Source of the DNA: Polytrichum commune
Lineage: Eukaryota > Streptophyta > Polytrichopsida > Polytrichales > Polytrichaceae
Direction: 5' to 3'
DNA: 64,000 bases
NCBI GenBank assembly: GCA_950295325.1
Contig: OX485808.1
Location: forward strand, 36,290,527-36,354,526
In this document: piece after piece, positions 1-64,000 of the stretch
How positions within the stretch are numbered: the first letter of the stretch is position 1
Layout: every line of letters starts with the position of its first letter
The notes under the pieces: model-generated
Told to the model about the DNA's origin: nothing
Seen by the model: the letters and a program-made list of their open reading frames with translations, nothing else
Databases searched by the model: none
Position numbers and translations under genes: made by a program

Positions 1-273
1 CACCTGCATTGGCCTGCGGACTAATTACTGCATATGAGCTGTCATCAACCACATGATGCAACACATGCTCTTTGTCGTCCACTCTAAAGTGAGCTCCATC
101 TGCAAACATCGACCTGACCGACTTGCAAAATCATTGTGCTGGATTGCTGAGACATATCACATCATGACTGACCTCCAACACATCAACCATCGCATCTAGT
201 ACCTTGGACTTGTGCCACTTTCGTAATGAACCCTCTGTGCCACCCCTCCCAACTACCTGTTCGTGCTCCCCTG

Positions 274-898
274 TCACCAACACAAAGAACAATCAACTAT
301 TGTGGTGCACCATATCGAAGTCTTTAAGTATTTTGCGACCCTACTCTCAGTATCTGCCTTTGAGAAGACGCACAAGTTGGAGGGTTGAGGCAGGAGACAC
401 GAAATCTCCAACATGCACACTGTTCCAATCACAAAAAGATTGAGCCGGGGCAATTCATGACGATATACCATCTTTGAACATATCTGTGAAAAACACTTCC
501 CAAGACGTATCATGATAATTTGTTGAAATGGGTGCACCAAAGAACGGGCACAAACGGGGATTATTTGTTCTATCAAACAATGTAAGTCGTGAGACTTTAG
601 GCCTACAAATTTTCCACACTGGATGTACTTCTCGACATTCGTTGCATATTTGGTTGGTGAGCGGATCTGAAAAATAGACAACAAAATCCATGTCTCTCTC
701 CAGGTGTCAGAACGTAAGGTGCACTAGGTTTCAAATATGTCATCCTGTTCAGGAGAGCTCAAAGGCTCAAAGTCCCACATCACTCCACACTCCTCCATAT
801 CATGCCGACACTCCAATGTGTCTATGTCCCAAATAGAAACTTCACAACCACATCAACTATGTTTTTCTCAATGCGCATGACGTCAAGCACGTGCTAGA
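274..898 (-). pseudogene. CACTA (En/Spm) TNP2-like transposase remnant
   Basis: Decayed transposase of a CACTA DNA transposon. Read on the minus strand, 870-898 gives LDVMRIEKN, matching the 'LDVMHIEKN' block of TNP2 proteins. After frame changes, 690-274 gives GLKSHDLHCLIEQIIPVC, then RLGKCFSQICSK and a stretch ending GTVCMLEISCLLPQ. These match the 'LKSHDxHxLxxxLLPV ... LCxLExxFPP' region (DUF4218) at the end of TNP2. The blocks are in the right order, but stops and frameshifts separate them, so no intact protein is possible. The expected continuation (FFDxMVHL) is only dimly visible below 330. Family assignment rests on remembered motifs. The left end probably lies outside the window. Confidence 0.6.
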
Positions 899-2392
899 TT
901 GGGGGCCTTTGTACATGCCACATACATTAGTTCTTGTATTGAGGAAGGCTACTCTTACTCACTGCCAAATTCACAAGAAAATCAATAAACAAGGATGCAA
1001 TAAGCTATAATAAACTATGAATGTGTGCTTAAAGGCGACTCTAACCTTCCAATAGGGTAGAACATGGATTGACCCGAGGCGTTTTGTGCCACTAAAATTG
1101 ACTCGGTCAACGTTGCCACCTCCTAGTGTCATGTGCCTTAAGTATTCTTCTCGCGGAGTTCACCATCTCACATGGTCAATCCCAGTCATTCGTGCAATGT
1201 CTTTCAGCAATTTCTCATCATTGTCTCACTCCAAAGTGGACCAGTGCAACGGCATACATGAGGAGTTAGATCGTGGCAATGCATAAAGGGATGGATGCAA
1301 TGCAGCAACAAGGGAGAGGCACTCGCTTACCTCTCAGCGGAATTTGTTCATGGCTTCATTACAGCGGCGCGCTAATCTTAGGACCAAATGGCCCAAGCAC
1401 CATACTGCAATGTGAAGTAGCATGAGGAATGCACAAAAAAAACTTTCCACAAAGAGCCGGAAGGAAATACCAATAATTGAATGCAATGTTTGACAATGAC
1501 AGCCCACCTGCTCATTAACATCAATGCGTTAGATCGTGAAACCTGGATACACCGTAAATTCAGCATATGGAGTTCCAAAACACTCACTTTGATCTTGATT
1601 TGATCTTTCAAGCATTACGATTAGAAGTTACACTAGACATTGCAGTCGCGCAAGGATGATTGTGGCACGATTGTAGTCAATGTCACAACTTCCAGATCTC
1701 CATGCGGCTGCACACCCTCTGCCCTACCACGATGAAATTTTATCCATCATGGTAAGTATCATCCATTATTCATCAACTACGCCTCATTTAGCATCCAACC
1801 TTTAATCCATCAAACTACCCTCTCACCAAACTCACAATCCACCTCACCAAACTATCCATCAACTACAGTTTCTTCCCCAATGGATTGAACATCCATTCTG
1901 CATGAGGAAGGCGTTAGGACACTAATGAAGGTGTGGATGTAGCGACTGTTAACATCGCCATGCAGATTTATATTGAGGACACAAGATCCGGAGGAGTTAA
2001 GACATCCTAAATTGGGCAAGCTCGACGATGGTTGTGCATTGGCGACTCTTCTATTTAGATAACACGATTCCTCCTGGAGCACTCGATTCCTGCATCTCTT
2101 CTTCTTGTATAAACTGCTCACCTCTCATATTCGTTGTGAAAGTCTTGGCTTTGTTTGCATCCTGAACTTTGGAGCTTGCGATGGAAACTAATTGAGTGCG
2201 CTCTCACTGGCGGCAACATTTCCATGTCCGATTCTACAAGTTCACGTGTCAACTCCTCACCTTTTTGGACCTTGCATGTAGTCGTTTACAAATTCAAGTT
2301 GTCCGCCTGAGAAAATTGTGTGTGGTCAAGTCCATGGCCCATGCTTGTAACAATTTGCACATGTTGTATGGTGGTGACACTTGAATTGAAAT
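899..2392. other. No recognised gene
   Basis: Only short ORFs, none with a motif I recognise. It may be the degraded 5' part of the CACTA element, because it lies upstream of the TNP2 remnant on the minus strand, but no earlier TNP2 motif could be read. Confidence 0.5.
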
Positions 2393-3084
2393 TTGGCAGA
2401 CAATGCCCACAGAATCCCCTATCAACGTGAATTTGGGTGGTGGCATATTTTTGATCGCAAATGGGCAAGTGCCGCAACCTGGATCTCAATTTGTTGTGCC
2501 CACCCCGCAACCCAGCATCCTACATCGTCCACAAGACCATCTCGGACACCCTGCACCAAGAGGTTTTCGAAGGTGCTAAGCACTTGGATTGCAAATCATA
2601 GAGCCCACACGGAATTCAACTGTAATGATAAAAAATCTCTTTCTTCAGGGAAGAAAAACAACAATAAAACTCACCGCAAACAATGGCCCTCCAATCACCC
2701 ATTGCAAGTCGCGCTGGCACACTGCGGTGAAAAATATTGCATACTTGGTACTATACCTGAGGGTGAAAGAATGGACATTGTTTTCAAAGTCTGAGAAAGA
2801 CAAGCTACACTCAAAATTAGCAAAACTGTTCAAATCTCAACAAATTGCAAATGGAGAAATACATGTATGGTCATCTCAAAGGCCAAAGAAATGTTTGGAA
2901 CGCTCATTGGCTGGCATTTGGGAATGATCATGGCCACATAAACTTCGCACCCGAGGCATTGACAACTTTCATAAAGTGGTGGCCCACTCATAGCACAGTG
3001 GGCGAGGCTCAAATGATGTCGGATCGTCGAGCAAAGGTGAACACTTCTTCAACTTTTGAATTTCATTACGTGTACATAGATTAG
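2393..3084 (+). other. Overlapping ORFs of uncertain origin, possibly a CACTA accessory ORF
   Basis: Three plus-strand ORFs overlap in different frames (2393-2794, 2589-2927, 2845-3084). The middle one has a basic stretch, then HTAVKNIAYLVLYLRVKEW and a charged segment. The last has EALTTFIKWWPTHSTVGEA followed by SDRRAKVN. The rhythm 'W..F..YW.S.....S..N..R' weakly resembles the plant transposase (Ptta/En/Spm) second ORF, and a CACTA remnant lies nearby. The resemblance is faint and the frames are broken. It may simply be non-coding. Confidence 0.2.
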
Positions 3085-5867
3085 TCCATTGACAAATTAT
3101 TGTTTATCAGATTATGCACTACCTGGAGTCGTGCAATGTTGTAACCAAATGTAGAATTGCCTCATATGGCGTGGTGAACGTGCATGTTGAATGTCCAATG
3201 TCTAATTGATATTCAAGTAATCTTGAATTCAATGGCAAGCCGCAATGAAAGTCGACAAGCATGGTTGCGGGTACTTGTCATATGCTCCTAGTGAAGGAGG
3301 CAAAGATGCCGACAAGGCCCCCATTATCAAACAAAGGGGAAAGGTGTTCAAATAGTATAATTGCGTAGAGTGCACTAAAAGAAATGCATGTAATGTACCT
3401 CGGAGGGAAAAAGCCAATCAAATTCCTTGATGAGGTCGTGTGCTCTAATGACCCACCTTCCATTGCATTGAAGTGGAACATTTGCCACCTTGTGGAGGTT
3501 GAGACCCTATGTAAGAAAATCTTGCCCCTTGAATTGAATGTGGACCGCATGAAGTGGAAATATGTTGTCAGCTTATGCGTTGAAAAATGTGCATTTCTTG
3601 TTGATGTGTTTGAAATGGCATGTGCAAGTGCCACTTGAGATTACAAGTGTTATATCAACAAACCATGGATGACAACGACATGCATGTTGAGAGAATTTGC
3701 CATAGCTTTGTCAGATGTTATGAAAGTCCGGATGTATTTAAGACTCAACACCAAGACGCCTCCAATGGTTGTAAAGATGGTTAAGTTTGATAGAGGAAGG
3801 TAGATGACAACATTAAACCAACTATGAAGTATTTTGGGCGGGGTAGAATGAGGTCAAATCTTGCCATATGTAAGATGCATGGAGTTTTCTTGAACCATAG
3901 CAGTCATTGAAGTCTGACAAGTATGAGTAGAAACGAGTGTGGCGCTTATGTACACTTATGTTGGAAGGAGTCGTAGCAACGCCAATGCAATTTTTAGCCT
4001 TTGGTATGAATGGATTTGGAAATGTTTGTGTTCATGATGTGGGTGCATTCAACATTGGTTGCCATGCTACATTTGTGTATACACCATGAATCCATAATTT
4101 CAAAACCTTTTGAAAGAAAACATCATATGAAGATGCCATTAGCTGGGTGTTTTTTTTTTGCACTAATATGTATTTCCGCCATATAGCAATGTGTCTTGAA
4201 ACGACTGAAGCAACATAGTAGCTACAATATACGTATTGAATATGAGTAGTCCACAATACGCACAAGAATTCATGAACCTTTTTTACATGGGCACGTTGAC
4301 ACTCAATCAACTGTAGCACATAACCAAAAAATTGCACAACTTCACATAGTAATAAGTGGAATTGGGTAAGAAATATGAAACTTAACAAGCATAAATGGTT
4401 GCACCCATAAGAGTAACCATTGTGAATGCGTAGGTGGTAAAAATGACTGCATTGTCAAATGGTTAATCAACTTGTGCCCACATAACCGTGGCGATCATAC
4501 CAAGGTAGTGCTCAACGGTTGCCACCTAGCCACCTATGGCCCGATGTGATATGGGTGGCTACGTCCATAGCTTCTACGATACAAGTAGCTTGCCTATAGA
4601 TGTGACCATAAGGACTGCAATCTAGCACTAAACAATAATTTATGGCGTACTTCAATGTGAAAAGCCACTCAAGCTTGTTACAAAGCTAGCTTAACCCCCA
4701 AGGGACCAACAAACTCAAGAGCGATTCTACAACTTTATATTTTGCATTGTGTGGGTGGTGGCTTTTGCATTTGCAGTAGCTCAATAGAGGAACCTTGTGA
4801 GCACAAATGCAAGAAACCTCATAATATTGTTTTTGAGAGAAACAAATATGAAGATATAGATATGTGTGCTTGTTACGAGAGCAAGTTACATGCATTCACA
4901 ACCCTTTCACAAATATCATACTCAAATATTACATAATTGGTGCTACATACAATAGAATTTGGGCATTACCTGCTCTATGAGTCACAAGGTCATGTCTTGA
5001 ATTAAGAGAAAACTAGGTCTTCCCTCCTATAGGTTTAGGGCAGTTGGTGACATCATTTGACATGCCGGTCTAGTAACAATGTGACTGCTTGGTATGAAGT
5101 ACCCATCATTGTCTTGTACATGCCCCAATATTCTTGCACAATGGGTGTAGCTTTCACTAAGAGAATACGTTCATATATGCTCACACATACTTGGGAAACA
5201 AGCATATTAGATAGAAGTCAGTGACATACCCTAATCCCGAACATGTAAACTCACGTGCAATTTTTAGAAACTATTACCCTCAACAAATCAACAATCATAT
5301 GTGTATGTTCAAATACATTCATGGGAAAACTCCTCAACCAATACAACACCTATAAAGGGCTCCTATGGACTACCGGCGCAACAAACCACATACTATACGG
5401 GAAGGGCACATGGCATGACCCTTTAAGGATTAACTTTGGGACCTTGAAGATTTCGAAAGGGTTCGATTTGCAACAACATTACACCACCTTACCTCGACTC
5501 TAGGTATAGCTTTGCACGCAAGAAATGGTGGGCCTAGTGGCATGAGTGGGTTGAAAGAGTTGGTATATTCATGGTGTAAGTTTGGTGTATGTTGGGTGCC
5601 TTAGATCGATTGTGGTGTCCATGCCCTAATAATATGAATCTGCAAATAAGGCAATACTATGGCCTTAGGCACTTGTGAGGCTTCAAGTATGTTATCTGCA
5701 ATGGTGTATGTGGATGTCAAGTCAGCATTGTGTTGAAAAACTAAAAAACTATACGTACTTTTGTCAAGCCAAGGAGTAACTTCTATTGCACCTGCCTAAG
5801 GGCCAAGTTCCATGTGCTGGTCCCAGTCCGTTTTTTAAATGGGTGAGAAACGGGTGACATCGTCCAA
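3085..5867. other. No recognised gene
   Basis: AT-rich sequence with short ORFs on both strands, none over 120 codons and none with a recognisable domain. No terminal repeats or tandem arrays stood out. Confidence 0.5.
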
Positions 5868-5891
5868 AAAATGGGTGATGTCACCCATTTT
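5868..5891. repeat. Short palindrome
   Basis: Arms AAAATGGGTGA and TCACCCATTTT flank a 2-base centre. A related half-site (AAATGGGTGA) lies about 30 bases upstream. Function unknown. Confidence 0.6.
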
Positions 5892-7904
5892 ATGAAGGGG
5901 TACTTCTATGTGGGGTGCTGGTTTATTTCGATTTCCTACTTTCTAACTAAATTTGGTGGGTGATAAGACATGACACTTTATGAAGGTCACCGGCAATGGA
6001 GGTCATCACCATTTACCTTTTCATATTTGATTTGCACATCAATTTTCATACATTTATTGAATGAATTCCGAATTATGTGTTGTTGATATGCGTAGGTTGG
6101 TACTATTGTCATCTATGGAAATATGAATTATTATAGAGGAGAGATTCCTCATGTGATTGTCAATATGTGGTTTAGCTTATTGACGCAATCCATGAATATT
6201 CTGATTACTTTGGCCAAGATTGGGTACAAGGCTAGCTATAGTAGGACAACCTAATTTTAAATCAAATTAATCTAAGAATGTCAACAATTTTGATTAATGT
6301 TAACTACATTGTAGATTTCAAGTTACACTAATTTTTTAAAATTAAATGCAAGAGTATGGACTATTCCCAAGTGCCCCCGGTTTTGGTAAGTAAATGGCCT
6401 ACTCACTGCCGGATTGTTGTTTAGGTAATTGGAATGAGGCGAGTGGTTGTCGACATTGCATGTACTGATACATAGAGATTTTTTAAGTTTATATACCCCT
6501 AATTGATAATCTAATAATCAATGTAACCACTACATAAAGTGAAATAATCATGTGTTTGTTTTAATAAAACTAAACTGTGACACCTAAATGATACCAAAAT
6601 AGTCTTTGAAATATTTCATGAGTGTTTCCTTTGGTTTTTTTTTCCTTATATATATATATATATAGTTAAGATCTAGATTCTAAAAACTAATAAAATACAC
6701 GTTCCCTAAGAGTACTCCTCAAAAGAACTCAAAAGGACCAAGTACTCAAAGAGAATAGGCTTAGGATCCATGACTTAAGGTGAGGTGCGCTGCCCTATTA
6801 CCACGGGGGTGTCCTTTCGTCGAGCTCTAGGGAATAAGTTTTAAAAACAATATTCTCCAGTTCTCAAAGTGTCCAATGTAGTAGACTAATGAGGGAGGGG
6901 AGGTATGGAAGAGTCGGAGTCAGGTGGAGCCCATCTTTATGAAAGAAATTTAGAAGCGCTTATGTGGGTAGTGGCAAGTATCAAAAATAAGAACATAATC
7001 TCTCTAATATGATAAGGTAAGCAATTGCTTAGAATGATGAACCTCATGAACACTAGATCCAGCCTGAACTTTTGCGAGTATTATTTTGAGGATCCAAATG
7101 GGATTATTCTTCGCCAATTTTTGGGCACATCGAACTTGGGAGCGTTGTTGAATAATGTTATGCATGGTTTCAAGGACATCATAGTTTTTCCTATTCTTTG
7201 CATTGATTGGCTACTAGGGTGTCGGATTTTAGATACATGGTGAGGGTATTTATGGTAGACATACCCGTTTGTGAGTGACCACCCAATGTAAATACATAGA
7301 GTACCATAGAGTTGTAAAGTTCTACATATGTAGCTGTCATTCTCTAATTTGGAATGCTGGAAATAATTAATGACCATGTGAGAGAGGAGTTACAGCCATT
7401 GAGGAGTTTAGCATGATGGGAGAGGTGAGTTAAAAGGGGCACGGGTTTGGGTTCCTTGAAAAGGGCACTGGTTGCACTCAAGTTCATGTCTACCGATTAT
7501 AAGAATTAGGTCAACCTATGTCATGAATATGGATTGGGAGAGAATCTCACCTTTGGAAACATATTATAAAGTTTTCACAATTTCCATGCCTGTAAAAAAT
7601 CACTCCGTTATCACACATGTACCACACTTATACGAAATTGCTTAAGTTGTCGGAAATGAGTTTGTCTACCTCCATTGGAGCCAAATTATTAGGTAATTAA
7701 CTCAATAGATTTCAATTCCAAGATACGTGAAGTGTTTACTGTTCTCCCTCTCAAAAAATCGTATTATCAAGGTGTTGTCTTCTCATTAATATGACAAAAG
7801 GCATAAAGTTGTTGTATTATTGACGGAATATGAAGACATAAGTAATAAGAGCTTAAAAATATATACAATGAGTTTAAGCAATATAGATGGCATGAAATAA
7901 TAAC
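5892..7904. other. No recognised gene; (TA)n run
   Basis: Contains a (TA)n microsatellite near 6648-6666. The short ORF at 7025-7243 has no recognisable domain. I see no transposon ends. Confidence 0.5.
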
Positions 7905-8550
7905 TTATAACTCCAAACAAATACAAATATTCTCAAGAACTCTTGAAATAGCAGTCCAAAGACTTTGGTGTTGCCTACCCAAGTTAGCAACTGTCATCTT
8001 ATCCAAAATCCCTACTAACTTTTGAAAACTACTAATTGTATTAACACCAAAATATAAAGAGTTCTTTGTTAACAAACTAGACAACAACGATGCATGACGT
8101 TTAGCATCACTAAGCTTTACTGTAGGTGGAGCAACATCATCCACATCTACTGAATGTAGATCAATATTAAGATCAAAGTCTTGTGCATGATTGGTTCTCA
8201 AAACAACATCCACCAACTCATCATTTATCAATTCACAACAACATACTAGGCATGCCCAATCTGCACTAGTAACCTTAATTCTCATTAAGTTTCCAATGGT
8301 AAGTGAAGTTCCCAAGTAGTTTCCCGAGTGAAAATGGATGTGTGTTAGATGTACATAACAAAGATGAAAGGACTTTTAGCATTAACTACCTCCTTTAATG
8401 TGACAAAATGGAAATTCTAAATATTGCATCATCGAGTGTCGTAGTTGCATAAAAGAGGGAGTTTTGAACTAAATAATTTGGTCTCACCAAAATGTGTCGT
8501 AATGTCGAGGGTGTCGTATAAAAGAGTGTCATATTAACGAGGTTAGATTG
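7905..8550 (-). pseudogene. pogo/Tigger transposase C-terminal fragment with one terminal repeat
   Basis: Remnant of a Tc1/mariner-superfamily (pogo/Tigger) element. The minus-strand ORF 8315-7905 has an acidic stretch followed by PPTVKLSDAKRHASLLSSLL and KMTVANLGRQHQ. This fits the region after the DDE catalytic domain in Tigger/CENP-B-type transposases and aligns with the fragment at 52169-52651 (VKLSNAQKYAKNVLNF ... TSTKQCDIRSFF). At 8526-8550 the inverted form of CAATCTAACCTCGTTAATAT is a terminal repeat followed by TA, the usual target dinucleotide. It nearly matches the repeat at 51932. Only about 235 bases separate this end from the C-terminal coding part, so the DNA-binding and catalytic regions have been lost by internal deletion. 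The other end was not found. Confidence 0.6.
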
Positions 8551-8552
8551 TA

Positions 8553-9873
8553 GAGATAAACTTAGAGGTGGAATATCATGTAGTTATTAATAACAATGGC
8601 AACCCAGAACATTGGTGAGCAGTTGGAAGTGAGTTAGGTGGGCCATGGTATCGGGGGAGGATTCTTGCCGAATCTCCAAATCTTCACCTCAATGCAGGGT
8701 TCGGCAGATTTTTGAGCTCAACAAGCTAAAATCTGCCCTTTCACAACTTCTACCGCTTTTTTCAGGATTTGACCGGTTGCAAACTTGTGTGCCATTAATT
8801 TGGACCGGCCAATATCCTATATTTTTTTTCAAGTGTCGGCTAATTTCCTCTTCGTTGTAATGACAACCGGCCAAGAACTTGGGCATTGATAAGTAAGCCG
8901 GTTTCCAATGTAGCAAAACTATATCTACAAACAATATATACCATTCAACAACAACGTCCAAAGAACATATCAACATATCAACATATCAACATATCAACAT
9001 ACAATAATAATATGTAATGATATCAACATCCAACAACAATGATCAACAATTCATCACATACAAGAAACAACAACAATGATCAATAATTTATCCGTAGCAA
9101 GAGTTGAACCTGAAATAACCCATCACCCTGTTGATGGCCATGGATTTACTCTTCTATCATACCTAGGTCTTAAAACCTCATACTAGATTTGAGGCCACAA
9201 CATGATAAAAGAGTAACCTAACATACCATACTATATAAAAAAATGGAATTCATCAACTATTAGAGTCAAAATCAGCAGTATCATCTTCACCTTCAAGGGG
9301 AAAACGCCCTGAAAGGTAACTCTGTGGATGTGAAAACAACCATCTAAACTTTGTAGAGCTCCTCCATATAGCTATGGCTTCCATTATTATGTTATCAAGA
9401 TCACCATGAAGATCTTTCATATACACACGCATAATACATTTTAAATGCTAGCCGTCAACAATGAAATGCAATAATGAAGCAAAAGCTTCGCCTATCCGCC
9501 ATTCACCAAATCGCTACAAGCCTGCAACGAACACATAACCTAAACCCTAGAACCAGATTATATCCGGCCCTAGATGAATCAGGCTGGATGAAATCCGCAT
9601 ATTCCACAATTCATCCAGGTAAAAAGCCTCCTCCTCAAAATGGTTGCCAGTTGAAATCCGTTTTCTTGATAAAATTAAAAAATTAAAAAATAAATTAAAA
9701 AAACACCGGTTTCATATCCTCCACTTTCCCAATTCAACCGGACTTTTCACAAAACCAACCGGCCGCCATTACACTACATACTGGTCTCCCCGGACATTGC
9801 CTCAACTGGCTACAACATTAGGCTTATCAATATTCATAAGAAGTTTGGTTGACTCACATGGCCAAGCATTTCT
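8553..9873. other. No recognised gene; 8-bp tandem repeat
   Basis: 8964-9001 is an 8-bp tandem repeat (CAACATAT, about 4.5 copies). The ORFs around 9474-9877 are low-complexity and have no recognisable domain. Confidence 0.5.
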
Positions 9874-11193
9874 ATAGTGGGGGTCCGGATGTGGGGTGGG
9901 CGGAGGACATTAAGTTCCCCCCCCACGAACTTTTCGGGGGGGGGGGGGATATTTGGGCAGGGGCAGCCGCCTGTCCATAAAATCAAGATTTTTGGATCTA
10001 ACTGAAAATTGTTGCTGGCCCGCCCGACTTCAAAAAAACCATTGCCCTTGCATTATGGAAGGCCACTTATCCACAAATTCCAAATTGAGTGCACTTCATC
10101 TTTAAGAACCTAAATCCAATATATATTTCACTTCCATTCAGTAAATAAACAATTGATTGGGATTTCATTTTCAAAGTGAAACCGCCAATAAAGCATGTAA
10201 TTAACTTGGAAGTCTAAAATATTACAAAATCCTCATCAACATTAAGGTTATAATTTTTGTGACTTACCATTGAAAGGGTCTTTGTTAAAAATGGAACTAA
10301 AATTAGTGATTTTTAAAAATATTTTACTATCATACTATCATACTATTTTATAATATTTTAGTTAATACCTTCTACTATCACAAATTTTTCATACGCATTT
10401 AAACTAATAAATTAGATTGAATGTAAATAAGTCTAATTAATTTTGATTAATTCTAATTGAGAACAATTAAATCAGAAAACATGCTTACCAAATTATTTAA
10501 GACTTATTAATTATAAAATGCACTTACTGGAATTAATCATGATTTACTGGAATTAACTCCAGCAGATATACTTTATACTTGATTAGGCTTGATTAATCTG
10601 GTAAGCATATTTTTCTGATTTGATTGGGCTAAATTAGGATTAATCAAAATTAATTAGACTTAGTTACATTCAGTCACACTTAATTAATTTGAATGCATAT
10701 AAATACTTTGTGAAAGTAGAAGGTATTAACTAGACTATAATATTTAACATATTAAAAACAAGTCACTAATTTTAGTTCCATTTTAGAATGACAAAGACCC
10801 TTTCAATGGTAAGTCACAAAAATTATAATCTCAATGCTAATGAGGATTTGGTAATATTTTTTAATTTCCAAGTAAATTACGTGTTTTATTGGTGGTTTCA
10901 CTTTGAAAATGAAATCCCAATCAATTGCTTACTTACTCAATGGAATTGAACATATATATTGGATTTGGGTTCTTGAAGATGAAGTGCACTCAATATGGGA
11001 TTTGTGGATAAGTGGCCCTCAAGAATGCAAGGGCAATGGCTTTTTCGAAGTCGGGCGGGCGGGCAACAATTTTCTGTCGGGTCCAAAAAATCTTAATTTT
11101 CAGGATGGGCGGCGGCCCTGCCCGAATATTCCTCCCCCGAAAAGTTCGGGGGCAGGGGGGGGGAACTTAACGCCCTCCGGGGTGGGCCACTAT
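9874..11193. mobile_element. 1.32-kb foldback (long inverted repeat) element
   Basis: Nearly the whole segment is two inverted arms of about 640 bases around an AT-rich centre near 10515-10590. Matching landmarks read inward from both ends: ATAGTGG at the tip, then TTAAGTTCCCCC, CGAACTTTTCGGGGG, AAAATTGTTGC, GCCATTGCCCTTGCATT, CACTTATCCACAAAT, GAGTGCACTTCATCTT and ATTGAAAGGGTCTTTG. Flanks are AAGCATTTCT (9864-9873) and AAGCATGTGT (11194-11203), 8 of 10 identical, so a 9-10-bp target duplication of MULE type is plausible. No coding capacity was recognised. It is non-autonomous and would fold into a long hairpin RNA if transcribed. Confidence 0.85.
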
Positions 11194-11487
11194 AAGCATG
11201 TGTCAATGTGTGATGAAGGTAGCCCACTTGGGAGTCATCCATGCAGTTGTCCACTTAGAGTAAGCCCACTCATCTTGCAGCTGCATATGCATTTGAACTT
11301 TTTTTTGTGCAAATGTAGATGCAAGATAAGCTCTTACTCATGCCAGTGTATGGAGGAGACAGATGAAAAGTAAGGACAACCTGTTGAACCTTCTTGCATA
11401 TGTGAGAGATATGCAGGAGGGTTGTGTCTAATAAGGCATGAATTCTTTTAACCTTTGATCTACTTCTTTTCTCTAATATCAGTTAGA

Positions 11488-11768
11488 GATGGATGAATTC
11501 AATGAGTTTGAGAAATAATTGGTTGAGGTTCTAGACTTTAGGAAGATTACTAGTTATAGATGAACCAGATGAGTTTGAGAAATAATTGGTTGAGGTTTCA
11601 GACTTCACAAAAATTACTAGTTACATATGAACTGCATTGAGAAATAACCGATTGAGGTTTTAGATTTCAGGAAGATTACTAGTTACAAATGAACTAGATG
11701 AGTTTGAGAAATAACTGGTTGAGGTATCATACTTTAGGAAAATTACCAATCATTTTAGAGGAAATTCA
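11488..11768. repeat. Tandem repeat, 62-67-bp unit, about four copies
   Basis: The core GAGAAATAA starts at 11510, 11577, 11639 and 11706, each time followed by a GGTTGAGG-like block and GATTACTAGTTA. The same words occur in the arms of the inverted-repeat element at 29880-30500, so this array probably derives from one arm of that family. Confidence 0.75.
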
Positions 11769-13871
11769 AGAGATAGTATGGAAGGGAATGCAGGTTGAGT
11801 GTTAGCTTTGCCTGGGTTTGCAGCTACATCTTGGACGAAGGCCACTTTTCATTCCCAAATGCAGATGCAGATTTAGGAACCATCGAGCTTTCTCTTACAC
11901 AACAAATGCCTAACTTTCTTTACAAGGAATGACAAATAATGTCAAGTTTACATCTAGTGTTTGTGACACTACATGGCCAAGTTAAAATTAGTATTGAGCA
12001 AGAGGAATAGAACTAGTGACATTAAATAAAAAATTTAGTGTACATCGTGAGCAATTTTAGCATAAAGAATATTATATTTTTGTAAAAAATTAAAAATGTA
12101 AATCAAGATAATAACTTAGATTCCTAAATTCTTCTTTCATTTATTATTATTATAATATGAACTAGTAATGAATGTTTAACAATGTTTTGCTAGGTTGATG
12201 TATGATGGACCTAGTGGCAACTCATATAAGATTTGAAAAAATTATATGAAATATCCAATCTGAGGTTGCAATTACCGTTACTTACTAAGTGGTTTTTCAT
12301 CCAAATTTCAATGATCCATGACAATAATTAATTTCAAAACTGTTGGGATGCATAATATACCAAACTTTGTTCTAGAAATTGGCATGAATTTCATCCGGAA
12401 TTCAACCATCCATGACATTACTTGTAAACTTGGTCATAAGAAGTGTCATTTGAAAAATTACCATAGGGACATAAACTACCATATGACGCTAAATACAAAT
12501 TTTGGTATAGGTCTTTGTGATAGGGTAATGTACCTTGCACTTTTGTTAATGGTAAATGTGATGTCTATGAGGTGAATGCTTATTTGTAAGATAATTACCC
12601 ATACATACATACATACATCATCCATACACACCTTTGTTTGTTTTGTTAATCTAATTGCATATCAAGACTAGATTGGTACAGGGAGTTTTACCCATATTGT
12701 AGTAGTAGTAGTAGTAGTAGTAGTAACACTGACCTTGATTGAGGCAAGCATGAATGAAGAGTCATTGCACTTGTGGGCTATTGCCACCTTTCGGTGGTGG
12801 ACTCTATGTACTTTGCACGTATACATGTACTATGATTTGATTACAACACAAGTTTGAGCCATTCTAGTTGTAAGGATGAATTTGGAGACACACAACCGTT
12901 TCAATATGTAGTCTTGTCCAACTATAGTAGTTGGCAATCTGACAATACCAATTAACTTGTATTGAATTAGTAACTCCACATGTATAAATATTTAATGGTT
13001 TATGTGTTCAAGGATTAAATCTCAAGATCTAGTCACACACAACTTGACCATATAGATTTGGTGGATCGAGTTTGGAAAACCTAGACCCTTACATGTGCTT
13101 AATATGGTGGATCTTTGGTTCCTCCTCTTTTCAAGGAATGATTTTCCAAGTGTAAGGTTGATCTTGGACTTGTAGATATTGGGTTTGGAAACCCTACAAG
13201 TTCAAGTTCAACCTTGACTTTGAATATGAGGTTAGAAGAGCAAGAATCAAGCTTGAGAAAAAGCTCCAACACTTAGGCACATGAAGGGCTCATAGTCCTT
13301 TATCTTGGCTCACTATAATTGCAAGCTCGAGGCTTGAACTTATAGATCTTAAAACCAAGAAATGCATCAAGTGCTAAAACTTCAATAATCTTGGTGGTTT
13401 ATTATAGTCTCTTAAAAAAATGCTTCAACACTTTTTTTTGGTTCTTTATTTAAACCAAATAATTTAAACTCAAAGTCTTCAATCAACACATACAAACATG
13501 TGGATAAAGTATGATTTAACACACGATCGTAACAACTTCAACTCGACTAAATTCGTGTTTCAAGTGAAATGTCTCATGTCAAAAACCTATCGATTGAAAC
13601 CTATGCAAAACTCGATGTGGCACAATAATAAAAATGTGAATTGACATGCCAAGTGTCGAACCTCTCATAGTGCTATATGCCGTTACTTGGTTGGACCCAT
13701 TTGACTTAAGCTTGTAGATTTGTATTCACGTGTTCATAACGTGACTGGGTGAAACCAATTGCATATGGATGAATACATGCATAAAATCATAAGATTTGTA
13801 GTAAGCCGCTACTACCTCGACTCTTTCCTAATTCCGTTACTTATACACATTTTGGGCCCTACCATGAGTGC
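11769..13871. other. No recognised gene; dispersed repeats and microsatellites
   Basis: 11930-12055 is a diverged copy of 32425-32560 (shared words: GACAAATAATGT, GTGACACTA, GAGCAAGA). (ATAC)n lies near 12602 and (TAG)n at 12699-12725. The ORF at 12318-12575 has no recognisable domain. Confidence 0.5.
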
Positions 13872-14168
13872 AAGGTAGAGGGTGCTAAAACCATCACTTT
13901 AAGCATTGAGTACAAATACTATTCCTATATTGAAGAAAAAAAACTAAAATTTCTCATGCTAGTAGTTGAAAGGACATTTCAACACACCAAACTATGCCTT
14001 TTATTGGGGGGATGTTATAAGCAAAAGCTATAGGGTTCAATGATACATTGGTAGATTGGTAGATTACCCAAACAAGTGGGGAGGTTGATGTTATGGTCAA
14101 TATTCTCATAATCTATATGTACTTATCATGCAAAATTTCAGGGTGTTGGTTTTAGCACCCTCTACCTT
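13872..14168. mobile_element. Probable 297-bp MITE with about 26-bp inverted ends
   Basis: 13872-13897 (AAGGTAGAGGGTGCTAAAAC and on) is repeated inverted at 14143-14168 with about one mismatch. There are no coding features inside. No clear target duplication was found. Related end words occur near 28896 and 29612-29634, and once near 62806, suggesting a dispersed family. Confidence 0.5.
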
Positions 14169-14502
14169 AGTGTGTATACATTATATGCCACGAAGCCAGG
14201 ATAACTCCTACGGTCTTAGAAGTTTGCAAGGGCAGTTTTCACTCAAATTGGCTACAAGGTATTTAAATTCAGTTGAAGATTTTGGATGGTACAACTTTAC
14301 ACATCCTTGGTGCACTTCGATTTCTTGTGAAAGGTCGGGGGAACAATGCCTAAAGAGTGTCACGATCTTTAAAAGGAGATTTGGTTGCAATTTTATTATC
14401 AATAAAAATGTATATTTTTAATACTACTCAACCCGTTCCCACATTTATGTGAAGTCAAGAATATAATTGGCGTTGTGCCTGCATCCAAATTTGACATTGA
14501 AT

Positions 14503-15090
14503 TGGAAGACATCATGGGGTTTATCTCATTTGGGAATCCATGACAACCCAACCACATCAAAAACAACATATGAGGATATCAAGGAGGTTTTTCTTGCTAA
14601 AGAATGAAACACTTTTCATTTCTTTGGGAAGAAATTAGATTACTTCCACCTCAAGGATTTTTTTAATAAATTTGAATGTGGATTGTACTTGAAGCAACCA
14701 TTGACTCCACCAGAATGCAAGATCATTACTGCCTATTGCACCTCAAACGTTAGACTTGCCATTGAAAGTAGATAATGGACGATCCTCTCTATCTCTAGAG
14801 ATACTAGACTATGCCAATTTCGCTCATATAATACAGTTGAAAATGACGCACATTTCGTGTTGGAATGTCCCCAATATAACCCCATTAGAGTTAAGTTTTC
14901 ATCAATATTTGAGAACGCAGTTCTAGGGAGCCTCAAATCTTTCTTTCAATTAGACCATCAAGTTGATATGAGCCTCTATCTCACGGAGGCTATCGCACTC
15001 CCCACTCTGGAGAATCAACTCCTTTGAAACCATCTTGACGTACTTTTAGTCCCATTAGCCTTTTGGCTTCTCAAACTTTAAAATCAATGA
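14503..15090 (+). pseudogene. LINE (non-LTR retrotransposon) 3' coding fragment, copy A
   Basis: Decayed C-terminal part of a LINE polyprotein. Frames around 14640-15000 read YLKQPLTPPECKIITAY, then RLCQFRSYNTVENDAHFVLE and CPQYNPIR. This is the 'R.C..C.....EDE.HFLL.CP.Y..IR' tail that follows the reverse transcriptase in many LINEs, though the usual cysteine pair is incomplete. Stops interrupt it near 14605 and 14775. It is collinear with 31500-32010, including the shared 3' end CATTAGCC..TTTTGGCTTC and ACTTTAAAATCAAT. The 5' part is missing, as is common for 5'-truncated LINE copies. Confidence 0.65.
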
Positions 15091-15497
15091 ATTGATTTGG
15101 TTGAATTGAATTGGTAATTGCTTCCACCTTTGCCTAGTCACATGTATTTTTGTCAAAACTATAGATAGAAAATAAAACTGTGGGGCTATAACATTGCTAA
15201 ACCTCATGCTCCCTCACTCTCTTTAAATAAGAAAGATGCCATGTTCCATGGGGACCTTGCTGCAACACTAAGACTAAGGGGCGGTTTACACTATGGACCA
15301 TGAAGTCATCCTACGTAAGAGGCCTATTTTGCGTGGGATGACTTCATGGGACGACTTCCATGGTCCGAGTTACTAAAATATTAGTTTTCATGGTTCATGG
15401 GCCCTTCACTAGGTGTAAACCGAATGTGGACCATGAAGAATGACCATGCACCAAAAAGTGGAGGTGTTGATTTTTTTAATATTGAAAAAAGCAGTTT

Positions 15498-16054
15498 TTG
15501 GAAAAAGTCAAGTTTGACCATTCTCTTCTCTTCACTTCTTTTCTCTTCATTTGTCTTCTAGTTTTTGCTTGCTTGAACCTAAAATTTCAGCAAGCAATGG
15601 AGGAGAGGAGGAGGACATTTGTTTTGCTTTTAGGATTGTACATGTTTTTGTACATGCTCGTAAAGCATGTGGTAGACATTCAAGCGTTGATTTTGCAAGG
15701 AGAATGGGAGAAGTTAGCAATTTTGAGCTTGGTTTATGAGAATATGGGGTATAGAGAGAGGAGTATATGGAGTCAAGAACGGATGATTGGATTCGTAGAC
15801 CGCTTATTGTTGGGTTTGTGGACGGAGAATGAATTTAGAAAGCGAACTCGAGTGACACAGAATACATTCAGATTTTTGTGTGAGAGGTTAGATCCGTATT
15901 TGAAAAAAAAAATACTCAATTTAGGGTTACGATACCGGTGCAAGATAGGATAGCAATGTCATTGCATCGGTTGGGAAGTGGTGATGGATTGCAAACCATA
16001 GGCGACTTGTATGGAGTGCACGAAAGTACATTATCAATAGTAGTCAATATTTAG
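15498..16054 (+). pseudogene. Harbinger transposase N-terminal fragment, frameshifted
   Basis: The likely start is the ATG at 15597 (MEERRRTF); an in-frame ATG at 15498 adds a hydrophobic stretch. The reading contains NEFRKRTRVTQNTFRFLCERL, then DPYLKKK. After a one-base shift in the A run near 15905 it continues IPVQDRIAMSLHRLGSGDG and LYGVHESTLSIVV. This is the 'F....R.....F..L...L.P.L ... V..R.A..L.RL..G.....I...FG....T.S' N-terminal pattern of PIF/HARBI1 transposases. It ends at TAG 16052-16054. The roughly 200 residues of DDE nuclease normally downstream are missing and replaced by 670 bases of non-coding element DNA. Confidence 0.75.
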
Positions 16055-16239
16055 TGTTTGATTATATTTAATGTTGTTACCACCCTACTTTGCTCAACAC
16101 AAATTCTCAATTCTTTGATAATTAATGTTAGAAGATATCCCATTGCACTTCTTTTGACTACCCTGATCTACAATCATTAAACCACTACAGATTTTTCTTT
16201 TTTGTTTTGCAACTGCATTTTGTAAGAATATTGGGGTGT

Positions 16240-16290
16240 GTAATATACCGTTGGAAAGGTATTTTCAAGACCTTTCCAATGGTATATTAC
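16240..16290. repeat. 21-bp-arm hairpin inside the Harbinger element
   Basis: GTAATATACCGTTGGAAAGG and its inverse (one mismatch) flank a 9-base loop. It may be a nested palindrome of the element; role unknown. Confidence 0.75.
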
Positions 16291-16755
16291 AAGACCCAAA
16301 ATTCCAAACATTACATTTGGTAGACCAAAAAAAACAACCTGCACTTGAATTCTTGAGTTCTAGATGTCCTGCGTTGTTTGGTGAAACACGTGTGAGCCGG
16401 TTTAAGGGGTAGGGCAAGGTAGTGCTAGTATGTCTCATGGGCTATGGTATAATTAAGGCGCTTAAAAGGTAGATTCATTAAAAATTTATTGAAATGGTAT
16501 TTCTCTGACATGGGCCCTTGCCTTTTCCTACCAGACCACCTCTCTTACCTCTCTCAACGCAAAAACCGTTGGACAATGTCAGTGCATTTATTAGGCCTTA
16601 AAAATTATATTTTGGGGACCTTGACCTTCATGGTCCCTCTGCCATTTTTTCCTTAGTGTAAACCGAAGTTGTCCCGGGAGAACTTCAACAGCCAATCAAC
16701 TGCCTTGCAGAGCCCTAGTCCAACTTCATGGTCCATAGTGTAAACCGCCCCTTAG

Positions 16756-18346
16756 GCCATTGTTTTTCATGAATTAGAACAAGTTTATTCCCAACACTTG
16801 GCCATATTATTCTCTGGCCTAGGGTAAATGGCAAGTGAAGCTTAGCGGATGGAGGTTTATTATGTACCTCTCATCCATCCACAACAAAAACTTGAAAAAA
16901 TTCCTCCACTAGAAGATATTTTGTCTAAGTGAACCTTGTAGGGTAGCTATAATTTATCTTAGAGACAACTACCACCACATGCCAAGGTTCTTTTACACAC
17001 AATTTCTTATGTTTTTTAAGGTTTGCCTCCAATTCATCTCAAAAGACTTGGCCTAGATCAATTCATAGTTTTTGAACTTAGTTTTGGTGTCAAATCAACT
17101 AGAAAAAGTAACCTATGGATTGCATACTAATTCAAGGGCTTTATGTTGGATGGATGTGAGATACACTCATAAGCAATACTTCCCTCTCATAAAGCTAAGC
17201 AATCATTGTAATGGACTAGATAACCACCAAGGAAAGAATGGATGGCGAGCCATAGAAGTAGCAAGTCATCCATCTACTCAAGTTGGTTATGAGACACAAC
17301 CAATCGATCGACTCATGTACATATTCTTGGAATTATGGATGACATCATGCCTACATGGGTGTGTTGGTTTGGGAGGGGGGGGGGGGGGAGGGAGGATCAC
17401 TCCTTTGTATTTAGTGGGAACATGTGAGAACACAAGGTGTTTTTAGGGGGTATTATATTGGAGAAGGTAAATATTGTGGACCCTACTATTATGTAGTTTT
17501 CTAACATTCACTATATTGAAGACCCGATGGGTAGGTTAACTTGATATTTATTCGTCTTTAACAAGGCCTTACAACAATTATAAATTATAGTTTTTGCCGA
17601 TGTCATGTAAAATTAACACTTACACACACAAAATCATAAATCATACATCAACACAACATGCACACAATTTAGCTTCCTAGTATGCACTCTATTCATTCAA
17701 AGCATACACACATGCATATGGTGATAAAATGTTTGTGTTGAAAAACACATGCAAATGCTTTCAAAATGTGTGTTTAAAACACAACTGCATATCAATTATA
17801 ACACAACCAATCAACACCAATCACAAAGTTCAATTATGAAGCAATTTGTGCCATTGTTCAAGTTCAAATGATTAAGACCACTCAACACACAGCATCCAAC
17901 TTTCTGTGCTAAAGTCTACACCCATGGAATTATGCTTCGAAGACCTTCAGTGCCATTGGTGATCCTCTAGGGTGATAGCTTTCAGATCTTTCTTGAATTT
18001 CTCTTTGGCTAGCACATATCTAGCCATAACCTCACACTCCACAATGTGGACTTTAGGTTAGATGCCACATGGTCAGTGCTCTCATCACTAACTCTAAAAC
18101 CAGCAAGTGAAGGCAATGGTTGGTCAGAGTCATCAAGGCTGGGAGGGGGGGGGGGGTAAGATTTAAATTTCAGCTTCCTTTGCTATGCACTCTAGAGTTT
18201 ATTGGGAGTTAAAAACAAAATCTAGGTCAACCACACGGATGCGCTTTCTAGATTCTAGATGCAGTTGGGGTCAACTAGTGACAAAACATATACATCCGAA
18301 GAAACTCTATTGAGCCCCTCAAGCTTGTAGTTGATCTCCATCTACT
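16756..18346. other. No recognised gene; G-tracts
   Basis: Long G runs occur at about 17375-17395 and 18140-18157. The ORF at 17072-17446 ends in a poly-glycine artefact of the first run and has no recognisable domain. Confidence 0.5.
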
Positions 18347-18354
18347 CTCAACAT

Positions 18355-18681
18355 CTCGGGGGGTTCACTGGCGAAAATCGTAGAATAACGTGCGATAAAA
18401 ATAAGGTCTAATATATTCATTGTAGATAAATTTTGCAAAAAACTTACATATAATATAGGGGGGTTTAAAATAGTGAAAAATGATTACATGTAAAATACCA
18501 TCACATATAAATAGTGAAAAAGGATTACATGTAAAATACTATCACATGTAAAATACCATCACACCTTTATTTTGAAAAATACCATACCTTATAATATTTT
18601 CTGCAAGGTAAAATAGCCCCCCAATAAATAGGTCCCGAACGCACGTGTATGCAAAATATAAGAGGGAGTGAACCCCCCGAG
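18355..18681. mobile_element. hAT-like MITE, 327 bp (CTCGGGGGG family, copy 1)
   Basis: Terminal inverted repeat CTCGGGGGGTTCACT is present at both ends. An exact 8-bp target duplication CTCAACAT lies at 18347-18354 and 18682-18689. An 8-bp duplication is the hAT signature. The interior is AT-rich with internal direct repeats of GATTACATGTAAAATAC and no ORF. Subterminal ACGTGCG and its inverse are shared with the copy at 39203. Confidence 0.85.
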
Positions 18682-18689
18682 CTCAACAT

Positions 18690-20100
18690 CAAATAATTGA
18701 AAGTGTTAGTCTATAATACAAATACCTTCAGGTAATCGTCTAAGTTTGGCATATATATATATATCGCCCATTTGCAAGGTCCAATAAGTCTTGGATTAAC
18801 ATTGGAATCATCAAGTGAGAACGATTTCAACTTTAAAGACATTGCAGATGTGGTTTGTGACCACCAACCTCACAAAACCCTAACCTCAAGTCACTCACAT
18901 GAACCCCTCTTGTTGACATTGCCCTTTCCTCTACATCGACAATTAACCTGCAAAAATGTGAGAAATTACAACAAAATTAAAACCCTAAACTCTACCCATC
19001 TTCCAAGCAAACAAAGAATTGAAATTAAGAACGATGAATCTTGGTATGCATGCACTGAGGAGCACGACTATTCGCGTGCACCTACTCCTAAACCTTGATC
19101 AATCAGCCATCAGCATTTGCCAAGTTCATAAGAAGGTAAGAGTTTGCACAAACATGAAATCTTTGAGGAGCTCCGCAAACCCTAATTGGAAGTTCACAAC
19201 ACCAAATAGAATGCCCAAACCCATCCGGACCCCATCCTGCATCTTACCCGACAAATTACATCCAATTACAAAGATACATCCATGAGATGTCATCCAATGA
19301 TGCTCATCCATAGTCTAGGGCCCTAATATATTTGAATTCCCCACCATGCTAAACTCTATGGTACATTGGTTTTAGAATTTCTCTAACATGAACAATTTGT
19401 AAACACCCTAGTTTATTTATACCATGGGAGATCAATATATAACTTAGCCTTTGTTACAAGCACATGTTTTTATAATTTGTGGGCTGGAACTTTAAAGCGG
19501 ACCCTATATTTGTTCTCTTATGTTTTCTAAGATACGGGAGCGACCCCCTGGGCATGGGTGAAACATTGTGACGAGCTCTAAACCCTTATACTTTTGGATG
19601 AATTACTGGTTATGAGTTGAGTAAGGGTGGGTTCCCATGCATGTTGTTCATCCACCACACCCTAATGGGAGTAAGAACAAATGTACATGAAATATGATGG
19701 GTTAGGGTTCGTATGTGCCACTCAACGACTGTATCTTTGATGTTTAATGAACGTATGGAAGTCTAATGACCATGATCATGGGCCTCCTTATTTTGGTTGG
19801 CTGGTTGGTGGGTTGATATTGTTCTTCATGAAAACATATCCAACCCACTATTATCTAGAATCTAGTGGGTGAGTGATGGACATGGAAACCCACCCTAATG
19901 GTATGTTCCGGATATTTCGACCATCACTCCTAATTTAAATGGATTAAACCAAAGTAGGGAAAAAGCTTCAATTGAAGTTGCCAAAAGACCAAAACGGTCT
20001 TCATCCAGGTGTCCAATAACCATGGAACCCATCCGGATATGCACAGGTTAGTGGCCTACCATTGGTTCCCTCAAGGTCAGACCCACAGTCTACTTAAAGC
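18690..20100. other. No recognised gene
   Basis: Short ORFs at 18772-19285 have no recognisable domain. (AT)n lies near 18751-18765. From about 19950 the sequence becomes more GC-rich, leading into the promoter of the next gene. Confidence 0.5.
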
Positions 20101-20589
20101 TGACACGTGTTCACCAGTCGTGGGGACAAGTAGATACCCATCGTTGCGCCGGGTATGAATGCCCCCGTGCATGAGTCAGCCAGGTGCCTTCTTTCCTTCG
20201 CTGCTTCCCTGCGAGCCCGCCACCAAGTTTGCTTGCCTCTCTCTGCCGCACCACAAGGTGCTGCGTGACCCATCCATGACGCACGCCCTTGACCTCTCCG
20301 CATCACTAAAAGCCGCAGATTTCACTTAGCAGAAGTCTCGTTTCAAGTCTCATGCAGTTTGGTGGAGCACTCGCCGAGATCGGTGTACGTCTATGTTGTG
20401 TGTAATTGGAACGTCGAGGTCGCTTAGGGATTTTTTGCTCTTTTAGCTTTTTGTTTTCTGTCTTTAGTTTGTATTGCGTAATTGGTGTGGCAGTTTGAGA
20501 GGTGCGACTAGTAGTAGGACCGGTGCAAGTTTTCTCATCCTCTTTTCTTGAGTAGAGGAGTGCTGTCTGTATAATCGTTGCTTCGAGGT

Positions 20590-20623
<34 letters not shown>

Positions 20624-20630
20624 AAGAGAG
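20101..20630 (+). promoter_or_regulatory. Probable promoter and 5' leader with G-box
   Basis: GC content rises sharply here. A G-box/ABRE core CACGTG lies at 20104-20109. The segment just before the ATG is a (GT)n-(GA)n microsatellite (20592-20629), a common feature of plant 5' leaders. No convincing TATA box was identified. The G-box suits a light- or stress-regulated gene, but that is inference. Confidence 0.45.
20592..20629. repeat. (GT)n(GA)n microsatellite in the 5' leader
   Basis: About ten GT units run directly into GA units, ending two bases before the predicted start codon. Confidence 0.85.
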
Positions 20631-20906
20631 ATGGCGATATGTAGGATGGATGCGTTGCTAGCGGTTGGCCGCATAGGCCAGGGGGAAGTTAATTGTGGTG
20701 AGAGCGGCAGGGTTAATGGCGGAGGAGTTTTCATGCAAGCTGTACTGCCAAAGGCGCATCGTGTGTCGCTGGTTGCGCAAGTGCGAAAGGAAAGGTCCTT
20801 TGGATTGAGTGGTGTTGTATCTAAGAATGCTCTAGTGAAAAATTCCGGAGGTAATTTCGGTGTACGCTGCGACGCAACTCCTGAAGGAGGCGAGGCTCCC
20901 TCAAAG
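20631..20906 (+). CDS. First exon of a probable plastid-targeted protein, unidentified
   Basis: 92 codons from ATG 20631 to a good donor, AAG|GTAAGA at 20906/20907 (phase 0). The product begins MAICRMDALLAV. It is rich in Ser, Gly, Val, Arg and Lys with almost no acidic residues until the end, and reaches VRCDATPEGG. That composition, with a V-R-C-style cleavage context near residue 80, is typical of a chloroplast transit peptide followed by an acidic mature N-terminus. The start is chosen because it is the first ATG after the leader repeat with coding-like GC content. Exons downstream are uncertain (22009-22595 is the best candidate). I do not recognise the protein. Confidence 0.5.
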
Positions 20907-22008
20907 GTAAGACATTATTAGTGTAGCGTTTAAGCTGTGTCATACAATGCAGTTTGAGTTTATGAAGATGAGTCCATGACAGTGCAAGGAATTAACAATC
21001 CGTTGATGATATTGAGACTCTTAAGGTGCAATGTGTGTACGATGATGAACATTCTTACATGTTATGCACCCGCTATTCGTAGACTTGTCACTATTCGCGT
21101 TTCTGGAGTTTTTAGTTCTCACTGTGATTTTCAAGGTGTATGTGAAGGCGATGGTTCTTTATCGCTACTGGCTTCTAGTAGATAGATTCTATGGTGATGC
21201 GTGTTTCGAGAGCCAATAGTAATCGCCGTTGAGTTCATGAATACGAGTGCATGACAGTATGTCAAGGAGCTAACAATAGTCAGTGATGAAATTTTGGCTC
21301 TTTTTGTAATCTTTACAACGATGAACAGAGTAAAGACATCTTACGTACTTGATGTTCTTACCCTCGTCACCATTTGCTTTCTGGAGTTTTTAGTTCTCAC
21401 TGTATTTCTAAGCTGTATGTGAAAGCGATTGTTCTTGATCGCTGACCAGTAATAGATTCTCTGCTGATTCGCTTTTCTTGAGAGTCAATATAATTGCCGT
21501 TTCAAAATAGACGTGGTTATCAATATTTCCTGTTGGAAATAGATATATTCTGTTTCCTGTGAAGTCGATCGTTCTTTATCGCTGGCTGCTATTGTAGTAG
21601 ATAAATTTCTGCTAATTCGTGTTTCTTGAGCGTCTATATTCGCTGTTTCAAAATGGACACGGATATTAACACTCCCTGTTTGAAATCATCTTATGCACAG
21701 AGTAAATACATCTTACACACCTGATGTTCTTACACTCGCCGCCATTTGCTTTCCTGGAGTTTTAGTTCTCACTGTTGTTTTTAAAAGTGTATGTGAAGAC
21801 GAGTGTTCTTGATCGCTGATTATTAGTAATAGATTATCTACTGATTCGTATTTCTTCTGAGTCAATAAATCTTTGTTTCAAAATGGACGTGGATTTCAAT
21901 ATTTCCTGTTTGAAATAGATGCTTTGATTGTTCTTTTTCGCTGACTACTAGTAGATAGCGTCTCTGCTCATTCGTGTTGCTTGAGAGTTGTTGATCTCTG
22001 TTTCAAAA
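20907..22008 (+). repeat. Intron made of degenerate repeats
   Basis: The words GGAGTTTTTAGTTCTCACTG (about 21100, 21380, 21752), GTTCTTxATCGCTGA, AGTAGATA and TTTCAAAATGGAC recur at irregular spacings of roughly 130-370 bases. The last TTTCAAAATGGAC copy contains the first ATG (22009) of the next candidate exon. It is probably one intron with amplified internal sequence. Confidence 0.6.
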
Positions 22009-22595
22009 TGGACATGAAAATTAACACGACACTCTGTGAAATCAAGGGTTATGACGTCAACGAAGTTCTCGAGGAAGTTGTGGAATCCGAAAAGAACAAG
22101 TTGAGTGAAAGCGACAAGCAAACTCCAGAGGCATTGACTGAGGGCGAGCCGAGTCCGTTCTCTCCAGCGATTGATCTCGACACCGACGACTCCTTGCACG
22201 CTCACCAGGGCGTGGGAGTCTCAAAAGAAACTCTCGTGGAGCCGCCAAGAGGCGCTGTTGAACACAGCGCACAAGCTGGAACGCCTAACACCAGTGGCAG
22301 GGATTGGAGAGTCTATTCTGATGGAATCTCCAACGTAAGGATCGCAGAGCGTGTGAGTCCGCAGGTGGAGAGAGCTCCTGAAGATGTTCAAGAATACCAG
22401 GACCAGAAACACAAGCAAATGTATGGACCAAGCGAGAGCTCCTGTGACGAGGGATCCTTCATTGCATTGGCAGGCGGTATTTTGGAACAAGACGGCGGAA
22501 AGTCTATCGATGATTACAGAATCCGAGCAGACATTTTTGGCAAGAGTGCTGAGATCTTCACTGCTTTGAAGTATCGTAGTCATAGCGTAGTGTAA
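22009..22595 (+). CDS. Candidate exon, acidic hydrophilic protein, unidentified
   Basis: Open from at least 21981 to TAA at 22593-22595. It is shown from ATG 22009 (MDMKINTTLCEIKGYDV). Codon use and GC content resemble the first exon at 20631 and differ from the surrounding AT-rich DNA. The product is acidic and low in hydrophobic residues, with a Glu/Ser/Pro-rich middle and the end DDYRIRADIFGKSAEIF. No known domain is recognised and no transmembrane segment is seen. It may be the second exon of the gene beginning at 20631, entering through an AG in 21970-22000, or a separate small gene. The acceptor cannot be fixed by eye. Confidence 0.45.
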
Positions 22596-22754
22596 AATTA
22601 ATTTGTACATTATCAATAATATATAGGATGCAATGTTTGATTTTGAACCTTAGCCTTCAATATCATCACAGATTGATTGATTTGAGTGAATCGTCAAGAG
22701 CATGTGCGTTATACATTTACATTAAGAAATATTGAAGGGTCTAAGCATGTGTAT

Positions 22755-22955
22755 TCTACCCAGACCTTATTGAGTCTTAATTCTCTGATGCTCTGGTTTC
22801 GAGCACAGTTGGAGTTTTTCCTCGAACGCTATGCAGCTGACCGCCGAATTCTCGGCGCCCTCAAGGATGTGTCTAAATGTGGATGCTCGTCTCCACTTTT
22901 CTCGCAGATCGAGGGAGCTTTATCAAGAACTTCAAGAATCCTCAAACCTGATTGA
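22755..22955 (+). CDS. Candidate last exon, unidentified
   Basis: Downstream of an acceptor-like CTACCCAG, the frame reads LMLWFRAQLEFFLERYAADR and then GALKDVSKCGCSSP, ending KPD and TGA at 22953-22955. Base composition matches the two exons upstream. If GTAAAA at about 22589 is used as a donor, this would replace the last codons of the preceding exon. Evidence is composition and splice-like sites only. Confidence 0.3.
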   Translation, partial: STQTLLSLNSLMLWFRAQLEFFLERYAADRRILGALKDVSKCGCSSPLFSQIEGALSRTSRILKPD

Positions 22956-22959
22956 CTCT

Positions 22960-24009
22960 GTTTCAAGGTAAGTAGCACTGTTTCTTTGCAAGATTGATTT
23001 CTTCCTTAGAAATTATACTCTGTTAAGTTTGTAAGCTTGTTGGGGAGTGCAGCTCTTTACCAGATTGGTAGCAAAGTTCTTTAATTCTGGAGACAACAAA
23101 TTCAATTTGAATAACAGGGATAAACGATTGTTACTACTACACACCGTGGATTGATAGAACATTCTCAGAATCATGTGTATTGAATACTAAGTGAGATTGA
23201 AGACTTCCTCTTGAAGCTTCTTATGGTGGGCCACAAATTCTAACACATCCACCTCATTCAAAATATGTCATATGGATCTTTGTTTACAAAAGTCTTCAAT
23301 GATGTTTACAATAAAATTATGGACTACATAGGCAAAGAGAGGAGAGTAGATGAAAACCCTTGGAAAGTTATCAAGTTCATGTTCATTCCAATTTTGTGGT
23401 GAAGTTGCTCTAGTTACTTGATCACTTTTGCCTTGATACCCCATATAAGAATGAAACACCATTTTTTTGGAAGACTATGTATGACATTGTAGATAGCTTT
23501 CTTTTTCTTTTTCTAGTTGATGGAATCAATGTTTCATGGTGTATGCTCATGCTTAGTCTCAAGCTTAAATGGGAAAATATGTGGGATAAAGCTATGAACA
23601 AGGAAGAGGGAGCCTTCATCTGGTCCCTTTGGAACATCATTGCTGCAATGAACTCTTGGTTTTCTAGGTAATTTGTCATAGAAGCCGATTGCAAATGCTG
23701 CATGTGTTGACAACATTCTGCAAACCATTGTACACATGTTTTTGAATTGTAGAATTGCAAGGAGAGTATGAGATTATGCCACTGGGATCATTACACTGAG
23801 TATGAGATTTAGTGTCACTTACTATTTGGGTTACATACACTACGTATGGCATTTAGTGTCATGTACCCAATTTGCAAAGGGCTTAGATTACATGCCTAGA
23901 GATCTCAAAGTGTCACACCCACTCATTACCAATATGACTCCATCCATCAACATAAGTAACTTCTTTAAGTGGAAAATATCTACATTATGTATATTAAGAG
24001 TAGCACATT
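22960..24009. other. No recognised gene
   Basis: AT-rich. Short ORFs on both strands near 23268-23760 overlap one another and show no domain. Confidence 0.5.
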
Positions 24010-24370
24010 AGGATATGTTAGATGCTAGTCTTGCGTTTTAGTACGAAAGGGGAAGATATTCTTGAGTATACTAATGGCAAGTGTCATGTGTTTGCATTTT
24101 AGTATGCAAGAGGTAGATATTCTTGAGCATACTAATGGCAAGTGCCATTTGTGTACACTTTAGTCAAGTTGTAGACCATTGTGTAACATAGGCATGCATC
24201 CATAACACTATTGAGCATGCTCAAGTCAAGATATTAGTAAGTGCACTTGAATGTCAAATGTCATGAGGTGACAATTATGGTGAAGTTATTAGTCATCCAA
24301 ATAACCTAGTATATGCCTCAAAATAAGGTAAGTGACGTTGTTATGCATGTGACATTAAATATCATAAATG
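24010..24370 (+). repeat. Dispersed repeat, copy A (uninterrupted)
   Basis: Contains CTAATGGCAAGTG, TCAAGTTGTAGACCATTGTG and TAACATAGGCATGCA in order. Homologous copies lie at 24745-25860 (split by an insertion) and, inverted, at 32700-33060. It has no coding content and is presumably a non-autonomous element or an untranslated part of one. Confidence 0.7.
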
Positions 24371-24744
24371 GTGTAGTGCTATATCATTTTACTATTGATG
24401 CACAATAAATTTTGACCAAGTAAAGTTGTTAATACTCTATTATGTCCAAACAATCAATTTGACATTTGTTGGCAAAATATGAGATACGCAGTAAATAAAT
24501 CAACAACTGCGTAATTCCAAACAATATTTAGTGTCGTACAACGTTCATGGTATTTAGTGTTAAGTACACTATTTGCAAAGGGCCTAAACTAGATGCCTAA
24601 AGGAGGCCTAGAGGAATCTAAGTGTCACACCCACTAATTGTCAATATGATTACATTCGTCCACATAAGTAACTTCTTTAAGTGAAAAATATCCACATTGA
24701 GACACTTAGAGTAGAACATTGGGATACTTTAGATGATATAGTCT

Positions 24745-25860
24745 TGTATTTTAGTATGCTAAGGGAAGATCTTTTTTAGCATACTAATGGCAAGAGTCAT
24801 GTCTTTACATTTCAGTATAAAAGAGGAAGATATTCTTGAGCATATTAATGGCAAGTGTCATTCTCAGGTAGGTTGCTTAGTGGATTTTAAAAATGAAATG
24901 TGACTTCATATAGGAAGGAATAAGTTTATTTGACATAACATTTATAGAAAACTTCTACATAATCTAGGGACCATAAAAATTTATAATCCCATTACAAGTA
25001 GCACATGGATCGGTGTAGATTGCTTTATATCCCTTGAACCTATGAGTGGCAATTCTACAAATGTTGTACACCTTAGATAGGAATGATGTAGGGCAATTGA
25101 CCAAGTTTGTTACATAACACCAAATTTAGGTTGATAATGCATTATGGCTTGGAGCTACATTGCCATGGAGTGGGTATTTGTGTATATGAACACATGTTAG
25201 TTCTTGTTGTGATCCACTCTAAGCCTACTTTTGTGATGCATGATGGTAAAAAATTGTAAGTAGTTTTTAGATTGTGCTTAATTTTCTTGTTGCAATTTCC
25301 ATTCATGTTATACTCTTCGAATAATTTGCTTCAGGTTGTTATAATTGTAGGTTATGTCTTAATGTAGTGTTGCATTTGTATGGTTCTGCAATGGTAAGTA
25401 CGGATCGTGCTTTATTGGGCCACTTTTCCAATGTGTAAACTTTGAATTACATATTTTTACTATAAGGAATATAGACTACAAAAATGCAATAACATTGGGA
25501 ATATGACTATTGATAGGGTGGAATGAAATAGGTAATTTTAGAGTATTAAGTAACGTTGTAGGGGTAAATAGCTCTCACACAATTACCTCTCAGCAGCACG
25601 TGATGCACAAAAATCCTACAGAGTGACCTACCTGAGGTGTCATTTGTGTAAACTTCAGTCAAGTTGTAGACCATTGTGTAACATAGGCATGCACCTTATG
25701 AAAATATTGAACATACTCATGCAAAGATATTATTAAGCCTACTTGAGGTGACACTTATAATGAAGTTGTTAATCATCAGTATAACCTAGCATACGCCTCA
25801 AATATAGGGTACGTGACAATTATATTACTCATGTGCCACTTAAACCCATAAACAATGTAG
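24745..25860 (+). repeat. Dispersed repeat, copy B, split by a 774-bp insertion
   Basis: 24745-24862 and 25637-25860 together align with copy A. The interruption coincides exactly with the hAT-like element at 24863-25636. Confidence 0.7.
24863..25636. mobile_element. hAT-like non-autonomous element, 774 bp
   Basis: Terminal inverted repeats CTCAGGTAGGT (24863-24873) and ACCTACCTGAG (25626-25636) are perfect. Flanks carry the exact 8-bp duplication GTGTCATT (24855-24862 and 25637-25644). Copies A and C of the host repeat are continuous across this point and act as empty sites. There is no ORF of note inside. The CTC-GG tip resembles the CTCGGGGGG family. Confidence 0.85.
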
Positions 25861-28800
25861 TTTGGAACTGAGAACCCACCAAAAAGGATGTTGGAGACCA
25901 CTTGCTTGGCACCATAGCATTTTCCTTATTAAAAAAAAATGCTTCCTTAAAAAGTTCTTTAGACTTTGGCTTTTGTTAAGAGGTATTACTTTGTAGATAT
26001 TTTGGGTGGAAAGGAACAATCTTGTCTTATAGCTACAATATGTAAGACGTCAAGAAGGCATACCAAATGTAAGGAATAACACTAGAAGAAATTATGTCCA
26101 AATGAATCGTGGTGTGTGTTGGTAGTTGCCTTTGAGTTCACTACCATTTTGATTGATATTGCCATTTCCATTATTTTTTTGACTACAAAGAGGGTGACAT
26201 TGGGTTAAATCCATTAATGTAATGCACAATGTATTTGGGCATCAATAGTAGTTGTCACATCTTTTGGTAGCCATTAGGTAGACACTAAGCAACCATTAGG
26301 TAGATACTTAAGTAGACATTGGGTAGTTATTTCTCTGTTATGGGTATACATTTTGGTGGAAGGTGACCATAATGTTTGTTTTTGGAGCACAGTTGTTGTG
26401 GGACAATATTAGTCACCAGGGAGGGTTGCAATTACCATAAAGCGCAATGCACATGAAACTTTAAAACCTAAAACATAAATGACATTACCATCATCCATCT
26501 CCCTCCTCTCTATTGTTGTTATTATTCCCCCATCCACTCTTGCCCTTCCTACACATGGTCTTGGTGCTCTTGGTTGTGTTGGTCAATGTGTTGGTGCTCT
26601 TTGATGTAGTGTTAGTCATGCTAGCCATCTTCATGTAACTTCTCTTCTTCCTATTCAATTTTTTTGTTTTTTTTTCCCTTGTTGGTTCTTTGCATTTGAT
26701 TTTGGAGGTCAAATATGTGGTGATGTTTAAAAATGTGGATTTTGGTTATTTTGGAGGTATACAAGGTCAAGTGTGTGCCGATGTTGGATGTTTGATACAT
26801 ATTATGAAGTCCAAGTACTATGTTTTTGTGGGTTTTAGTTTTTGAAGGTGTACAAGGTCAGATGTATGCTAATGTCCAATTGTTGATGCATGTTTTGAAG
26901 CCCAAGTGCTATGTTCTTGAGAGTTTGGTTTATTGAAGGTGTAGAGCTCAAATGTGTATTGATGTTGAATGTTTGATTCATATTTTGAAGCATAAGTTTT
27001 ATAATTTTTTGTAGATTCTTGGAAGGCTAACATACTTAAATCATTTCAAGTGCATTGATGCAAATGAAGTAATGCAAGCCCAATCTTGCATATCGAAGGT
27101 TGTCACTTGAAAATGGTCTATTTGAAATCATATTTCTTTTGCATGTCATAAATTATGTATTAACTAACCACCAATAACCATCATGTATCATCCAACAACA
27201 ACCAAGAATACCAAATCAACCACCCATAATCCACCCAATGTCCACCAAACAATACCTATACATAAGCTTTGTAAACTTTAATCATCGCCCATGATGAGGT
27301 GGAGAGGTGCACTCCAAGCTCAATATGTTCACCCCTTATCGGTGTGTTTGGCATTTAACATGCATCACCCACAATGAAGACACTCACCCTCACATCACTC
27401 CATGTTAGTAGAACATCGAACACCATCATACCACTAACCATTTGACTTGACCATCTAGACCACCGATATTGCACAAACTGGCTACCAGTGACAATTTTCA
27501 CTGCAATTTCAACTATCCTACAAGGTTCATTTGGACATTATATCCTTTACTACAAGGTTGTACGGCCACATTTACGAGACCTACTTGTGCTTATTTGGAG
27601 CAATATGGTAACATTACACAATGGATTAAATGAATGCACTTTTTGTGTTAAATATTTTATGAATAAATATTTTCAATATATTTTGGTCCGCTTAGAAAAT
27701 GACCATAGTTATAAAATATTCAAACAAGTACAATCATGTGCAAGTTAGAGGTTAGTTGGGGCCCTATGGAGATAAGGTGCTTACACTTGAGAGGTCTCAG
27801 ATTTGAACATTTAAACTAACAAGGTATGTAGGTCATATGACCATTTAGTGGTTGTTCTATCAATTTAGAGTTGCTTGGACATAAACATCATAAAGGCAAC
27901 ACCGGGTGGAGGGAACCTAAAAAGGGAAAAATGAAAAATGAAAAGAAAAGAAACACACACACACACACACATTAGCTTACATATGCATGAGCTTTGTCTG
28001 CAAATAGAAAAGGATATTTGAAAGCTTAGAAAGCTTCCTTTACTCTACCTCATGTAAGCCCCCCCTACATGGATGTACATGAACACTTTTAATATTTAAT
28101 TATTACTTATGAAAATTGCACTAGGCAGTCTTCCTTCTAGGAAAGAGCTTGGCCCACGACAATTGGGCCAATTATATAAGTTGCGTGTGGGCCAATCATA
28201 TAAGTAGTCGCCTTCCTAATGTTGGCAAGCACTCACCGGCCAATATTCCACATTCACGTCGATACTAACAATACCCCCATGGGCCATGAGGCATACACCT
28301 TTTGCCCCCAACCAATGATGGGATTCCTTTGCACATGACATGGTAGTTATGACTAATTACCGTGAACACAAACTACTTATTGGTTGAAGTTTTGGGACTA
28401 GGTGAATAGCAATGGTGATGAGGTAATTTGTAAGTATGTCATATTTGATGTTCTGGTACTAGTTGAATGCCAACTAATTTCTTTTTTTCATGTACATCTC
28501 CAAAATAGCAAAACTAAATTTAGATCGTGATGATTTTACATTCACTAATTATTATGCCATGTGAAATTACTTAAACTATCCATGCAATTCCCTCTTACAG
28601 TGGTGTCCACAAAAGAGTGACATGAGTGAGGTCAAATGAATATATTTCCTTAATGGTCACATCCAGACTGACGCATTTTGTTGTCTACATATCCTTATTG
28701 AAATACTCAATAATAATATTTTGTGGTGATTACCTCTTTTGCATTTAAAGTTCGATTCCGAAACTTCAAATGAGAATCTTTGTGATGGGCAATTGCTAAT

Positions 28801-29164
28801 TAAACAAATGTTATTTTCGCCAATGCAACGGTCAGATGATGGCGGGTATGTTTGTGGAGTTGGAAGTGTCCATAATTGGGTTGGATACCTTAAAATAGAG
28901 GGTGCTAAACCAACACCCCACTCAAAAACAAGACCTATAAGCGCATCCCAATCGCCAACCCTCTACTGCCTTGAACCATTCCCCATGCGAAAGGAGTGCC
29001 CAAGCCCACGCAGTGACGGGTTTAGGTCCATTAGTGGCATCATCTCATACCCACCTCCACTACCTTCATGTAGGGTAGGTAATTGGCTCCACTCTATCTT
29101 GGGTCGGTTCAATGTAGGTTAAGGGTGCTTTGTTAGTGCCTATTCTAGTCATTATATTCATGGG
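25861..29164. other. No recognised gene; simple repeats
   Basis: (CA)n lies at about 27953-27970. A direct repeat GGGCCAATxATATAAGT occurs twice near 28165-28205. Sequence around 28725-28820 has a diverged partner at 38850-38950 (shared CTTTGCATxTxAA, AATGAxAATCTT), probably a transposon fragment. The ORF at 28739-29122 shows no known domain. Confidence 0.5.
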
Positions 29165-29300
29165 TGGGGGCAGGGGGGAGACAATTCAAGCCCACAAAGC
29201 CAAGGGGGTTAGTTATGGGTACAAAGGGGGTCGATTTTGGGCACAAAAGGGGTCAATTATAGGCAACAAGGGGGTCACTACCCGAAATGCAAGGGGATAG
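29165..29300. repeat. G-rich tandem repeat, about 27-bp unit
   Basis: Repeats of the type GGGCACAAAAGGGGTCAATT, with GGGG-containing cores about every 27 bases, four copies. Confidence 0.6.
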
Positions 29301-29773
29301 TTCTATAGTTGAACCATGTGGGATCATGGAGGTGGCCATGTTGGGCTTTGATCTAGCTTGGGTCCAATACACAACTATGTTGGGTTGAGTCTAGGCAATG
29401 AAAGTGAGGGTCCTCAACATATGCGAGGTCGTTGTACATGGAGCCTAGGGATCGGATTAAGGAAGCTAGAAGTGTTAACTTTGAACATTCATCAAATATT
29501 CAATTGAGGCTTTTAAAAAAAAAATCCTTATACCTATGTTTAGCCCAAAAGCTAATATGAATTTTTTTTTATATCACCACATAGACATATGTATGTACAA
29601 TAGCTTCAATTGTTGGTTTAAGCACTCTCTACCTTGTTTCTCAATTACAAATAGTTCATGTGCCAAAGAAAAGATGATCCCCATTGCTCGTTCTATTCAT
29701 GCTCGGGTACTTTTGTGGGATCCATGGCCCACCCATAAGTTACAACATGCCGTCTATAAGTGTTACCCCATGA

Positions 29774-29828
29774 GTGTTAACATTCTTATTACAAGGTAAA
29801 TATTACCTTGTAATGAAGATGTTAACAC
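29774..29828. repeat. 55-bp near-perfect palindrome
   Basis: GTGTTAACAT, a 4-base non-matching spacer, ATTACAAGGTAA, the loop ATA, then the inverse of each. The arms pair over 22 of 26 positions. It has cruciform or terminator-like geometry; no gene partner is seen. Confidence 0.8.
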
Positions 29829-29879
29829 TTAGATTGTGGTTCTGCTCCATGAATGAACAAAGACCACCAACCTCTAAGT

Positions 29880-30500
29880 TAGTTACAGATGAAACAGTCG
29901 AGTTTAAGAAATAATCGGTTGAAGTTCAAAACTTCAGGAAAATCACTGATCGTAAAGAGAAATTTTGCAGATTAATTATTAATTTTAACAAAAGAAAACA
30001 CAAAAGATGTCAGTTTGTAACCGGTTGGAGTTGGACACACTAGGATGTCGACCGATTATGCCCAAAAATCTCCCCCAACGCTCTGGTCACAGAAGATTTC
30101 CACAACCCACATGAATTCTGGGGGCCCCTTTACACACGGACCGAGATGTTTAGTAAGCTTAATGAGAAATAACTTCAGCCATGTTATTTCTCAACCCATG
30201 CCAAATCTATAGTTTAAAATCAGTGTGTACCACATAGTTTTTGTTTTTTTAGGACATTGATTTGCAGGACTATGTGACTGAATGCTCCTTTTGTTTTTGA
30301 AGTACTGTAGTATTCAAGACATTGTCTGAGGAGAGTTTTGGGCATATTCAGTCAAAACCGTAGTGTTTCCAAGTCCAACTGGTTACATGTTGACATCTTT
30401 CAAGTTTCTTTATAGATTTGAGGTATATTTTCTAGATTTTCTAAAAATGACTGGTGATTTCTAACAGTCTTGAATTTCAACCGGTTCATTTGTAACTAGT
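29880..30500. mobile_element. Inverted-repeat element, about 620 bp
   Basis: Two diverged arms of about 200 bases. Left-arm words AGTTACAGATGAA, AAAAGATGTCAG, TGTAACCGGTTGGA and TATGCCCAAAA reappear inverted at 30490-30345. The centre contains a hairpin GAGAAATAAC/GTTATTTCTC near 30165-30193. Related sequence occurs as a tandem array at 11488-11768 and as a fragment at about 51862-51915. No coding content and no clear target duplication. Confidence 0.6.
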
Positions 30501-30854
30501 GGTCGCTTCTCCCCGTTCGTTGATATATGCAAATGATCCATGTGAACCAATCACAAAGCTTTTTAATTTAGTGGCCTGAGAGGGTGTCTTGGGTTCATGG
30601 ACTATCAACATCACCAAAATGATCTTCAAATCTAGTGAAAGACGCTTCATGGGGAACTGGAGGACCATAATGCTAGGAACAATATTTGGCAGGCTCTATG
30701 GCTTTGTTTTGGAGAATTTAATAAGTTGATGGGCGGAATTGAAAGGGGTCAGAGCAAGAGGATGAGCAACTTTTATAGAAGGTATATCTACTTTGGGCCA
30801 CATTTCTTACATATGTGCTTTAATTGAATAAGAAGTATTTGTAGGTCGATGTCT

Positions 30855-32010
30855 CTATGCTTGTTTTGTCGATTTCCAAATGCTTTCGACACAATCCCAT
30901 GAGACATGCTTTGGGAATGCCTCCAACGATTAGGTGTACCACTTCATTTACAACAAGTTGTAAATGCCATGTGTACCGCAATCTCTGCAAAAGTGCAAAT
31001 AAATGTTAACACACATGGTGAAGCAATGTTCAACATCTTTGTTAGACAAGAATGTCTCCTCTCCCCCACACTATGCGGCTTGTAAATCAATGAACTTGAA
31101 CATCTTTGGTCGAGATTGACATGGATTCTCTGTGTTTATTTCACACAGTGGTGGCCATTCTTCTTTATGTTGACAATGTTGTTTTCAATAAGGGCATAAA
31201 GATGTAGATGATGTTTCACGTCCAAGTGCGTTCTTCAACTACCTATAATGTTTTGGTGGCCGAATTTGGAGAACCTCCTATAGAACTATACGCTCTTAAG
31301 TTCACTATGGATTTTCAACGACAACTTGTCCACCTACCCTCCTCTTGGTTGGTCAATAAAGCAACCTCACTTTCTTGACACCTTACCAAACAAGGATTTA
31401 ACACCTTACACAAATCAACAACTATGTGGAAGGCATCATGTGATCTATCTCATTGGGAAGCTTGTGACAATCTAAACACATCGAAAATCACATATGATGA
31501 TATCAAGGAGGCTTTTCTTGCTAAAGAGTGGAACTCATTCCATTTCTTAGGGAAGAAACTTGGTTTACCTCCACCTCAAGGATTTTCTCAAATACGGATG
31601 TGAATTATACTTGAAGCAACCATTGACACCACCACAACGGAAGATCATTGTTGCTTACCGCACCTCAAACCATAGACTTGCCAATGAAATCGGACGGAGG
31701 ACGACTATCCCTGTCTCTAGAGATAATAGACTATGCCATTTTGACTCCTATACCGTAGTTATTAATGAAGCACATTTTGTGTTGGAATGCCCCCTATATA
31801 ACCTCATTAGGGACAAGTTTCCATCATTACTTGAGAGTTTAGTTTTGGGGAGCCTTGAGTCTTTCTTTTAGTCGGACCATCAAGTTGACATTGGCCTCTA
31901 TCTCACGGAGTCTAACGCACTCCGCCACTCTAGGGAATTAGTTGGTTTGAAACCACCATGACTTGTTTTTAGTCTCATTAGCCTTTTTGGCTTCCCGGAC
32001 TTTAAAATCA
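30855..32010 (+). pseudogene. LINE reverse transcriptase and C-terminal remnant, copy B
   Basis: Frame-broken LINE coding sequence. It reads NAFDTIP, DMLWECLQRLGVPLHLQQVV, then VRQECLLSPTLCGL and INELEHLW. These are the RT blocks 'KAFDTVPR..LW..L...GVP' and 'G..QGC.LSPTLF.LYI..LE'. After a frame change it reads VVAILLYVDNVVF, equivalent to the catalytic Y-x-D-D box but with D-N in place of D-D. Further on come AEFGEPPIELYALKF and KQPLTPPQRKIIVAYRTSNH, and the tail RLCHFDSYTVV, EAHFVLECPLYNLIR (31560-31871 open). Stops include 30920, 31081 and 31200. The last 500 bases match copy A at 14503-15090. Confidence 0.75.
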
Positions 32011-32424
32011 ATTTCATTTCATTCACTACAAGCACATGAGTCCTAGGGAATTGACCTACCTCACTGGGAATTTGTCCTATGTAACTAGAAAATTTACAAA
32101 TCTATCACGGAGGTAGATTTGCATTATTCTTTCATTGATGTGGGACAAATGCATAAGACTCACATGCTAGTACACTAAATATGATATTTAGTGTGATGTG
32201 GTATTTCATGTCACTTTGGTAACTTTTTGGATGACACTTCCTATGAATAAGTGAACAATTTTTGTCATGGATGATGGATGAGTTCATTGATTGGCCAAAA
32301 CCCTACCTCCTCTTGTCAGCAACTTGTGATGAAATATCGTCATGGATGATGGAATTTGGATGAAAAATTAGTTTGTAAATGACAGTAATTCCAACACTAT
32401 GAATCTAAAATCCCCCCCAAAAGT

Positions 32425-32699
32425 TTACAAGCAATGACAAATAATGTTGGGTTAACATTTGGTGTTGGTGACACTATACCACAGTTTACAATTGGTATCG
32501 AGCAAGACAATTAGAATTGGTGACACTAAATATCATATTTAATGTAGTTATTTTACTGATTTGAGAAGTTGGTAGGAAGTTTCCAAGAAGACATAGAAGA
32601 AGACCCCAAGTCTTCGGCCCCGATTATGTCGACCTTGACTAGATTATTAGCGTGGCCCACATGAATGACTTCCACACTACTTTTCCACCCTACTATATC
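32425..32699. other. Dispersed repeat sequence and empty-site relative
   Basis: 32425-32560 is a relative of 11930-12055. 32575-32695 (AGAAGA..., then GTGGCCCACAT) matches the two flanks of the element at 33210-33789 without that element, so it is a related empty site. Confidence 0.5.
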
Positions 32700-33060
32700 A
32701 TTTATGGTATTTAGTGTCACGTGCATAATAATGTCACTTACTCTATTTTAAGGTGTATGCTAGGTTACGGTGATGATTAACAACTTCAACATGACACTTG
32801 GTGTTCAAGTGGGTATACTAATATCTTCGTATGAGTACGTTCAATAATGTTATAAGGTGCATGCCTATGTTACACAATGGTCTACAACTTGACTAAAGTG
32901 TACAATGACACTTGCCATTAGTATGATCAAGAATATCTTCCTTTTGTATACTAAAATGTAAAGACATGACACTTGCCATTAGTAGGCTCAAAAAGTTAGG
33001 CCCTTTGCAAATAGTATACATGACATTAAATTTCACAAATGGTGTAATTTAAATTTTGTG
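32700..33060 (-). repeat. Dispersed repeat, copy C (inverted)
   Basis: The reverse complement aligns along its length with copy A at 24010-24370, including CAAGTTGTAGACCATTGTG and TAACATAGGCATGCA. It is continuous where copy B is split. Confidence 0.7.
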
Positions 33061-33209
33061 TGGTTGCCATAATTTGTTACTCTTGAAGATTGATTTGAAG
33101 GGTTGCTTTATTTTATGCTACTTTTGTCCTTGAACTAATATTCAAGGTGTTGGTGGAAAGTCTTCGAGAAGAATAGGAGAAGATCCGTGGTCTTTAGTCC
33201 ACACTATAT

Positions 33210-33789
33210 CCCGGGTACGCAACTCCCGTATTATATGGTCCTGATTATAATCACTTATAATGTGTTTTAGTCCAATATTGAGTGATACAATTTGTTTTAA
33301 TGTAGGAAACCCTTGTAGCCCTTCTAACAAGGAATCCAAAAATGTAATTATATATAGGAAATGAATATATTTTGAAGCATATAATTGCATTAAAAACCTA
33401 ATTATATGATTTTTTTTAATACAGGTACCATAGGTCAAACTACCCAACTTTTTGGACTTTTTAATAAAATTTTAACATTGTGAATGAATTATAATTTTAA
33501 TGGGAGGCAACTATTCGTGGCTTATAATTTTAATGGGAGGCTTAATAAATATGCAACCCAACTTTTTTTTCATCTCATTTATTTAATTTGGTCTTCACCC
33601 AACTTTTTTTTCATCTCATTTTATTTAATTTGGTCTTTACCCAACTTTTTTTTCATCTCATTTTATTTAATTTGGTCTTCACCCAACTTTTTGATCATTT
33701 TAATTTGATATAATTTTTACAAAAGCCGTCCTCTAAGCCGTTTTAAGTACGATGCCCCCTGCGTATAATATGGGAGTTGCGTACCCGGG
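33210..33789. mobile_element. hAT-like non-autonomous element, 580 bp
   Basis: 26-bp terminal inverted repeats beginning CCCGGGTACGCAACTCCC (33210-33235 and inverted at 33764-33789) have one mismatch. The exact 8-bp duplication CACTATAT flanks it at 33202-33209 and 33790-33797. The interior holds local direct repeats but no gene. The ends differ from the CTCGGGGGG family, so this is a separate lineage. Confidence 0.88.
33557..33695. repeat. 41-42-bp tandem repeat, three copies plus a partial
   Basis: The word CCCAACTTTTTTTTCATCTC restarts at 33557, 33598 and 33640, with a partial at 33682. It lies inside the 580-bp element. A 20-base direct repeat (ATAATTTTAATGGGAGGC) lies just upstream at about 33490 and 33523. 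Confidence 0.8.
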
Positions 33790-33797
33790 CACTATAT

Positions 33798-35107
33798 CCA
33801 CCTCGATTGGGCAATTGTGTGGCCCACATTGATTATTTCCATGCAAATTGTTCACCGACACTAATAGACGATTTAGTGCAATGATGGGGCATCGATAAAG
33901 GCGTGTGTTTTGAAATTCTATCATGAAGAGGTTCAGTTATCATGTGGAGTCATCTTGCTTTGAGCAAATGAATGGATGACAAGCCATCGTGATATCATCC
34001 ACAAATGGTCATGTAATCTAGACACACTTAATCTCCGTGAGATCACATTTGTGACAACCAAAGTGCACGTGATATCAAGGAGTTTTGTAGTGTTAACATG
34101 GATGCATGATAAAAGAGAATTAAAAGAGAAATGTGACGTTAGTAAAAGCATGTGACATTATGGAATGACACAAAAGTGAACATTGCAAAAATGACAATAA
34201 ATACATCGATGACAACATGATGCGTCCGAACTTGTGGCTTGAATTCTTTGGTACTTGATTTTAATGTCAAACCCCGTGATATATACGGAAGTGGGAACGT
34301 GATAACAAGGAGTGAAATTTCTATTGAGAAAATTTGTTCCCTAAGATTCCAGGATATAAAAGAAGGAGTGACATTAAGGAGGTTGATATTATGGAGTATA
34401 GAATGTATCGGTGTGCACGTGGACTTGGCAAATTGCAATGAGTCATCGAGCCTTTGGCAGCTCATGTGGGGTACATAGTACGCCTAGTGCAAATGTATTA
34501 TTTCCACATGGCGGCTGGAATCTTGTAAAATATAAAAATATTATATTGCAGACGTTGAAGTTTGAGCTGGACTGAATCTTCGAAGAAGCCAAGCCTGGGA
34601 GGGACCACCACCCACAATTCTGTGTGCCACCATGATTGGCTATTCCACTCACTCGGCAAGTTGCAGTTTATTGAGCCATAGCCACCACCACCGTTTCCGC
34701 TTGCTTGCTGCTGGTCACTCCTTCCTCCTCTTGCCATGAACATGTTCCATGCGAGATTGTCGATTCCAGGGTCGTAGTTGCTCGGGATGTGCACCGCTGC
34801 ATGGTTCTAGATTTGCTCTGGATGTGCCTGAGCTGAGGCGGAGGGAGTGTTGCATAGAGCCGGGGGTTTGGTGTCCGTGTTTTTTCTTTGTGTTCTTGGC
34901 TTGGTTGCAGCTATGGGAGATTATTCCGTCATGTCGACGAGGTGGCAGGGAGTTTCGGAGAAGGCGAGAATGCGAAACGGCATGCCCTTTGTTTGCTGTT
35001 GCGAAGATCGTTGACGAAATTGATAGCTCGAAGTCTTTTGGCCTATCAAACCCTGGCCATTCGATGACCATACCCTAAATCCTCCCTGCGTTCATCACAA
35101 TCCCTGA
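33798..35107. other. No firm gene; possible promoter and leader of the next fragment
   Basis: From about 34500 the GC content rises. A CCAAT-box core lies on the minus strand near 34637. Overlapping ORFs on both strands (34443-35078) show no domain. This fits a divergent or upstream promoter region of the splicing-factor-like fragment at 35108. Confidence 0.35.
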
Positions 35108-35456
35108 CATCAACAGACGCCTTGGAAGCTTGCCCTAACTTTTCAGCTATGGCTGAGAGCATTGGTGGCCAGGCCCTCAACAATCCATGTTGATGACGAT
35201 TACTTGAGATGGCAAGAGGAGATCCGACTCGCAGAGGAAGAGGCTGCTGCATTGAATGTGCGTAGGACGCATCAGTATCACAAGGATTTTCGAAAGCATG
35301 TTGAGTTTGCTGAAGAGCCAATTGAGCCTGCTCCTGCCGTTGAAGCCGAAGACGAGGAGAGGCCAGCTACTCCTCCTGAAGGTGAAGAAGAATTCACTGA
35401 TGATGACGGGACTGTGTACAAGTGGGACCATGGTCTTAAAGCTTGGGTGCCTCAAG
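35108..35456 (+). pseudogene. HTATSF1/CUS2-like splicing factor, first-exon fragment
   Basis: Reads STIHVDDDYLRWQEE, an acidic Glu/Ala/Pro-rich stretch, then EEFTDDDGTVYKWDHGLKAW and VPQ, ending at a donor CAA|GTAAGT (35456/35457). 'F.DDDGT.Y.WD..L.AWVPQ' is the N-terminal signature of plant HTATSF1/CUS2-type (TatSF1, ELF9-like) U2 snRNP-associated proteins. The coding frame lacks an ATG. The natural start ATGGCTGAG at 35149 is out of frame by one base and stops after 14 codons, which suggests a one-base gain in the C run near 35172-35174. The RRM-encoding exons expected downstream were not found up to 37.4 kb. It is most likely a truncated duplicate rather than a working gene. Confidence 0.6.
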
Positions 35457-37463
35457 TAAGTTGAAAGCATTCTTGCATACCTCTTTCCGTAACTTCTTCT
35501 CTCCTTGTCAGGGTTTTACGAAGAAGTTTCAAAATAGGATATGCTGTTGCAGGGATTCTTGAGAAACAAAGTCATATTCCTTCAAACATCGATGATTTGA
35601 AGTTACCATGTGCACCCCAATGTCCCTTGCAACTTGATCTTGGATTGCTTGCATTTTGTGTGTCAATAGAGGAGTCTCCAGGAGCTGGGTCACTTGTATG
35701 GTCATAGATGTGTATGCTATGCAGTAGCATCAGCATGCCATTGGCCTGGAAGCTGTGAGTGAGAAGTGCTTTAGTGGGGCCAATATTGAAATTGTCCTCA
35801 TGGATGATGGTCTGAAGATGGACAAAATGATGGGCATGGGGTGGCACAGAGGCCGTAATGTCCAAGCCACTCGATCAGGAATTACCGAGTGTGTTTAAAC
35901 CACATGCGCCTCAGTTCCCCAGAGTTCTATTTTTTCTTTTTTGAAATCGAAACCTCATACAATCAGTATGTTTTGATACAATTACCCAATTTGCACACTG
36001 GACAAAGAATTAAGCAACCTCAGGTGGTCATCAGCTGGGTAATCAGAGAAGACACTAGTAGGAGACAGGTGGAAGGCTGACACATAATTTGACTTGCATT
36101 TGTGAGTCGATTGACCTATGTTAGATTTGATAACTCATATTGACACAAATGGTGCTCGTGTGAAATTGAAATGTAAGCCATACATCTGTTTGCTACTTGT
36201 GAGATCTTGGGGGATTTGAGCATTACGGGAACTCCATGTTTGTTGTGTGTAGATTTAGTTGTCTTTCTGGGGGACGTGATCACGGCAAACAATTTGCCCA
36301 ACCATGATGCTACCATGCATTGGCAACATGCTCTTGCTCCGATGGTGGATCAGATGATTCCATGGGCATCGTTCTTCAGAAACCATGATGACGCAACATT
36401 CGAGCCATCTTTATCATGGTTCGCCCTCTCAGGCATGACCCTGACCCATTTATTCTGCTCGCCTTCACTCATTCCTACACCATGTGTTGCAGCATAATTC
36501 ATCTTGAAAGACACATCGAAGGGTCATATATAGTTGCACTGCTTCTATAGAAAGTCCCTTTTAATTCAGGGTTTTAGGTATTTCAGTAATGATGATGGCT
36601 TGAATGGTCGTATTTTGTGCATTGACATTTCCAAATTGTCAGATAGGAGAAGCGGATGCAATGTGTTTGTGTCTATGTCTTGCACACAAAAGAGAGGCAA
36701 ACACCTAAAACCTTGTGATTTTACGTGTTTCTATATAAATTCCGTTCTTCAGAGTTTTAGTTATTCAAGAAACAGTGAATGGGGTGTATGGTTGTATTTT
36801 GTGCATTGGCATCATACACCTCCAAGTTTTTGGATGCAATTCATAGATGATTGTGTTTGTTTTGTGTCTCAAGCGCAGAAGAGAGGCAGTAGAGTTTTAG
36901 TGACGTCTGTTTCACATCAGCAAATTGTGTAGCAGATGATCCCTCAGTACCGCAACGCAACACCCCACACCAAGCAGCTTGTGGGATGTGAGGAGTTAGT
37001 GACACGGGTGCGTGGATGTGGTGTTCATGAGGTTTGCTGTGTGTGGCTGCAAGCACATACTTAGGGTTGCGGCTCCGGGTTTGCGGTACAGTTGGGCTTC
37101 GATCGCCACCGGGGGAGGTTCTGCTCACTCCCCTTCCAAATCCATGGGTGTGGGGGAAGTCGTGTGTTGTGTGTTGGGTTGGAAATAGCGGCGAGAAGGA
37201 TCGAGAAGGATCCGGGATTGTCTGGGCCATGTTATGAGATGCTTTGTGATTGTTGTAGCATGTGGTGGCATGGGGTTGGATCCGTGGTGTAGGTGTGGGT
37301 CTTGGTGAGGGGAGGGGGGTAGCTTGACGCTATTTGTGAATCTGTGATGTAGGTGCCATGCGTTTTGGTGATGAAGGGTGTGTGGGTGGTTTGCAGTGGG
37401 TTTGTGAAAGTGGGGAGCAATTATTTGCAAGCAAGAAGAGTGCGTGAAGAGATTGGCGCATAG
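35457..37463. other. No recognised exon; moderately GC-rich
   Basis: No RRM RNP motif or other domain was found in the short ORFs. A weakly repeated segment (GTATTTTGTGCATTG at about 36608 and 36797, with AGAGAGGCA) suggests a local duplication. 36950-37460 is GC-rich like a promoter or 5' leader and precedes the Rab-like fragment. Confidence 0.4.
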
Positions 37464-37526
37464 ACGGGTGATGAGTACGACGATCTGTTCAAGGTAGTGT
37501 TGATAGGAGACTCTGGAGTCGGGAAG
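37464..37526 (+). pseudogene. Rab GTPase (RabA/Rab11-like) N-terminal fragment
   Basis: Twenty-one codons read ACG (Thr), then GDEYDDLFKVVLIGDSGVGK. This is the start of Rab11/RabA GTPases up to the P-loop lysine (GDSGVGK). The position of the initiator Met is ACG. Homology stops exactly after the P-loop Lys: the next codons (CDPHV) do not fit the SNLLSRFT that follows in the family. A copia remnant begins about 60 bases later, so the gene appears broken there. No later Rab motif (WDTAGQE, NKxD) was seen nearby. Confidence 0.65.
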
Positions 37527-37589
37527 TGTGATCCACACGTAACGAGTTTTGCGTGGAGTCCAAATCGCCGATTGGTGTATAGTTTGCCA

Positions 37590-38610
37590 CTATCTCCATC
37601 CAGGTATTGTCTTCCCTGTATTAAGACTTTGTCAAAATATCAGCAGTTTGTAATGCTGTTGGAATATATTCACGGTTTATGACCTTATCCTGAATATGAT
37701 CTCATATAAAATGATATTGGATGTCCACGTGCTTAGTACGCTTGTAAAATTCAGGATTCTTCACACGATGTAGAGCAGACCGATTATCACTATGAATCAA
37801 TGTTGGTTTGGTACGTAGAGTTGATACCGAAAGTCCCAAGTAATCGCCTGAGCCAAACAACTTCTTCCGTGGCTGCACAAGCTGCAATGTATTCTACTTC
37901 TGTAGTACTCATAGCTGTGCACTTCTACAATTGTGTGTTCCAAGCAATTAAGTTGTCGTCGAGTTTGAACAAACATCATGTTCGTGCTTTGTCGGTATTG
38001 ATGTCCCCTCCGTAGTCCCAGTCGCAACAACGTGCAAGTACAGGTGCACAAGCACATTGTTTATATAGCAAACCGTAATCAACTGTCCCTTTGAGATAAT
38101 GAAAAGTTTGTTTGATAGCTGTCCAGTGCATATGTCCAGGACATTCGGCATTTTTAGCTAGAGTGTGCACAATGTCTGGGCGAGTGAAGAGGGATGCAAA
38201 CATTAGACAGTCAACGGCTTCCTTATAGGGAACTGAAATTGGTGCATTGCATTCAGAGTCATCTGATTGCATGGACGAATGAACGTGATGGCCAGCAGGT
38301 TCAGTTCAACGTGAAACCGTTTGAGCACTTCATTGATATATCTTGTCTAGTGAAGAAAAACGATCCTTGCTTCTTTGCGATTTATAACTTCGAAACCAAC
38401 ATAATAGTCACCATCTCTTGTTGTGGCAAACATTGTCCTCATGGAATCTGACTTAATTACTGGAGAGTATGTGTGGCTGTATTTATACTTATCAATATGT
38501 CCTGAAGGCTTACATTTCACCTTAAAACCCCATTTTCTTTTGCGAGCGAAAGAAAACATGGGAAAGCTCACAGGGTTCCCTCTCTTGTGAATCGAACATG
38601 CCCGTTCCAA
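37590..38610 (-). pseudogene. Ty1/copia retrotransposon remnant (RT and RNase H)
   Basis: Minus-strand blocks in the correct order. Start of RT: KWGFKVKCKPSGHIDKYK and TYSPVIKSDSMRTMFA at 38610-38347. RT end: PYKEAVDCLMFASLFTRPDI and HWTAIKQTFHYLKGTVDYGL at 38272-37976. RNase H: AMSTTEVEYIAACAATEEVV and WLRRLL, then DNRSALHRVKNPEFYKRTKH, VDIQYHFI, and the terminal YIPTALQTADILTKS. The central RT with the YVDD box is deleted and several frameshifts and stops are present. No LTRs were recognised. Confidence 0.85.
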
Positions 38611-39194
38611 AAAGGGTGAACTTATTGAGTTTGTGGCTGACGCACAAGTATGGTGGCCTCATATCGTCGCTCATCTAGATCAGACATCTATATTTACGTT
38701 GTACATAACAAGGCTAAAGTTTTGAAAAAATCACTACAAGGACATGGGTTATGTTGAGGTTTGGACTATGTGCTCAAAATACAAACACCATTCTAGGTTG
38801 AATTGTTAATGGAATTTGGGAGGGCCGATGTGATCAGTTATAGAGGAAAGGAAACTTGACTTCCTATTACTCTTTGCATCTCAACTCCGATCCTAAAACT
38901 CGAAATGACAATCTTCACGATTGGCAAGTGGTAATTGCTCAATTGACAATCTTCAACATATTGGCAAGATGAGACAATTTCCAATATAATCCTCCGATAT
39001 TCCAAATGGTACGTGGAATGAAAAGTGCATGCAGTATGCCTTACCTTATGCAGAGAAGCGATTCGGAGAACGGGTTAATATCGTACTTTTGTAATTTTTT
39101 TGACAAGACTGAAGCAAACATCTCTACTTAGTCCCTAGTTTGTACATAGTGATCTTTGATTGAAGACGCTTAAAATTTTATGGATGAACTCTCA
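38611..39194. other. No recognised gene
   Basis: 38850-38950 is related to 28725-28820, both probably pieces of one degenerate element. Otherwise nothing seen. Confidence 0.45.
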
Positions 39195-39202
39195 CATGTG
39201 TG

Positions 39203-39544
39203 CTCGGGGGGGTAGTCATTGGTTGGAGTAGCAATATACGTGCGGACAAATGATAGGGTATTTTAAAAACATGGGGGCTAAAAATTATAAATGGACTTAA
39301 GAGTAATATAGGGTATCAAAAATGGCACTGGACATCTTTAAAGTACTATAGGGTATGGAATAATAGGTAATTTGAAATTATAAGTAATGCAAGCCATTTT
39401 TCTATTAACCCAAAGTAGAAATTTACATAATGATAGCATGTAAAAAAAAGAAGAGAAATGAAAGTAATACCCCCCTATAAAATAGTGGTTGTTCGCACCT
39501 ATATCCTTAACTTTTTAACACACTGCCCCCCCCCCCCCCCCGAG
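39203..39544. mobile_element. hAT-like MITE, 342 bp (CTCGGGGGG family, copy 2)
   Basis: Tips are CTCGGGGGGG and its inverse (the right side expanded into a run of about 18 C). The exact 8-bp duplication CATGTGTG lies at 39195-39202 and 39545-39552. It shares the subterminal ACGTGCG and the internal GGGGG/CCCCC blocks with the element at 18355-18681. No ORF. Confidence 0.85.
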
Positions 39545-39552
39545 CATGTGTG

Positions 39553-41732
39553 GAAATGTAGGATCTCTCTGTACACAAACTCAGTCACTTTATATTACAT
39601 AGAAGTGGTCGTTTGTTAAATTGCATAGATGCAGGTCATGAAGCAGGTTGGCTATGTTTTTGCTGAATTTGATTGCCATCCATGGTGTTCCATTCTAATG
39701 TCTTCTTTTCTGCAACATCTTTCAGGTGGACAAGTTTCAAATAGACAAGGTGATTGTGAAGGATAGTCAAACAAGGTGCCATTAAATACATCCAGGGTTA
39801 CTTTTTTTTCTTGTAAGGTATTGCATGTTGGGGATGATCATTTACATGAAATCGTGGCCTTTGGTTGATGTAAGGTTTGGAATAATATTCGTAATCCAAT
39901 GTTAGATTCATTTGTGTGTTGGGTTGAAGGAGTATTGATGAAAGAGAATGTGATCTCAACAATAAAAGTAGTTGTAAGAGTGTTCCATCTTGGACTTGGA
40001 CATTAAGGATGATTGACCATATTGTTGATGCCTTGCATGGGGAAGCTGAAAATTCAGTGCAATAGTTTGGTTATTCAAAAATGATATATGTTGATTGTCG
40101 TTCCTAGTAACAAATGTTTAACACAAATTGGTGAGGTGAGTCAAAGTTTATGTGGAGATATTTGTTTATTCATTCCATCTTTTTGGCTTTGGAGAGTTGA
40201 TGCCATCATTTTGAGTGGAACCCATGAATTTGTTTCTAACCATGTCCAAGATTGGTCTTGTTATAAATAGGGATTGTAATGGAAGCTAGATTGTTATAAA
40301 TAGGGATTATAAATGAACGTTGGACTAAAAGTAAATTTGAAAAGATAATTGTTTGTATTGCAGTTTGAGGTGGATGAGATTATATGAAGGATTAGTACAC
40401 CACTTTGGAAAATTTCATCTTTCAATTCGTGGAACTCTGAAGCTGCATTCAACAATATAACAAAGATCACACATAGGTGTTTGAAAGAGGCCATTATGCA
40501 AGAAAGAATTGAAGGTTCATCCCCCTTGACTTAGGTATTTACATCCCCACAACATGTCTCACATGCTCAAAGAACTCGTAAAAGTTGCTTTAGTGTTTTA
40601 CAATTGCGGTTTTTGAAACTTCCCATTGTGTTGTTGATGACCTGCAATGTTTTGTTAAACACCCACAATATTAAAAGGTCAATTGTTGATTCCTCTAGAG
40701 TTGTTTTGAATGGTTTAATAAAGGAATTTGATTTATATGCTCTTTGTAGTTGTCAGTCACATTGTTGATAACAAGTTTTATGCTCAAATTTTCTTGTTGG
40801 CTATGATTCTCAATGTATTAGGGATAAGAGTGGATTTGTGGTGCTAATGGACAGTAAATTCTTGTTGAAATTTCACTTCAATTTTGCCACTTCATGTCTT
40901 ATATTGTTCTCATCTTTTGTCCCTCCAAACTTGAATTTGACAACATTTTGAGTAGTAAGAAGTATATTGAGGTCATAGTAATTTAATGTGGATATTTTAG
41001 AGTTCTAAAATTATTCACATACAAGGAACGAGTCATTAGAGTTTATAAATTTGAACTTGGAATTTTCATCTCTTATAATTGCGGTGAAGCAATTATAAAG
41101 CAATAATTTCAATTTATTTGTCGCACATAACTTTATGCATGTGTTTATATATGTTTTAGGTCTACAAGACATAGGAAGTAGACTTGAACAATTCTCTACA
41201 AGGTTTGAATGGGTGAGGAATTTTATATCGTGTCCACTTAGGAAGAGCTTATTTGCACCTCATGGTACTCCAACCATATTGGGTGTGCACAATAAGTTGG
41301 TATTTGTCTCATGTTGGACGTCATATGAAGTCTATAATAAATTAGTGATACATAAAGCAACTAAATTTGCAAGGGATTTAGCATGGTATTCATCTTGGCG
41401 TCATTTTTATGTTGTAGACATCAAAGTGTGACAATGCAATGTTATGTATTATATATTGCGAACCCAAATTGTCAATAAATGCCATGTGATGAATCATAGT
41501 GAAATTCAAGGTTGACATATTAGTTCAATGAACACTATCAAGTCATGTGTTAATTTAAGATGTTGATATGCTAGGTGTGTTCCCTATAAAGTATTGTTTG
41601 AAAACAACACGACAATGACACCAAGTGGCATCAAGCATAAAAAAAAATCTAGCAATATCAATGTATACAAATTATGCCAAATGCAAATGTCTTTTCCTTT
41701 GTGTGATGTGGCATTGAATTTGTGGATGTGAC
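39553..41732. other. No recognised gene; upstream of the kinase-NB-ARC-LRR gene
   Basis: AT-rich. The ORF at 41135-41431 has no known domain. It should contain the promoter of the gene starting at 41.7 kb and possibly a non-coding first exon, because a strong acceptor-like TTTTGTATGCAG ends at 41771. Nothing more definite can be assigned. Confidence 0.4.
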
Positions 41733-43442
41733 ATGACTCTAATTCTTACCCCTATTTTGTTTTGTATGCAGGATATGATGGCTAATCAATCCAATATCTT
41801 GGGGCTTTGTATACTCAATACTGAGTACATACAACAAATTGTGCATGAGGGGGGTGCCAAGTTTGCATTGAATGAACGCCAATGCATATGTCTTGCACAA
41901 ACGCTCAAAAAATTCATCAGTACCATAGAAATTATTTTCTCCCATAAAGATGAGTTTCTTAACAATTGTGACTTGCTCTTGAAGGAGTTGAATCTAGTTA
42001 TTGAAAGGGCCAAGTTGTTGATACAAGAGTGTTATGGTGAGAAATGGTGGCATGTAGCATTGCTCCAAATCCACAATGAAGAGGCGTTCCAAGACTTGTT
42101 CATGGATCTCAAATCTTGTCATGATGATATTTATCGACACTTAATAGGCCAATGTGTTGGACGGTTGGACCAAGTTCAAGATGATGTGAGTTTTTCACTA
42201 AGCACCATGAGTGAATTGGGAGTTGAAGATCATCGCGTATTGGTGATGCGATTACAAGCAACTGTAGAACCCACACATTCATCCTCTAAGAACAAGGTCG
42301 CTAGCGAAGAGTCAACAATTGCGGCATACTTGTTGAAAAGATATGACAATCAAGGAAACTATGTGAATGGTGGACAACATGTGGAGGTTGATGCACGATT
42401 GGGTTGGCAAGGCTCAAGCCCACTTGGAGAAGGTGCGTATGGCAATGTAGAGAAAACAACTTGGTTTGGTTTGCCTTGTGCAAAGAAGGTTCAAGTTTTT
42501 GGTGATATGGAAGATGGGGACAAAAGCTTCAAGAAAGAGGTAGGCATACTTGCAAGCACCAATCATCCAAATGTTGTGAAATTCATATGTTGTGGCCGGA
42601 AACCAAAGAAACGCAAATGTTTCATTGCTATGGAGCTTCTAGACACAAGCTTGGAGGCATTGATGGAGGAGGTATCAAATGGCAGAACAAAAACACCCTT
42701 CCCAATTCAAGTAGCTATGGACATCATCTTACAAATCGCAAAGGGCATGAGTTATCTACATGGGAAGAAAATTGCACATCGGGATTTAAAACCTGCCAAT
42801 GTATTGGTGCATAAAATCATGGTGGACGAATTGCACAAGGACAACTATGTGAATGTGAAGTTGGCCGACTTTGGGCTTTCAAAAACGGATGCGCATAGCA
42901 ATATTTCTGAGAATTTAAGCCAAGGTATTGGGACGAGGTTGTATAAAGCACCTGAGTTATTCCACTACACCAACCAAAAGACAAAGAACACAATGTTTTT
43001 GGCAGTGGAAAAAGTGAATGCACATGAAGCTGATGTATACAGTTTTGGTGTGATGTGTGCAACTATACTCTCAGGAAACCCACCATTTGAAAGCAATGGT
43101 CATGATCTTCCTACAAGGCTAAGGTTAGGTGAGAGGCCATGGGTGCCTGATGATTGTCCCAAAGCTTTGGTCTCCTTGATTAACGAATGTTGGTCATTAG
43201 ACCGAACAAAGAGACCCAAGTTCAAGGAGATTTGCACAACATTAAAAGAATTGAGAAGTTCCATTTTACGGGGAAATGTTGCACTTAGAAATCAAGAGGT
43301 GGAAAATGAAACAACCTTGTTTCAAAGGATTTCAAATTTGCCTCAGGTGGTCATGTATTTGTGCAAACGCTTTTGGAGGACACCGAATTTGGAGGGGAGA
43401 GAAGCTAATGAGGCCCAACATACAAGTCAAATTCATACCAAG
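41733..43442 (+). CDS. Kinase-NB-ARC-LRR resistance-type protein, exon with helical N-terminus and protein kinase
   Basis: First recognisable exon. In-frame ATGs lie at 41733, 41766, 41775 and 41778. An acceptor-like TGCAG ends at 41771, so translation may begin at 41775 after splicing. Residues about 20-160 are predicted mostly helical with heptad-like Leu/Ile spacing (LLLKELNLVIERAKLLIQEC), like a four-helix bundle. A kinase domain spans about 225-510: glycine loop GEGAYGNV (232-239), Lys252, Glu269 in KKEV, HRDLKPAN (349-356), DFG (379-381), APE (406-408). All catalytic residues are present, so activity is expected, unlike a pseudokinase. The exon ends ACC AAG|GTATAA (donor at 43443, phase 0). 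In bryophytes such kinases are fused to NB-ARC-LRR receptors; the role in immunity is inferred from family. Confidence 0.85.
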
Positions 43443-43712
43443 GTATAAATCCTAACAATATATTAAATGGTTTAGAAATAAGTTCACATCAACTTTCAAA
43501 TGGGCTAACAAATATAATCAATTTATCTTGTTGTATCCATTTTCATAAAATATTGGATCCAAAGACAAATTTGAAATCTTAATAAAAGTAGTGTATTCTT
43601 TTAAATGAGATAATCAAGGTACTTTGATAGCATTCATAGAAATCATATTCTTTTGCATTTATTGTGACTTACGTGTCAAAGCAATATCTAATATCAAATT
43701 TTGTATGTATAG

Positions 43713-44834
43713 GGTTTTCAACTTTTTGCACCATTGTCATGGGCAAACCGAATACTTCCATCACAAGTGCGGTCCACACATTCATTACCGTCACTCCCGG
43801 TTCACTTTGTCAATATTGATAAGAAAATCTCAAACGTGTTATTTCAACTAGAATCCAATCAAATTCTAGGCATCGTCGGGATGGGTGGAAGTGGAAAGAC
43901 CACTTTGACAAAGGCCATTCTTCATCATGTGCATCAAGACTTTGAAGCAACAAGCTTTGTGGCAAATATGAGAGACTCCAAAAACATCTTGGATATACAA
44001 AGACAATTGTTGGAGGATCTCAAGTGCAAGAGGCCCATAAAGATCGCAGAAGAGGGGTTTAAGTACTTACAAGAGATATTTGAGAGAAAAAAAATCTTTG
44101 TTGTCTTTGATGATGTTGCCTCTCAAGAACAACTCCACGGGCTAGTTTCATCTAAGTGGAAGTTTGCTAATGGTAGCAAGATCATTGCCACAAGCCGAAA
44201 TTGGCAAGACTTGAAAACAACTTGTATCTCACACAATGGAAAGGTGGACATGGAGTTATTGGACGAAGATGAAGCAAAGGAGCTATTCTACAAGCATGCA
44301 TTCTTACAACAAGGACCTCAAGGACCGCAATTTGAAAAAGTTGCCAACAAAGTCATCGAAGCATGTGGTGGTCTGCCTTTGAGTTTGGAAGTATTGGGAA
44401 GTTATTTGTGTGGAGTTCAAAGGCTTAGGGTATGGCAACAAGCATTGCGAAGATTACAGAGAGGACAATGCATTGGTGGTAGTTGGGACAACGAAAGGAT
44501 ATGGAGAACGTTGAGGATAAGCTACGATAATTTGGATGAAGAAGAGAAAAACATGTTTTTGGACATTGCTTGTTTTTTTTGTCGGGATGTTCTCGAGCAA
44601 GGGATGGAAGAAGAGAAGGCGTTGAAAATATGGGATTGTGATGATAATAACGCACATTCTGCACTTTTGAATCTCATGGACCGAAGTCTTGTGCGAATGG
44701 ATTCGGATGGGATGTTGACAATGCATGATCATTTACGTGACATGGGACGTATGATAGCATGCAAAGAGCATATTGGAGGACAAAGAATTTGGAATTTGGA
44801 TGAGTTTGAGCCCACCAAATCTAATGCGAACATG
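43713..44834 (+). CDS. Kinase-NB-ARC-LRR protein, NB-ARC exon
   Basis: Second coding exon, between an acceptor TATAG|GGT (43712/43713) and a donor ATG|GTAAAT (44834/44835). Both introns are phase 0 (270 and 217 bases), so the three exons join in frame. It encodes the nucleotide-binding switch: P-loop GMGGSGKTT, kinase-2 IFVVFDDV, RNBS-B NGSKIIATSRNW, GLPL in CGGLPLSLEVLG, FLDIACFF, and MHD in TMHDHLRDMGR. FLDIACFF and the Asp at the end of kinase-2 (DDV rather than DDVW) are closer to the TIR-type than the coiled-coil-type NB-ARC class, as reported for bryophyte kinase fusions. All ATP-binding motifs are intact. No frameshift or stop lies within the exon. Confidence 0.88.
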
Positions 44835-45051
44835 GTAAATGAATATATCCATCATTTTTGTCTAGTTTCATAATCATAAAGCGTCCAATGTTGATGAAAT
44901 TGAGTTTGCACTGATAAGATTCTTTGTACAGAAAATATAAGGGAAATAAATGTATATGTTAGAAGGTATTTTAATCAATTCATAGAACATGGAAAACTCT
45001 ACACTTTTAATGGATTGCCATAAACATTGATTTATGACATGGTTGATGCAG

Positions 45052-46836
45052 ATGATACAAAGTGTGGAAGGTCTTCATGTGGCTGGATCACATTGTAATT
45101 ATGATATGATTACAAGTTTGGATATGGCAAACATAAGGCTCTTGGATATCAATGATTGTAAGAATTTGGATTATTTTTACAAAACAATGAAAAGTGCGAG
45201 TATATTGAGGTGGATGCGGATAAGCATGAGGTTTAGCCGATATAAAGGAGAAAAAATCGAAGAGCTGCAACCATCATTTTTCATTCCATTCAAACAATTG
45301 TGTGTGTTGGAGATGGAGAGGTTTGTGCATTTGCAACAATTTCCACTTGGGATTGGAACCCTTAGGATGTTACAATACCTTACCTTTATTCATTGTAACG
45401 CATTGGAATTCATACCGGAGACATTGAGCAATTTGACTTCATTGATGATGTTGGACCTGCATGGTTGCTCAAGCTTGAAGAAATTACCGGAGACATTGGG
45501 GAACTTGACTTCATTGGTGACATTGGACTTGCATGGTTGCTCGAGCTTGAAGGAATTACCGGAGACATACGGAACCTTGACTTCATTGGTTACATGGAAC
45601 TTGGGATGGTGCAAGAGCTTGAAGGAAGTACCGGAGACTTTGGGCAAGTTGACTTCTTTGATGACATTGTACTTGAATGATTGCTCGAGCTTAAAGGAAA
45701 TACCGGAGACGTTGGGCAACTTGATTTCATTGGTGACATTGGACTTGGGTGATTGCTTCAGTTTGAAGGAAGTACCTGAGACATTGGGCAACTTGACTTC
45801 ATTGGTGACATTGAAATTGAGTGGTTGCTCGAGCTTGAACGAAGTACCGGAGACATTGGGCAACTTGACTTCATTGGTGACATTGGATTTGAGTGGTTGC
45901 TCAAGCTTGAAGGAATTACCACAGACATTCGGCAACTTGACTTCAATAGTTACATTGAACTTGCGTTCTTGCTCGAGCTTGAAGAAAGTACCGGAGACAT
46001 TGGGCAACTTGACTTCATTGGTGACATTATACTTGCACAGTTGCTGGAGCTTGAAGGAATTACCGGAGACATTTGGCAACTTGACTTCATTGGTGAGATT
46101 GTACTTGAGTGGTTGCTGGAGCTTGAAGGAATTACCAGAGACATTCGACAACTTGACTTCATTGGTGACATTGGTATTGAGTGGTTGCTCGAGCTTGAAG
46201 GAATTACCAGAGACATTGGGTACCTTGACTTCATTGGTGACATTGGACTTGCGTGGTTGCTTGAGCTTGAAGGAAGTACCTGAGACTTTCGGCAACTTGA
46301 CTTCATTGGTTACATTGAACTTGAGTGATTGCTTGAGTTTGAAGGAAGTACCAGAGGCATTGGGCAAGTTGACTTCATTGGTGACATTGGATTTGAGTGG
46401 TTGCTCGAGCTTGAAGGAAATACCACAGACATTCGGCAACTTGACTTCATTGGTGACATTGGACTTGCGTGGTTGCTCGAGCTTGAAGGAAGTACCAGAG
46501 ACATTGGGCAACTTGACTTCATTGGTGGAATTGAGCTTGAGTCGTTGCTGGAGCTTGAAGGAATTACCAGAGACATTGGGCAACTTGACTTCATTGGTGA
46601 CATTAGACTTGAGTGGTTGTTTGAGCTTGAAGGAAGTACCGAAGACATTGGGCAACTTGACTTCATTGGTGACATTGGACTTGACTGATTGCTTGAGTTT
46701 GAAGGAAGTACCAGAGACATTGGGCTACTTGACTTCATTGGTGACATTGGACTTGACTGATTGCTTAATTGAGCTTGAAGGAAATACCAGAGACATTGGG
46801 CTACTTGACTTCATTGGTGACATTGGACTTGAGTGA
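45052..46836 (+). CDS. Kinase-NB-ARC-LRR protein, LRR exon
   Basis: Starts after acceptor GATGCAG (45050-45051), phase 0. It has a linker of about 100 residues and then tandem 24-residue leucine-rich repeats from about 45361 (72-bp unit). The consensus is LTSLVTLDLSGCSSLK followed by E-x-P-E-T-L-G-N. Nineteen complete units precede a break in the twentieth. The repeats are very similar at the nucleotide level, so several other frames, including a 421-codon antisense frame, are also open by chance. A 4-bp insertion near 46766-46770 shifts the frame. The product then ends at TAG/TGA-type stop 46834-46836 after about 20 aberrant residues. Whether this shortened LRR still works is unknown. Confidence 0.8.
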   Translation: MIQSVEGLHVAGSHCNYDMITSLDMANIRLLDINDCKNLDYFYKTMKSASILRWMRISMRFSRYKGEKIEELQPSFFIPFKQLCVLEMERFVHLQQFPLGIGTLRMLQYLTFIHCNALEFIPETLSNLTSLMMLDLHGCSSLKKLPETLGNLTSLVTLDLHGCSSLKELPETYGTLTSLVTWNLGWCKSLKEVPETLGKLTSLMTLYLNDCSSLKEIPETLGNLISLVTLDLGDCFSLKEVPETLGNLTSLVTLKLSGCSSLNEVPETLGNLTSLVTLDLSGCSSLKELPQTFGNLTSIVTLNLRSCSSLKKVPETLGNLTSLVTLYLHSCWSLKELPETFGNLTSLVRLYLSGCWSLKELPETFDNLTSLVTLVLSGCSSLKELPETLGTLTSLVTLDLRGCLSLKEVPETFGNLTSLVTLNLSDCLSLKEVPEALGKLTSLVTLDLSGCSSLKEIPQTFGNLTSLVTLDLRGCSSLKEVPETLGNLTSLVELSLSRCWSLKELPETLGNLTSLVTLDLSGCLSLKEVPKTLGNLTSLVTLDLTDCLSLKEVPETLGYLTSLVTLDLTDCLIELEGNTRDIGLLDFIGDIGLE

Positions 46837-47400
46837 TTGCTTGAGCTTGAAGGAGGTACCAAAGACATTGGGCAACTAGACTTCATTGTTGACATTTGAA
46901 TTGGATGGTTGCTTGGGCTTGATGAAAGTACCGGAGACATTGGGCAACTTGACTTCATTGGTGACATTCGCTTTGAGTTGTTACTCAGGCTTGAAAAAAG
47001 TCGCCGAGACACTGGGCAACTTGACTTCATTGGTGACATTGGACTTTAGTGGTTGCTTGAGCTTGAAGGAAGTCCCGGAGACATTGGGCAACTTGACTTC
47101 ATTAGTGACATTGTCCTTGAGTGGTTGCTCGATCTTGAAGAAAATACCGAGATATTCGGCAACTTGACTTCATTTGTAACGTGGGACTTGAGTGGTTGCT
47201 CAAGCTCAAAGGAATTACCGGAGACATTCGGCATCTTGACTTCATTGGTAACGTTGGTCTTGAGTGATTGCTCGAGCTTGAAGGAATTACCGGAGACATG
47301 GGCAACTTGACTTCATTGGTAACATTGTTCTTGAGTTGTTGCCAAGTGGTTTGGACTTTAAATTATCTTCAACACTTTGACATTGAAATAAGAGCATGTC
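46771..47400 (+). pseudogene. Decayed 3' end of the LRR array
   Basis: About seven further 24-residue LRR units continue in other frames after the 4-bp insertion. In the shifted frame there is a nonsense TAG at 46877-46879 where other units have TTG. One-base deletions occur near 47149 (ATACCGAGATATTC instead of ATACCGGAGACATTC) and near 47299 (GACATGGGC instead of GACATTGGGC). After the last unit the frame reads LFLSCCQVVWTL and runs out near 47430. These defects cluster in the last 600 bases, while the preceding 5 kb of coding sequence is clean. Confidence 0.75.
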
Positions 47401-49908
47401 AAAATGAGAATGACTTTGAAGTGGAAATTTGATTGTTGATTATGTTATTGAATGGAACTATGTCTTGTGTTAATTTTGATAATGGCCATGAGCATTTAAA
47501 TAGACAAACTAACTACCAAAAGGGCGAGCAAGATCGATGGTAAAGTCTGAGATTCAATGATGATCACCACAAGACTATGGCCATCACCATGTGAGACAAT
47601 TCACTCAAAGAAAGTGAAGGCTAATTGCCGAGGGAAAAAGACAATAGCCTGGTGAAGGATGTAGAGTTGATATCCAATAGGCAAGTGATTAATTGAGGAC
47701 TCATGAGTTTAGTAAAGGCTAATAGTCTATGGCAAAGGGCCAATAGAGTGGAGATTGAGAGTGAGTTTGAGTGACGCTAGTGATTGGTAAAGTTAAGTTG
47801 CATGAAAAAATACTTGGTAGTTGAAAAGAGTGTGAGATAGAGAAGTGGCGAGATTAAGCTATTAGGCAATAATATGAGAGTAAGACGCTTAGCCAGAGAG
47901 AGGTAAATGAAGGCAATTAGTCAGGAGGAAGCGATTGCTTATTGAGAGGAGAAGAAGTCAAGGCGCTCGAGAAAGGCCATAGCTTGCAAAGCAAGGAAAT
48001 CACCAAGTGTGAAGCAGGAGAGGAATATCCCGATATAGGCACTTAGAAGTTGAAGAGTCAATGAAGACTAAGAAAGCAATTAGCCTGAGTAAAAGACAAA
48101 ATGACCTAGGGACTCGATAAGAAAACTAGAGTCGCGAGAGGAAGAACCGGCTAGGCCATAGGCTTCACATGTGTCTCCACCATGTGAGAAAGAATGCAGA
48201 AAGTCAACTCTGAGAGAATATAGCATGGAAGCAACTACTTGACTTTGCTTGGTATAAGGCTAATGGTATGAATGCAAGCAATGGACATACTTAGTAGTAG
48301 GCTATAAGCTGCAACAGACAATACCATCCTAAGCATGAGAAATTGCTTGATTAAAGTAAAACTTTACAAAAGGCAATTCAATTTGAGACTAAAGTAGTCT
48401 AAGGCTTTAATTAATGAATATAGCCTATTTGTTGATGCATTGATTCTTGTGTAATCTTGTGGATAATTGTTGTGAAAAGGTACCAAAGTGCCAAAAATGA
48501 AGATGGTGAGTACAGTCTTGGAAGAATGCCCGAATGACTGTAAGTTCAATTAAGAGGATTTAAATTTGAGAATATTGCAAAGCATAATTCATGACATTTA
48601 CAGACAATGTGGTATTCAAAGACATTACCCTGGACTTTGTCTTGACAATTTGCCAAATTATTGAGCTTTACGGCTGATTAGGGGATGGAATTAGAGTAAT
48701 AGAAGTCCACATGCACCTAGGATGGAAATCACACACGACCAGGAAAACACAAGAAATCATAAGAGTAGAGATCAAGCTTGATAAAGAAGGAGTGAAGGGA
48801 TGAAAAGACTCATATTGTCATTCTAATCCTTCATCCAATGTAACATTAACCTTCATAGACACTAGCTTAGTCTTCCCTATGATCCAGTACCTTGGGTTGT
48901 TTTTGTTTGAGTATTTGAGTGATAGCAAAAACCTAATTACAATGACCCATCATTTTCGAAGAATCTATGGAATATACCTCAACTCAATAAAGAACAAACC
49001 GAAAGATCAATGTGGTACTTTTGGGCCACCCCCTTTCGAGGGAGCCTAAAAGTATCACACAAGCCCTTCGGTGAAGGTGGCCTGCATTTGCAGGCGCCCA
49101 AGCCGAACCCGGATGATAGGTATATAACGTGAGTAGTTAGATTTTTAAGGGAGATTAAATATGCGTCGTAGTACCTCCGGAGGTTAGGCCTTAGTTTTTT
49201 ACTAGTGTGGCTTTAAACTCCACTAACCAATTTCATATCTAGTTCTAACCTTAACCTACAACCTATTCTACGCGCAGACGCACCAGCCTTGAAACCAAGG
49301 CAATCCTAATTTGTGAATTGGGATGGTTCTGATACACCCAACCGGGTGTGACTCATACCACCCTAACTCAACGAACGGAATAACGACAATTTGATGGACC
49401 ATTCAATTCTTCCTATTTCTTTATTTAGTTCTATTTAGTTTTCTAAGCGGGGGAACTTGGCCTAAGTCCCACCCTTCACACAAATTCCTTCTTAATTACT
49501 TACTTTTGTTTGCACGTCCTAACTTACTACATTAACATATTAGGCATCACCCCTTACCTCGGGTCTCTTGCCAACAAGGGTTTACGATTTATTTTGTATG
49601 TTTTGATTGTTAAATGTGTTTACACTGGATAGACCACGAAATGCAACTTAATGGGACCAGGGTGACGGGCGACCTGTAGGTTCAACCTGTTGCGTAATCT
49701 TCATAAATTAGGGCCATTACTCCCAATCTATGGGGCCAACAACATAATAGTGGATTCGCGGGTCATTAACCCCACCTTTCCACCAACAACATTCAGAGTG
49801 GTCGTGTCGGTGATTAATCCGACTTACCACACACGAAACTTGCTAATAAATGAAGCTACTACCACAAAACATACCAAGGGCCCCGAAAACAATGGAATTG
49901 GGTACTCC
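47401..49908. other. No recognised gene
   Basis: 47500-48250 is purine-rich with many GAG/AAG words but no clear period. 48900-49900 is less AT-rich, with words such as CACCCAACCGGGTGTG, and might be an old LTR-type element, but no TG...CA ends or coding motifs were found. Confidence 0.4.
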
Positions 49909-49971
49909 CTTGGCGGTCAAGTGGTTAAGCCACTTGACCTTACGAGATAGGTGAGTGGGTTTAGAGATGCG
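49909..49971 (+). other. Possible tRNA-derived SINE head
   Basis: CTTGGCGGTCAAGTGGTTAA resembles the D-arm/A-box of a Leu/Ser-type tRNA. It is followed by CTTGACCTTACGAGATAGGT and a GTGGGTTTAGAGATGC segment at the place of the T-arm/B-box, degenerate against GGTTCGAATCC. No acceptor stem pairs, so it is not a functional tRNA. Confidence 0.3.
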
Positions 49972-50279
49972 TACCTTAGCCGTGCTCCCTCCGATCCTAA
50001 ATGGAAGGCTTAAGGTTAGTTAATTTACCTCAATTTTCCTCGGTTGATTTGGGCTTGATGTAGGCCGAGCCGCTACCTCCTTCCTTGCTCCACTTTCCGA
50101 GCGTCGACCTTGCCTCCTTCTTTGTAACTAGTTTGGTAGTAAGCGTACCTTAGTTAACAATTAAAATATAAAGTGTTATTCTGCCCTGTAATTTAATCCT
50201 AAGCATAATTTTTATACTTAGTGCACCAAATTATCTTTCCAATGATCTAAAAATCACTCTAATCGGATAAGAAATGCAA

Positions 50280-51000
50280 AAGTTATGAGGGTTGGAAGTG
50301 TGAGGTCGATTCAACCGACCCTTCCAACCCACCTATCTACCTTCTAACTTCAAAAATTCATAGCACATTCCTTACTACTTGGATCTAGGCTTTCCTTATA
50401 CCATTGGAAAGCTATGAACAAGCTCTAACTAGAAAAAATTATGACATCAGCAGGTTAAGCTAATAGAAATTCAGCGGACTCCTTGTAACACAGCAGTCAA
50501 TCAAGAAGGCTTAAACTATGTATCTCGCCTTCAACAATTCATATCTAATTCAAATCTTAGTCAAATCAAACGTTCTATATGACCCTGGAGAGATATTAAA
50601 AAGATGTATTTGATAAAAATATGTGATTAGAAAGGTAAGCCGAAGTGAACCCAGCAGGTCCTCTGTAATGCAGCAGTCAACCAAAAGTTCTCAAACTATG
50701 TGTCCCATCTTGCACAATTCATATCTAATTCAAATCATGCTCAAATCAAATGTTCTAAGCCATTTTGGAAAGCTACACAAAAGTTCTACTTGGAAAAAAA
50801 ATAACTTCTTGGAATTAAAATTCCTATTGGGCTCGCAGGTCTGATCCAGCAGCCGCTACCCACAAGACCACCCAGTTTTTCTACTCCATCTTTGAAAATT
50901 CATAACTAATTGTCATCTTAACCAAATCACAAATGGGAAACGGATATGGATAGCTATAGGAAATCTCTCTAAGAGAAAAATGATAAGTATCTTTTCCTAG
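50280..51000. repeat. Imperfect tandem repeat, about 170-190-bp unit
   Basis: The set of words CAGCAGTCAAxCAA, AACTATGTxTC, AATTCATATCTAATTCAAAT and a CAAATCAAA-x-GTTCTA block recurs at about 50491 and 50672. A more diverged copy starts near 50840. Confidence 0.6.
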
Positions 51001-51931
51001 CTTCTGAACTAAGCCTTCAGGGCATTGGCAGATGAGGTCTATAATGCCTCTACTCAAAACTCTACCATCCAACCTACCTCTTACAAAAGAAGGAATAATT
51101 TTGTTGGTGTGTTAATAAACACACAACCTAACTAGGAGAGAGAGAGTAGAGGAGGTTCTCAAGCCTTTCTTTTAGACCATTGAGAATACATGCTAAAGGA
51201 TTTTTTCCTAACTACATTGAAGCAGGGCTTCGCCCAAAAACTAGAGAAAGAGAGAGAGCTACAAGGTGGAAGGAGGGGTTTTTAAACCCTCTCACAAAAG
51301 GGTTGGACCCCTCCTCCACGGGATCCATTTTTCAAACCCTTTCCCAAAATTTTGGCTCGGGGGTTTTCCCGGTTGAGGTTGCCACCCTCTCGCCGAGGTG
51401 GCTCCGACAAAAAACCTTTAGAAATCTTTCTAATTTTTCCGCCATCGAGTTGGCAAGGGGGCAAGTGGGCAAGTATCCCCCTTGCTCTCTTTCTTTTTTG
51501 TCTTCAAAATTCTTCACGCCGATTTTATCTTCTTACGTAAAACACCTCCAATAGCCTTGTGTGCCTCACACTAACTAATAAACTAACACTTGCTTAGCTA
51601 GCATCTACTAACAATTGCTTAATAGCTAGCATCTACTAATATTTGCTTAGCTAGTTGTTTTTACTAGCTAGCACATTTTTTCTACTTTGCTATCTTCTAC
51701 CACTACTTAGTTTCATTTTGACCTTCCTTCTTCTAGGCTAAATGCTAAATGAACTAATTTTTCCTAAATTCCCTATCAATTCTAACTTTTAATGCTAACA
51801 TTCTAACTAAAAGTGATCCCGCAGAGTGGTGGACCACTCAAAGGGTTCACAATCAACACATGTAATTGGTTGGACTTGGAAACACTAGAATTTTGACCGA
51901 AATAATCTCCCCGGACACTGATTTGTATGTA
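51001..51931. other. No recognised gene; short repeats
   Basis: The ORF at 51180-51554 has no known domain and a basic, low-complexity start. 51590-51675 has repeats of GCTTAGCTAGCATCTACTA. About 51862-51915 is a fragment related to the inverted-repeat element at 29880-30500. Confidence 0.45.
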
Positions 51932-52700
51932 CAGTCTAACCTCGATAATGTCACACCATCCGTTTCACCAAAAAGAGTGATATAAACAAGGTGTGACATA
52001 TTTGATAATGTCACATTTTGAAGATTTGTGCATAATGTGATATTATCAAAAAAATAGGTAGAAAATCAAAATAAAATTACAATGTAAAAAAGAAAATAAT
52101 AAATACGAGACTTCAATGTTTTTGAATGTAAAATCTAATTCAAAATTGTGAATAACAACAAGAGTACATCATAATGTGTCATTGAGATCAGATAAAGACC
52201 TCTCACTAGAGACAAAGAAGCTTCTAATGTCACATTGTTTTGTTGATGTGAAATGTGCAACACCAATTCTAATGAGTTTGTCATGGATTTTTTCCATTCC
52301 TAACAACTCCAGAGTGTTGAAAATCTGAGAACCTTGGCTAGCCATAAAATTCAAAACATTTTTAGCATATTTTTGTGCATTGCTTAGCTTCACTACTTTA
52401 GACTCATCATCACTGCTATCAACAATCAATGGGTCTACTTCCATGGAATCAAGAACCTGTTCGCCATCTTGCACTAATTGCACAAGCTCCTCAGTAGAAT
52501 ATTCCACCTCAAAATCATCTTCACCTTCCATGTTTATGTACTCCAAAGGACAAAGCTTTTCTACAGGCTTGCCTTCGACATCCAAACCCAAATTCAATGC
52601 GGCGATGAGATTGCCCAATTCCAAAGTTGCTTCCTCCATTTTGGACTTCATACGTTCATCAAAATTGTTGATATTTGCATTCGGGCATTGCTAGGGCATG
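51932..52700 (-). pseudogene. pogo/Tigger transposase C-terminal fragment with terminal repeat
   Basis: Minus-strand ORF 52651-52169 (160 codons). It reads LEYINMEGEDDFEVEY, STEELVQLVQD, then VKLSNAQKYAKNVLNF and STKQCDIRSFF. That is an acidic stretch, an 'EE(I/L)V..V' segment and the terminal helix of Tigger/pogo-type transposases after the DDE domain. Downstream of its stop, the terminal repeat CAGTCTAACCTCGATAATGT begins at 51932, preceded by TA. It matches the end of the fragment at 7905-8550. The upstream frame stays open to about 52690 (after a possible acceptor CTAG), where the 7-bp repeat begins. The catalytic and DNA-binding parts are missing. Confidence 0.7.
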
Positions 52701-52728
52701 AGCGTAGAGCGTAGAGCGTAGAGCGTAG
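52700..52728. repeat. 7-bp tandem repeat (GAGCGTA)4
   Basis: Four perfect copies at the point where homology to the pogo-type element ends. Confidence 0.9.
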
Positions 52729-53019
52729 ATTTTCTGAATTTCGAGCGGAGAGATTTTATTTTTAGTAATAAAATTTCCAAAAATAAAATTTATTATTATT
52801 ATAAATAGTATATTCCTCAAAATATTCGATTTTTTTAATCCTTATGGCCGTGGAATTTAGTACCCATAACCGTGCAAAATGGATTTGACATATGGAAAAA
52901 ATTTATATGTGACCGAGTTTTGGAGGAAATAGATGACTTCATTGAAGAGAACTACAAGGACACATGTTCACGGAAGAGCACAAGTGAAGGACAAGTACAA
53001 GTGATTCATAAATTTAACA

Positions 53020-53122
53020 TAGCAAAAATAAAAATAAAAATAAAAATAAAAATATATATATATTTATTTATTTATTTATATTTATTTATATTTATATTTA
53101 TTTATTTATATTTATATATACG
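53020..53122. repeat. AT microsatellite
   Basis: (AAAAAT)n passes into (TATTTA)n. No coding content. Confidence 0.85.
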
Positions 53123-53218
53123 TATTCATTAAATTGTGAAATTACATAGAGTGACGTGTGTCATACACGTTTATGAAAAATAACATATATATGAGACTAA
53201 TAAATAACTCTGATTACT

Positions 53219-54682
53219 CTAAACTGTAGCATGGGCTAAGATCCCCCTTTCAAGAAATTTTTTCACCTCCAAGAAACTGAGGGTAGGCGCATGCATGAAG
53301 AGGTCATGGTCGGCCTCTAGTTTGCAGACTTGTACGTAGAGATAGTAAAGATGCTTACAAGGTCGGAATGGACACCCGCGTCTACCCAACTTAGCCATTG
53401 TCTCTTTGAACGCCGGGCAATTGCAGTCTGGGTAGGCACTGATTGAGAGATGGTAAACTAACTCCGTGGGAGCTGGTTTAGATTGCAAAGTTACAACGCA
53501 TCCAAAACCGGGTTGAGGTATCATTACTACCTTCAGAATACTTGCCTTCATTGCTATAGCGGAATCAATGTTCTGCATGTGCTTCGAACTGGCACAAGTG
53601 ATTGAGCGGCGCATGTTCTTTGACTTTCGTGTTTTAGGATAAACGTCCGCATTATCTGGCATTGGAACCTGTGACAGATCCGGTGGCGGTGCTGAACTGT
53701 TGAACGTGCGACTCACATGAACGCTTTGCTTTTGGGGAAGTTGAAATCCCGCATTCTCCAACGCCTCAATCTCGGAACGTGTGAGATTGGTCCCTATCTT
53801 CACAGGCCAAACCGACGGGATGGGAGGTCGTTCCTCGTAATCCGAAAATGGCTCTATCCATCGTCGACGATACCCCTTCACACACCTCTCAATATCGTCA
53901 GCACAGAAAAAAAACTGCTCCACCACCTTCTGGTTACCTTTTTGAGGGTGGGTCCAAAGGCCAGTGTATGTGGGAGCTGGTGTGCTCTTCCCGTTTTGGA
54001 CGATACGGGATGTACATTTTTTTCGAGTGACAACCATCTGCGCCCAACAAGCCTTCGCAGAAACCTTATTAAGTCGGGCAATGTGCCATAGCTTCTCATT
54101 CACACGAGTCTCCTCCATGGCCGTCACCCGTCCAATATCTATGCCAGTTGAGGCAGGGGGCTGTGCTGGGCGTTCCACTTCCACTTGAACTTCCTCCTGG
54201 ATGGTACTCAAATTTTGAGCACGAGCACGTGTCACCCTCCGACCCACTCGAGGACGTGAAAAATTAACAGTGTCTGGCCTATGAGTTTCTTCTTCGGCGC
54301 CAAGGGGAAGATCCGGCTTTCGTTTCCTCGACCCAAAAACCTCAGCTCCTTCGAGGTGTGCGTCTCGAGTACAAAAATCTTCGGCTCCGGGCATGTTCAA
54401 GACGGCTGCGTTCAGGGTAGTCGGATCCCCGGTTCGGTGAGCTGTGCGTTGGGCTGTCCGAAGTCGAAGTTCTTCTCTCGAGGGTCCAGAGCCTCCCGCT
54501 CCACCTTTGAGGTATTGATAGTACCCCACCACTTGCAGGAATGCTCTAACGTAATTGTCGACGGCTGCCACGTAGAGATCGCCACCCCTATTGCCGGACG
54601 CTTGCAACCATTTGTTGTGAACGGTCTCAGCAAGGTTGCAAGAGGGCATTTCAGCTAGTTCATCCGGAGAATATTTCTTCTC
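53219..54682 (-). pseudogene. MULE-like transposase, second exon (SWIM zinc finger)
   Basis: Begins after acceptor TACAG (in frame with the first exon, phase 0) as EKKYSPDELAEMPSCNLAET. It runs to a stop at 53219-53221 without interruption. Contents: a conserved opening (SCNLAETVHNKWLQASGN), a basic low-complexity linker with a KRK cluster that could be a nuclear signal, a middle domain, and near the C-terminus the SWIM-type zinc finger CNC....C....CKH (positions 409-433 when counted from the internal Met at 54649). SWIM fingers follow the DDE domain in MULE and FAR1-type transposases. The exon itself is intact; the gene is called broken because of the stop in the first exon. Confidence 0.75.
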
Positions 54683-54952
54683 CTGTACGAAGGCAACTGG
54701 TTAGAAAATGTTCGGAAACTCAATTCAGCAAGGAGAAGTCGTGGTGGGCCATGCCTGCTGCAACGCATGGATCCCCTAAAAATAGATATATTTTTCAGAA
54801 GAAGTTGTTGAGACACTGAAATAAATCTCAATGATGAAAACATAAAATTTAAAAGCTAAAGATTTGATATTGTTTAGATACTACATTAGACGCAGAGATA
54901 AGAGTGCAAACTTAAAGAATTAAAAAAATTGAATGAAAAAGTGCATACTTAC

Positions 54953-56764
54953 CAGTTCCATGAATCCACCCCACTGCCTATATCGGAAATGCCAAAACGC
55001 TAGCCAATGGTTCAAATGGTGGAGGCCAGCATCAGAGGTCGCACCCGAAGATGTCCACCAGGCTTTGATTGCCAAGTAACGTGTTTCAGCCTCTGCCACA
55101 GACCGTGCATCTTTGTACTGCATACATAATTTCTTGTGTTGATCTTGCAATTCGTGCACGATGTATTGTTTGGTGTGTTTTTCTAGGGATTGCGCCCAAT
55201 GGAAATAACACGTTCGCTTGTAGCCTTCCATGGGTATCTTTGGGTCTCCGGATCCGTAGATGATGCGCACAGCGTTCCAATTGGCTTGCGCACTATCAGC
55301 CATGAAACCTTTGAACTGGGGCTTGTGTATTCCATGCCTACCCATGACATGGTTAAGGTTCTTCCAGAAAACGAGTTGAGCATCTTTGTCCTCAGACTGG
55401 AAATCACAGCAAGCAATGGTGAGTACACGTTGGTAAGAGGAGTCGTACACGTGGCAGGCCATGGTGGTCCAGTTGGCAACTCGTTTGACGTGGTCAAACA
55501 TCATCCAGGAGTGCTCTAAATCGCCACTAGGTTGCATTCGGCGGACAAGGTCAACACCACTGCCAGGTCCCACCTCGGACATCTTGAATATGAAGACCTT
55601 GTCGGAGTCGTCACCTTGGCCTGGAAACATGTTTCGTTGCACGTAGGCCCAGTTGCTCAGCCCTCTGAGCTTAGTGATGCCATCAAGAACGCCATATCTG
55701 CGCAAATACTTAAAACTGTAGACACGGTTTTTTAAGTTAGGGGAATTGAGCTCCTTGTAGCATTGGAAGATAGGCTCTAGCTATTCTAGAGAAAATAAGG
55801 TGGGAGGGTCGTCTTCTTCACGGAGCAAGACGTTACCTAAAACATCCTTGCTAGTTTCCAAGACTATTTTGGAAATGGTAGCCTGCGGGTTGCGCTCAAC
55901 ATGTTGTTCGATAAAATCGTCGATTATCTTCCGCGTGCCCCTATAGCCTCCTACCTTGACAGGATGCTTATGGTTGCCTACATGGACGCAAGCACGCTCT
56001 TGCGTATCATCTCCAAAAATGTAAAAGATTTTTGCATCACAAGAGGCTACACAAACAGGAGGTTCTTTACAGATCTTACAGACTAATGCTGAAGTTGGAG
56101 GTGGAGCGTCTGCAACAGGGAAGGCATCTTTGGAAGAACCTTCAAACTCGACCTCGTTCACTCCATATGCGCGTTCAGGCCGCTGCAGAAACCCACATTT
56201 GGGATTGTGGCATTGAAGATGACCTACACAGTTAGACGACCGGAATGACAACCCCAGCGTGTTACTGATGTTAGTAGTCATAGTCTTTGTCCATATATGG
56301 CCATCGTAACGTTTGTCCATACCTTCCATAGATTTAGCATTCTTATGGACTGCAGATGGAAGGGTGGGAGGAAGAATGAAGATTACATCCCCATTGAACG
56401 ACGGTGGCAGGAAATCTACGCTCTCAGTACAGATGGAATCATAATTCAGTTTCTTAAGAATTGACTTGCTTCCAGGCATACTACCTAGGGAACGAAGGGA
56501 GGGAAGAATGTTTATCAGTTTTGTAGTTTGCGAAGGTATAAGGAAAGGAGTAGTCCTACGTGAATCTTGAGAAGAGGAGGGAGATGGACGCTTAGCACTA
56601 GACCGGATTGATGGATGGGAAGGCCTCCCCTCATCATCAGAAGAATCGGACAAATCGATGCTAACGCGGAGACCTGGCTCGATCTTGACACGAGATAGTA
56701 AGGGGGCTTCAGTGCACAGTGTAGAGGAACTGCGAGGAGTGAAGAGGACTGTAGTAGCGTTCAT
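54953..56764 (-). pseudogene. MULE-like transposase, first exon (zinc domain and DDE core), one in-frame TAG
   Basis: Open from at least the Met at 56764 (upstream codons stay open and coding-like, VWKLKPGKYRVFGL, up to the repeat array at 56838) to a donor CTG|GTAAGT at 54953/54952. A single TAG at 55781-55783 interrupts a frame that is otherwise continuous (LFSLE-stop-LEPIFQCYKELN). Domains: Ser-rich acidic N-terminus; a GCM/WRKY-like zinc domain (GHIWTKTM, GHLQCHNPKCGF, CKICKEPPVC, CVHVGNHKHPV); then the transposase core with MMFDHVKRVANWTTMACHVY, FKGFMADSAQANWNAV and TCYFHWAQSLEKH, the usual MULE pattern of D, D and C..H. A 60-base intron ending just after the TAG would also restore the frame but is shorter than normal for plants. 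Paired divergently with the gene at 60766 across the repeat array. Confidence 0.75.
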
Positions 56765-56837
56765 GGACTCTGACAAGCCAAAGACGCGATACTTTCCGGG
56801 CTTGAGTTTCCAAACGCGAGCATTATTGTCTAACGCA

Positions 56838-59800
56838 TTTGTGCGCCGATGATGAGCTTTGGACTTTGAGGCAGGATAGGGTATATAGTTTGATTTTCGG
56901 CAGTTTGCTTTAGGAAAATGGGTGACCCCCGCGTTGGCGCAGGGGTTCTTTCTGCCTTGATGAATTTGTGCGCCGATGATGAGCTTTGGACTTTGAGGCA
57001 GGATAGGGTATATAGTTTGATTTTCTGCAGTTTGCTTTAGGAAATTGGGTGACCCCTGTGTTGGTGCAGGGGTCCTTTCTGCCTTGATGAATTTGTGCGC
57101 CGATGATGAGCTTCTGGCTCTGCGGCAGGATAGGGTATATAGTTTGATTTTCGGCAGTTTGCTTTAGGAAATTGGGTGACCCCTGCATTGGCGCAGGGGT
57201 CCTTTCTACCTTGATGAATTTGTGCGCCGATGATAAGCTTCTGGCTCTGAGGCAGATTAGGGTATATAGTTTGATTTTTTGCAGTTTGCTTTAGGAAATT
57301 GGGTGACCCCTGCGTTGCCGCAGGGATCCTTTCTGCCTTGATGAATTTGTGCGCCGATGATGAGCTTCTGGCTCTGACGGAGGATAGGGTATATAGTTTG
57401 ATTTTCTGCAGTTTGCTTTAGGAAATTGGGTGACCCCTGCGTTGGCGCAGGGGTCCTTTCTGCCTTGATGAATTTGTGCGCCGATGATAAGCTTGTGGTT
57501 CAGAGGCAGGTTAGGGTATATAGTTTGATTTTTTGCAGTTTGCTTTAGGAAATTGGGTGACCCCTGCGTTGGCGCAGGGGTCCTTTCTGCCTTGATGAAT
57601 TTGTGCGCCGATGATAAGCTTGTGGTTCAGAGGCAGGTTAGGGTATATAGTTTGATTTTTTGCAGTTTGCTTTAGGAAATTGGGTGACCCCCGCGTTGGC
57701 GCAGGGGTTCTTTCTGCCTTGATGAATTTGTGCGCCGATGATGAGCTTTGGACTTTGAGGTAGGATAGGGTATATAGTTTGATTTTCTGCAGTTTGATAT
57801 AGGAAATTGGGTGACCCCTGCGTTGCCGCAAGGGTCCTTTCTACCTTGATGAATTTGTGCGCCGATGATGAGCTTCTGGCTCTGAGGCAGGATAGGATAT
57901 ATAGTTTGATTTTCGGCAGTTTGCTTTAGGAAATTGGGTGACCCCTGCATTGGCGCAGGGGTCCTTTCTACCTTGATGAATTTGTGTGCCGATGATGAGC
58001 TTCTGGGTCTGCGGCAGGATAGGGTATATAGTTTGATTTTCTGCAATTTGATTTAGGAAAATGGGTGACCCCTGCGTTGGCGCAGGGGTCCTTTCTACCT
58101 TGATGAATTTGTGCGCCGATGATGAGCTTCTGGCTCTGAGGCAGGATAGGGTATATAGTTTGATTTTCGGCAGTTTGCTTTAGGAAAATGGGTGACCCCC
58201 GCGTTGGCGCAGGGGTTCTTTCTGCCTTGATGAATTTGTGCGCCGATGATGAGCTTTGGACTTTGAGGTAGGATAGGGTATATAGTTTGATTTTCTACAG
58301 TTTGATATAGGAAATTGGGTGACCCCTGCGTTGCCGCAAGGGTCCTTTCTACCTTGATGAATTTGTGCGCCGATGATGAGCTTCTGGCTCTGAGGCAGGA
58401 TAGGGTATATAGTTTGATTTTCGGCAGTTTGCTTTAGGAAAATGGGTGACCCCCGCGTTGGCGCAGGGGTTCTTTCTGCCTTGATGAATTTGTGCGCCGA
58501 TGATGAGCTTTGGACTTTGAGGCAGGATAGGGTATATAGTTTGATTTTCTGCAGTTTGATATAGGAAATTGGGTGACCCCTGCGTTGCCGCAGGGGTCCT
58601 TTCTGCCTTGATGAATTTGTGCGCCGATGATGAGCTTCTGGCTCTGAGGCAGGATAGGGTATATAGTTTGATTTTTTGCAGTTTGCTTTAGGAAAATGGG
58701 TGACCCCTGCATTGCCGCAGGGGTTCTTTCTGCCTTGATGAATTTGTGCGCCGATGATGAGCTTCTGGATCTGAGGCAGGATAGGATATATAGTTTGATT
58801 TTCGGCAGTTTGCTTTAGGAAATTGGGTGACCCCTGCATTGGCGCAGGGGTCCTTTCTACCTTGATGAATTTGTGTGCCGATGATGAGCTTCTGGGTCTG
58901 CGGTAGGATAGGGTATATAGTTTGATTTTTTGTAGTTTGCTTTAGGAAAATGGGTGACCCCTGCATTGCCGCAGGGGTTCTTTCTGCCTTGATGAATTTG
59001 TGCGCCGATGATGAGCTTCTGGATCTGAGGCAGGATAGGATATATAGTTTGATTTTCGGCAGTTTGCTTTAGGAAATTGGGTGACCCCTGCATTGGCGCA
59101 GGGGTCCTTTCTACCTTGATGAATTTGTGTGCCGATGATGAGCTTCTGGGTCTGCGGCAGGATAGGGTATATAGTTTGATTTTCTGCAATTTGATTTAGG
59201 AAAATGGGTGACCCCTGCGTTGGCGCAGGGGTCCTTTCTACCTTGATGAATTTGTGCGCCGATGATGAGCTTCTGGCTCTGAGGCAGGATAGGGTATATA
59301 GTTTGATTTTCGGCAGTTTGCTTTAGGAAAATGGGTGACCCCCGCGTTGGCGCAGGGGTTCTTTCTGCCTTGATGAATTTGTGCGCCGATGATGAGCTTT
59401 GGACTTTGAGGCAGGATAGGGTATATAGTTTGATTTTCTGCAGTTTGATATAGGAAATTGGGTGACCCCTGCGTTGCCGCAGGGGTCCTTTCTGCCTTGA
59501 TGAATTTGTGCGCCGATGATGAGCTTCTGGCTCTGAGGCAGGATAGGGTATATAGTTTGATTTTTTGCAGTTTGCTTTAGGAAAATGGGTGACCCCTGCA
59601 TTGCCGCAGGGGTTCTTTCTGCCTTGATGAATTTGTGCGCCGATGATGAGCTTCTGGATCTGAGGCAGGATAGGATATATAGTTTGATTTTCGGCAGTTT
59701 GCTTTAGGAAATTGGGGACCCCTGCATTGGCGCAGGGGTCCTTTCTACCTTGATGAATTTGTGTGCCGATGATGAGCTTCTGGCTCTGCGGCAGGATAGG

Positions 59801-60499
59801 GTATATAGTTTGATTTTCTGCAATTTGATTTAGGAAAATGGGTGACCCCTGCGTTGGCGCAGGGGTCCTTTCTACCTTGATGAATTTGTGCGCCGATGAT
59901 GAGCTTCTGGCTCTGAGGCAGGATAGGGTATATAGTTTGATTTTTGGCAGTTTGCTTTAGGAAAATGGGTTACCCCTGCGTTGGCGCAGGAGTCCTTTCT
60001 TCCTTGATGAATTTGTGCGCCGATGATGAGCTTCTGGCTCTGAGGCAGGATAGGGTATATAGTTTGATTTTCTGAAGTTTGCTTTAGGAAAATGGGTGAC
60101 CCCTGCGTTGGCGCAGGGGTCCTTTCTGCCTTGATGAATTTGTGCGCCGATGATGAGCTTGTGGTTCAGAGGGAGGTTAGGGTATATAGTTTGATTTTTT
60201 GCAGTTCGCTTTAGGAAATTGGGTTACCCCTGCGTTGGCGCAGGGGTCCTTTCTTCCTTGATGAATTTGTGGGCCGATGATGAGCTTCTGGTTCTGAGGC
60301 AGGATAGGGTATATAGTTTGATTTTAGGCAGTTTGCTTTAGGAAAATGGGTGACCCCTGCGTTGGCGCAGGGGTCCTTTCTGCCTTGATGAATTTGTGCG
60401 CCGATGATGAGCTTGTGGTTGAGAGGCATGATAGGGTATATAGTTTGATTTTTTGCAGTTTGCTTTATGAAATTGAATGACCCCAGGGGTCCTTTCTGC
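56838..60499. repeat. 127-bp tandem repeat array, about 29 units
   Basis: GTGCGCCGATGATGAGCTT restarts at 56841, 56968, 57095, 57222 and 57349, a strict 127-base period that holds to about 60480. Most units carry GACCCCTGCG, a 4-base loop (usually TTGG), and CGCAGGGGTC, a perfect 10-bp-stem hairpin. Each also carries GGGTATATAGTTTGATTTT with a TATATA core that reads on both strands. The last unit lacks the hairpin loop. Since 127 is one more than a multiple of three, reading frames rotate from unit to unit and create many spurious ORFs. A block of variants at 58434-58712 recurs at 59323-59601, exactly seven units (889 bases) away, indicating unequal exchange. Confidence 0.92.
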
Positions 60500-60765
60500 T
60501 ATAGGTTATATGAGTATTTTTTTGTCATGTGATGATGGCCTATTTATTCTAATCCATATTCATTTTTTTTTTGTAGGTTTCTTCATAGAGAGTACATGGA
60601 GTCGAGTACAACAGTTACTTGTCCGAGATGCTTAGTGGTTTCAACATTGTCTTAGCTAGTCGTCGTTTAGTCATAGGTTTATTTGCTATAACTTAGCTAG
60701 TCGTCGTTTATAGTACTTCATATTTTTTTCCTAAGTGTATTGTGTTTCATTTACCTACCTTCCAG
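60500..60765 (+). promoter_or_regulatory. Leader between the array and the ParB-like gene
   Basis: Contains TTTTTTTGTAG|GTTTC (about 60577) and CTACCTTCCAG|ATG (60751-60766), both acceptor-like, so the transcript may start within the array and be spliced into the coding exon. A 19-base direct repeat (CTTAGCTAGTCGTCGTTTA) lies at about 60651 and 60694. Promoter activity is inference. Confidence 0.35.
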
Positions 60766-62262
60766 ATGACATTATCCGATGTTCCCGTACCCGAGCAAGT
60801 CCCACCTCCCTCGATAGATTCCTTGGAGGAGGATTGTGGCATTCCCCCTCAACATTCTTCAATCCTAGATGTTGCCGACTTGGAGGAGGATGTCCCATCC
60901 TCCGATCAACATGCTGCCGATACCACACAAGAGGCCACCCAAGAAGCCGATACCATACAAGAGGCCATCCAAGAAACGCCCGATTCAAGCGACAAACGCT
61001 CGTCAAATCCCTTACGTCCTCCTGGTGGTGTTGAACTTGGCATTGTTCACATGCCCCCTCATCTGCAGGACAAGGACCCCATGTGGAGCGCAAATGAGAT
61101 GAGATTGCTGCAGAAGAGTGACTACAATACTGTCATCTCCAATCTTCGCACCAAACCCATTAAGAAGTCTCGATTCCTTATTCCTCTTTGCCGTCTCAAG
61201 ACCTACCCGAAGGTGCGTCCAATTGTCGATTCCGACGTCGAGATGTTGGCGAACGAGTTCATCAAAGGGTATCGAGAAGGAGATCGAGTTTTGTATGTGT
61301 CTCCTTTCGACATCACGGACAAGGACCTAGCGGTTCGAGAGGATGACGCCATCTGGTCTAACCCACTACGGAAGTCTGCTAATAATGAGTTCGAATAGTA
61401 CTTGTCGTCTGATCCTTATCTCCATCAGTTTCGGAACAAATACTTTTATGTCTACGAAGGTAATCACCGCGTGACGGCTTGGATGGGTTACATCTACAAA
61501 TACCATTCCAATAATCCTGACTGGTACATTTCGGTTGACTGTATTGTTCTCGACGCACGTGGGCAATGCTCAATGCTTCTCAACGCCATGAACGACATAA
61601 ACTGGTAAGTATACTTGTAAATCCATTTCCATTAATTTCATATTCCATTTACCCATGGAAGCCTTGTTTTAATACTCATATCTTCATTCACAGGTCGACG
61701 GAACATGATCATGTTCAAGACAATACTATTGCCAAGTTGCAAAGAATTCGAACCTTCGGCTCCTTCAAACTTTCTGATTTCAAAGGTCTTATTAGCAAAG
61801 AGGACATGGCTATTTGCGAGGCTTATAAACCCCGTCTACCGTCATGGTATCCACTCACAATGGACATTTTTGTTAAATTCCTCCACGCGGTAAGTTTTCT
61901 AAAGTTATGTGCTTATCGTTTTCATATTATGAAGTGCATCATGCGTTTCTTGCATCTTAATTATTGTCGTACAGAGACAATGCGCTGCTGCATCCGACGC
62001 TGCTTGCTCGAACTATTACGAGACTGTGCCCGAGAATGAGAGGACTGGGCCTGGAGTCTGGATGTCTACATGAGTCTACATGAGTCCTCCTACTTCGTTC
62101 GCCTTACCTTCATATGCCGAACGTATAGCACAAGAATTCATACGCGCCCCATCTCCAATCCTTTCAGATTTTCCACGTCAACTTTTCAACCCTACAGTGC
62201 TTAGATTCATGGATGTCGAGGCTGATCAATGTGACGAGAGTTTCGATGTTGGTTCACCTTGA
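60766..62262 (+). pseudogene. ParB/sulfiredoxin-fold-like protein gene, three exons, two in-frame stops
   Basis: Exons 60766-61604, 61694-61889 and 61975-62262 are joined at good sites (CTG|GTAAGT...CACAG; GCG|GTAAGT...TACAG), restoring one frame of about 440 codons. The N-terminus is acidic with a QEA-rich repeat (residues 54-70). Residues 136-180 read RFLIPLCRLKTYPKVRPIVD, then VEMLANEFIKG. About 40 residues later comes YFYVYEGNHRVTAW. This spacing matches ParB-type domains (IP...L..NP..R......V..LA..I..G ... GHHR..A). The second exon has FGSFKLSDFKGLISKEDMAI. Two in-frame stops occur: TAG 61396-61398 (after NEFE) and TGA 62071-62073 (after VWMST). Coding-like sequence continues past both. 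The start is the ATG directly after the acceptor. Fold assignment is by motif only. It diverges from the MULE-like gene and may be its accessory. Confidence 0.6.
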
Positions 62263-64000
62263 TCAAGACTATCCATATGTTTGTTTCTGGTTTGTTACGT
62301 GCATAATGTAGCCATTTCTTTTTAAAATAAAACATCTACAAGTTTCTTTGTGTCATAACTATTGTAGACTTGTCAAAGAAGTTCAAAGAAGTTGAAGTTT
62401 GAAAGTTTGAGTTATGCCATTTGCACTGAAATGCATGTGCACGCTTCTAACTCGAACACTGAATTGACTCTATCTAACAAAACTTTGTCATATCTAGTGA
62501 CATTTGGGAGATGTTACTAGATGGAACTCCCAATTTTTAATACATACATGAATTTTTCTCGCCATCATATTTGTTGCTTCACAATTGCTCCTTTGTTTGT
62601 TTTGAATAAGTCTATGGCTTAGAATAGGTGTCTACAACACCCTTGCTTCAAATATTTATGTTAAATTGCTCAAGCCTCCAATAATTTATATTCCAACGCC
62701 CAATCCTTCCTTTCAGATTTGCTAACACATTGATATTTTCACTCCATGCTCTTTGCACTCCTAGGTTACCAATTCCCTTGAATTGTCATGAATAGGTGTC
62801 TCTACCTTAGAGGGTGTATAAACCAACACTCGAGAGGGCTTAGCCGATTTAGATCAACGGTATAAATGATTGGCTTAGCAAATTGACCTAGATTTATGGG
62901 TTGCTCGACCCAACTCTCGACGCAACCTCCAAACCTAACCTCCAATAACATGTAGTGATGTAAGCATCCACATCAAAGTTGGGACATAGGACTTAGGACC
63001 CCACGTGAAGTAATAAGTCCCAATTTTTATCCTTTCAACAACTAAGTTTGCACATATTGACCTTAAGTGAACTAAGACTTGGGACCCCTTTTGAACCAAC
63101 CCTTAGTGAACCGCCCTCGTTCACATCGACTTAAAGTGCCGAATTTATTTTTCTTTTCTTTCTTTATTCCCCGGCCCAAGGAAGATGGTGGTCCACCAAA
63201 TTGTCCTATTAGTGTGGGTTACCATTTGGGGTTACGTATTGCTAGAACTTTTTACCGACATTATTATATTTTAACTAACTAGATTACATCATATTCTTCA
63301 GTGTGCGTACTAAATACTTGTGTCATTTGGGTAAAAAATTATACTCTCTGTAAAATATTATAGCAATGCGTAACTGCAAACAATAACCCCCACTAATTAG
63401 GCAAAATAGCGTAGTAAATATCATAAGCCTTGTAGTTGAATTTTAACATTGGCTAGGCATTTTTAAAATTTAAGATCATGACTGGTCATCTCTAGATTCC
63501 GCCTATAAGAAGATAGAGCAATATTACTTTATAAGTTATCCATAAATCAGAATAAGGAAAACTTATTTGGAAATCAACGTCTAGAATTTGACAATGACTT
63601 AGTTGAAGAATGAGGTAAGTAAACCTAATTTGGTTACTTATCTTGATTGAAAATAATTATGTTTAAATGGTCTTTGGTTAAGTGTGTATCCAAGAATGGA
63701 CACCAAGAAGACACGTGTTTGATAGATTTGGAAGAAAGGCATAATGTTCCTCAATAAACCACACAATGTTTAATACTCTCAAACAATATTCTTTACTAAA
63801 ATTGTCGGCACTACCCTCTCCACTGAGATTCTAGATTGAGGGGACCTACCTACATGACCGATTAACAAACACAAGAATATTCACTTGTTGGATTGTATAA
63901 ACTTTGCCATTTAAATTATTGTTTCAAGGATGCCAGCCCTAATTACGCCCTTAGCCTTAAACACTGAAATAAATTTGTTAATTAATTAAAACACAATTTC
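62263..64000. other. No recognised gene
   Basis: AT-rich. No terminal repeat matching the 53-kb side was found, so the outer limit of the two-gene element is undefined. A fragment CTCTACCTTAGAGGGTG near 62806 resembles the ends of the 13872-14168 element. The ORF at 63079-63282 shows no domain. Confidence 0.45.

Follow-up and report, generated by a model that had tools for sequence, protein, structure and literature searches.

A damaged copy of an abundant two-gene DNA transposon with a ParB-like partner gene and a palindrome array in Polytrichum commune

Our analysis identifies one broken copy of a large, abundant family of two-gene DNA transposons with 9-bp target site duplications (TSDs) in a plant host, Polytrichum commune. 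In the window, i.e. the complete stretch of 64,000 nucleotides analyzed here, the damaged element is 11,597 bp (~11.6 kb) long, and the data support that its two genes and the repeat array move as one element. The best explanation, and one we regard as reasonably probable, is a two-gene transposon whose gene-2 protein would target its own element's palindromes in a parS-like manner, with an anti-silencing or self-marking effect.

The element starts at position 52682 and ends 278 bp outside the window, at C6:36354804 (window position 64278). An earlier sequence-only reading had placed it at 53219-62262, which is too small. A perfect 9-bp TSD, ATTTGCATT, flanks the element on both sides (9/9); the left copy is located at 52673-52681 and the identical 9 bp follow the right end at C6:36354805-36354813, so that the search for ends and target duplications proposed in that reading has located both. 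The left terminal sequence (52682-52760, plus strand) carries TIR-like GAGCGTA repeats and has an inverted match (GCATGAGCGTAGAGCG) at the right end in locus L043. The right non-coding part within the window (62263-64000, plus strand) matches a copy on C3 at 98.7%, and the right end with its TSD lies beyond the window, in L043. Such near-identical copies indicate recent mobility. Loci L014 and L029 have the same end type as the window element. Six of ten further end pairs show a 9/9 TSD, and no 9-bp duplication was found in the other four pairs tested. The genes had also been described as more GC-rich than their surroundings, and in 500-base windows this contrast is real (0.39-0.54 over 53250-62250 versus 0.24-0.40 over 51750-53249). 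As a marker of element limits it fails, however, since the DNA outside the element at 49000-51750 has values of 0.35-0.45 while 62250-64000, still within the element, has 0.30-0.42.

The transposase gene is located on the minus strand. Its C-terminal exon (53219-54700) is an open reading frame with a SWIM-like CxC...CxH motif and has a homologous exon in L017 and L080; by eye, C-x-C...C-x-H is seen in the transposases of the window and of both these loci. The core exon (54920-55780; DHVKR...ADSAQANWNAVR...CYFHW) yielded 136 scored genomic matches out of 1821 candidates. The N-terminal part (55781-56835) is without approximately the first 78 codons, as homology to L014/L015 ends at 56835; for L014, the C3 copy, the break coincides with the array start. 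A stop codon separates the transposase reading frames at 55780/55781. MULEs (MuDR superfamily) have TSDs of 8-10 bp, usually 9 bp, and, downstream of the catalytic core, a SWIM-type CxC...CxH motif. The MULE-type assignment made from the letters alone is consistent with the 9-bp TSD, the ends and the CxC...CxH seen by eye. In profile searches hmmscan returned no transposase family, with one sub-threshold FERM_M match at 0.01 and no Pfam match for the core pieces or the C-terminal exon, PF10551 matches elsewhere in the genome with none of the 136 transposase places among the 150 scored of 271 candidates, and the transposase profile gave 0 matches against PDB. MULE is accordingly a candidate label here, drawn from TSD length, ends and motifs.

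The second gene is located on the plus strand. Exon 1 (60766-61604, starting with ATG at 60766) encodes the ParB/sulfiredoxin (Srx)-like domain with a YEGNHR motif and is interrupted by an in-frame TAG at 61396-61398. Exon 2 (61694-61889), with splice sites taken from the sequence, has homologous exons in relatives (tblastn), and sequence comparison with relatives places the 5' part of exon 3 at 61975-62062, where it is cut by an internal deletion. At the deletion junction (62063-62070; joined at 62062/62071) 3,242 bp (~3.2 kb) with methyltransferase-like exons are absent compared to the C3 copy (L003 plus L022, a ten-exon gene), and a last-exon remnant follows at 62071-62262, matching the last exon of that copy. 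The methyltransferase-like C-terminal half was hence out of view of the sequence-only reading. That reading had called both genes similarly decayed and otherwise open; the decay is evident, but "open" is too generous given the missing start and the stop codon in the transposase and the TAG and the deletion in the second gene. An intact second-gene copy comprises 10 exons with GT-AG introns and encodes 1041 aa (gene model from sequence), and 8 of 16 loci, drawn from several subfamilies, have matches to all ten exons. The protein consists of a ParB/Srx-fold domain (modelled), a middle region without assigned fold and a C-terminal beta-class DNA-methyltransferase-like domain; as a whole, the spliced protein matches no Pfam family (hmmscan). 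dN/dS values are 0.09 and 0.17 for the ParB exon (two pairs) and 0.14 for the methyltransferase exons (one pair), and near 1 in recent copy pairs.

Linkage of the two genes is seen throughout the genome. A listed ParB-like gene lies within 20 kb of 78 of the 136 scored transposases, and 77 of these 78 pairs are divergent. Within 40 kb a divergent ParB-like gene is present for 87/136 transposases (ParB-like list: 150 scored of 947 candidates), while in 500 random placements the number of transposases with a ParB-like gene at this distance, in any orientation, averaged 4.1 and never exceeded 12. Of the 96 transposases for which a ParB-like gene is listed within 40 kb, six lack a divergent arrangement with the nearest one. 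Another 40/136 have no ParB-like gene within 40 kb among the matches listed, which does not show the transposase moving without its partner. On C1, convergent end motifs bracket 11 of the 24 scored transposases within 40 kb; eight of these 11 have a ParB-like gene, a ninth has one at C1:39904401, and two have none among the matches listed. Linkage is also retained deeply, as D-type transposases, 41-47% identical, are still divergent to their own ParB-like gene. Further copies holding both genes thus exist in large number, and together with the ends and TSDs they bear out the initial suggestion that two genes and array form one element. A syntenic single-copy host gene as the source of the ParB-like gene is rejected, because it is multi-copy, with at least 150 matches (150 scored of 947 candidates, and 150 of 1352 in a second search), and travels with the transposase.

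Structural modelling supports a ParB/sulfiredoxin-type fold for the N-terminal domain of the second-gene protein. The AlphaFold model of the ParB exon from a B-subfamily relative (L018) has a pLDDT of 73.5. Structural comparison by VIA returned 30 rows, of which 22 have titles naming ParB-family proteins or sulfiredoxin, six are SerK/SbnI, which we take to have the same fold, and two are uncharacterized. The best row is Noc (7ol9; Z 8.3, 94 aligned residues, rmsd 2.6), where VIA re-examines the list from Foldseek and a Z near 8 can reflect merely a common arrangement. Foldseek E-values were weak (best 0.032); for a first, poorer model (pLDDT 53) all 13 VIA rows were ParB-family or sulfiredoxin. 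The nucleotide-binding motif of this superfamily, G-x-[HR]-R, is present as EGNHR; across 32 sequences G141 and H143 are invariant, and at least 90% have R144. The ParB/sulfiredoxin-like signature noted from the letters is in this way supported by both model and structural search. Profile searches were less telling: when the ParB exons from 12 members were compared with Pfam, one matched DUF6551 at 0.0013 and one Exo70_C at 0.02; the window pieces gave just a sub-threshold Cas3 match (0.18), and a ParB-exon profile run against PDB a single unrelated match at 0.69. No relatives of the ParB exon were found in phages, nor of the ParB-domain or methyltransferase-domain alignments in viral contigs.

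The array (56837-60484) comprises 28.7 copies of a 127-bp unit (92% matches) with 28 sites, at four mismatches or fewer, of GACCCCTGCG-N4-CGCAGGGGTC-type palindromes; its earlier description, with the genes reading away from it on opposite strands, is confirmed. Array palindromes are 22-24 bp long, and their type is specific to the partner-gene subfamily, not to the transposase. The palindrome of the own subfamily is present in 22 of 26 regions, that of another subfamily in 0/26 and none in 4/26, the types having been defined in the very loci counted. Genome-wide counts are 1903 (B), 103 (A) and 789 on the forward strand (C), and reversed control patterns gave 0. D-type arrays have imperfect palindromes only (by eye from the unit), and L050 has no palindrome. 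It had been suggested that a DNA-binding accessory acts on the 127-bp repeats; an array with partner-specific palindromes is the trace expected from such putative binding.

Transposases that are 94-96% identical to each other can have very different array-plus-partner cassettes, and in a case of cassette exchange the transposase side is 94.6% identical while the gene-2 side has no blastn match. A swap of array and gene 2 as one cassette between near-identical transposases is the expected product of self-recognition, although adjacency alone could also hold the two together. It would be improbable, in our judgment, that the palindromes are an internal enhancer used by the transposase or transpososome while gene 2 merely aids strand transfer or transposase expression, as has been proposed for mudrB. 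Under such a scenario the position of the array directly upstream of the transposase would make sense, and the element ends have GAGCGTA repeats of their own, but palindrome type tracks gene 2 and not the transposase, two different palindromes accompany transposase-side DNA that is 94.6% identical, and C-type elements harbor palindromes also within one of the gene-2 introns. Very improbable is a scenario in which the arrays are passive tandem repeats, expanding through slippage and sharing their history with gene 2 by adjacency only. Array length does vary greatly (more than 12 kb at C2:69440179-69452708) and neighboring segments do exchange as blocks; against this, a B element combines repeat periods of 96, 127 and 307 bp with one conserved palindrome common to all, and subfamily palindromes differ in sequence at similar size, three with a CGG-WT-CCG centre in common.

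In the C-terminal domain, four of five members match PF01555, with E-values down to 2.5e-5 (one member at 22.2 bits versus a cut-off of 26.7), and the domain also matches PDB 5hfj (M1.HpyAVI; E 7.9e-5). Its motif order is permuted, with the catalytic-motif region first and SAM motif I last (REK...D-x5-G...E.D pattern). SAM motif I is kept (DWQCGTGAS; DPFMGSGTT in 5hfj), as is the acidic SAM site, and the domain has thus probably retained SAM binding, judging from the kept motif I. The catalytic motif IV of beta-class N4/N6 DNA methyltransferases is [DNS]PP[YFW]. This is found in 0/13 copies, which instead have D[IVAL]P[ED] (DIPE, DAPE, DVPD, DLPE) in 12/13 and YIPE in 1/13; the aromatic residue and the first proline are missing from all 13. 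We therefore name the domain methyltransferase-like and do not file it as an active enzyme; with the motif so altered, it may be a pseudo-enzyme or have changed chemistry. An active N4-cytosine or N6-adenine DNA methyltransferase, brought to the arrays by ParB-like binding and giving its own element a mark of bacterial type, unread by host silencing, would agree with the retained SAM sites, the two database matches and the dN/dS of the methyltransferase exons. Epigenetic self-modification has also been proposed by the authors of the Ectocarpus study for a ParB-methyltransferase protein, in the part of that source consulted (PMC12477816). The altered motif IV in all 13 copies speaks against an ordinary active enzyme, and we consider this scenario rather unlikely.

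Known systems resemble the element in part. MuDR (mudrA/mudrB) also has two genes and a 9-bp TSD, but its genes are convergent, here they are divergent, and mudrB is to our knowledge unrelated to the second gene. Bacterial ParB-parS and Noc-NBS likewise combine the ParB/Srx fold, modelled here, with clusters of palindromic sites; ParB has GERR where the gene-2 protein has G-N-H-R, and here no ParA partner is seen and no DNA-binding helix-turn-helix part identified. Beta-class DNA methyltransferases (PF01555, M1.HpyAVI 5hfj) have the permuted order in common with the C-terminal domain and differ from its D[IVAL]P[ED]/YIPE motif. We know of no ParB or methyltransferase domain in VANC. The VANDAL/VANC system of Arabidopsis is similar as a plant transposon with an anti-silencing accessory protein and element-specific repeat targets; as described in the consulted part of PMC5735166, the targets are short, family-specific, located in non-coding tandem repeats, introns included, and different among related elements, but they are motifs of 8-9 bp that run in one orientation, unlike the palindromes of 22-24 bp in the present element family.

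Accessory genes of the ParB-methyltransferase kind have been reported before in algal transposons, according to the consulted part of PMC12477816. Sola1-1_Ec32 of Ectocarpus is a DNA transposon of 21.5 kb with an accessory gene opposite the transposase, whose product of 1104 aa has a ParB-like and an N4C/N6A-type methyltransferase domain. By domain make-up it is alike, as a large DNA transposon with both domains in one product and the gene divergent to the transposase; it differs by its brown algal host and Sola transposase, and a palindrome array or a catalytic-motif change is not mentioned in that part of the source. The earlier statement that no MULE partner with a ParB-like fold had been described may still hold for MULEs, but not for transposons at large. 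Among the open-licence papers listed in literature searches, none showed a land-plant ParB-methyltransferase transposon, and the consulted part of PMC6446971 has no mention of moss, GCM or accessory genes. New are the land-plant host, the 9-bp-TSD element, the palindromes co-segregating with the partner gene and the altered catalytic motif.

Under the preferred self-targeting scenario the gene-2 protein would bind, as a dimer, its own element's palindromes, load on the array and use it as a base for spreading or recruitment; in this way both divergent promoters would be kept active or marked in the face of host silencing. The array would thus play the part of a parS cluster, and the protein that of an anti-silencing or self-marking factor that targets its own element. 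As with VANC in VANDAL elements, this putative parS-like, element-specific targeting system would probably be directed against silencing. More tentatively, one may envisage a eukaryotic transposon-borne parS-like system in which a ParB fold with a catalytically altered methyltransferase reads subfamily-specific palindromes (variable arms, near-constant centre), loads on the array, spreads in a nucleotide-gated manner over its own element and keeps it open, and in which lineages would diversify by joining a complete array-plus-ParB cassette, through swaps, to a conserved transposase. Because the catalytic motif is conserved yet non-canonical, one may ask whether the domain is a pseudo-enzyme or has a new DNA activity. 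Our results make testable the role of ParB-methyltransferase accessory proteins in eukaryotic transposons and the independent evolution, with bacterial parts, of the self-targeted anti-silencing known from VANC. They also point to a plant system in which the self-recognition code of a transposon may be legible in DNA, protein type and palindrome type being pairable by sequence alone.

The sequence-only reading had described a 127-bp repeat array with two genes transcribed away from it, and both parts of this layout were confirmed. The array comprises 28.7 copies (window 56837-60484). The transposase ORFs lie to its left on the minus strand, extending from the array down to 53219, and gene 2, the ParB-like partner gene, starts at ATG 60766 on the plus strand and runs rightward. 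The window occupies C6:36290527-36354526, and the genome (408 Mb, 64 contigs) was searched for further copies. Two adjoining Aux/IAA-domain (PF02309) matches, which amount to one locus, suggest that the host is a land plant poor in Aux/IAA genes, probably a bryophyte. Copy comparison placed the left element end near 52683, a limit common to other copies, and identified a GAGCGTA-repeat motif as the mark of element ends; the right end lies 278 bp beyond the window, which makes the copy 11,597 bp long. A 19-base form of the end motif was found 416 times in forward and 412 times in reverse orientation at ≤1 mismatch (reversed control 0 and 1), counts that are inflated because its tandem repeats were counted more than once. 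ATTTGCATT is present on both flanks of the window copy, and a perfect 9-bp target site duplication was found in six of ten other end pairs and none in four. A 173-codon ORF (window 52169-52690, minus strand), which yielded no Pfam match at E≤1, abuts the left element end. In window 45413-47342 a 72-bp repeat occurs in 26.8 copies and, judged by eye, resembles the LRR-coding repeats of plant resistance-type genes.

Other copies holding both genes recur through the genome. The genome search with the transposase core exon scored 136 matches of 1821 candidates, that with the ParB-like exon 150 of 947, and that with a divergent ParB-like relative 150 of 1352, 37 of which were taken as new. A ParB-like gene was listed within 20 kb of 78 of the 136 scored transposases, the nearest one being divergent in 77 of these. 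Within 40 kb the number rose to 96 (nearest divergent in 90, tandem in 3, otherwise in 3), and the other 40 transposases showed no ParB-like gene in that range among the matches listed. Taking any orientation and the 150 scored ParB-like places, 92 transposases had one within 40 kb; random placement gave 4.1 on average and at most 12. On contig C1, convergent end motifs bracket 11 of 24 scored transposases; the first ParB-like search places the gene in eight of these elements and the divergent-relative search adds a ninth. Judged by a D-type element on C7, whose transposase is 41-47% identical and still divergent from its own ParB-like gene, the pairing persists at depth. The superfamily assignment (MULE in the earlier reading) is tentative: a PF10551 search returned none of the 136 transposase places among the matches listed (150 scored of 271 candidates), and hmmscan gave no transposase family and one sub-threshold FERM_M match. 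The closest relative of the window transposase among the matches listed (L014, C3:57641818-57645675) has an open core ORF and lacks sequence matching window 53034-54829, the transposase C-terminal exon included. Two B-type copies (C3:55745500 and C2:54221500, L017-L020) are ~99.5% identical over aligned stretches, and ten copies among the 136 scored share an identical transposase core score of 536.1 bits, which together suggests recent mobility.

Gene 2 of the C3:55755500 copy (L018) has a predicted structure, read from sequence, of ten exons separated by GT-AG introns, with an uninterrupted reading frame of 1041 codons. Exon-wise tblastn at 16 loci recovered all ten exons in eight and exons 1-9 in three D-type loci; the other five are cut by the stretch end or incomplete (L050 retains exon 1 only, L056 misses several exons). 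Compared with the C3:57649 copy, a deletion at 62062/62071 has removed 3,242 bp from the window copy, and the methyltransferase-like exons with it; the same deletion junction occurs in another copy, L004, and the shortened form thus exists in at least two places. An AlphaFold model of the ParB-like domain from 32 sequences (mean pLDDT 73.5, pTM 0.69) retrieved sulfiredoxins, Noc, ParB and PadC as the first 20 Foldseek matches, with weak E-values (best 0.032). VIA-align 2, which re-examines structures already listed by Foldseek, gave 30 rows, of which 22 were ParB-family or sulfiredoxin by title, six were SerK or SbnI, which we take to share the same fold, and two were uncharacterised proteins; the predicted structure thus agrees with the proposed ParB/sulfiredoxin signature. 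The rows include Noc 7ol9 (Z 8.3, 94 aligned, rmsd 2.6), ParB 7bm8 (8.0, 92, 2.2), KorB 8qa9 (7.3, 91, 2.6) and Arabidopsis sulfiredoxin 6ky4 (6.5, 88, 3.6), where Z below 8 may reflect merely a common arrangement and the fold call rests on the concordance of rows. K43, S44, R45, G141 and H143 are invariant across the 32 sequences and R144 is present in at least 90%; simple dN/dS of the ParB exon is 0.09 and 0.17 in two pairs.

For the methyltransferase-like domain, a profile of five spliced copies matched M1.HpyAVI (5hfj) at 7.9e-5 over its SAM-binding end, and four of the five members matched PF01555 (best 2.5e-5; the member listed reached 22.2 bits, below the cut-off of 26.7). Four forms of motif I occur in the aligned copies, DWQCGTGAS, DWQCGVGGS, DWSPSTGAS and DAYASTGAS, with N replacing D in the decayed copy L051. 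Canonical motif IV is [DNS]PP[YFW]; of 13 copies, 12 have DIPE, DAPE, DVPD or DLPE in its place and one, L057, has YIPE. Since the altered motif is common to subfamilies whose methyltransferase-like domains are 40-53% identical, the change is old and conserved. Simple dN/dS of the methyltransferase exons is 0.14 in one pair. In the same dN/dS analysis, two pairs of recent copies gave ~1, and silent sites were saturated in six pairs.

Scanning the upstream regions of 26 copies revealed subfamily-specific palindromes: GACCCCTGCG-N4-CGCAGGGGTC in A and A' types, GAGGCCTCGGATCCGAGGCCTC in B types, CACCCTCTCGGTTCCGAGAGGGTG in C types and AATCCCACGGATCCGTGGGATT in '270' types, whose arrays consist of 64-bp units bearing it. 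At ≤4 mismatches, 22 of the 26 regions carry their own subfamily's palindrome and none carries another's (shuffles 0); the four without any type are L050 and three D-type loci. L008, L009 and L051 hold imperfect forms only, as do the 360-bp D-type units, read by eye. Genome-wide, the exact palindrome is present 103 times for A, 1903 times for B and, for C, 789 times in forward and 652 times in reverse orientation; reversed controls gave 0. Window 1-52600 contains no palindrome site. The centre CGG-WT-CCG is common to the B, C and 270 palindromes and absent from A. At two loci (L049, C1:36374500; L057, C1:16457500), intron 4 of gene 2 also holds C-type sites, similar to VANC targets inside VANDAL introns (PMC5735166). 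One B-type intergenic region (L017, C3:55745500-55755499, with L018) has four sites of a second palindrome type, CCCACGGGTGAACACCCGTGGG (≤4 mismatches). The A'-type array at C2:69440179-69452708 has expanded to more than 12 kb between both genes, its sites often being ~169 bp apart among the matches listed.

The transposase cores of four 270-type loci share 94-96% identity with that of the window. On the transposase side, a 1,385-bp stretch of the C2 locus is 94.6% identical to the A type; for the gene-2 side, blastn gave no match. Another 270-type copy (C1:53996401) carries A-type ends. Palindrome and gene 2 are thus exchanged jointly on a conserved transposase. Adjacency alone could explain their joint inheritance, but would not by itself account for the constant type match in the 22 copies with sites.

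For the palindrome code, the cassette exchange and the altered motif IV, as for a ParB-methyltransferase gene in a probable land-plant element with a 9-bp TSD, no precedent was found in excerpts of the open-licence literature, and within that scope these are new here. The kind of system is known: a ParB-like plus methyltransferase product is encoded opposite the transposase in Ectocarpus Sola1-1_Ec32, and such proteins have been suggested to bind and modify their own transposon (PMC12477816). We propose that the gene-2 protein would bind the palindromes of its own element and, from there, may protect or mark it.
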